Positions 1 through 32,967 of a stretch of DNA of 32,967 bases are shown one piece after another. How positions within the stretch are numbered: position 1 is the first letter of the stretch; each line of letters begins with the position of its first letter. This DNA comes from an uncultured Bacilli bacterium (GTDB taxonomy: Bacteria > Bacillota_I > Bacilli_A > RF39 > UBA660). The notes below the pieces were generated by a model, which did not search any database, was not told the DNA's origin, and saw only the letters and a list, made by a program, of their open reading frames with translations. A program made the translations under genes and the position numbers. Where the stretch lies: assembly GCA_944372025.1 (NCBI GenBank), contig CALVYE010000006.1, positions 1 through 32,967 on the forward strand. Direction: 5' to 3'.

Positions 1-34
1 CATAAGAAGAATTATAAAAAATGTATATTTTTAT

Positions 35-69
35 AAAATGTTAATACAGAAATGTATTAGCATTTTTTT
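35..69 (+). terminator. Rho-independent terminator of an upstream gene
   Basis: A 14-bp stem (35-48 with 53-66, one T-G wobble) closes on a GAAA tetraloop and runs into a T tract. It probably ends a transcript coming from left of the window. The 34 bases before it are too short to assign to a gene. Confidence 0.75.
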
Positions 70-86
70 ATTAGTAAAATAATAGA

Positions 87-92
87 TATAAT
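87..92 (+). promoter_or_regulatory. possible -10 box for the BclA-like gene
   Basis: A perfect TATAAT lies 93 bases before the start codon, downstream of the first terminator. No good -35 is seen at the right spacing, so this is a weak call. Confidence 0.3.
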
Positions 93-184
93 AATCCCCA
101 TTTAAAGATAAAATTTAAAATACATAAATATTTATCTATACCAAAACAAAGGATGACACATTTTTTATAATAGGAGGAATAAAA

Positions 185-718
185 ATGTGTTGTCATAAAA
201 TGTGTAAAATAATGCGAATAATTCCAATATTAAATCTTATATTTTTTATAGTCCTTGCTATAATATTTGTAATACTTATAATTAATAATCCTACTAATAA
301 TAAAGATATTTTAGTTACTGTCGCACACCCAGGAGATAATACAGAGGAAGGGAATGCAATTATAAATTTTGGCGAAAATCAAATTGTAGAAGGCACCGCT
401 TTAAGTCATACAAACGAAACAAGCCAAATTAATATAAATGAAAATGGTATTTATCAAATTTCTTATCAGTTAGAAGGTGTCGATCAAGGATCAGGAAGAT
501 TTAATTTTAATGCCATATTATTAGTAAATAATATTCCACAAAGCGATACCTTAAATGAAGGCCCAGTTCTTAGTGAAGATATTGTCAATAACAGATATAC
601 ATTAACTAGTACCGTTATATTAAGATTAAATGCAGGAGATATATTGCAACTTGGTGCATTATCTTTAGAGAAAGTAACATATCCTAATGCTCGTATAGAT
701 ATAGAAAAAATCGGATAA
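185..718 (+). CDS. membrane-anchored protein with BclA/C1q-like C-terminal domain
   Basis: This 177-residue protein has a short Cys-rich basic N-terminus (CCHKMCK), one hydrophobic segment at about residues 12-33, and a beta-rich domain from about 55 to the end. The domain pattern (INFGENQIVEGTALSH, then NGIYQISYQ, NAILLVNN, VILRLNAGD, and a C-terminal YPNARIDIEKI) resembles the C1q/TNF-like C-terminal domain of Bacillus exosporium glycoprotein BclA and related surface proteins, which trimerise. No collagen-like Gly-X-Y region is present, so the head sits directly on a membrane anchor. A strong AGGAGG lies at 172-177, just before the ATG. The gene is monocistronic: terminators lie on both sides. 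A role as a surface-exposed trimeric head is inferred from fold resemblance; its partner is unknown. Confidence 0.6.
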   Translation: MCCHKMCKIMRIIPILNLIFFIVLAIIFVILIINNPTNNKDILVTVAHPGDNTEEGNAIINFGENQIVEGTALSHTNETSQININENGIYQISYQLEGVDQGSGRFNFNAILLVNNIPQSDTLNEGPVLSEDIVNNRYTLTSTVILRLNAGDILQLGALSLEKVTYPNARIDIEKIG

Positions 719-730
719 ATTTTTAATATT

Positions 731-766
731 AGTATGTATAATTAGAAATAGTTATATATACTTTTT
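731..766 (+). terminator. Rho-independent terminator after the BclA-like gene
   Basis: An 11-bp stem (731-741 with 752-762, one G-T wobble), 10-nt loop and a run of five T. It separates the BclA-like gene from prfB. Confidence 0.7.
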
Positions 767-854
767 ATTAATTTTATCAATAATGTTACATGTGTAAATA
801 TTAACTTTACCATAACAAAATTATTTATATCTTATTTCATTTTATTTTTTATTT

Positions 855-863
855 TGTTATACT
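855..863 (+). promoter_or_regulatory. extended -10 promoter for prfB
   Basis: TGTTATACT is a TGN extended -10 one base from consensus. The -35 region is poor. It would give a leader of about 25 bases ahead of the AGGAGG at 883-888. Confidence 0.4.
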
Positions 864-895
864 TAATATGAAAATTAACCTTAGGAGGAATTATA

Positions 896-1994
896 ATGGA
901 ATTAAAAGAATGTAAAAAATTATTAAATGAATATAATAAAAAAATTGAAGAATTATGGAGGTCTCTTTGAAGTTGATAAAAAACAAAATGAAATAAAAGC
1001 GCTTGAAAATGAAATGGCGAATCCTAATTTTTGGAATGATAAAACACATAGCGAGGAAATAATCAATAGATTAAATGGTTTAAATAATAAAGTTGACAAA
1101 ATAAAAAATATAAAACAAAAAATTTCTAGTAATTTAATAGATATAGATAATATTACAGAAGAAGACAAAGAAATTATAAATATAATATCTGAAGATTGCG
1201 AAAAAATAAAAAAAGAATATGAAAGTTTTGAATTAGATGTACTATTAAATGGAGAATATGATTCAAATAATTGTATTTTAGAAATTCATGCAGGTGCGGG
1301 TGGAACCGAATCTTGTGACTGGGCAAATATGCTTTATAGAATGTATTTAAGATATGCTGAAAAGAAAAATTATAAAGTTGAAATTATTGATGAACTTCCT
1401 GGAGAAGAAGCGGAAATAAAAAGTGTTTATATGTTAATTAAAGGAGAAAATGCATACGGATACCTAAAATGTGAAAAAGGAGTACATAGGCTAGTTAGAT
1501 TATCACCATTTGATTCAAACAATAGAAGGCATACATCATTTGCATCCGTAGATGTAACTCCTGAAATTAATAATGACGTAACTATTGAAATTAAAGATGA
1601 AGACTTAAAAATAGATGTATATAGAAGTAGTGGATGTGGAGGTCAAGGAGTCAATACAACTGACTCTGCTGTTAGAATAACGCATATTCCTACAAAAATA
1701 GTAGTTACATGCCAAAATGAAAGAAGTCAAATAAAAAATAAAGAAACAGCTTTAAAAGTACTTAAAAGTAAATTAATTGCGCAAGAATTACAAAAAAAAG
1801 AAGAAGAAATGAATAAATTAAAAGGAAGTCAAATGTCAATTAATTTTGGATCACAAATACGAAGTTATGTAATGCATCCATATTCAATGGTCAAAGATCA
1901 TAGAACAAATATAGAAACAAGCAATGTTGAAAAAGTTTTAGATGGGGATATTGATATGTTTATAGAAGCATATCTAAAAAAGGAAGTGAGATAG
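896..1994 (+). CDS. prfB: peptide chain release factor 2, expressed by programmed +1 frameshift
   Basis: RF2 recognises UGA and UAA stop codons and triggers peptide release. The coding sequence is join(896..967,969..1994): ATG 896 follows an AGGAGG, codons 1-24 end in CTT, then an in-frame TGA sits at 968-970. A Shine-Dalgarno-like GGAGG at 957-961 lies just upstream, the classic RF2 autoregulatory arrangement. Skipping T968 gives a 365-residue protein, the same length as E. coli RF2. The stop-recognition tripeptide SPF is at about 203-205 and the catalytic GGQ at 248-250. It overlaps the next gene by one base. A TGA-decoding RF2 under UGA-dependent control supports the standard genetic code. 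A reading that starts at the ATG at 927 in the downstream frame would be wrong. Confidence 0.97.
957..970 (+). promoter_or_regulatory. RF2 programmed +1 frameshift site
   Basis: Internal Shine-Dalgarno GGAGG (957-961), then TCT, the slippery CTT (965-967) and the TGA stop (968-970). When RF2 is scarce the ribosome pauses at UGA, slips +1 on CUU and continues. Family knowledge; the sequence elements are all visible. Confidence 0.95.
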
Positions 1995-2881
1995 TGTTTT
2001 TATTTAAAAAGAAAAATACCGAAAATATATTAAAAACAATTTACAATAAAGATAAATTTAAAAGATATTCTCAATTTATAATAGGATTATTAATTTTATC
2101 CTTTGCTTTTAACATATTTATTTTACCTAATAATATTGTTTATGGAATAAGTGGGATAGGAGTAATTTTTAAACAAATCTTTGGTTTTGAACCATCTTAT
2201 GTAATGTTAGCTGGAAATATCGCACTATTAATTCTAAGTTTTGAATGTTTAGGAAAATCTAAAACTACCAATACAATCTTAGGTTCATTATTATATCCAA
2301 TATTTATAAAATTAACTGCTAATATATCCACATTCGTAAATGTAGGGACTGATGATATATTATTATTAACTATATTTGGTGCGACATTAACAGGTTTTGG
2401 TTTAGGACTTATTTTTAAAAGTGGTTATACAACAGGAGGAACCGACATACTAAATCAGATATTTCAAAAATATTTTAAAGTTTCTTTGGGAAACGCAATG
2501 TTATTTACTGATGGAATAATAATAATAGGAGGAGTATTTGTATTTGGATGGGCAAATGTAATGTATTCCTTAATATCACTTTATATAATAAGCATAATGA
2601 CTGATAAAGTAGTTTTAGGAATTTCTCAAAGTAAAGCATTTTACATAGTTACAGAAAAGCCAAAAGAAGTTAAAGAATTTATTCTTAATAACATTAGTCA
2701 TGGAGTTACCGTTTTAGATGCAAGAGGTGGATATTCCAATGATAAAGAAAAAATGTTATTATGTGTTGTTCCAACAAATATGTATTTTAGATTAAAAGAG
2801 GGAATTAATTATATTGATGAAAGTGCATTTTTTGTAGTAACGGATGCATATGAAACATCTGGCGGAAGCCTCGAAAGTTAA
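1994..2881 (+). CDS. YitT-family membrane protein (DUF161/DUF2179)
   Basis: This 295-residue integral membrane protein has about five hydrophobic segments (roughly residues 25-215), with the family hallmark GYTTGGTDILNQI at about 144-156, followed by a soluble C-terminal domain of the DUF2179 type (FYIVTEKPKEV, GVTVLDARGGYS, ending in FFVVTDAYE). Family members are common in Firmicutes and often present in several copies; their transport function is not established. The start is GTG at 1994, overlapping the last base of the prfB stop codon, with an AGGAAGTGAG ribosome-binding region inside the end of prfB. The two genes are therefore translationally coupled. A strong terminator follows. Confidence 0.85.
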   Translation: MFLFKKKNTENILKTIYNKDKFKRYSQFIIGLLILSFAFNIFILPNNIVYGISGIGVIFKQIFGFEPSYVMLAGNIALLILSFECLGKSKTTNTILGSLLYPIFIKLTANISTFVNVGTDDILLLTIFGATLTGFGLGLIFKSGYTTGGTDILNQIFQKYFKVSLGNAMLFTDGIIIIGGVFVFGWANVMYSLISLYIISIMTDKVVLGISQSKAFYIVTEKPKEVKEFILNNISHGVTVLDARGGYSNDKEKMLLCVVPTNMYFRLKEGINYIDESAFFVVTDAYETSGGSLES

Positions 2882-2893
2882 AAAATAAATTCC

Positions 2894-2920
2894 AAAATAG
2901 CCAAGTATTGGCTATTTTTT
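2894..2920 (+). terminator. Rho-independent terminator after yitT-like gene
   Basis: A perfect 11-bp stem (2894-2904 with 2908-2918), GTA loop, then a T run. It ends the prfB-yitT unit. Confidence 0.85.
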
Positions 2921-2933
2921 ATTTAATATATTA

Positions 2934-2942
2934 TGTTATAAT
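2934..2942 (+). promoter_or_regulatory. extended -10 promoter of murT-gatD
   Basis: TGTTATAAT is a full consensus extended -10 directly after the upstream terminator; the -35 is weak. Transcription would start near 2949, which leaves too little leader for the GTG at 2951 and favours the ATG at 2963 as the murT start. Confidence 0.55.
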
Positions 2943-2962
2943 TATAAACAGTGGTGGTTATT

Positions 2963-4294
2963 ATGGTATTTTTTAATATACTAATTATTATCTATACAAA
3001 GACTTTAATATTTATATTAAAATTATTAGGAAAAAAGGCAGGAACATATCCTGGAAGAATCGCATTAAAACTAAATAAAAACATAAGAGATTTTATTAAA
3101 ATAAAAGGTAATATAATTGTGGTTACTGGAACCAATGGTAAAACAACTACAACAAATATGATTTATTCTATATTAGAAAAATCTGGTTATAAAGTAGTAT
3201 CAAATAAAGAAGGAAATAATATAGGTTGGGGAATAACTACAACATTAATTAAAAATTGTTCAATAACAGGAAAAATCAAATGTGATTATCTAGTTTTAGA
3301 AACTGATGAACATTGGGTACCAATAATATATTCAAGACCTAATATGAAAATAGATACACTAATAATTTTAAACTTCTTTAGAGATCAATTAGATAGAGCA
3401 GGGGAAATAGAAACATTAGTTTTAAAATTAGAAAAATTTATTGAAAAACATAAGTGTAAACTAATTTTAAATGGCGATGATCCTAATGTAGTAAGAATAG
3501 GTCTTAAAAACTTAAAGAAAAACAACTTTTATTATGGAATGTCGAAACTAGATTCATCTTATGAAATATCACATGATAAAATGGAAGGTATTTTTTGCCC
3601 AAAATGTAAAATAAAATTAAGATATAATTATTATCAATATTCGCACATAGGGTCTTTTAAATGTCCAAAATGTGGATATGGAAATAATAAATTAACAACT
3701 AAACTAACAAAAATTGAAAATAATCAATTTATTGTAAATAAAGAAACTTATGAAACAAATAATGCAAATTTGTATAATATATATAATCTATTGTCAATAA
3801 TTACACTATCTAAAATTTATAATTTAGATAAAAATATAGTAAATGAAGTATTTAAAACTTTTAAAGTTAACAATGGAAGACATCAAATTTTTAAAATTAA
3901 TAATAATGAATGTATATTAAATTTAGGTAAAAATCCTACGGGGGTTAATGTTGTTTTAAGAAGTATTAAACATACCAATGAAAATAAAGAATTATTAATA
4001 GTGTTAAACGACTATGTAAACGATGGAAAAGATATATCATGGATTTGGGACATAGATTTAAAAAATATGGATGAATTTAAAAGAGTTATCTGTACAGGAA
4101 CTAGAGCCTTTGATTTAGCTATTGCCATCAAATGTTTTGGATATGATACCGATAATATTATTGTCGAAGAAAATATAGAAAAAGCAATCGATATTATGAT
4201 GAAAACTAAAAATAAAAAATACTTAATTTCTAATTATTCACCTTTGATTAGAACCAAAGAATACTTAGAAAAATTAGAAAGGGGGTCTAAATAA
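2963..4294 (+). CDS. murT: lipid II isoglutaminyl synthase, MurT subunit
   Basis: MurT is the ATP-dependent Mur-ligase-like subunit of the MurT-GatD complex. It activates the alpha-carboxylate of the D-Glu in lipid II for amidation to D-isoglutamine at the inner face of the membrane. From the ATG at 2963 (443 residues) there is a hydrophobic N-terminal stretch, a P-loop TGTNGKT at about 55-61, the MurT-typical NFFRDQLDRAGE at about 137-148, a Cys4 zinc-ribbon insert (C212, C215, C234, C237) and a C-terminal DUF1727 domain containing NDGKDISWIWD. An in-frame GTG at 2951 would add four residues, but it sits at the expected transcription start, and the GGTGG before 2963 serves as a ribosome-binding site. 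The stop overlaps the gatD start by one base. Confidence 0.93.
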   Translation: MVFFNILIIIYTKTLIFILKLLGKKAGTYPGRIALKLNKNIRDFIKIKGNIIVVTGTNGKTTTTNMIYSILEKSGYKVVSNKEGNNIGWGITTTLIKNCSITGKIKCDYLVLETDEHWVPIIYSRPNMKIDTLIILNFFRDQLDRAGEIETLVLKLEKFIEKHKCKLILNGDDPNVVRIGLKNLKKNNFYYGMSKLDSSYEISHDKMEGIFCPKCKIKLRYNYYQYSHIGSFKCPKCGYGNNKLTTKLTKIENNQFIVNKETYETNNANLYNIYNLLSIITLSKIYNLDKNIVNEVFKTFKVNNGRHQIFKINNNECILNLGKNPTGVNVVLRSIKHTNENKELLIVLNDYVNDGKDISWIWDIDLKNMDEFKRVICTGTRAFDLAIAIKCFGYDTDNIIVEENIEKAIDIMMKTKNKKYLISNYSPLIRTKEYLEKLERGSK

Positions 4295-5043
4295 TGAATC
4301 TAAATATATTATGTTTATATCCAAATATAATGGACTTATATGGAGATAACGGAAATATTGAAATTTTAAAATATAGATGTAATAAAAGAAATATAGAAGT
4401 AAATATAGATACCTATACTATTAATCAAGAAGAACCTCAATTTAGTAAATATGATTTAATATTTCTAGGAGGAGGATCTGATAAAGAACAACGTGTTGTT
4501 GCTAAAGACATATTAAAATATAAAAAACAAATAGAAAATTCTATTAAAAAAGGTACTTTTTACTTATTGATATGTGGGGGATTTCAATTGTTTGGAAAAT
4601 ATTATAAAGATTCAGAAGGTAATATTTTAGAAGGACTTGGAATATTTAATTACTACACCGAATCATCATTAAATAAACAAAAAAGATGCATTGGTAACAT
4701 AATTATTGAAAGTAAAATAAATGAAGAAACTCTAAAAATTGTAGGATTTGAAAATCATGGTGGTCAAACATTTGATGTTGAAACACCTTTCGGGAAAGTA
4801 ATATATGGAAATGGTAATAAATTTGAAGACCAAAATGAAGGAATTATGATTAAAAATGTTATCGGAACATATTTACATGGTCCATTACTATCCAAAAATC
4901 CTGAGCTTACTGACTATATAATAAAATATTGTTTAGAAAGAAAATATAACAAAAGTATTTTTCTAAAAGAATTAGATGATACCTTTGAAAACCAAGCAAA
5001 AAAAGAGATATTAAACAGACTCCTTACTAAGGCTAATGTTTGA
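4294..5043 (+). CDS. gatD: lipid II isoglutaminyl synthase, glutamine amidotransferase subunit GatD
   Basis: GatD is the CobB/CobQ-like class I glutaminase that supplies ammonia to MurT for D-Glu to D-iGln amidation of lipid II, needed for efficient cross-linking in many Gram-positives. The 249-residue protein has the nucleophile Cys94 in ICGGFQLFG, the ENHGGQTF segment near 153-160 and the catalytic His195 in GTYLHGPLL. It starts at ATG 4294, overlapping murT by one base (AGGGGG-type ribosome-binding site at 4279-4285), so the two subunits are coupled. Its stop is TGA, evidence for the standard code. The last 33 bases overlap the end of a gene on the opposite strand. Confidence 0.95.
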   Translation: MNLNILCLYPNIMDLYGDNGNIEILKYRCNKRNIEVNIDTYTINQEEPQFSKYDLIFLGGGSDKEQRVVAKDILKYKKQIENSIKKGTFYLLICGGFQLFGKYYKDSEGNILEGLGIFNYYTESSLNKQKRCIGNIIIESKINEETLKIVGFENHGGQTFDVETPFGKVIYGNGNKFEDQNEGIMIKNVIGTYLHGPLLSKNPELTDYIIKYCLERKYNKSIFLKELDDTFENQAKKEILNRLLTKANV

Positions 5044-5685
5044 TATTTTTTTATCTAAAATTTCATTATAATAATTCTCTAACAAATAAATATAATTATC
5101 AAATATCATTTGTTTTTCAATATATTCCTCTATTCTTTTATTTAGCCATTCGATTTTTTCTTCATTAGTAAGATTAGAAGGAAGGGTTTCGTTTTTACCA
5201 TCAAATTTTTCACTACTGACAAATATCATTATTTCACGATATTTTTCCTTTATTTTATTATATTCTAAAGTTAATTTGCGATTCTTCATATTACCTTTTA
5301 ATAAATCAATTTTATTACACAAATTCTTTATTTTTTCGATCAATTTTTTAGTATTAGTCTGTTCTTTATAAAAAGAATATTCTTTACTTAAAAAAATTGC
5401 CTTTTTCTTTGTTTCAATTTTGTTAAACTCTTCTTTTTGCATAGTTATTTTTACTAATAACTTTTTTTTATCTTCAATCTTATTTTTTATTTTATTTTTC
5501 ATTTTATTATAATTAAAATATATTAAGTCCAAATTTTTATATTTTTCTTGTAACTGATTTATATCCTCAATAATTTCAGTTTCCAACTTAAACATTGTAT
5601 TTATATCTAATCCTTCTAAATCATTATTATTTATTTTATTAACCCGTCTTTCTTCCAATTCATTTAAAATATTGTTAACATCCAT
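5011..5685 (-). CDS. coiled-coil protein of unknown function
   Basis: I do not recognise a family. The 224-residue product (from ATG 5685, preceded by GGTGAG; a TTG seven codons earlier is less likely) is very rich in Lys, Glu, Ile and Asn, with long heptad-like stretches over about residues 25-110 and 150-215 that predict extended coiled coils. There is no signal peptide or membrane segment, so it is probably cytoplasmic. A short non-helical segment (FVSSEKFDGKNETLPSNLT) separates the two helical parts. The gene runs against gatD, and the two 3' ends overlap by 33 bases with no terminator between them. A TTGACA (5771-5766 on the - strand) may be its -35, though no good -10 follows. It could be a structural or division-related protein, but nothing here proves that. 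Confidence 0.7.
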   Translation of the reverse strand: MDVNNILNELEERRVNKINNNDLEGLDINTMFKLETEIIEDINQLQEKYKNLDLIYFNYNKMKNKIKNKIEDKKKLLVKITMQKEEFNKIETKKKAIFLSKEYSFYKEQTNTKKLIEKIKNLCNKIDLLKGNMKNRKLTLEYNKIKEKYREIMIFVSSEKFDGKNETLPSNLTNEEKIEWLNKRIEEYIEKQMIFDNYIYLLENYYNEILDKKISNISLSKESV

Positions 5686-5846
5686 AATCTCACCGTCCTG
5701 TAACAATAATACTCAATGATAATGTAATAATTTGTAGAACAAATACTTAAAAAAACAATTTAATTTGTCAAAAAATAAATAAAAAAGTTAAAAATAATGA
5801 ATATTTGTGTAATTTTATATTTAACATTTTAAAATATAAAGGTTTA

Positions 5847-5855
5847 TGATAAAAT
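5847..5855 (+). promoter_or_regulatory. extended -10 promoter of gltX
   Basis: TGATAAAAT, the same extended -10 as in front of tuf, followed at 5855-5860 by an overlapping TATAAT. The -35 is weak. Confidence 0.4.
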
Positions 5856-5880
5856 ATAATACAGAAAAGAGGGATACTTG

Positions 5881-7305
5881 ATGAATAAAGTTAGAACAAG
5901 ATATGCACCATCACCAACTGGATTTATGCATGTTGGAAATCTTAGAACTGCAATATTCGAATATTTAGTTGCAAAACATAATAATGGAGAATTTATATTA
6001 AGAATTGAGGATACCGATCAAACAAGAAAGGTTGAAGGAGCGGTAGACTTTATATATAACACTTTAAAACTTTGTAATATCAATATCGATGAAGGACCTA
6101 ACAATAAAGGAAAATATGGACCATATATTCAAAGTGAAAGATTACCAATATATAAAGAGTATGCTGAAAAACTAGTACAAATGGGGAAGGCATATTATTG
6201 TTTTTGTACAGAAGAAAGATTAGAAGAACTAAGAAAAGAAGCTGAAAAAAATAAAGTTGCATTTATGTATGATGGGCATTGTAAAAACTTATCAAAAGAT
6301 GAAATTGAAGAAAAAATAAAAAATGGAGAAAAATACGTAATTCGTCAAAAAATGCCTAAAGAAGGAATAAGTGTATATAATGATCTTGTTTATGGTGAAA
6401 TAAAAGTAGAAAATAAACTATTAGAAGATCAAATTTTATTAAAATCAGATGGATATCCAACTTATAATTTTGCTAATGTAATAGATGATCATTTAATGGG
6501 AATTACACATGTTATTCGTGGTAATGAATATATAATGGCAACTCCAAAATATAATTTATTATATGAAGCATTTGGATGGGAAAAACCAACTTATATACAT
6601 GTATCAATGGTATTAGGTGAGGATGGCCAAAAATTAAGCAAACGTAATGGAGATGCTTCTTTTATGGATTTATATAATGAAGGTTATTTACCTGAAGCTA
6701 TTGTAAATTATTTAGTAATGTTAGGATGGAGTCCTGAAACAAATGATGAAATATTTTCAATGGATGAATTAATAAAAATTTTTGATCCATCAAGAATCAG
6801 TAAATCACCATCTGTATTTGACATAAAAAAATTAAATTGGGTTAATGCCCATTACATAAAAAAACTTGATATTGAATCACTTTTAAATATAACTGTTCCT
6901 CATTTAAAAGAAGCATATGATTTAAGTGATAAAACAGAAGAATGGATAAAAAAACTAGTTTCGATTTATCAAGACCACATAAGTTATGGAAAAGAAATTG
7001 TAGAAGTTACAGATTTATTTTTTAAAGAAAAAATTGAACTAAATGATGAATGTAAAGAATTTATGAGTGCCGAAGGAACTAACAATACTCTAAAAGTTTT
7101 TGAAAAAGAAATTGAAAATATAAAAGAATGGACTGTAGAAAATATAAATGATGCAATAATGTTAACAAAAGAAAAAGCATCTGTAAAAGGTAAAATGCTT
7201 TATATGCCAATCAGAATAAAAACAACAGGACAAATGCATGGACCTGAACTTCCTGATACTATCTTCTTATTAGGAAAAGAATTAGTACTAAATCGTTTAA
7301 AATAA
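5881..7305 (+). CDS. gltX: glutamyl-tRNA synthetase
   Basis: This class I aminoacyl-tRNA synthetase charges tRNA with Glu in the cytoplasm. From ATG 5881 (474 residues) the N-terminal YAPSPTGFMHVGN carries the HIGH-type motif (H17), RIEDTDQTR follows at about 41-49, a Cys pair and a third Cys (C107, C109, C134) mark the zinc-site region, and the KMSKS-type motif reads KLSKR at 251-255. The length is typical. A TTG directly before the ATG is in frame but is not needed, since GAGGGA lies about nine bases upstream. In Bacillus the order is gltX-cysE-cysS; here cysE is missing and cysS follows after 46 bases. Whether it also charges tRNA-Gln (with GatCAB) cannot be told from the window. Confidence 0.97.
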   Translation: MNKVRTRYAPSPTGFMHVGNLRTAIFEYLVAKHNNGEFILRIEDTDQTRKVEGAVDFIYNTLKLCNINIDEGPNNKGKYGPYIQSERLPIYKEYAEKLVQMGKAYYCFCTEERLEELRKEAEKNKVAFMYDGHCKNLSKDEIEEKIKNGEKYVIRQKMPKEGISVYNDLVYGEIKVENKLLEDQILLKSDGYPTYNFANVIDDHLMGITHVIRGNEYIMATPKYNLLYEAFGWEKPTYIHVSMVLGEDGQKLSKRNGDASFMDLYNEGYLPEAIVNYLVMLGWSPETNDEIFSMDELIKIFDPSRISKSPSVFDIKKLNWVNAHYIKKLDIESLLNITVPHLKEAYDLSDKTEEWIKKLVSIYQDHISYGKEIVEVTDLFFKEKIELNDECKEFMSAEGTNNTLKVFEKEIENIKEWTVENINDAIMLTKEKASVKGKMLYMPIRIKTTGQMHGPELPDTIFLLGKELVLNRLK

Positions 7306-7351
7306 CATATTTTACACACATTTTTATAATATATTTATTAAGAGGTGAAAA

Positions 7352-8758
7352 ATGAAAATATATAATACCTTAACAAAAAAAGTTGAAGAGTTTATACCTA
7401 ATGATCCCAAAGAAGTAAAAATGTATACCTGTGGTCCAACAGTATATAACTACGCACATATTGGAAATTTGAGAACCTACATTTTTGAAGATATTTTGGA
7501 AAAAACTCTAAATTTTATTGGATACAAAGTCAAAAGAGTAATGAATATAACTGATGTTGGTCATATAGTAAGTGATGCAGATGATGGCGAAGATAAAATG
7601 ATGTTTGCAAGTAAAAAAGAAGGTAAAAGTGCAGATGAAATTGCAAAGTTTTATACAAATGCATTTATGAAAGATTTAGATGAGCTTAATATTAAAAAAC
7701 CAGAAATAATCGAGAAGGCAACATTACATATAAAAGATTATATTAAAATGATTGAGAAATTAATTGAAAAAAATGTTGCCTATATTTCAAATGGAAATGT
7801 ATATTTTGATATTACTAAAGCACCAAATTATTATGAATTGTCTGGAAGAAATGAAGAAAATAATTTAATTGGAGCACGTGAAGATGTAGAAGAAGATAAA
7901 TTTAAAAGAAACCCAGCTGATTTTGCACTTTGGATGACTAATTCAAAATTTAATAATCAAGAGCAAAAATGGGATTCGCCTTTCGGAATTGGGTATCCTG
8001 GATGGCATATTGAATGTTCATGTATAGCATTAAAATATTTAGGTGAAAAACTAGATATTCATTGTGGAGGAGTCGATAATATTTTCCCACATCATTCAAA
8101 TGAAATCGCGCAATCGGAAGCCTTTTTAGGACATAAATGGTGTAATTATTGGATACATGGTGAATATTTAAATGACAAATCTGGAAAAATGAGTAAATCT
8201 AAAGGTGAGTTTTTAACTTTAGATTTACTAAAAGAAAAAGGTTATAACCCGCTAGCATACAGATTTTTATGTTTACAATCACACTATCGAAATCAACTAA
8301 TTTTTAGTTATGAATCACTTGATATGGCTCAAAAAACTTATGACAAGTTAAAAAATAAAATAAGTATAATTAATAAAAATGTTGATAACTTACAAAATAT
8401 AGAATTAAATCAGAATTATTTACAAAAATATAAAAATGCATTAGAAAATGACTTAAATACTTCTAGTGCCTTAACAGTACTTTATGATGTTATAAAAGAT
8501 AATAAACTATCAAGTGCTGAAAAGGTTAAACTTATACAAAAATTTGATGAAGTATTATCATTATCGTTATTAAAAGAAAATAAAATTGAATTGAACAAAT
8601 CAGAAGTGGAATATATAGAAGAAAAGATAAAACTAAGAAAAGAGGCTAAACTTAATAAAAACTTTGCTTTAGCTGATAAAATAAGAAAAGAATTAGAAGA
8701 AAAGGGTATAATATTAAAAGACACAAGAGAAGGAACAACTTATGAAGTTAGGAGGTAA
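7352..8758 (+). CDS. cysS: cysteinyl-tRNA synthetase
   Basis: Class I synthetase that joins cysteine to tRNA-Cys. The 468-residue protein has the HIGH motif as HIGN (36-39), KMSKS at 279-283, and the zinc ligands that discriminate cysteine: C27, C222, H247 and E251 (the GWHIECSC and FPHHSNEIAQSE segments). A good AGAGGTG lies before the ATG. It lies 46 bases after gltX with no terminator and ends six bases before the zinc-peptidase gene, so gltX, cysS and the peptidase gene look co-transcribed. In Bacillus cysS is followed directly by mrnC; here a metallopeptidase gene sits between them. Confidence 0.97.
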   Translation: MKIYNTLTKKVEEFIPNDPKEVKMYTCGPTVYNYAHIGNLRTYIFEDILEKTLNFIGYKVKRVMNITDVGHIVSDADDGEDKMMFASKKEGKSADEIAKFYTNAFMKDLDELNIKKPEIIEKATLHIKDYIKMIEKLIEKNVAYISNGNVYFDITKAPNYYELSGRNEENNLIGAREDVEEDKFKRNPADFALWMTNSKFNNQEQKWDSPFGIGYPGWHIECSCIALKYLGEKLDIHCGGVDNIFPHHSNEIAQSEAFLGHKWCNYWIHGEYLNDKSGKMSKSKGEFLTLDLLKEKGYNPLAYRFLCLQSHYRNQLIFSYESLDMAQKTYDKLKNKISIINKNVDNLQNIELNQNYLQKYKNALENDLNTSSALTVLYDVIKDNKLSSAEKVKLIQKFDEVLSLSLLKENKIELNKSEVEYIEEKIKLRKEAKLNKNFALADKIRKELEEKGIILKDTREGTTYEVRR

Positions 8759-8764
8759 ATTTTT

Positions 8765-9454
8765 ATGATATATTTTGGAAATCTTGGAATGGACTATTTA
8801 ATAATATTTATTTCAATTGGTATAACTTTATTAGCTCAAGTTTTTATATCTACTACATATAGTAAATATAAAAAAATAAACACCAAGGAAAAAAAGACTG
8901 GGTTTGAAGTTGCTAGACAAATATTGGATGAAAATGGCTTACAAGATATTTATGTTGTAGAAACTGGTGGAAATCTAAGTGATCATTATGATCCAAGAAG
9001 AAAGACTATAAGATTATCTAAAGATATTTTTCATGGAACAACTATTGCTGCCAATGCAGTAGCGGCACATGAAGTTGGTCATGCGCTTCAATATAAAGAT
9101 GGATATACTCCAATTAAAATTAGAAATGCAATCCTACCTTTAGCAAATTTTGGATCAAAAGCAGGATATATAATAATTTTAATATCATTATTTGCAGGAA
9201 TAACAGATTTACTATGGTTTGGAATTATTTTAATTGGCTTCATGTTACTATTTCAATTGATAACTCTTCCTGTTGAATTTAACGCATCAAAAAGAGCAAA
9301 AATCCAGCTTAAAAAAGATAAATTTTTAAACGATGGAGAATTAAATGGTGCAAGCACAATGCTTAGTGCAGCTGCAATGACTTATGTTGCTAGTGTTTTA
9401 ACCGCAATTTTAGAAATTTTAAGACTTGTGTTAATCGCACGTAATAATGACTAG
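8765..9454 (+). CDS. YugP-like zinc-dependent membrane peptidase
   Basis: The 229-residue protein matches the neutral zinc metallopeptidase family typified by Bacillus YugP. It has a hydrophobic N-terminal segment (11-29), a soluble part with the metal-binding motif HEVGH at 102-106 in AAHEVGHALQY, two membrane segments (about 125-170), an NASKRAK segment with the downstream family signature, and a last hydrophobic segment (about 199-225). The substrate is unknown; a role in membrane protein turnover is only an inference from fold and location. AGGAGG at 8751-8756 lies within the end of cysS, which implies coupling to that gene. A terminator follows. Confidence 0.85.
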   Translation: MIYFGNLGMDYLIIFISIGITLLAQVFISTTYSKYKKINTKEKKTGFEVARQILDENGLQDIYVVETGGNLSDHYDPRRKTIRLSKDIFHGTTIAANAVAAHEVGHALQYKDGYTPIKIRNAILPLANFGSKAGYIIILISLFAGITDLLWFGIILIGFMLLFQLITLPVEFNASKRAKIQLKKDKFLNDGELNGASTMLSAAAMTYVASVLTAILEILRLVLIARNND

Positions 9455-9471
9455 AGCTATATAATAAATTT

Positions 9472-9500
9472 AAAACTTTACTTTAATGTAAAGTTTTTTT
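9472..9500 (+). terminator. Rho-independent terminator after the YugP-like gene
   Basis: A perfect 10-bp stem (9472-9481 with 9488-9497), TTTAAT loop and a T run. It ends the gltX-cysS-peptidase unit. Confidence 0.8.
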
Positions 9501-9560
9501 GTAATTAAAAGTTTATAAAGAATAAATCTTATTTTTGAAGATGATATATTGACTATAAAA

Positions 9561-9589
9561 TTAATATTTCTTTTATTTTAATCTATAAT
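9561..9589 (+). promoter_or_regulatory. promoter of mrnC-rlmB-sigH
   Basis: TTAATA, 17 nt, TATAAT (9584-9589). A second TATAAT follows at 9594-9599. The start point would be close to 9597, giving a short leader before the ATG at 9616. Confidence 0.5.
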
Positions 9590-9615
9590 AGTATATAATA
9601 TTTTTGGTGATATAA

Positions 9616-10002
9616 ATGAATTTGAACCCACAAGAAATGGCATATATAGGTGATGCAATTTATGAATTATACATTAGAAAATATATATTAACTATAGGAA
9701 TTAGAAAGGTCAATAATTTACAAAAAGAAGCAAAAAAATACGTAAGTGCTAAAGGTCAAAGTGAATATTTGAAAAAACTTTTAAATTTAGACATCTTTAA
9801 TAGTGAAGAATTAGATATTATAAAACGAGCTCGTAATTTTAAAGTTAATTCAAAGCCCAAAAATTCTGATTTAATAACTTATAAATATGCAACCGCACTA
9901 GAAGCCTTAATAGGATACTTATATTTATCTAATAAAAAAGATAGAATAGATGAAATTATGAAACTAATATTGGAGGATAATGACAATGTATGTATATGGT
10001 AA
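9616..10002 (+). CDS. mrnC: Mini-ribonuclease III (23S rRNA maturation)
   Basis: Mini-III is an RNase III catalytic domain without the double-stranded RNA binding domain; in Bacillus it trims the 23S rRNA precursor with help from protein L3. The 128-residue protein has the signature AYIGDAIYE (acidic D13) and the second conserved region ALEALIGYLYL near 95-105, with ARNFKVNSKPKN between. The size fits the family. It overlaps rlmB by 17-23 bases, the usual arrangement in Firmicutes. The ribosome-binding site is modest (TTGGTGAT). Confidence 0.93.
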   Translation: MNLNPQEMAYIGDAIYELYIRKYILTIGIRKVNNLQKEAKKYVSAKGQSEYLKKLLNLDIFNSEELDIIKRARNFKVNSKPKNSDLITYKYATALEALIGYLYLSNKKDRIDEIMKLILEDNDNVCIW

Positions 10003-10687
10003 AAATGTAGCTCTTGAACTACTTAAAAAAAATAAAAAAATATATAAAGCTATTATTTATGAAAATTTCAATGACAAATTTATTATTTCTGAGTTGCAAA
10101 AAAGAAATATTCCTATAAAAACAATGAATAAAAAACAAATTGATGAATTTGCAAAAGGAAATCATCAAGGTATAATTCTTAATATACCTGAATTTAAATT
10201 TACAGATATTGATGATATCAAGTTTAAGGAAAATGAACTACCTTTCCTTGTAATCTTAGATCACTTAGAAGATCCTCATAATTTTGGTGCAATAATAAGG
10301 ACATGTGAAGCTGCAGGAGTAGATGCAATAATAATTCCCAAAGATAGAAGTGTAGATATAAATTCTACAGTTATGAAAACAAGTGCAGGTGCCTTAGAAA
10401 ATATCCAAATATGTATGGTAACCAATATAAGTAATACTATTAAAAATCTTAAAAATAAAGGATTTTGGATAGTTGGAACTGATATGAAAGGAGAAGATTA
10501 TACAAAGATTGATTACAATTGTCCTCTTGCTCTTGTAATAGGAAATGAAGGATCAGGGATGAGTAGAATTGTTAAAGATTCATGTGATTTTATCGCAACT
10601 ATTCCCATGAAAGGAGAAATAAATAGCTTAAACGCATCAGTTGCTACAGGTATAATGATATATGAAGTTTTAAAACAAAGAAAGTAG
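9986..10687 (+). CDS. rlmB: 23S rRNA 2'-O-methyltransferase, TrmH/SpoU family
   Basis: RlmB-type SPOUT methyltransferase, which in E. coli methylates G2251 in the 23S peptidyl-transferase loop using SAM. From ATG 9986 (233 residues) it begins MYVYGKNV, the usual start of the substrate-binding domain. The three SpoU motifs follow: LDHLEDPHNFGAIIRT (91-106), IGNEGSGMS (185-193) and NSLNASVATG (213-222). An in-frame ATG two codons earlier (9980) is only three bases from the GGAGG at 9972-9976; 9986 lies nine bases away and is preferred. It overlaps mrnC. Bacillus has rae1/yacP after this gene; here the sigma factor follows after seven bases. Confidence 0.93.
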   Translation: MYVYGKNVALELLKKNKKIYKAIIYENFNDKFIISELQKRNIPIKTMNKKQIDEFAKGNHQGIILNIPEFKFTDIDDIKFKENELPFLVILDHLEDPHNFGAIIRTCEAAGVDAIIIPKDRSVDINSTVMKTSAGALENIQICMVTNISNTIKNLKNKGFWIVGTDMKGEDYTKIDYNCPLALVIGNEGSGMSRIVKDSCDFIATIPMKGEINSLNASVATGIMIYEVLKQRK

Positions 10688-10694
10688 TGATTAG

Positions 10695-11288
10695 ATGGAA
10701 TACAGAAGTTTAAATGATAATGAATTATTATATATGGTTAACGAAGATGAAGAGGCCTATAATCTTTTATATAATAAATATAGAGATATAATTTATAAAA
10801 TTGCATTAAAATATAGTAAAGGAAGTAATAGTGTTGGCATAGATATTAATGATTTAATTTTAGAAGGTAATATTGGTATGGACAACGCAATTAAAAATTA
10901 TAAAACGGACAATAAAAACGAGGCAAGTTTCAAAAGTTTTCTCTATTTATGTATCGAAAGACAAATAATATCCTTAATCAGAAAAGCAACGATAAAAAGA
11001 AACAGCATATTAAATAATTCTTCATATTATGAACCCGAAATTTTAGAAAATATCGAAGATGAAAATAAAACTGATATATTAGAAGAAATTCTTTTAAAAG
11101 AAAGTCAAACAAAAAAATATAAAGATATTATAGGTAAACTAACAAATTTAGAAAAGCAAATATTTACTCTTAAAATTCAATGTTATACTAACAAAGAAAT
11201 AGAGAAAATTTTAAATATAAATGATAAATGTATTAAAAATGCAATATATAGAATACGAAAAAAAGCAAAACTGCTTAACTTTAATTGA
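10695..11288 (+). CDS. sigH: sigma-70 family factor, SigH-like
   Basis: The 197-residue protein has sigma region 2 (NLLYNKYRDIIYKIALKY, then DINDLILEGNIGMDNAIKNYK, then FKSFLYLCIERQIISLIRKA) at about 22-98, a variable linker, and a region 4 helix-turn-helix at about 140-192 (LTNLEKQIFTLKIQCYTNKEIEKILNIN). Its position between rlmB and secE-nusG is that of Bacillus sigH, which supports orthology. In Bacillus SigH serves the transition to stationary phase and competence or sporulation; the regulon here is unknown. It starts at ATG 10695 with only a weak ribosome-binding site (GTGATTAG), seven bases after rlmB, so translation may depend on coupling. The stop is TGA. The rpmG gene that follows sigH in Bacillus is missing. 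Confidence 0.85.
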   Translation: MEYRSLNDNELLYMVNEDEEAYNLLYNKYRDIIYKIALKYSKGSNSVGIDINDLILEGNIGMDNAIKNYKTDNKNEASFKSFLYLCIERQIISLIRKATIKRNSILNNSSYYEPEILENIEDENKTDILEEILLKESQTKKYKDIIGKLTNLEKQIFTLKIQCYTNKEIEKILNINDKCIKNAIYRIRKKAKLLNFN

Positions 11289-11300
11289 CTTTTTTAAATA

Positions 11301-11341
11301 GTTGTGTTAATTTAATGGTGTAACACAACAAAGTGTTTTTT
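11301..11341 (+). promoter_or_regulatory. mutually exclusive hairpins before secE
   Basis: A 9-bp stem (11301-11309 with 11321-11329) overlaps a second, shorter hairpin (11322-11326 with 11333-11337) that is followed by six T. The two cannot form together. This is the layout of a simple attenuator; whether it works as one is not shown. Confidence 0.4.
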
Positions 11342-11369
11342 ATTTTGGAAAAATTAAAGAGGTGTAAAA

Positions 11370-11549
11370 ATGAAAAAAATCGCTAAATTTTTCAAAGGCG
11401 TAAAAAAAGAAATATCACGTGTAAGATGGCCAAACAAGAAAGAATTAATTAAATATTCAATCGCAACAATCATATTTATAATTTTCTTTTCTTTATTTTT
11501 CTATTTATTTGATACTATAGTAGCAATATTAATAAAATTATTTAATTAA
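11370..11549 (+). CDS. secE: preprotein translocase subunit SecE
   Basis: SecE is the small essential clamp subunit of the SecYEG channel in the plasma membrane. The 59-residue protein has the family pattern: a basic amphipathic helix, the conserved VKKEISRVRWPNKKEL at 11-26, and a single membrane segment at about 30-56. The length is typical of the one-helix SecE of Gram-positives. AGAGGTG lies just before the ATG. The gene sits 15 bases before nusG, the near-universal secE-nusG pairing. Confidence 0.95.
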   Translation: MKKIAKFFKGVKKEISRVRWPNKKELIKYSIATIIFIIFFSLFFYLFDTIVAILIKLFN

Positions 11550-11564
11550 GGAAGGATAGTAATT

Positions 11565-12098
11565 ATGGATAAACAATGGTATGTAGTAAATACTTATTCT
11601 GGACATGAAAATAAAGTAAAAGAAAAATTAGATATGCGTATCAACTCTATGGATATGCAACAACATATATTTAGAGTTGTTGTACCTGAACAAAAAGAAG
11701 TAGAAATAAAAGATGGAGTAAAAAAAGAAAAAACCAAAAAATTATTTCCAGGTTATGTCTTAATAGAAATGGATATGACAGATGAAGCATGGTACATAGT
11801 TAGAAATACACCTGGTGTAACAGGATTTATTGGATCATCTGGTAAAGGTGCGAAACCAACACCACTAAAACCTCAAGAAGTTGATAAAGTACTTAACAGT
11901 ATGGGATTATCTAGAATTGAAATAGGTAATGAACTTAATAAAGGTGACAAAGTCAAAATTCTTGATGGACCATTTAAAGCTATGTATGGTAAAGTTGAAG
12001 AAATTGATTTAGAAAATCAAAGTCTAACAGTTTTAATCGACTTATTTGGTCAAGAAACCCCAGTTGATGTAAATTTAGTACAAATAGAAAAAGCATAA
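11565..12098 (+). CDS. nusG: transcription termination/antitermination protein NusG
   Basis: NusG binds the RNA polymerase clamp and couples transcription to translation and pausing. The 177-residue protein has the NGN domain from residue 1 (QWYVVNTYSGHENKVKEKL), the conserved LFPGYVLIEMDM near 62-73 and RNTPGVTGFIG near 85-95, then a C-terminal KOW domain (KGDKVKILDGPFKAMYGKVEEID, about 125-147). GGAAGGA gives a good ribosome-binding site. It is followed by its own gap with a fresh promoter for rplK; no terminator was seen between. Confidence 0.97.
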   Translation: MDKQWYVVNTYSGHENKVKEKLDMRINSMDMQQHIFRVVVPEQKEVEIKDGVKKEKTKKLFPGYVLIEMDMTDEAWYIVRNTPGVTGFIGSSGKGAKPTPLKPQEVDKVLNSMGLSRIEIGNELNKGDKVKILDGPFKAMYGKVEEIDLENQSLTVLIDLFGQETPVDVNLVQIEKA

Positions 12099-12104
12099 AA
12101 TTAC

Positions 12105-12133
12105 TTGAAAATCATAGAAAAGTGTGCTATTAT
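12105..12133 (+). promoter_or_regulatory. promoter of rplK-rplA
   Basis: TTGAAA (12105-12110), 17 nt, TATTAT (12128-12133), with TGC just before the -10 (extended -10). It lies directly after nusG and gives a leader of about 90 bases that holds the L1-stalk mimic. Confidence 0.7.
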
Positions 12134-12161
12134 TTTAGTCGCAGCTATATATTAATTATAT

Positions 12162-12206
12162 AGATTGTCGTGGGAGGCGCGGACTTTACGCTATTTGAAC
12201 CACAAA
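12162..12206 (+). promoter_or_regulatory. L1-binding leader (23S L1-stalk mimic) before rplK
   Basis: GTGGGAGG (12170-12177) and CGCTATTTGAACCAC (12189-12203) pair through GTGG/CCAC and enclose a small inner stem. The same elements form the L1-binding site of 23S rRNA helices 76-77 and of L1-repressed mRNAs. Excess L1 would bind here and block translation of the rplK-rplA message. Function is inferred from this match. Confidence 0.75.
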
Positions 12207-12231
12207 CGAAAAAGGAAGGAGAGTGTTTTTC

Positions 12232-12810
12232 GTGGCAAAACAAATTACCAAAAAAATAAAATTACAAATACCTGCAGGAAAAGCTACACCAGCTCCACCA
12301 GTTGGAACAGTTTTAGGACCAGCAGGAATTAATTTACAAGAATTCTGTACAAAATTTAATGATGCAAGTAAAGATAAAATGGGAGATGTTCTACCAGTTG
12401 AAATTACTATCTATGAAGATAGAACATTTGATTTTGTATTAAAAACCCCACCAGCAGCATTCTTACTTAAAAAAGCTGCAGGAATTAAATCAGGATCTAA
12501 AAAAGGTGCAAACGAAGTAGTTGCTACTATAACAAAAGATCAATTAAAACAAATTGCTGAAACTAAATTACCTGATTTAAATGCATATGATGTTGAAAGT
12601 GCTATGAAAATCGTAGAAGGTACTGCTCGTAACATGGGTATTGCTGTTAAAGGGTTAAACGATAAAGAACTTGAAGAACAAGCACGTGAAGCTTTAGAAC
12701 ACGAAAAAGAATTAGCGAAAAGAGAAGCTGAATTAGCAAGTCTTGAAGAAGAAGCAGCTAATCAAAATGTAGAAGAAGCTACAGAAGAAGTAGAAGAAAA
12801 ATCTGAATAA
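12232..12810 (+). CDS. rplK: 50S ribosomal protein L11 with acidic C-terminal tail
   Basis: L11 binds the GTPase-associated region of 23S rRNA and takes part in factor turnover and the stringent response. From GTG 12232 (192 residues) it begins [20 protein letters not shown], with the [13 protein letters not shown] loop and ending its core at [11 protein letters not shown] near residue 141. The usual protein stops there; here about 50 further residues of Glu/Ala/Lys-rich helix follow and end in an acidic stretch. An in-frame GTG at 12223 lies inside the ribosome-binding site (AGGAAGGAGAG) and is rejected. It shares an operon with rplA, with 72 bases between them. Confidence 0.95.
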
Positions 12811-12820
12811 AATTAATTAA

Positions 12821-12875
12821 ACATATAGGTATTTACCTATGTGGGAGGTTAGTCCGCTATTTACCACATAAGGAG
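12821..12875 (+). promoter_or_regulatory. second L1-binding mimic and hairpin before rplA
   Basis: GTGGGAGG (12841-12848) and CGCTATTTACCAC (12855-12867) repeat the motif found before rplK; the outer stem is 7 bp (12838-12844 with 12864-12870) and ends at the AGGAGG of rplA (12871-12875). A 9-bp hairpin just upstream (12822-12830 with 12835-12843) uses part of the same bases, so the two are alternatives. L1 bound here would sit against the ribosome-binding site. Confidence 0.75.
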
Positions 12876-12882
12876 GGATTAT

Positions 12883-13581
12883 ATGAAAAAACAAAGTAAA
12901 AACTATAAAGAAGCTTTAGCTAAAATAGATAAAAATAAACTATACACTAAAGAAGAAGCTATTAAATTAGCAAAAGAAACAAGTACATCAAAATTTGATG
13001 CTTCTGTTGAAGTAGCAATGAGATTAAATCTTGATACTAAAAAATCTGATCAACAATTACGTGGAGCAATCGTTTTACCAAATGGAACAGGTAAAAGTAA
13101 AAAAGTATTAGTAATTGCCAAAGGAGATCAAGCGAAAGCTGCAACTGAAGCTGGAGCTGATTACGTTGGAGACACTGATATGCTTCAAAAAATCGAAAAA
13201 GAAAATTGGTTTGATTTTGATGTAATGATAGCTACTCCAGATATGATGGCTCATCTAGGAAAATTAGGTAAAATTTTAGGACCAAAAGGGTTAATGCCAA
13301 ACCCTAAAACTGGAACTGTTACAATGGATGTTAAAAAAGCAGTTGAAGAAGTTAAAAAAGGTAGAGTAGAATATCGTACAGATAGCTATGGAAACGTACA
13401 TGGTATCATAGGTAAAGTTTCATTTGATGAAAAAGCATTAGTTGAAAACTTAAAAACTTTTGTTGATGTAATTATCAAATCAAAACCAGCCGTTGTTAAA
13501 GGTGTATATGTTAAAAACATTTCAGTTTCAACTACAATGGGTCCTGGAATAAAAATTGACATAAATTCTTTTGACAAATAA
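12883..13581 (+). CDS. rplA: 50S ribosomal protein L1
   Basis: L1 binds the mobile stalk of 23S rRNA near the E site and represses its own operon by binding an RNA mimic of that stalk. The 232-residue protein has the conserved core [19 protein letters not shown] at about 59-77 and [19 protein letters not shown] near 129-147. AGGAGG lies eight bases before the ATG. The last codons (Phe-Asp-Lys-stop) contain the TTGACA -35 of the next operon's promoter, so the end of this protein is fixed by overlapping information. Confidence 0.97.
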
Positions 13582-13599
13582 TAAAATATATTATATAAT
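13571..13599 (+). promoter_or_regulatory. consensus promoter of rplJ-rplL
   Basis: Perfect TTGACA (13571-13576), 17 nt, perfect TATAAT (13594-13599). The -35 lies within the last codons of rplA. It is the strongest sigma-A-type promoter in the window, fitting the high demand for L10 and L7/L12. Confidence 0.9.
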
Positions 13600-13610
13600 G
13601 TTTTTTGTGA

Positions 13611-13725
13611 AGAAGTACCGTAGACAGTAGGGGAGAAATCTTAATAATCCTACCGAGGACTTAAAGATAAGATCTTTAACCTTTGTATGTCTACATACAA
13701 AGGTTTTTTAATTACGGTACTACAC
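13611..13725 (+). ncRNA. L10 leader (ribosomal protein leader with attenuator)
   Basis: The leader has a closing stem (13614-13622 with 13713-13721, perfect 9 bp), an inner GTAGG/CCTAC stem (13627-13631 with 13649-13653), a hairpin at 13661-13679, and a strong terminator stem (13678-13690 with 13693-13705) with six T. A competing pairing, 13620-13626 with 13688-13694 (perfect 7 bp), would open the terminator. This matches the position and layout of the Firmicute L10 leader, in which L10(L12)4 binding favours termination. Confidence 0.85.
13678..13709 (+). terminator. regulated terminator in the L10 leader
   Basis: AACCTTTGTATGT pairs with ACATACAAAGGTT and is followed by a T run, before the rplJ start. 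It is the off-state of the attenuator. Confidence 0.85.
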
Positions 13726-13748
13726 TAAAAAATAGAGGAGGTGTAGTG

Positions 13749-14246
13749 ATGGCAAGTACAAAAATTCTTGAACAAAAACAACAAATAATTAACGAAATAG
13801 CAGACAATGTTAAAAATTCGCAAGCATCTGTTTGGGTTGATTATAGAGGATTAACTGTTGAAGAAGTAACAGATTTAAGAAGAAAGTTAAGAGAAGTAGG
13901 TTCAGATTTAAAGGTTTACAAAAATACCTTAACAAAAAGAGCGCTTGATACTTTAAACATATCATTAGATGATTATTTAAACGGTCCAAATGCAATTGCG
14001 TTTGGTAACGATCCAGTAGCTCCAATTAAAGTTTTAGCAAACTTTGCTAAAGATCATGAAGCACTAGAATTAAGAGTTGGTATCATCGATGGAGAAATTT
14101 CAGGTATCGATGAACTAAATAAACTTGCAACAATACCATCAAGAGATGGATTACTTACAATGCTTGCAGGTGGTATGATTGGTCTAGTAAAAGACTTATC
14201 AATTTGTTTACATTTATATGGTGAACAATTAGAAAATAATGAATAA
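13749..14246 (+). CDS. rplJ: 50S ribosomal protein L10
   Basis: L10 anchors the L7/L12 dimers on the ribosome stalk. From ATG 13749 (165 residues) it begins MASTKILEQKQQIINEI; AGGAGG at 13736-13741 lies seven bases upstream. A reading that starts further left (13683) would run through the leader terminator and is rejected. Conserved segments are VWVDYRGLTVEEVTDLRRKLRE (about 32-53), KVYKNTLTKRAL (58-69) and the C-terminal L12-binding helix. It is 27 bases from rplL. Confidence 0.96.
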   Translation: MASTKILEQKQQIINEIADNVKNSQASVWVDYRGLTVEEVTDLRRKLREVGSDLKVYKNTLTKRALDTLNISLDDYLNGPNAIAFGNDPVAPIKVLANFAKDHEALELRVGIIDGEISGIDELNKLATIPSRDGLLTMLAGGMIGLVKDLSICLHLYGEQLENNE

Positions 14247-14273
14247 TAATTAAAATTAAGGAGGAATATAAAA

Positions 14274-14645
14274 ATGGCAAAATTAACAAAAGATGAATTT
14301 ATAAGTTCATTAAAAGAAATGACTTTATTAGAAATCAAAGAATTAGTAGATGCAATGAAAGAAGAATTTGGAGTAGACCCAACTGCAGTAGCAGTAGCAG
14401 CAGCACCTCAAGCAGGAGCTGCAGCAGATGAAGGTCCATCAACTGCAACAGTAGTATTAACTAGTTGTGGAGCTAACAAAATTCAAGTTATCAAAATTGT
14501 TCGTGAAATCACTGGTTTAGGATTAAAAGAAGCTAAAGATATCGCTGACAACGGTGGTAACGTTAAAGAAAACGCATCTATGGATGAAGCTAATGAAATC
14601 AAAGCTAAGCTAGAAGAAGCTGGCGCAACAGTTGAATTTAAATAA
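14274..14645 (+). CDS. rplL: 50S ribosomal protein L7/L12
   Basis: The multi-copy acidic stalk protein that recruits translational GTPases. The 123-residue protein has the N-terminal dimerisation domain (1-35), an Ala/Gly-rich hinge (about 41-56) and the C-terminal domain with KIQVIKIVREITGLGLKEAKDI, the factor-binding helix region. The ribosome-binding site is AGGAGG. L7/L12 is needed in about four times the amount of other r-proteins; the strong AGGAGG and the hairpin after the gene fit that. Confidence 0.97.
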   Translation: MAKLTKDEFISSLKEMTLLEIKELVDAMKEEFGVDPTAVAVAAAPQAGAAADEGPSTATVVLTSCGANKIQVIKIVREITGLGLKEAKDIADNGGNVKENASMDEANEIKAKLEEAGATVEFK

Positions 14646-14652
14646 TTAATAA

Positions 14653-14687
14653 TTGACTTTTTTAAGCTCGTGTTTATACACGGGCTT
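14653..14687 (+). promoter_or_regulatory. possible promoter and hairpin after rplL
   Basis: TTGACT (14653-14658), 16 nt, TATACA (14675-14680) may drive the methyltransferase gene. The -10 falls in a 10-bp hairpin (14664-14673 with 14678-14687) that lacks a T run after it, so it is at best a leaky attenuator or RNA-end-protecting hairpin. Confidence 0.4.
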
Positions 14688-14713
14688 ATAGTCGTTTTAT
14701 GAAGGGAAATAAA

Positions 14714-15304
14714 ATGAGTCATTATTTTACAAAAAATAGTAATTTAAAAAGTGAAGAAAATTTAATACATGTTTTATTTAAAAATAAGAAATATTCTTTT
14801 TATGTAGACAATGGAGTTTTTTCAAAAAAGGGTCTAGATTTTGGAACACGTAGTTTATTAGAGTCGCTTGATTTAGAAAATATGCATGGTAATATTCTAG
14901 ACTTTGGATGTGGATATGGACCTATTGGAGTAATTGTTGCAGATAACACTGATGCAAAAATTGATATGATAGACATAAACGATAGAGCAATCCACTTATC
15001 AAATAAAAATATTGTATTAAACAAAGTACAAAATGCGACAGTATTTGAAAGTGATATGTACGAAAATATAAATGATACATATGATTACATAATAACTAAT
15101 CCACCCATAAGGATTGGGAAACAAAATTTATATAAAATTTTATTTGACGCAAAAAAATATTTAAAGAAAAATGGAGAACTTCTACTTGTAGTAAATAAAA
15201 ATCAAGGTGCTAAATCCTTAGTAAAAGACTTATCGAAAACATACGATGTAGAAGTAATAAATAAAAATAAAAGTTTTTTCATAATTAAGGCTATAAACAA
15301 TTGA
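14714..15304 (+). CDS. class I SAM-dependent methyltransferase, YbxB-like
   Basis: The 196-residue protein (from ATG 14714, with GAAGGGA upstream; an ATG five codons earlier is less likely) has motif I DFGCGYGP at 63-70, an acidic MIDIND at the end of strand 2 (about 85-90) and the catalytic NPPIR at 129-133. NPP(Y/F/I) methyltransferases of the RsmC type modify the amino group of guanine in rRNA. The place between rplL and rpoB is that of Bacillus ybxB, so it is probably an rRNA guanine N2-methyltransferase; the exact target is unknown. It ends in TGA, and that stop lies inside the -35 of the rpoB promoter. Confidence 0.88.
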   Translation: MSHYFTKNSNLKSEENLIHVLFKNKKYSFYVDNGVFSKKGLDFGTRSLLESLDLENMHGNILDFGCGYGPIGVIVADNTDAKIDMIDINDRAIHLSNKNIVLNKVQNATVFESDMYENINDTYDYIITNPPIRIGKQNLYKILFDAKKYLKKNGELLLVVNKNQGAKSLVKDLSKTYDVEVINKNKSFFIIKAINN

Positions 15305-15329
15305 CAATTTGAATTTTGTCTGGTAACAT
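15301..15329 (+). promoter_or_regulatory. promoter of rpoB-rpoC
   Basis: TTGACA (15301-15306), 17 nt, TAACAT (15324-15329), with TGG before the -10. The -35 contains the TGA stop of the upstream gene. The leader is about 80 bases long; I see no clear RNA element in it. Confidence 0.7.
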
Positions 15330-15416
15330 TATAAATTGGCGACATATTCTTTTTTTCGATAAGTTTATGTTCTTTGAATAATTTAATAATATTATATAGT
15401 TATAGGGGTGAATCAA

Positions 15417-18400
15417 GTGGCTTATAAAATTAAAAAGGTCAACAATCTAAGAGAAAGAAGAACTTTCTCAAAAATTAAAAACACTTTTGAACTTCAAGAC
15501 TTGCTAGAAATTCAAAAAAAATCTTATCAATGGTTTATAACAGAAGGAATCGAAGAAGTATTTAAAGATTTATTCCCAGTTGAAAGTTTTTCTGGTGAGT
15601 TATCATTAGAATTTACAGATTATTCTTTTGATGAACCTAGATACTCTATTAAAGAAGCAAAATATAGAGAAACAACGTATGCCGCACCTTTAAAGGTACA
15701 AGCACGTCTTTTTAATCATGAAACTGGAGAGGTAAAAGAACAAGAAATTTTCCTTGGAGACATGCCAGTTATGACAGACAGTGGAACCTTCGTAATTAAT
15801 GGTGCCGAAAGGGTTATTGTATCTCAATTAGTACGTTCCCCTAGTGTTTATTTTTCTTCTTCTATAGATAAAAACGGAAGAAGCGTAATAACTTCACAAA
15901 TAATTCCTACACGTGGAACATGGTTAGAATTTGAACTTGATGCTAGAGATGTCGTTTATGTAAGAATAGATAGAACTAGAAAAGTTCCTCTAACTACTCT
16001 TTTACGCGCATTCGGTTTATCAACTTCAGATGAAATAACAAAAGTATTTGGAGAAAACCAATACATATTAAATACACTTTCTAAAGATTCAACTAAAAAT
16101 ACAGATGAAGCATTAATTGAAATTTATGAAAAATTAAGACCAGGAGAACCTGCTACTCTTGATAGTTCTAAAAACCAATTAATTACTCGTTTCTTTGATG
16201 AATTTAGATATGACTTAGCTAAAGTAGGACGTTATAAATTTAATAAAAAATTAGATGTATGCGATAGATTACTTAATAAAGTTATAGCTGAAGACATCAT
16301 AGTTGATGGAGAAGTTAAACTAGAAAAAGGTACTTTAATTACAAAAGAAATTCTAGAAAACATTAAACCAATTTTCCAAAATGGTTACAATACAAAAGAA
16401 GTAACTATAAATGAAGAATTAGATCAACATAATATAATTCAAACTGTAGATATTTATTCACCTGAAAATAATGAAAAAGTAGTAACAATCATAGGTAATG
16501 ACCCTTCATTAACTATTAAAAGATTAACAATTTCAGACTTTTATGCAGCTACAAGTTATTACTTAAATTTACTTGAAGGTATCGGACAAACTGATGAAAT
16601 AGATCACTTGGGTAACAGACGTGTTAGACAAGTTGGAGAATTATTACAAAATCAATTTAGAATAGGTGTTGCTAGAATGGAGAGAGTCATTAGAGAAAGA
16701 ATGACCACTCAAGAATTAGACACAGTTACACCTAAAACTTTAATAAATATTAGACCAGTTACTGCTGCAATCAAAGAATTCTTTGGTAGTAGCCAATTAT
16801 CTCAATTTATGGACCAAACCAATCCTATCGCCGAACTTACTAATAAAAGACGTTTATCAGCATTAGGACCTGGTGGTTTATCGAGAGATAGAGCAGGTAT
16901 GGAAGTTCGTGACGTTAACGCAAGTCACTATGGTCGAATTTGTCCAATCGAATCTCCAGAAGGACCAAATATCGGACTTATAACCTCACTTGCTAGTTAT
17001 GCTAAAATAAATGATTATGGTTTCATAATGACTCCATATAGAAAAATAAATAATGGAAAAATAACTGATCAAGTTGATTATTTAACGGCAGATGAAGAAC
17101 AAGATTTCTATATATCACAAGCTACAATAAATATTGATGACGATGGTAATATAGTAGATGATAGTGTTACTGCTCGTTATAGAGGTGAAAATGTAATCTG
17201 TAAAAAAGACCAAATCGATTATATAGATGTTTCACCACAACAAGTGGTTGCTGTAACGACAAGTTGTATTCCATTCCTTGAACACGATGATGCTACACGT
17301 GCCCTAATGGGTGCAAACATGCAACGTCAAGCAGTACCACTATTAAAATCTGAAGCTCCACTTGTTGGTACAGGTGTAGAATACATTGCAGCTAAAGATT
17401 CAGGTGCTGTTGTAGTTGCCAAAGCTGATGGTATTGTAGAATATGTAGATGCAAGAAAAATTGTAGTTAAAAATCAAGGTGGAAAAGATACATATTATTT
17501 ATCAATTTTTGAACGTTCTAACAATGGTACATGTTATCATCAAAGACCATTTGTTAAAGTTGGAGATAAAGTTAAACGTGGAGAAACTATTGCTGATGGA
17601 CCAAGTACAGAATATGGTGAACTTGCTTTAGGTAAAAACGTAGTAGTTGCCTTCATGACATTCAACGGATACAACTACGAAGATGCTGTTATAATGAATG
17701 AAAGACTAGTTAGAGATGATGTTTATACATCAATTCATATAGAAGATTATGAAATTCAATGTAGAGAAACTAAACTAGGACCTGAGGAAATAACAAGAGA
17801 TATTCCTAATGTTGGAGAAGATGCAAGAAAAAATCTTGATTCTGATGGTATAGTAAGAATTGGTACTGAAGTTAAAGAAGGCGATATCTTAGTTGGTAAA
17901 GTTACTCCTAAAGGTATGGCAGAATTAACTTCCGAAGAAAAATTATTACATGCAATTTTCGGAGAAAAAACAAGAGAAGTTAGAGATACATCACTTAGAG
18001 TTCCACATGGAGCTGATGGTATTGTTCACGATGTTAAAGTTTACACTAGAAAAGATAACGATGAACTTCCAGCTGGTGTAAGTAAAGTTGTAAGAGTTTA
18101 CATAGTTCAAAAAAGAAAAATTCAAGTTGGAGACAAAATGGCTGGTCGTCATGGTAATAAGGGGGTTATCTCACTTATTCTTCCGTCAGAAGATATGCCT
18201 TACTTACCAGATGGTACACCAGTAGATATAATGCTTAACCCACAAGGGGTTCCATCACGTATGAATATAGGACAAATCCTAGAACTTCATTTAGGTATGG
18301 CAGCTAAGAATTTACATGTTCATGTAGCTACTCCAGTATTTGATGGTGCGAAAACAAAAGATATTGAAGAAATGGCTAAAGAAGCTGGAATGGATGAAGA

Positions 18401-19049
18401 TTACAAAACTATATTATACGATGGTAGAACAGGTGAACCATTTGATAATAGAATTAGTGTCGGTGTAATGTATATGATTAAACTTCATCACATGGTTGAT
18501 GATAAATTACATGCACGTTCAACAGGGCCATACTCATTAGTTACTCAACAACCACTTGGTGGTAAAGCACAATTTGGTGGTCAAAGATTTGGAGAAATGG
18601 AAGTTTGGGCACTATATGCATATGGTGCAGCACATACATTACAAGAAATCTTAACCGTAAAATCTGATGATGTAGTAGGTCGTGTAAAAGTATACGAATC
18701 AATTGTCAAAGGTAATCCTATAAATCAAGCTGGAATTCCAGAATCATTTAGAGTTATAATTAAAGAATTCCAAGCACTAGGACTTGATATGTCTATTATT
18801 AATAGTGATAATGAAGAACTAGAAATTAGAGAATTAGAAGAACGCGAAGAAAAAGAAGAAAATACTTTATCAATAGATGAAGTTGAAGATGGAGAACTAA
18901 GAGAGAAACTAGCGTTAATTGACAAGTTAGCAATCGAAAACAAAAAAGACAAAGATGAAAATTCATATGAAGAAGTAGAAGACGAAAATGAAGATGAAGA
19001 AGATTTACTTGAGGATGAGGAAGAAGAATTAGAAGGGAGTGATTTCTAA
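15417..19049 (+). CDS. rpoB: DNA-directed RNA polymerase subunit beta
   Basis: Beta subunit of core RNA polymerase. From GTG 15417 (1210 residues; AGGGGTGA ends about six bases upstream, and a GTG at 15408 lies within that site) all main beta landmarks are present, including the rifampicin pocket [20 protein letters not shown] followed by [20 protein letters not shown], the [12 protein letters not shown] segment and the [17 protein letters not shown] segment. Residue 476 (AAT, 16842-16844) is Asn where E. coli has His526. The C-terminus has an acidic tail of about 70 residues. It overlaps rpoC by one base. Confidence 0.98.
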
Positions 19050-22000
19050 TGATGGAAGTTAATAATTTTGAAGCATTAAAAATCTCCCTTGCTTCTCCTG
19101 AAAAAATAAGATCATGGTCTTATGGAGAAGTTAAAAAACCTGAAACAATAAATTATAGAACTTTAAAACCTGAAAGAGATGGACTATTCTGTGAAAAAAT
19201 CTTTGGTCCAACTAAAGACTTTGAATGTTCTTGCGGAAAATATAAAAGATTAAGATATAAAGGAATAGTTTGTGATAGATGTGGTGTTGAAGTAACTCGT
19301 TCAAAAGTAAGAAGAGAAAGAATGGGACACATCGAACTTGCAACTCCTGTTTCACACATTTGGTATTTCAAAGGTGTACCTTCTCGTATGGGACTAGTAT
19401 TAGATATGTCTCCTAGAGATTTGGAAGAAGTTTTATACTTTGTGTCATACGTAGTAATCAATCCAGGTATCGCACCTCTTGAAAAGAAACAAACATTATC
19501 TGACAAAGAATACAGAGCATATTATGAAAAATATGGCGATGGATTCGAAGTTGGGATGGGTGCAGAAGCAATTCAAAAATTATTAAAAGAAGTAGATGTA
19601 GAAAAAGAACTTGAAGAAGTTAGAGAAGAACTTAAAAATTCTCAAGGGCAAAAAAGAATACGTTTAACTAAACGTTTAGATATCTTAGATGCCTTCCATC
19701 AATCTGGTAATAGACCTGAATGGATGATACTAGAAGCAATTCCAGTATTACCTCCTGATCTTAGACCAATGATTCAACTTGATGGTGGTAGATTTGCTAC
19801 TTCTGACCTAAACGATTTATATAGACGTATAATAAATAGAAATAACCGTCTAAAAAAACTTATCGACTTAGGAGCACCATCTATCATTATTCAAAACGAA
19901 AAACGTATGCTTCAAGAAGCAGTAGATGCATTGTTCGATAATGGTAGACGTGGTAGAAATGTTACAGGTGCAGGTAATAGACCTTTAAAAGCTTTAAGTA
20001 GCATGCTTAAAGGTAAACAAGGTAGATTTAGACAAAACCTACTTGGTAAACGTGTCGATTATTCAGGACGTAGTGTTATCGTAGTAGGACCTAGCCTAAA
20101 AATGTATCAATGTGGTATTCCAAAAGAAATGGCACTTGAATTATTTAAACCACATGTTATAAAAGGTTTAGTAGATAAAGAAATAGCTAATAATATTAAA
20201 GCAGCTAAAAAACTTATCGATAATAGAGATGAAAGAGTATGGGATGTAGTTGAAGAAGTAATAAAAGAACATCCAGTATTATTAAACCGTGCTCCTACAT
20301 TACATAGATTAGGTATTCAAGCGTTTGAACCAAAACTAATTGGTGGTAAAGCTATAAGACTTCATCCACTTGTTACCCCAGCATTTAATGCCGATTTCGA
20401 TGGAGACCAAATGGCTGTTCACGTTCCACTATCTGAAGAAGCTCAAGCTGAAGCAAGAATCCTTATGCTAGGTTCAAATAATATCCTTAAACCTACAGAT
20501 GGTAAACCAATCGTTACGCCATCACAAGATATGATTTTAGGTAACTATTACTTAAGTATTGAAAAAGCTGGTGAAGAAGGAGAAGGTAGAGTATTTAAAA
20601 ACGGAAACGAAGCACTTATGGCTTATGAAAGACGTGAAATAACTTTACATACTCGTATCGCACTTCCTGTTAATTCATTTAAATATAAAGTATTTACAGA
20701 CTCTCAAAAAGATAAATATTTAGTAACAACAGTGGGTAAATTAATTTTCAATGAAATCATGCCAGATTCATTTGCATATATTAATGAACCAACAGATACT
20801 AATATTGAAAAATTTACTCCAAATAAATACTTTATTGAACGTGGTAAAAATATTAAAGAAGAAATAGCTAATATGCCTTTAGTAAAGCCATTTGTAAAAG
20901 GTACATTAGAAAATATAATCGCACAAGTATATAAAAGATATAAAACAACTGAAACATCTGTTATGCTAGATAAACTAAAAGATTTAGGATTCAAATATTC
21001 TACTGTAGCAGGAATTTCAATTGCTGTATCTGATATAGTTACTAGTACTGTTAAAGATCAAGCTATCAAAGATGGTAATGAAATGGTAGCAAAAATCAAT
21101 AAACAATTCCAAAGAGGTTTAATAACTGAAAAAGAAAGATTTAGCAAAGTTATTGCTGTATGGGATGAAACTAAGAAAAAAGTTCAAAATGAACTTGAAG
21201 AAATAGCTAAAAATGATGTTGACAATCCAATATTTGTCATGATGAATTCTAAAGCACGTGGTAACATTTCAAACTTTACACAACTTGCTGGTATGCGTGG
21301 ACTTATGCAAAAGCCAAATGGTGAACCTGTTGAAATTCCAGTTACCTCTAACTTTAGAGAAGGATTATCCGTATCCGAATTCTTCCTTTCTACGCATGGT
21401 GCTAGAAAAGGTAGTGCAGATACTGCGCTTAAAACTGCTGACTCTGGATATTTAACACGTCGTTTAGTTGATGTTGCACAAGATGTAATTGTTAAAGAAG
21501 ATGATTGTGGAACAATTCAAGGTCAAGTTGTAAAAGAATTTGTTGATGAATCAGATAATACTGTAATTGAATCATTATATGATAGAATTATTGGAAGATA
21601 TACAAACAAAAAAGTATTACATCCTGAAACTAAAGAAATGATTATCGATAAAAATGAATATATTACCGAAGCTATTGCTGATAAAATCATTAAAGCTGGT
21701 ATTACATCTGTTGAAATTAGAACCGTATTAACATGTAAAACTAAAAATGGAGTTTGTAGAAAATGTTATGGTAAAAACTTAGCAACTGGAAACATGGTAG
21801 AAACAGGTGAGGCTGTTGGTATTATGGCAGCTCAATCAATTGGTGAACCTGGTACCCAATTAACCATGAGAACTTTCCATACAGGTGGGGTAGCTGGAGA
21901 CGATATAACTCAAGGTTTACCTCGTGTTCAAGAGTTATTTGAAGCTAGAAATCCAAAAGGTAAAGCAACAATTGCAGAGATCAATGGTAAAGTTTCAAAA

Positions 22001-22738
22001 GTTGAAGATGCAAATGGAAAATTTAAAATATATGTTAAAAACGATGTTGAAACACGTGAACATGTAACAAATTATGGAGCTAAACCTAAAGTTACAAAAG
22101 GTGATGTTGTAAATGCAGGTGATAAATTAACTGAAGGTGCTATTAGCCCTAAAGAATTACTTGCAGTTACTGATCCATTAACTGTACAAGAATATATACT
22201 TAAAGAAATTCAAAAAGTATACCGTTCACAAGGTGTTGATATAAGTGATAAACATATTGAAATAATTGCTAAGAGAATGATTTCTAAAATTAGAATTGCT
22301 GATGGTGGAGACACTGAAATCTTACCTGGATCATTAATTTCAATAAATGAATTTACTGATGCTAATAAAGAAGTTATCTTACAAGGTAAGAAACCGGCAA
22401 CAGGTAGACCAATTTTACTTGGTATTACAAAAGCATCTTTGGAAACTGATTCATTCCTATCAGCTGCATCATTCCAAGAAACAACAAGAATTTTAACTGA
22501 TGCCGCAATTAAAGGAAAAGTAGATAGACTTCAAGGATTAAAAGAAAACGTTATAATTGGTAAATTAATTCCTGCTGGTACAGGTGCTAAACAATATTCA
22601 AATGTAGATTTTGATTTAACAACAAATTATAATGATGATGAACCTGTAGAAGCATTAGAAGAACAACTACTTGCAGATAACACTGATGATGAAGTAAAAG
22701 CTCCTACTGATTTAGATAACAATGAAAGTGTAGAATAG
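19049..22738 (+). CDS. rpoC: DNA-directed RNA polymerase subunit beta prime
   Basis: Catalytic subunit of core RNA polymerase. The 1229-residue protein has the N-terminal zinc site (C60, C62, C75, C78), the catalytic NADFDGDQ at 447-454 whose three Asp bind magnesium, the second zinc cluster in [13 protein letters not shown], and the trigger-loop region [25 protein letters not shown] 19049 overlaps the rpoB stop by one base; GGGAGTG gives the ribosome-binding site. An acidic tail ends the protein. The stop codon lies in the loop of the terminator hairpin. Confidence 0.98.
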
Positions 22739-22751
22739 TCTACACTTTTTA
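22725..22751 (+). terminator. Rho-independent terminator of rpoBC, overlapping the stop codon
   Basis: A 10-bp perfect stem (22725-22734 with 22739-22748) with a four-base loop ATAG and a T run. The rpoC stop TAG is in the loop, so the last codons form the left arm. Confidence 0.85.
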
Positions 22752-22792
22752 ATTTTGATTATCAGGTATAAAAACATAATAAAATATGAAGA

Positions 22793-22821
22793 TTGTAAAA
22801 AAAATTCATATATTATATAAT
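22793..22821 (+). promoter_or_regulatory. promoter of the pilin-like gene
   Basis: TTGTAA (22793-22798), 17 nt, TATAAT (22816-22821); start point near 22828, giving a leader of under 20 bases. Confidence 0.6.
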
Positions 22822-22844
22822 ATACGTGTTAGCGAGGGGATAAA

Positions 22845-23402
22845 ATGAACAAAAGAGGTTGGGGAATGCCTGAAATGATAATTCTATCTGCAGTAATAAT
22901 TATAGCTTTAGTTATTGCTGCATTTAACATAAAAAAACTTACAGGTAGAATAGATGTACCCCATATTGGAATTGGTGAAGAAGAAGCAAATAAAGATATC
23001 ACTGTAGACAATAAAGAAGATAAAGATAAAGATAAAAATGATAATGAAGAAACTAATACAAGTGAAACAAACAATGATGAAAAAAATGAAGAAAATACAA
23101 ATGAAACAAATAATAATTATGAACAAAAAAATAACGAAGAATATCTAGCTATAGAAGGAAAAATGGTAGAAGCTGCAATAAAATATATTACAAATAACTA
23201 TACTATAACTAATAAAGCTACAATAATAGTAGATAAATCACATTTAATTGAACAAGACAAAAACTTAGAAAGTGATATGTCAAATTATAATTGCAATGGA
23301 TATGTAACCGTAACAAGTGATAGTATAAATAATTATTACACTCCATATTTAAAATGTGATTCATATACAACTAGTGGATATAACAGTACATATGATAATT
23401 AA
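22845..23402 (+). CDS. prepilin-like secreted protein with acidic linker
   Basis: The 185-residue protein starts with a class III (type IV prepilin) pattern: basic KRG, then WGMPE and a hydrophobic helix (about 8-27). Cleavage after Gly5 would leave Glu at mature position 5, as in pilins and pseudopilins. A low-complexity Asp/Lys/Glu/Asn linker spans about 45-98, and a compact C-terminal domain (99-185) carries two Cys (C150 in CNGYVTV and C171 in YLKCDSYTTSGY) that may form a disulfide loop like a pilin D-region. It has its own promoter and GAGGGG ribosome-binding site. In Bacillus ybxF (an L7Ae-type protein) sits here; this gene is unrelated to it. No pilus machinery is in the window. A simple membrane anchor is the alternative. 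Confidence 0.6.
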   Translation: MNKRGWGMPEMIILSAVIIIALVIAAFNIKKLTGRIDVPHIGIGEEEANKDITVDNKEDKDKDKNDNEETNTSETNNDEKNEENTNETNNNYEQKNNEEYLAIEGKMVEAAIKYITNNYTITNKATIIVDKSHLIEQDKNLESDMSNYNCNGYVTVTSDSINNYYTPYLKCDSYTTSGYNSTYDN

Positions 23403-23436
23403 AACCATATTTAAAGCTTTTTGTAGTAATTTTTTA

Positions 23437-23465
23437 TTGACATACATATAATAAAATGGTATATT
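23437..23465 (+). promoter_or_regulatory. promoter of rpsL-rpsG-fusA
   Basis: TTGACA (23437-23442), 17 nt, TATATT (23460-23465), with TGG before the -10. Start point near 23472, so the message carries a leader of about 95 bases. Confidence 0.75.
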
Positions 23466-23482
23466 AATTATGCATAATTTTT

Positions 23483-23510
23483 ATAAGTTTTGCTTATTAG
23501 CAGAACTTAT
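23483..23510 (+). promoter_or_regulatory. 12-bp hairpin in the rpsL leader
   Basis: 12-bp stem (23483-23494 with 23499-23510, one T-G wobble) with a TATT loop and no T run after it. It is not a terminator. It sits at the very start of the str-operon message and may be a regulatory or 5'-stabilising structure. Confidence 0.5.
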
Positions 23511-23566
23511 ATTTATACATCAAATGAAACACCAGGATATGTGCAAAGAAAGGAGGAGAAAACACA

Positions 23567-23983
23567 ATGCCTACAATCAATCAATTAGTTAGAAAAAATA
23601 GACAAAAAAAGACTAGAAAAAGTAAATCTCCTGTATTAGGAATTAGATTAAATACTTTAAAGAGAAAAACTAATGAAATGAACTCACCGCAAAAACGTGG
23701 AGTATGTACTCGTGTAGGAACAATGACACCTAAAAAGCCAAACTCAGCACTTCGTAAATATGCTCGTGTTCGTTTAAGTAATGGTTATGAAGTTACTGCT
23801 TATATTCCAGGTGAAGGACATAACTTACAAGAACATAGTGCCGTATTAATTCGTGGAGGACGTGTTAAAGACTTAATCGGGGTTCGTTATCACATTATAC
23901 GTGGTACAATGGATACTCAAGGAGTTCAAGATCGTAAACAAGCTCGTTCAAAATATGGAGCAAAAAAACCAAAAAGTAAATAA
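23567..23983 (+). CDS. rpsL: 30S ribosomal protein S12
   Basis: S12 lies at the decoding centre and controls accuracy. The 138-residue protein has [10 protein letters not shown] (Lys56 equals E. coli Lys42) and [13 protein letters not shown] near 97-109. In nearly all bacteria the second loop reads DLPGVRYH; here the codon at 23876-23878 is ATC, so Ile104 replaces the residue known as Pro90 in E. coli. Compared with E. coli there is also a 14-residue insertion in the N-terminal extension, shared by other Gram-positives. AGGAGG lies before the ATG. First gene of the str operon. Confidence 0.97.
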
Positions 23984-24024
23984 TATGTTTAATAAATATT
24001 CTAATTCGAAGGGAGGAAAAATAC

Positions 24025-24492
24025 ATGCGTAAGAGACGTGCAGTTAAAAGAGATGTATTACCTGATGCAATATACAAATCTAAAATCGTTACTAAATTAA
24101 TTAATCAAGTAATGAAAGATGGAAAAAAAGGTACAGCTCAAAAAATCGTTTATGGTGCATTTGACATAGTAAAAGAAAAAACAGGTCAAGAACCTATGGA
24201 TATTTTCGAAAAAGCTATGGAAAATATAAAACCTCAACTAGAAGTTAAATCTAGACGTGTAGGTGGTTCAAACTACCAAGTACCAATTGAAGTTAAAGCT
24301 GATAGAAGTCAAGCGCTAGCTTTCAGATGGTTAACACAATATGCTAGATTAAGACATGGTAAAGGTATGGCTGAAAATTTAGCTAATGAAATTATAGATG
24401 CTTCAAACGGAGTTGGAGCAGCAGTAAAAAAACGTGAAGATACTCACAAAATGGCTGAAGCTAATAAAGCATTCGCTCATTATCGTTGGTAA
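24025..24492 (+). CDS. rpsG: 30S ribosomal protein S7
   Basis: S7 nucleates assembly of the 30S head and contacts E-site tRNA. The 155-residue protein begins [20 protein letters not shown], a near-universal start, with [15 protein letters not shown] near 76-90 and ending in FAHYRW. Its length matches the family. GGGAGG before the ATG. It lies 41 bases after rpsL and 20 before fusA, with no terminator. Confidence 0.97.
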
Positions 24493-24512
24493 TAAAGAAA
24501 GGAAATTAAATT

Positions 24513-26585
24513 ATGGCTCGTGAAAGTTCATTAGAAAAAACACGTAATATAGGAATCATGGCCCATATTGATGCTGGTAAAACTACATGTACTGAACGTA
24601 TTTTATATCATACCGGTAAAATCCACAAAATTGGAGAAACACACGATGGTGAATCTCAAATGGACTGGATGGAACAAGAACAAGAACGTGGTATAACAAT
24701 TACTTCAGCAGCTACTACAGCTTTCTGGAAAGATTATAGATTCAATATAATTGATACTCCAGGTCACGTAGACTTTACAATTGAAGTTTCAAGAAGCTTA
24801 CGTGTACTAGATGGTGCAGTGGCACTATTAGATGCACAAGCAGGTGTTGAACCTCAAACAGAGACAGTATGGCGTCAAGCTACTGAATTCAAAGTTCCAC
24901 GTATAGTATTCGTTAATAAAATGGATAAAATGGGTGCAAATTTTGAATACAGTTTAGGAACTATCGTAAACCGTTTAGGTGTTAACGCTAAAGCTATAGA
25001 ATGGCCTATCGGTGCAGAACATGAGTTTAGAGGAGTTATCGATTTAGTAACTATGAAAGCTTATGAATACGATGGTAAAGAAGAAGAAAATGCAAAAGAA
25101 ATTGAAATACCTGAAGAATTAAAAGCAACTGCAGAAGATAAAAGAAATGAATTACTTGAAGCAATTGCAGAATTTGATGATGAATTAATGGAAAAATATT
25201 TAGAGGGAGAAGAAATCCCTGTAGATATGATAAAAAGAGCAATAAGAAAAGGAGTTCTATCTGTAGAATTCTTCCCAGTAATGTGTGGTACTGCATTAGG
25301 AAATAAAGGCATCAAACTAATGTTAGATGCAGTTATTGACTATATGCCTTCACCATTAGATATTGAAGCAATTAAATGTACAGATATGAACGGAAACGAA
25401 ACTGAAAGACATCCATCTGATTCAGAACCATTTAGTGCTCTTGCATTTAAAGTTATGACAGACCCATATGTTGGTAGATTAACATTCTTTAGAGTTTATT
25501 CAGGACATATGTCAAGTGGTTCTTACATTCTAAATTCTACTAAAGGAACTAAAGAAAGAATTGGACGTATTTTAAGAATGCATGCTAATAACAGAACTGA
25601 AATATCTGATGTTTATACAGGAGATATCGCAGCAGCTGTTGGTCTTAAAAATACTACTACTGGGGACACATTATGTGATGAAAAGAAACCAGTTATTCTA
25701 GAATCAATGGAATTCCCTGAACCAGTTATCGAATTAGCAATTGAACCAAAATCAAAAGCTGATCAAGATAAAATGGGAATCGCACTTCAAAAATTAGCTG
25801 AAGAAGATCCTACATTTAAAGTTCATACTGATCATGAAACAGGTCAAACTGTTATTGCAGGTATGGGAGAATTACACTTAGATGTATTAGTAGATAGAAT
25901 GAAAAGAGAATTTGGGGTAGAAGCAAATATTGGTCAACCACAAGTTGCTTACCGTGAAACATTAACTCAAGCTGGTGAATGTGAAGGTAAATATATTAAA
26001 CAATCTGGTGGTAGAGGTCAATATGGACACGTATGGATTAAATTCGAACCAAATCCAGATAAAGGATATGAATTTGTTGATCAAATCGTTGGTGGGGTTG
26101 TTCCACGTGAATACATTCCAGTAACTGATAAGGGATTACAAGAAGCAATGGAAACTGGTGTACTTGCTGGTTATCCAATGATAGATGTTAAAGCAACACT
26201 ATATGATGGTTCATACCATGATGTCGATTCATCAGAAATGGCATTTAAAATTGCTGCATCTATGGCTTTAAAAGAAGCTAAAAATAAATGTAAACCTGTA
26301 TTATTAGAACCAATTATGAAAGTTGAAGTTACAACTCCAGATGAATATTTTGGTAATGTAATGGGAGATATTACTGCAAGACGTGGTAAACCATTAGGAC
26401 AAGAAAATAGAGGAAATGCTGTATTACTAAATGCAATGGTTCCATTATCAGAAATGTTTGGATATGCAACTAGCTTACGTTCTAATACACAAGGTAGAGC
26501 AAACTTTACTATGGTATTTGATCATTATGAACAAGTACCTAAAAACATAGCCGATGATATCATTAAGAAAAACGGCGGAAACTAA
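24513..26585 (+). CDS. fusA: elongation factor G
   Basis: Translocation GTPase. The 690-residue protein has the G1 loop AHIDAGKTT at 17-25, the switch I region [13 protein letters not shown]3 DTPGHVDF, G4 NKMD and the C-terminal domains IV and V of normal length. It follows rpsG in the usual str-operon order and is followed after 72 bases by tuf, which has an additional promoter of its own. Confidence 0.98.
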
Positions 26586-26595
26586 TGAAAAACTC

Positions 26596-26623
26596 TTGAA
26601 TTATTTTCAAGGTTTGATAAAAT
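26596..26623 (+). promoter_or_regulatory. internal promoter of tuf
   Basis: TTGAAT (26596-26601), 16 nt, TAAAAT (26618-26623) with TGA before it. The region also forms a short imperfect hairpin without a proper T run. It would let tuf be made in excess over EF-G. Confidence 0.5.
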
Positions 26624-26657
26624 AATATATGTAATATGAAAAAGGAGGAAAATAAAA

Positions 26658-27842
26658 ATGGCAAAAGCAAAATTCGATCGTTCAAAACCACATGTTAACA
26701 TTGGTACAATTGGACACGTAGACCATGGTAAAACTACTTTAACTGCTGCAATTTCTAAATGTTTAGCAGGTAAAAATGGTAATGAAAAAGTAGACTTCGA
26801 TAATATCGATAAAGCACCAGAAGAAAGGGAACGTGGTATAACAATCAATACTGCTCATATCGAATACAGTACTGAAAAAAGACATTATGCTCACGTAGAC
26901 TGCCCAGGGCATGCCGATTATGTTAAAAACATGATTACAGGTGCTGCTCAAATGGATGGAGCAATCTTAGTTATTGCTGCAACAGATGGACCTATGGCAC
27001 AAACTCGTGAACACATCTTACTTGCTCGTCAAGTTGGTGTTCCAAAAATGGTTGTATTCATGAACAAATGTGATATGGTTGACGATGAAGAACTATTAGA
27101 TTTAGTTGAAATGGAAATTCGTGAACTATTAAGTGAATATGGATATGATGGAGATAATACTCCAATCATTAGAGGTTCAGCTCTTAAGGCTCTTGAAGGA
27201 GATCCAAAATGGGTTGAAAAAATTGACGAACTTATGGATGCAGTTGACACATGGATTCCAACACCAGAAAGAGATACTGAAAAACCATTCTTAATGTCAA
27301 TTGAAGACGTATTTACTATCACAGGACGTGGTACAGTTGTTACTGGTCGTGTTGAAAGAGGACAATTAAAATTAAATGACGAAGTTGAAATCGTTGGTTT
27401 AAAAGATACTAAGAAAACAGTTGTTACTGGTATCGAAATGTTTAGAAAACAATTAGACTATGCTGAAGCAGGAGATAATGCTGGTGTATTATTACGTGGT
27501 ATTTCTCGTGAAGAAGTTGAACGTGGTCAAGTACTAGCTAAACCAGGTAGTGTTCATCCACATAAAAAATTCAAAGCAGAAGTTTATGTTCTTTCTAAAG
27601 AAGAAGGTGGAAGACATACTCCATTCTTCTCAAACTACAGACCACAATTCTATTTCAGAACTACAGATGTTACTGGTGTAATTACTTTACCAGAAGGTAC
27701 AGAAATGGTTATGCCTGGCGACAATGTTGCTATGACTGTAGAATTAATCGCTCCAATTGCTGTTGAACAAGGTACCCAATTCTCTATCCGTGAAGGTGGT
27801 AGAACAGTTGGTGCTGGTGTAGTTTCAGAAATTATAGAATAA
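26658..27842 (+). CDS. tuf: elongation factor Tu
   Basis: GTPase that delivers aminoacyl-tRNA to the ribosome. The 394-residue protein has G1 GHVDHGKT (19-26), switch [17 protein letters not shown]3 DCPGHADY, G4 NKCD and the normal domains II and III, ending in [20 protein letters not shown] precedes the ATG. A strong terminator closes the operon. Confidence 0.98.
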
Positions 27843-27852
27843 TAAAAGCAAG

Positions 27853-27880
27853 AAAAATCCGAAAATCGGATTTTTTTCTT
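27853..27880 (+). terminator. Rho-independent terminator after tuf
   Basis: A 10-bp stem (27853-27862 with 27866-27875), AAA loop and a T-rich tail. Confidence 0.9.
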
Positions 27881-27886
27881 TTTGGC

Positions 27887-27915
27887 TTGAAAACAATAAT
27901 CATTCATGGTATTAT
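27887..27915 (+). promoter_or_regulatory. promoter of the TasA-like gene
   Basis: TTGAAA (27887-27892), 17 nt, TATTAT (27910-27915), with TGG before the -10. Start point near 27922. Confidence 0.7.
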
Positions 27916-27942
27916 TAGAATGATATAAGGAGGATAAGCCTT

Positions 27943-28548
27943 ATGAATAAAGAAAAAAATAAAAAATATTTAATAACTGCTATAGGAGTAATTACCCTTA
28001 TAATAGCAACAATAGGTGCAACGTTTGCATATTTTTCATCAACTTCAAGCACAAAAGAAGAAAGTATTAAAACAGGCTCTTTAAAATTAGATGCAACATC
28101 TAGTGAACTAACTTCAGCAAACATTAAACCAACTACATGGAACGATGTTATGGCTAGTAACGTTGCAAATGAAGATATCGCCCAACTAAAACTTTCAGTA
28201 GATACATACGGTACTACTATTGAAGATGCAAAATATAATATATATCTAACTACTACAGGTATCGCACATAATAGTAACAACAGATTAGAGGGCGGAATAT
28301 TAAAGGATATCAAATGGAAATTAGTAAATTCTAATAATGAAGTTATTAATACAGGAGACTTTTCTAAAGTAGATTATTCAAAGCCTATAAAATTGACGAA
28401 AAGTCCTATAACAATTGAAAAAAAAGATACAAAAGAAGAAGCTACACAAACATTTTTATTATTTATATATATAGATAATAAAGGACAAGAAAATCAATTA
28501 CAAGATTTAATTATAAATGGAACTTTAAGTGCAAAAGCAGTTCAATAA
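27943..28548 (+). CDS. TasA/CalY-like secreted matrix protein with SipW-type signal peptide
   Basis: The 201-residue protein has a basic start, a hydrophobic segment (9-27) and the SipW-specific cleavage region GATFAYFSS (25-33), like the WAAF/AYFS region of TasA and camelysin. Just after it, KTGSLKLDATS (about 45-55) matches the first strand of the mature TasA fold (SGTLDLSA). The rest is a beta-rich domain ending in FLLFIYIDNKGQENQLQDLI and an alternating last strand. TasA-family proteins form extracellular matrix fibres by donation of the N-terminal strand. A SipW homologue is encoded 700 bases downstream. AGGAGG before the ATG. It has its own promoter and terminator, so it may be made in larger amounts than its partners. 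Sequence identity to TasA looks low; the call rests on signal, fold pattern and neighbours. Confidence 0.75.
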   Translation: MNKEKNKKYLITAIGVITLIIATIGATFAYFSSTSSTKEESIKTGSLKLDATSSELTSANIKPTTWNDVMASNVANEDIAQLKLSVDTYGTTIEDAKYNIYLTTTGIAHNSNNRLEGGILKDIKWKLVNSNNEVINTGDFSKVDYSKPIKLTKSPITIEKKDTKEEATQTFLLFIYIDNKGQENQLQDLIINGTLSAKAVQ

Positions 28549-28555
28549 AAAAATA

Positions 28556-28589
28556 AAAAACTTGCATTGAATAATGTAAGTTTTTATTA
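28556..28589 (+). terminator. terminator after the TasA-like gene, containing the next -35
   Basis: A 13-bp stem (28556-28568 with 28573-28585, one G-T wobble) with a GAAT loop and T-rich tail. Confidence 0.75.
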
Positions 28590-28595
28590 TATAAT
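28567..28595 (+). promoter_or_regulatory. promoter of the anchor-sipW pair, nested in the terminator
   Basis: TTGAAT (28567-28572) lies across the loop of the terminator hairpin; after 17 nt comes a perfect TATAAT (28590-28595). The two functions share bases. Confidence 0.6.
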
Positions 28596-28621
28596 ATATA
28601 TATCATAGGTAGGTGCTTATT

Positions 28622-29233
28622 ATGAATAATGAAGATATCATTAAAAACGAAGAAGAAGAGCAAGAAAATAAAAAAAGACCAATACTACTTTTATTGTTAT
28701 ATATTTTTAGCTTGATAATGTTTATTTTATCAGGTACTTTTACCTTGTCCACAATATTAAAAACGAGAGATATAAATATTAGAAACGTAAAAATGGGACA
28801 AGTTAAAATGGAATTAATAAACAATAAAGAAACAAATATTAAACTTATCGATACTTATCCGATGAACGAAAGTGAAGCTGCAACATTAAAACCTTTTGAA
28901 TTTAAAGTAACTAACGAAGGCACATTACCTGTTATTTATCGTCTTGTATTACAAGATGTAAAAGATAAAGAAGTTTTAGATGAATTAGGAGGTACCAAAC
29001 TAGATAAGTCTAAAGTAAATTATTCTTTAATTGATAGTGAAACTGAAAAAGTTGTATCAACAGGACTAATAAGTAACTTAAAAAATGGTATACTATTAAC
29101 AGAAAAAATATTACCTAGATATTCGAAATCTTTTGAATTTAGATTATGGATAAATGAAAATGCTGGAGATGAATCTCAAAATAAATATTATGTAGGGGAA
29201 ATAGTTTTGGAAATTGATGAAATACTAGAATAA
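28622..29233 (+). CDS. membrane-anchored TasA-fold-like protein, possible TapA-type partner
   Basis: The 203-residue protein has an acidic cytoplasmic N-terminus (1-16), KKRP, one hydrophobic segment (about 21-45) and an extracellular domain of about 155 residues. FEFKVTNEGTLPVIYRLVL and SFEFRLWINENAGDESQNKYYVGEIVLEI resemble the strands of the TasA/camelysin beta-sandwich. The region after the hydrophobic segment reads SGTFTLSTI and lacks the aromatic AYF site, so it may stay uncleaved in the membrane. Its place between the TasA-like and sipW genes suggests an anchor or assembly partner, as TapA is for TasA; direct homology to TapA is not claimed. The ATG at 28622 (AGGTAGGTG upstream) is preferred to a GTG at 28613 inside that site. 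Confidence 0.6.
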   Translation: MNNEDIIKNEEEEQENKKRPILLLLLYIFSLIMFILSGTFTLSTILKTRDINIRNVKMGQVKMELINNKETNIKLIDTYPMNESEAATLKPFEFKVTNEGTLPVIYRLVLQDVKDKEVLDELGGTKLDKSKVNYSLIDSETEKVVSTGLISNLKNGILLTEKILPRYSKSFEFRLWINENAGDESQNKYYVGEIVLEIDEILE

Positions 29234-29246
29234 GGAAGGTACCAAA

Positions 29247-29837
29247 ATGGATACATTAAAGAAAATATGGAAATATATTTCAACAATTTTATCATATTCT
29301 GCATTAGTTATATTGATAATAATTGGTATTATATTCACCTTATATGTTGTAGATGTTAAAGTTCAAGAATCAAAAGGCGGAACTGCTAAACCACTATTTG
29401 GAGCTTATGTAATTATTAGTGGTAGTATGGAGCCAAACATTCATGTATATGATGTTATAATATCTAAAAGAGTGGATCCTTCAACTTTAGAAGTAGGAGA
29501 TGTTATAACTTTCCATTCAAATGACACAAGATTTTATGGTGAAACTGTAACCCATAGAATTGTAGAAGTAATTGATTCAAAAAAAGGTATATATAGAACA
29601 AAAGGTGATGCTAACAATGTTGAAGATGAAGCTTTAACCGTTGGAGAGAATATAATGGGAAAAGTTGTAATGAGAATTCCTCAATTAGGTAGAGTACAAA
29701 GTTTTATCGCAACAAAAGGTGGTTGGTTCATAGTTATCCTTATTCCATGTTTATGTGTTATTTCTTACGATATTGTAAAAATTATGAAATTAGTTGGTAA
29801 AAAGGGGAAACAAAAATTAGAAAATAAAAAAGAATAA
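29247..29837 (+). CDS. sipW: SipW-type signal peptidase I
   Basis: ER-type signal peptidase of the plasma membrane. The 196-residue protein has a membrane segment at about 13-35, the catalytic Ser60 in SGSMEP, His103 in VTHRIVEV in place of the Lys of ordinary bacterial enzymes, Asp121 in TKGDAN, and a second membrane segment at about 157-180. The Ser-His form is the hallmark of SipW, which processes TasA-family precursors. The ATG is 13 bases after the anchor-like gene with GGAAGG as ribosome-binding site, so both are co-transcribed. No general-type signal peptidase is seen in this window. Confidence 0.9.
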   Translation: MDTLKKIWKYISTILSYSALVILIIIGIIFTLYVVDVKVQESKGGTAKPLFGAYVIISGSMEPNIHVYDVIISKRVDPSTLEVGDVITFHSNDTRFYGETVTHRIVEVIDSKKGIYRTKGDANNVEDEALTVGENIMGKVVMRIPQLGRVQSFIATKGGWFIVILIPCLCVISYDIVKIMKLVGKKGKQKLENKKE

Positions 29838-29860
29838 TTTAAAATTTAATAGTAAATATT

Positions 29861-29894
29861 AAAAGTGGTTCATATTTTATGAGCCACTTTTAAA
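29861..29894. terminator. bidirectional terminator between sipW and femX
   Basis: A 14-bp stem (29861-29874 with 29878-29891, one T-G wobble) and TTT loop. The A run on the left and T run on the right give T tracts for both converging transcripts. Confidence 0.9.
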
Positions 29895-29896
29895 AA

Positions 29897-31165
29897 TTAT
29901 TTTTTATTAGTACCAATATTTTTAGTTAACCCTAAAGCGCTTGATTTTTGAATGATATGATATAATGTTGGATTAATTGGCAAATTAAATTCTCCAATAT
30001 ATTCAATTACATCACTATTAAACCCTAATTTAAATTTGTTAAGTCCATAATAAGGATTATTTTCTTTTTTAAAATCGCCAACAATTCCATTTAAATCTAT
30101 ATAATAATAATTTGAATTTAAATATTCTCTAATAACTGTCCATTTTAATAAATGATTAGGGTTAAATGATTTATAATTTTCATCTATACCATCAATCAAA
30201 AATTGAAGTTGTTTGTTATACTTTATAACCATTGAACCACCAATTATTAGTCCATTAGGATATTCTCTAGATAATGACGTTGCTAGAGCAATATCTTTTT
30301 TATATACATTTAATAACTTATCTGATTCAATTTTCTTATTAACTAAAGATTTATTACTATAATTAAATCTCATTTGCTCCACAATTTCAGAATTTTTATA
30401 TAATTCACTTTCGTATAAATATTTAGAGTTTTCAAGAAAATTAATAGGATCTAATTTTACTAAATATAAGTCTATCATATTTCTTCTTTTAAAAATATTA
30501 TAATAATCATAATAATAACTTATAGGTCTATCATAATTTTTCTTAATAAACTCATAAAAAATCGGTATATCCTCTTCTGTACCTTTATAAACTTTTAATC
30601 CTTTTCTTTTAGAATTACTTATTTTATTTCTTATATCCTTAGCAAAAGACTTAAACATTTGATTCTCTTTTTTATCAAGCTTTATTACTGCATTCCATCT
30701 TGGCTTCAAAGCTTCAAAATAATTATTAAAATCTAAATGAATATAACCTAAATCTTTCATTCTCATAAGTAAAGGCGTATTGTTCTTTCCTCCTGGTATT
30801 GCTTCACCCTTCTTATTTCTAGATTTATATATAATTGGTGGATCAATTTTTAAATAAGCGAAATTTTTTGCTTTTAAATACATTTTAATATGCTTTGTAA
30901 ATTCTTCAAATAAAGATTGATTCATATAATCAATTAAAAATCCTCTTGGGGCATAACCATATTTATAATTTGCGAACACATTTTTATATATAATCAAAGT
31001 AGCTGCATGTATTACCCTTTGTTCATCCATAAAGGCAAGATACATACATTCATAACCTCTTTTTTCCATCCAATCGCCATATTCGCTTGTCTGATAAAAA
31101 TTTCTAATTTTATTTCGAGAAGAAAAATCATCAAATTCTGATTTTTCTATTTCAAATAATTTCAT
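29897..31165 (-). CDS. FemX/FemAB-type peptidoglycan bridge aminoacyltransferase
   Basis: FemABX enzymes use aminoacyl-tRNA to add bridge residues to the lysine side chain of lipid II at the membrane. The 422-residue product has the tandem GNAT-like arrangement of the family: SEYGDWMEKRGYECMYLAF near 28-46, YGYAPRGFLIDY near 69-80, and the second lobe with GGSMVIKYNKQLQFLIDGID near 310-330 and FKKENNPYYGLNKFKLGF near 368-385. The amphipathic KKENQMFKSFAKDIRNKI marks the conserved R-N-K-I segment. No long coiled-coil arm is obvious between the lobes. It has a good AGGGGGTG before the ATG and shares its promoter region with murD. The amino acid it adds cannot be told from the sequence. Confidence 0.88.
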   Translation of the reverse strand: MKLFEIEKSEFDDFSSRNKIRNFYQTSEYGDWMEKRGYECMYLAFMDEQRVIHAATLIIYKNVFANYKYGYAPRGFLIDYMNQSLFEEFTKHIKMYLKAKNFAYLKIDPPIIYKSRNKKGEAIPGGKNNTPLLMRMKDLGYIHLDFNNYFEALKPRWNAVIKLDKKENQMFKSFAKDIRNKISNSKRKGLKVYKGTEEDIPIFYEFIKKNYDRPISYYYDYYNIFKRRNMIDLYLVKLDPINFLENSKYLYESELYKNSEIVEQMRFNYSNKSLVNKKIESDKLLNVYKKDIALATSLSREYPNGLIIGGSMVIKYNKQLQFLIDGIDENYKSFNPNHLLKWTVIREYLNSNYYYIDLNGIVGDFKKENNPYYGLNKFKLGFNSDVIEYIGEFNLPINPTLYHIIQKSSALGLTKNIGTNKK

Positions 31166-31189
31166 ACTACACCCCCTTTAAAGAAGTTA

Positions 31190-31243
31190 AATAATTATAC
31201 CACTAAATAGTTAACAAATCAAATGTTTAGTAGTATAATTATT
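31190..31243. promoter_or_regulatory. palindromic divergent promoter of femX and murD
   Basis: Two 18-base arms (31190-31207 and 31226-31243) are inverted repeats with 17 of 18 matches around a centre at 31216.5. On the + strand TTAACA (31211-31216), 17 nt, TATAAT (31234-31239) reads into murD. On the - strand TTGATT (31222-31217), 17 nt, TATAAT (31199-31194) reads into femX. The promoters overlap, so only one polymerase can bind at a time. Confidence 0.75.
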
Positions 31244-31269
31244 ATGGTTGAAAGGAATGATAAAACATA

Positions 31270-32607
31270 ATGTTTGAAAATAAAAAAATATTTATTTTAG
31301 GTATGGCAAGAAGTGGTTATGAAGCCGCAAAACTACTTTCTAAATATAATAATAAAATAGTACTAAATGATATGAGTGAAAAACAAGATGAAGCTCACTT
31401 AGAAGAATTAAAAAAACTAGGTATAAGTGTAATCTTAGGAGGACATCCTGATGAAATTTTAGATAGTTCCTTTGATTACTTAATTAAAAATCCGGGTATA
31501 AAAGATACACATAAATATATTGAATATGCAAAAAAACATAATATAAAAGTTATTAATGAAGTTGAAATGGCATATCATTTTTTACCTCGTGATGTAAAAA
31601 TAATTGGAATTACAGGAACAAATGGTAAAACTACAACTACAACGCTTATTTATGAAATATTAAAAAAAGCAGGATTACCTGTACACTTAGCTGGAAATAT
31701 GGGATATCCCCTTTCTTCATTTATAGGTAAAATAAAACAAGGGGATTATTTAGTGACCGAAATATCTATTCAACAACTAACTAATTTTATTGATTTTAAA
31801 ACTAATATAAGTGTACTTACAAATCTTTCAGAAGCTCATATTGATCATGTTGGCTCATATAGTAATTATAAATTAATTAAGAAAAGAATCTTTAATCATC
31901 ATGATAAAAAAGATCTTGCAATTATAAATCATGAAGATAAAGATAGTATGGAAATTACTAAAGATATTAAATCTACAAAGATTTATTTTTCATCAAAAAA
32001 TTGTGATACAGATATTTGTTTGAAAAATAATTCAATATATTATAAAGACGAAAAAATCATCGATACTAAAGATATAAAGTTAGTAGGAATGCATAATTAT
32101 GAAAATATAATGTGTGCGATTGGTGTATGTAAAGAACTTAAAGTAGATAATCAATACATAAATGAAGTATTAGAAACTTTCACAGGGGTAGAACATAGAT
32201 TAGAATTTGTAAGACGTCTAAAAGAAAGAAGTTTTTATAATGATTCTAAAGCTACAAATAATAAATCTACTATGATTGCTCTATCAGCATTTAATAATCC
32301 AATAATTATTTTAATGGGTGGTTTAGATAGAGGTCAAAGTTTTGATGAGTTATATCCTTATATGAAAAATGTAAGAAATGTAATTGCTTTTGGAGAAACA
32401 AAAAATAAGATAAAAGAATTTTGTGATAAAAACAATATTAATTGTACCATAGTAGAAAATCTAGAAGAAGCTACAAACCTTGCATATGCTTTAAGCGAAG
32501 AAGAAGATATTATTCTTTTAAGCCCTGCTTGTGCTTCTTGGGATCAATATAAAAAGTTTGAAGATCGTGGAGATGAATTCAAAAAATTTGTAAACGAATT
32601 AAAATAA
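31270..32607 (+). CDS. murD: UDP-N-acetylmuramoyl-L-alanine--D-glutamate ligase
   Basis: Cytoplasmic ATP-dependent ligase that adds D-Glu to UDP-MurNAc-L-Ala. The 445-residue protein has the N-terminal UDP-binding fold (GMARSG, 11-16), the P-loop TGTNGKTTTT at 115-124, HIDHVGSYSNYKLIKKRIF in the central domain, and NDSKATNNKSTMIAL and LMGGLDRGQSFDEL in the C-terminal domain. Length is normal for MurD. GAAAGGA lies 13 bases before the ATG, a long spacing. Together with MurT/GatD and FemX it shows peptidoglycan synthesis, and in the cell its D-Glu is the residue that MurT-GatD later amidates. Confidence 0.96.
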   Translation: MFENKKIFILGMARSGYEAAKLLSKYNNKIVLNDMSEKQDEAHLEELKKLGISVILGGHPDEILDSSFDYLIKNPGIKDTHKYIEYAKKHNIKVINEVEMAYHFLPRDVKIIGITGTNGKTTTTTLIYEILKKAGLPVHLAGNMGYPLSSFIGKIKQGDYLVTEISIQQLTNFIDFKTNISVLTNLSEAHIDHVGSYSNYKLIKKRIFNHHDKKDLAIINHEDKDSMEITKDIKSTKIYFSSKNCDTDICLKNNSIYYKDEKIIDTKDIKLVGMHNYENIMCAIGVCKELKVDNQYINEVLETFTGVEHRLEFVRRLKERSFYNDSKATNNKSTMIALSAFNNPIIILMGGLDRGQSFDELYPYMKNVRNVIAFGETKNKIKEFCDKNNINCTIVENLEEATNLAYALSEEEDIILLSPACASWDQYKKFEDRGDEFKKFVNELK

Positions 32608-32644
32608 AAAAGTAAAAATTAATTTAAAATTTTTGCTTTTTTTT
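32606..32644. terminator. terminator after murD, overlapping the end of the - strand gene
   Basis: A 15-bp AT-rich stem (32606-32620 with 32628-32642, one T-G wobble) with a T run to the right. The right arm also encodes the last residues of the - strand gene, so it may serve both transcripts. Confidence 0.75.
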
Positions 32645-32967
32645 CACTTTTTCATTATCAACAATATCATCATTTAAAACTAAGAAATTTTCCATATTTT
32701 CTTTATTTATAGTATATTTTAGTAATTCATAATCCTTTAATTGTAAACAGAAATTTTCTAAAGTCTCTTTTTGATTATCTGTAATATTTAAGGGTAAATA
32801 CAAACATCCAATTTTTCTAGAATCACAACTTATATTAAGAAAGACAATGTGACCATTAAAAATTAACTCATATATTATATCGTTTAAATCAGTTTTACCC
32901 ATATAATCTAAATCATAACCTATACATGCTAAAATATCCTGCATTTTATTTAAAGTAATTGTATGAC
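32624..32967 (-). CDS. hypothetical protein, 5' end beyond the window
   Basis: I do not recognise a family. At least 106 residues are visible from an internal ATG at 32944, but no ribosome-binding site precedes that ATG and the frame stays open to the window edge (seven further complete codons), so the true start is probably to the right. The visible part has a mixed alpha/beta pattern (QDILACIGYDLDYM, ELIFNGHIVFLNISCDSRKIGCLYLPLNI) with no signal or membrane segment and a Lys-rich end (KKKQKF) coded by the terminator arm. It converges on murD. Confidence 0.55.
   Translation of the reverse strand, partial: HTITLNKMQDILACIGYDLDYMGKTDLNDIIYELIFNGHIVFLNISCDSRKIGCLYLPLNITDNQKETLENFCLQLKDYELLKYTINKENMENFLVLNDDIVDNEKVKKKQKF

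Follow-up and report, generated by a model that had tools for sequence, protein, structure and literature searches.

A conserved gene cluster pointing to a probable SipW-dependent TasA-type surface assembly with an anchored paralogue in uncultured gut Bacilli

Three genes lie between tuf and the convergent gene femX in the DNA of an uncultured Bacilli bacterium, and the question they raise is whether they build a fibre on the cell surface, and whether they do so on their own. An earlier note had read them as a minimal extracellular fibre system made of a secreted protein, a membrane-anchored protein and a signal peptidase. We analysed the locus within the window, that is, the whole stretch of 32,967 nucleotides, and compared it with the rest of its assembly and with genomes of the same family. 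All three genes are present in the order tuf, gene 1, gene 2, gene 3, and their coordinates proved right. They are a real, conserved unit that encodes a surface-fibre subunit of the TasA type, a relative of this subunit that stays in the membrane, and a trimming enzyme. The reading that we consider probable is that of the core of a SipW-dependent TasA-type surface assembly with an anchored paralogue, in this uncultured gut Bacilli family. The features of the locus are as follows.

27851-27877, + strand: terminator hairpin of tuf (terminator scan, 12-pair stem), which sets the module apart from the str operon.
27887-27915, + strand: promoter-like site of gene 1, TTGAAA-17-TATTAT with TG before the -10 hexamer, 10/12 match to the consensus, just upstream of the gene 1 RBS.
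27943-28548, + strand: gene 1 (P0001), secreted TasA/camelysin-type subunit with a SipW-type signal, predicted cleavage GATFA↓YFSS.
28556-28585, + strand: hairpin and T-run between genes 1 and 2 (gene 1 terminator), which folds in the syntenic genomes.
28567-28595, + strand: promoter-like site for gene 2-sipW, TTGAAT-17-TATAAT, overlapping the hairpin.
28622-29233, + strand: gene 2 (P0002), divergent TasA-type paralogue with one TM segment and without the SipW cleavage motif, predicted membrane-anchored subunit.
29247-29837, + strand: gene 3 (P0003), SipW-like ER-type signal peptidase with S60/H103/D121.
29859-29893, no strand assigned: terminator hairpin 3' of sipW (16-pair stem), between the convergent sipW and femX.

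Our search of related genomes showed that the cluster is kept together, so that the outcome named earlier as refuting the reading, a cluster scattered in relatives, did not occur. The order tuf > 1 > 2 > sipW < femX > murD is common to four further genomes. In three of these (G023, L120; G044, L117; SIG205, L118) it is intact as far as eno, and in the fourth (G145, L116) the same order runs from inside tuf onwards, where the contig has its edge. In the family as a whole, sipW is present in 124 of 145 genomes. Across 22 in-family loci, 38 of 102 ORFs within 2.5 kb of sipW were TasA-like, versus 4 of 110 farther off (Fisher P 2e-10, a nominal value, the loci being related), and the order and number of the partners of sipW vary from locus to locus. 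The organism had been described as a reduced-genome relative of the Mollicutes; since it keeps the cell-wall genes femX and murD next to the module, it is not Mollicute-like in physiology.

The product of gene 3 (196 aa) had been proposed to be a Ser-His SipW peptidase, and the comparison bears this out. None of the residues S60, H103 and D121 varies across four genomes, and the protein scores 101.1 bits against TIGR02228 (ER-type signal peptidase I), well over the cut-off of 51.85. Against the SipW equivalog NF046067 it reaches 102.1 bits, below the cut-off of 190, and in the PDB its sequence matches only SEC11, a subunit of the signal peptidase complex of eukaryotes. Judged by its sequence, gene 3 encodes an ER-type Ser-His signal peptidase, a true SipW-like enzyme. 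No bacterial-type LepB was found above cut-off in the organism's own assembly (G000). Nevertheless, we rejected the idea that SipW is the only signal peptidase I of these cells, because LepB is general in the family (133 of 145 genomes, the sister G023 included); a gap in the assembly most likely accounts for the missing gene here. It follows from this distribution that SipW is an extra, dedicated second peptidase. In TasA, a substrate of SipW, the aromatic residue at P2' hinders cleavage by LepB (PMC10269814).

The proposal of a self-contained three-gene system proved too narrow. The assembly holds about ten other proteins with a SipW-type signal and a TasA-like domain, dispersed over other contigs, and a single sipW, the sole ER-type peptidase found there; SipW would therefore serve the whole TasA-domain repertoire. 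Two of these proteins are stand-alone subunits (L079, 191 aa; L080, 182 aa). Most are larger and modular, several of them 470-720 aa long, with the TasA-like domain joined to C-terminal heads of two types that gave no match to named domains. N-domains related to gene 2 occur on three other contigs of the same genome, and up to 23 gene-2-like places were counted in a relative of 1.2 Mb. In two of the modular proteins (L087 107-1648 and L236 3513-5681) the TasA-like domain is separated from the head by a Dockerin type I motif.

Heads of type 1 end in about 40 hypervariable codons in which the third position is a pyrimidine in 77-86% of cases, versus 23-63% upstream, and in which the first and second codon positions show more differences. 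Two copies, on contigs C15 and C27, are told apart by 25 positions of the stretch that was compared; at 20 of these, one copy has A. Both copies carry the same perfect hairpin 3' of the variable stretch, with the loop alone changed. These features mark the type 1 head ends as putative variable regions of diversity-generating retroelements (DGRs). Seven genes with ends of this type were found in the genome, on contigs C1, C15, C22, C27, C58, C59 and C60 (L216-L223, L234). Furthermore, in two complete genes (L081, L236) the TasA-like N-domain has Phe at P2' and the protein ends in a DGR-type variable region. The assembly (93.7% complete, 98 contigs) gave no RVT_1 match for a DGR reverse transcriptase (RT), and pattern searches for a template returned only VR-type copies inside genes.

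Complete DGRs were recovered from relatives, with RT, bAvd (above cut-off in two cassettes) and TR/VR pairs. A blastn-based search for such pairs gave nothing, and it was a scan tolerating changes at template A that found them. Mismatches fell at template A in 12/12 cases in G014, 9/9 in G009, 10/10 in G001 and 22/25 in G012; a match in G011 (11/15) resembles an A-rich coding repeat of the ordinary sort and was rejected as a pair. In G012 the template lies beside the RT (L199 483-583 in reverse-strand coordinates), and its match is in trans: it pairs with the variable end of L213 3691-5259, a gene on another contig whose product is a TasA-domain protein with a SipW-type signal. We found no paper in the literature linking SipW-dependent TasA domains with DGRs. 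The cassettes L196 (G004), L200 (G009) and L202 (G001) have a gene for a surface protein with a variable C-terminus adjoining bAvd and an RT of 337-409 aa; TR/VR pairs were found within L200 and L202, and none in L196. A separate observation concerns G145, in which L206 2441-4105 encodes a 554-aa reverse transcriptase whose C-terminus (GMSGGPVLNS...) resembles serine proteases of the trypsin type; it may be a defence protein in which an RT and a protease are fused.

This repertoire would suit a wider role in surface display, in which TasA-type domains would be mainly a general secretion and attachment module for heads (possibly lectin-like, and often DGR-diversified). Genes 1 and 2 would then be the headless shaft and base to which headed paralogues are added, in the manner of the pilin domain of a tip adhesin. 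The dispersed SipW-signal proteins, the many gene-2-like places of the 1.2-Mb relative, the fusions in L081 and L236 and the template match of G012 all agree with such a role. On the other hand, headed and headless proteins are encoded at different loci, the headed ones could sit alone on the surface, and the heads resemble no named domain. We regard this explanation as possible without being probable. The confidences of our readings overlap, as display includes the SipW-dependent assembly itself. A fuller version, with gene 1 as shaft, gene 2 as membrane base and the headed TasA-domain proteins as exchangeable, hypermutated adhesins, strikes us as rather unlikely. If it were true, the display fibre would be a Gram-positive analogue of the adhesive chaperone-usher pili, with programmable tips.

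The product of gene 1 has 201 aa and begins with an N-terminal TM segment, IIATIGATFAYFSS, bearing the SipW motif. The signal reads TIGATFA↓YFSS, and A↓YF, with F at P2', is invariant among the orthologues. Against TIGR04088 the protein scores 18.7 bits when taken singly (cut-off 19) and 21.5 bits, above cut-off, in the genome scan. This upholds its designation as a secreted protein with a SipW-type signal (GATFAYFSS). The protein falls short of the PF12389 gathering cut-off of 22.5 bits (17.1 bits), which the orthologue in G023 (L120) almost reaches (22.4 bits) and the same-genome paralogue L080 passes (30.6 bits). Moreover, alignment of the gene 1 family profile with four PF12389-positive Bacillaceae proteins extended over 176 columns (hhalign probability 98.1, E 1.3e-13). 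Because of these scores and of this full-length profile alignment, homology is well supported, and gene 1 can be taken for a remote, full-length homologue of camelysin/TasA despite a single-protein score below the curated threshold.

Structure prediction, proposed earlier as the way to recognize TasA-like folds, gave a partial answer. AlphaFold2 models built on shallow alignments (gene 1, pLDDT 77, pTM 0.67; gene 2, pLDDT 87) both open with a long helix, after which comes a beta domain. In Foldseek searches of the PDB, the best sensible match of gene 1 was a thread filament of Sulfolobus (7pnb; prob 0.99, E 2e-3), and Pap/Fim pilin domains ranked lower. Gene 2 matched a bundling pilus of Pyrobaculum (7ueg; E 5.5e-4, prob 1.0), with a cannula subunit, the type 1 pilus and chlamydial Pgp3 as further matches. 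Donor-strand pili were thus matched weakly for both proteins, at TM-scores of about 0.3, and TasA itself was not among the best 50 matches listed; nor did sequence searches of the PDB with the gene 1 and gene 2 profiles return it. The models weakly suggest a donor-strand-pilin-like beta sandwich for both products. According to the literature, the archaeal bundling pilus and TasA are related in structure, and donor strands drive the assembly of each (PMC9674648).

These modest fold matches, together with the position of gene 1 alone below the PF12389 cut-off, would also suit a non-polymerising, camelysin-type surface protein, in which case the cluster would be a secretion cassette and not a fibre system. 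Camelysin is also annotated as a protease, and some camelysins are described as surface proteases. However, the camelysins CalY and TasA of Bacillus cereus are filament subunits (PMC13082335), and the conserved pairing of gene 1 with an anchored paralogue and a dedicated peptidase fits assembly. We therefore find a non-polymerising gene 1 doubtful, and retain the TasA-type surface assembly as our reading.

The paralogue in question, gene 2, starts at ATG 28622 and encodes 203 aa, with a single TM segment followed by SGTFTLST. It is homologous to gene 1 (hhalign 94.2%, E 1.1e-7, 146 columns), and no similarity of its profile to classic TasA was detected. The stretch aligned to the gene 1 cleavage site, SGTFT-LST, lacks both A-x-A and the aromatic P2', and in 5/5 orthologues P1 is Thr instead of Ala and no aromatic residue stands at P2'. 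The earlier description of a membrane-anchored, TasA-like protein devoid of a cleavage site therefore stands. We also considered gene 2 as a TapA and rejected this, as it matches neither TIGR04087 nor any other NCBIfam model. Two orthologues (L117, L118) have at their start a Zn ribbon of the form CxxC...CPxC (PF00301, above cut-off at 23.9 bits in L117; TIGR04104, weak in L117 and L118), and their N-terminus is therefore expected to stay cytosolic. This rubredoxin/Zn-ribbon ahead of the TM segment (L117 6295-6984, L118 6200-6886) is in itself an unusual metal-binding knuckle fused to a surface subunit. That SipW cuts gene 2 at a non-canonical site, making it an ordinary second secreted subunit and a TapA-like minor component, is improbable: the TapA signal is likewise divergent (17.9 bits to TIGR04088 for the TapA of L148) and gene 2 holds TapA's place beside sipW, but Thr at P1 is invariant and the aromatic P2' is lost, and the Zn-ribbon N-termini of two orthologues fit a retained cytosolic end. 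Most likely, gene 2 escapes cleavage and remains as a subunit anchored in the membrane; the simplest reading of its sequence is a type II protein that is retained there.

Between genes 1 and 2, a 35-bp core (28561-28595, CTTGCATTGAAYAATGYAAGTTTTTATTATATAAT) is almost unchanged across five genomes, which represent at least two genera and in which the gene 2 orthologues are 41-59% identical to that of the window at the protein level. Both promoter hexamers of gene 2-sipW are kept in the five genomes, save for TTGAAT/TTGAAC. The element occurs once per genome and is confined to genomes with the cluster, and we hence rejected the view that the hairpin is a dispersed repeat; a search of known RNA families gave no match to it. 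As it contains TTGAAY-17-TATAAT, the block reads as a putative gene 1 terminator overlapping the gene 2-sipW promoter. The suggestion that the fibre gene has its own promoter and terminator gains support for the near-invariant terminator. For the promoter it is weak: matches to the gene 1 type are no commoner than in shuffles (15 found versus 15.9 expected), so that this site counts by its position only. Such an arrangement would be in keeping with a plentiful subunit regulated apart from an anchor and a peptidase that are needed in small amounts. In B. subtilis, TasA far exceeds both TapA and SipW in abundance (PMC10151520).

These results can be joined in a model. Its computed support consists of the homology of the subunits, the motif loss in gene 2, the conservation of both cluster and intergenic element, and the presence of one sipW for many substrates; cleavage by this SipW, polymerisation, the anchor role, the expression ratios and co-assembly with the modular proteins are its inferred steps. 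SipW would cut gene 1 behind GATFA, so that the mature protein would start at a free YFSS.... The mature N-terminus of TasA is a donor strand, and the freed strand of gene 1 would complement the next subunit, so that gene 1 would polymerise or coat the surface. Gene 2, its SipW site being lost, would retain its TM segment and act as a membrane-held base or nucleator linking the assembly to the cell, which is the role of TapA in B. subtilis. The terminator overlapping the second promoter would keep the gene 1 transcript separate from that of gene 2-sipW and allow their levels to be set independently. The same SipW would process the scattered TasA-domain proteins, many of which bear C-terminal heads, and these headed paralogues may be incorporated into the assemblies or stand alone on the surface. 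In short, SipW-processed TasA-type subunits would form anchored surface assemblies, and these may display variable heads.

Among known systems, the parallel that had been drawn with the tapA-sipW-tasA operon of B. subtilis (PMC9674648, PMC10151520) holds for the parts: both have an ER-type SipW, a TasA/camelysin-type subunit with a SipW signal and a minor accessory protein beside sipW. Here, however, the accessory protein is a TasA-type paralogue without a cleavage site and not TapA, the order is 1-2-sipW, the subunit has its own putative transcription unit and there are many further dispersed substrates. This order is not peculiar, since in the Bacillaceae a Robertmurraya cluster (L148, L156) has the same one: camelysin (PF12389, 250 bits) > TapA (141 bits) > sipW (228 bits). 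Its accessory protein is nonetheless a true TapA, and its peptidase passes the SipW equivalog cut-off, which that of the window does not. The sipW-tasA/calY locus of Bacillus cereus is, like the window, without TapA, and its two camelysin-type subunits make heterofilaments with the assembly factor CapP (PMC13082335); both of its camelysins are secreted, though, and CapP, with its DUF4047 domain, is no paralogue of TasA. With the present locus, the SipW/TasA kind of matrix fibre would extend to small-genome, wall-bearing uncultured gut Bacilli, in a variant where TapA is replaced as accessory protein by a paralogue of the subunit that stays tethered.

Further afield, the archaeal bundling pili of Pyrobaculum (7ueg) and the thread filaments (7pnb) are donor-strand fibres and the best sensible folds for genes 2 and 1, respectively, but at the low TM-scores given above, and no sequence similarity to them was found. 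Lastly, the DGRs of the relatives resemble those described with bAvd (PMC8144416) in having an RT, Avd and TR/VR pairs with mutations at template A; they differ from them in that the N-domain of the target is a SipW/TasA module and in that the DGR lies outside the three-gene locus. This link between SipW-dependent TasA domains and DGRs makes testable what DGRs diversify in gut cells and how the products are displayed.
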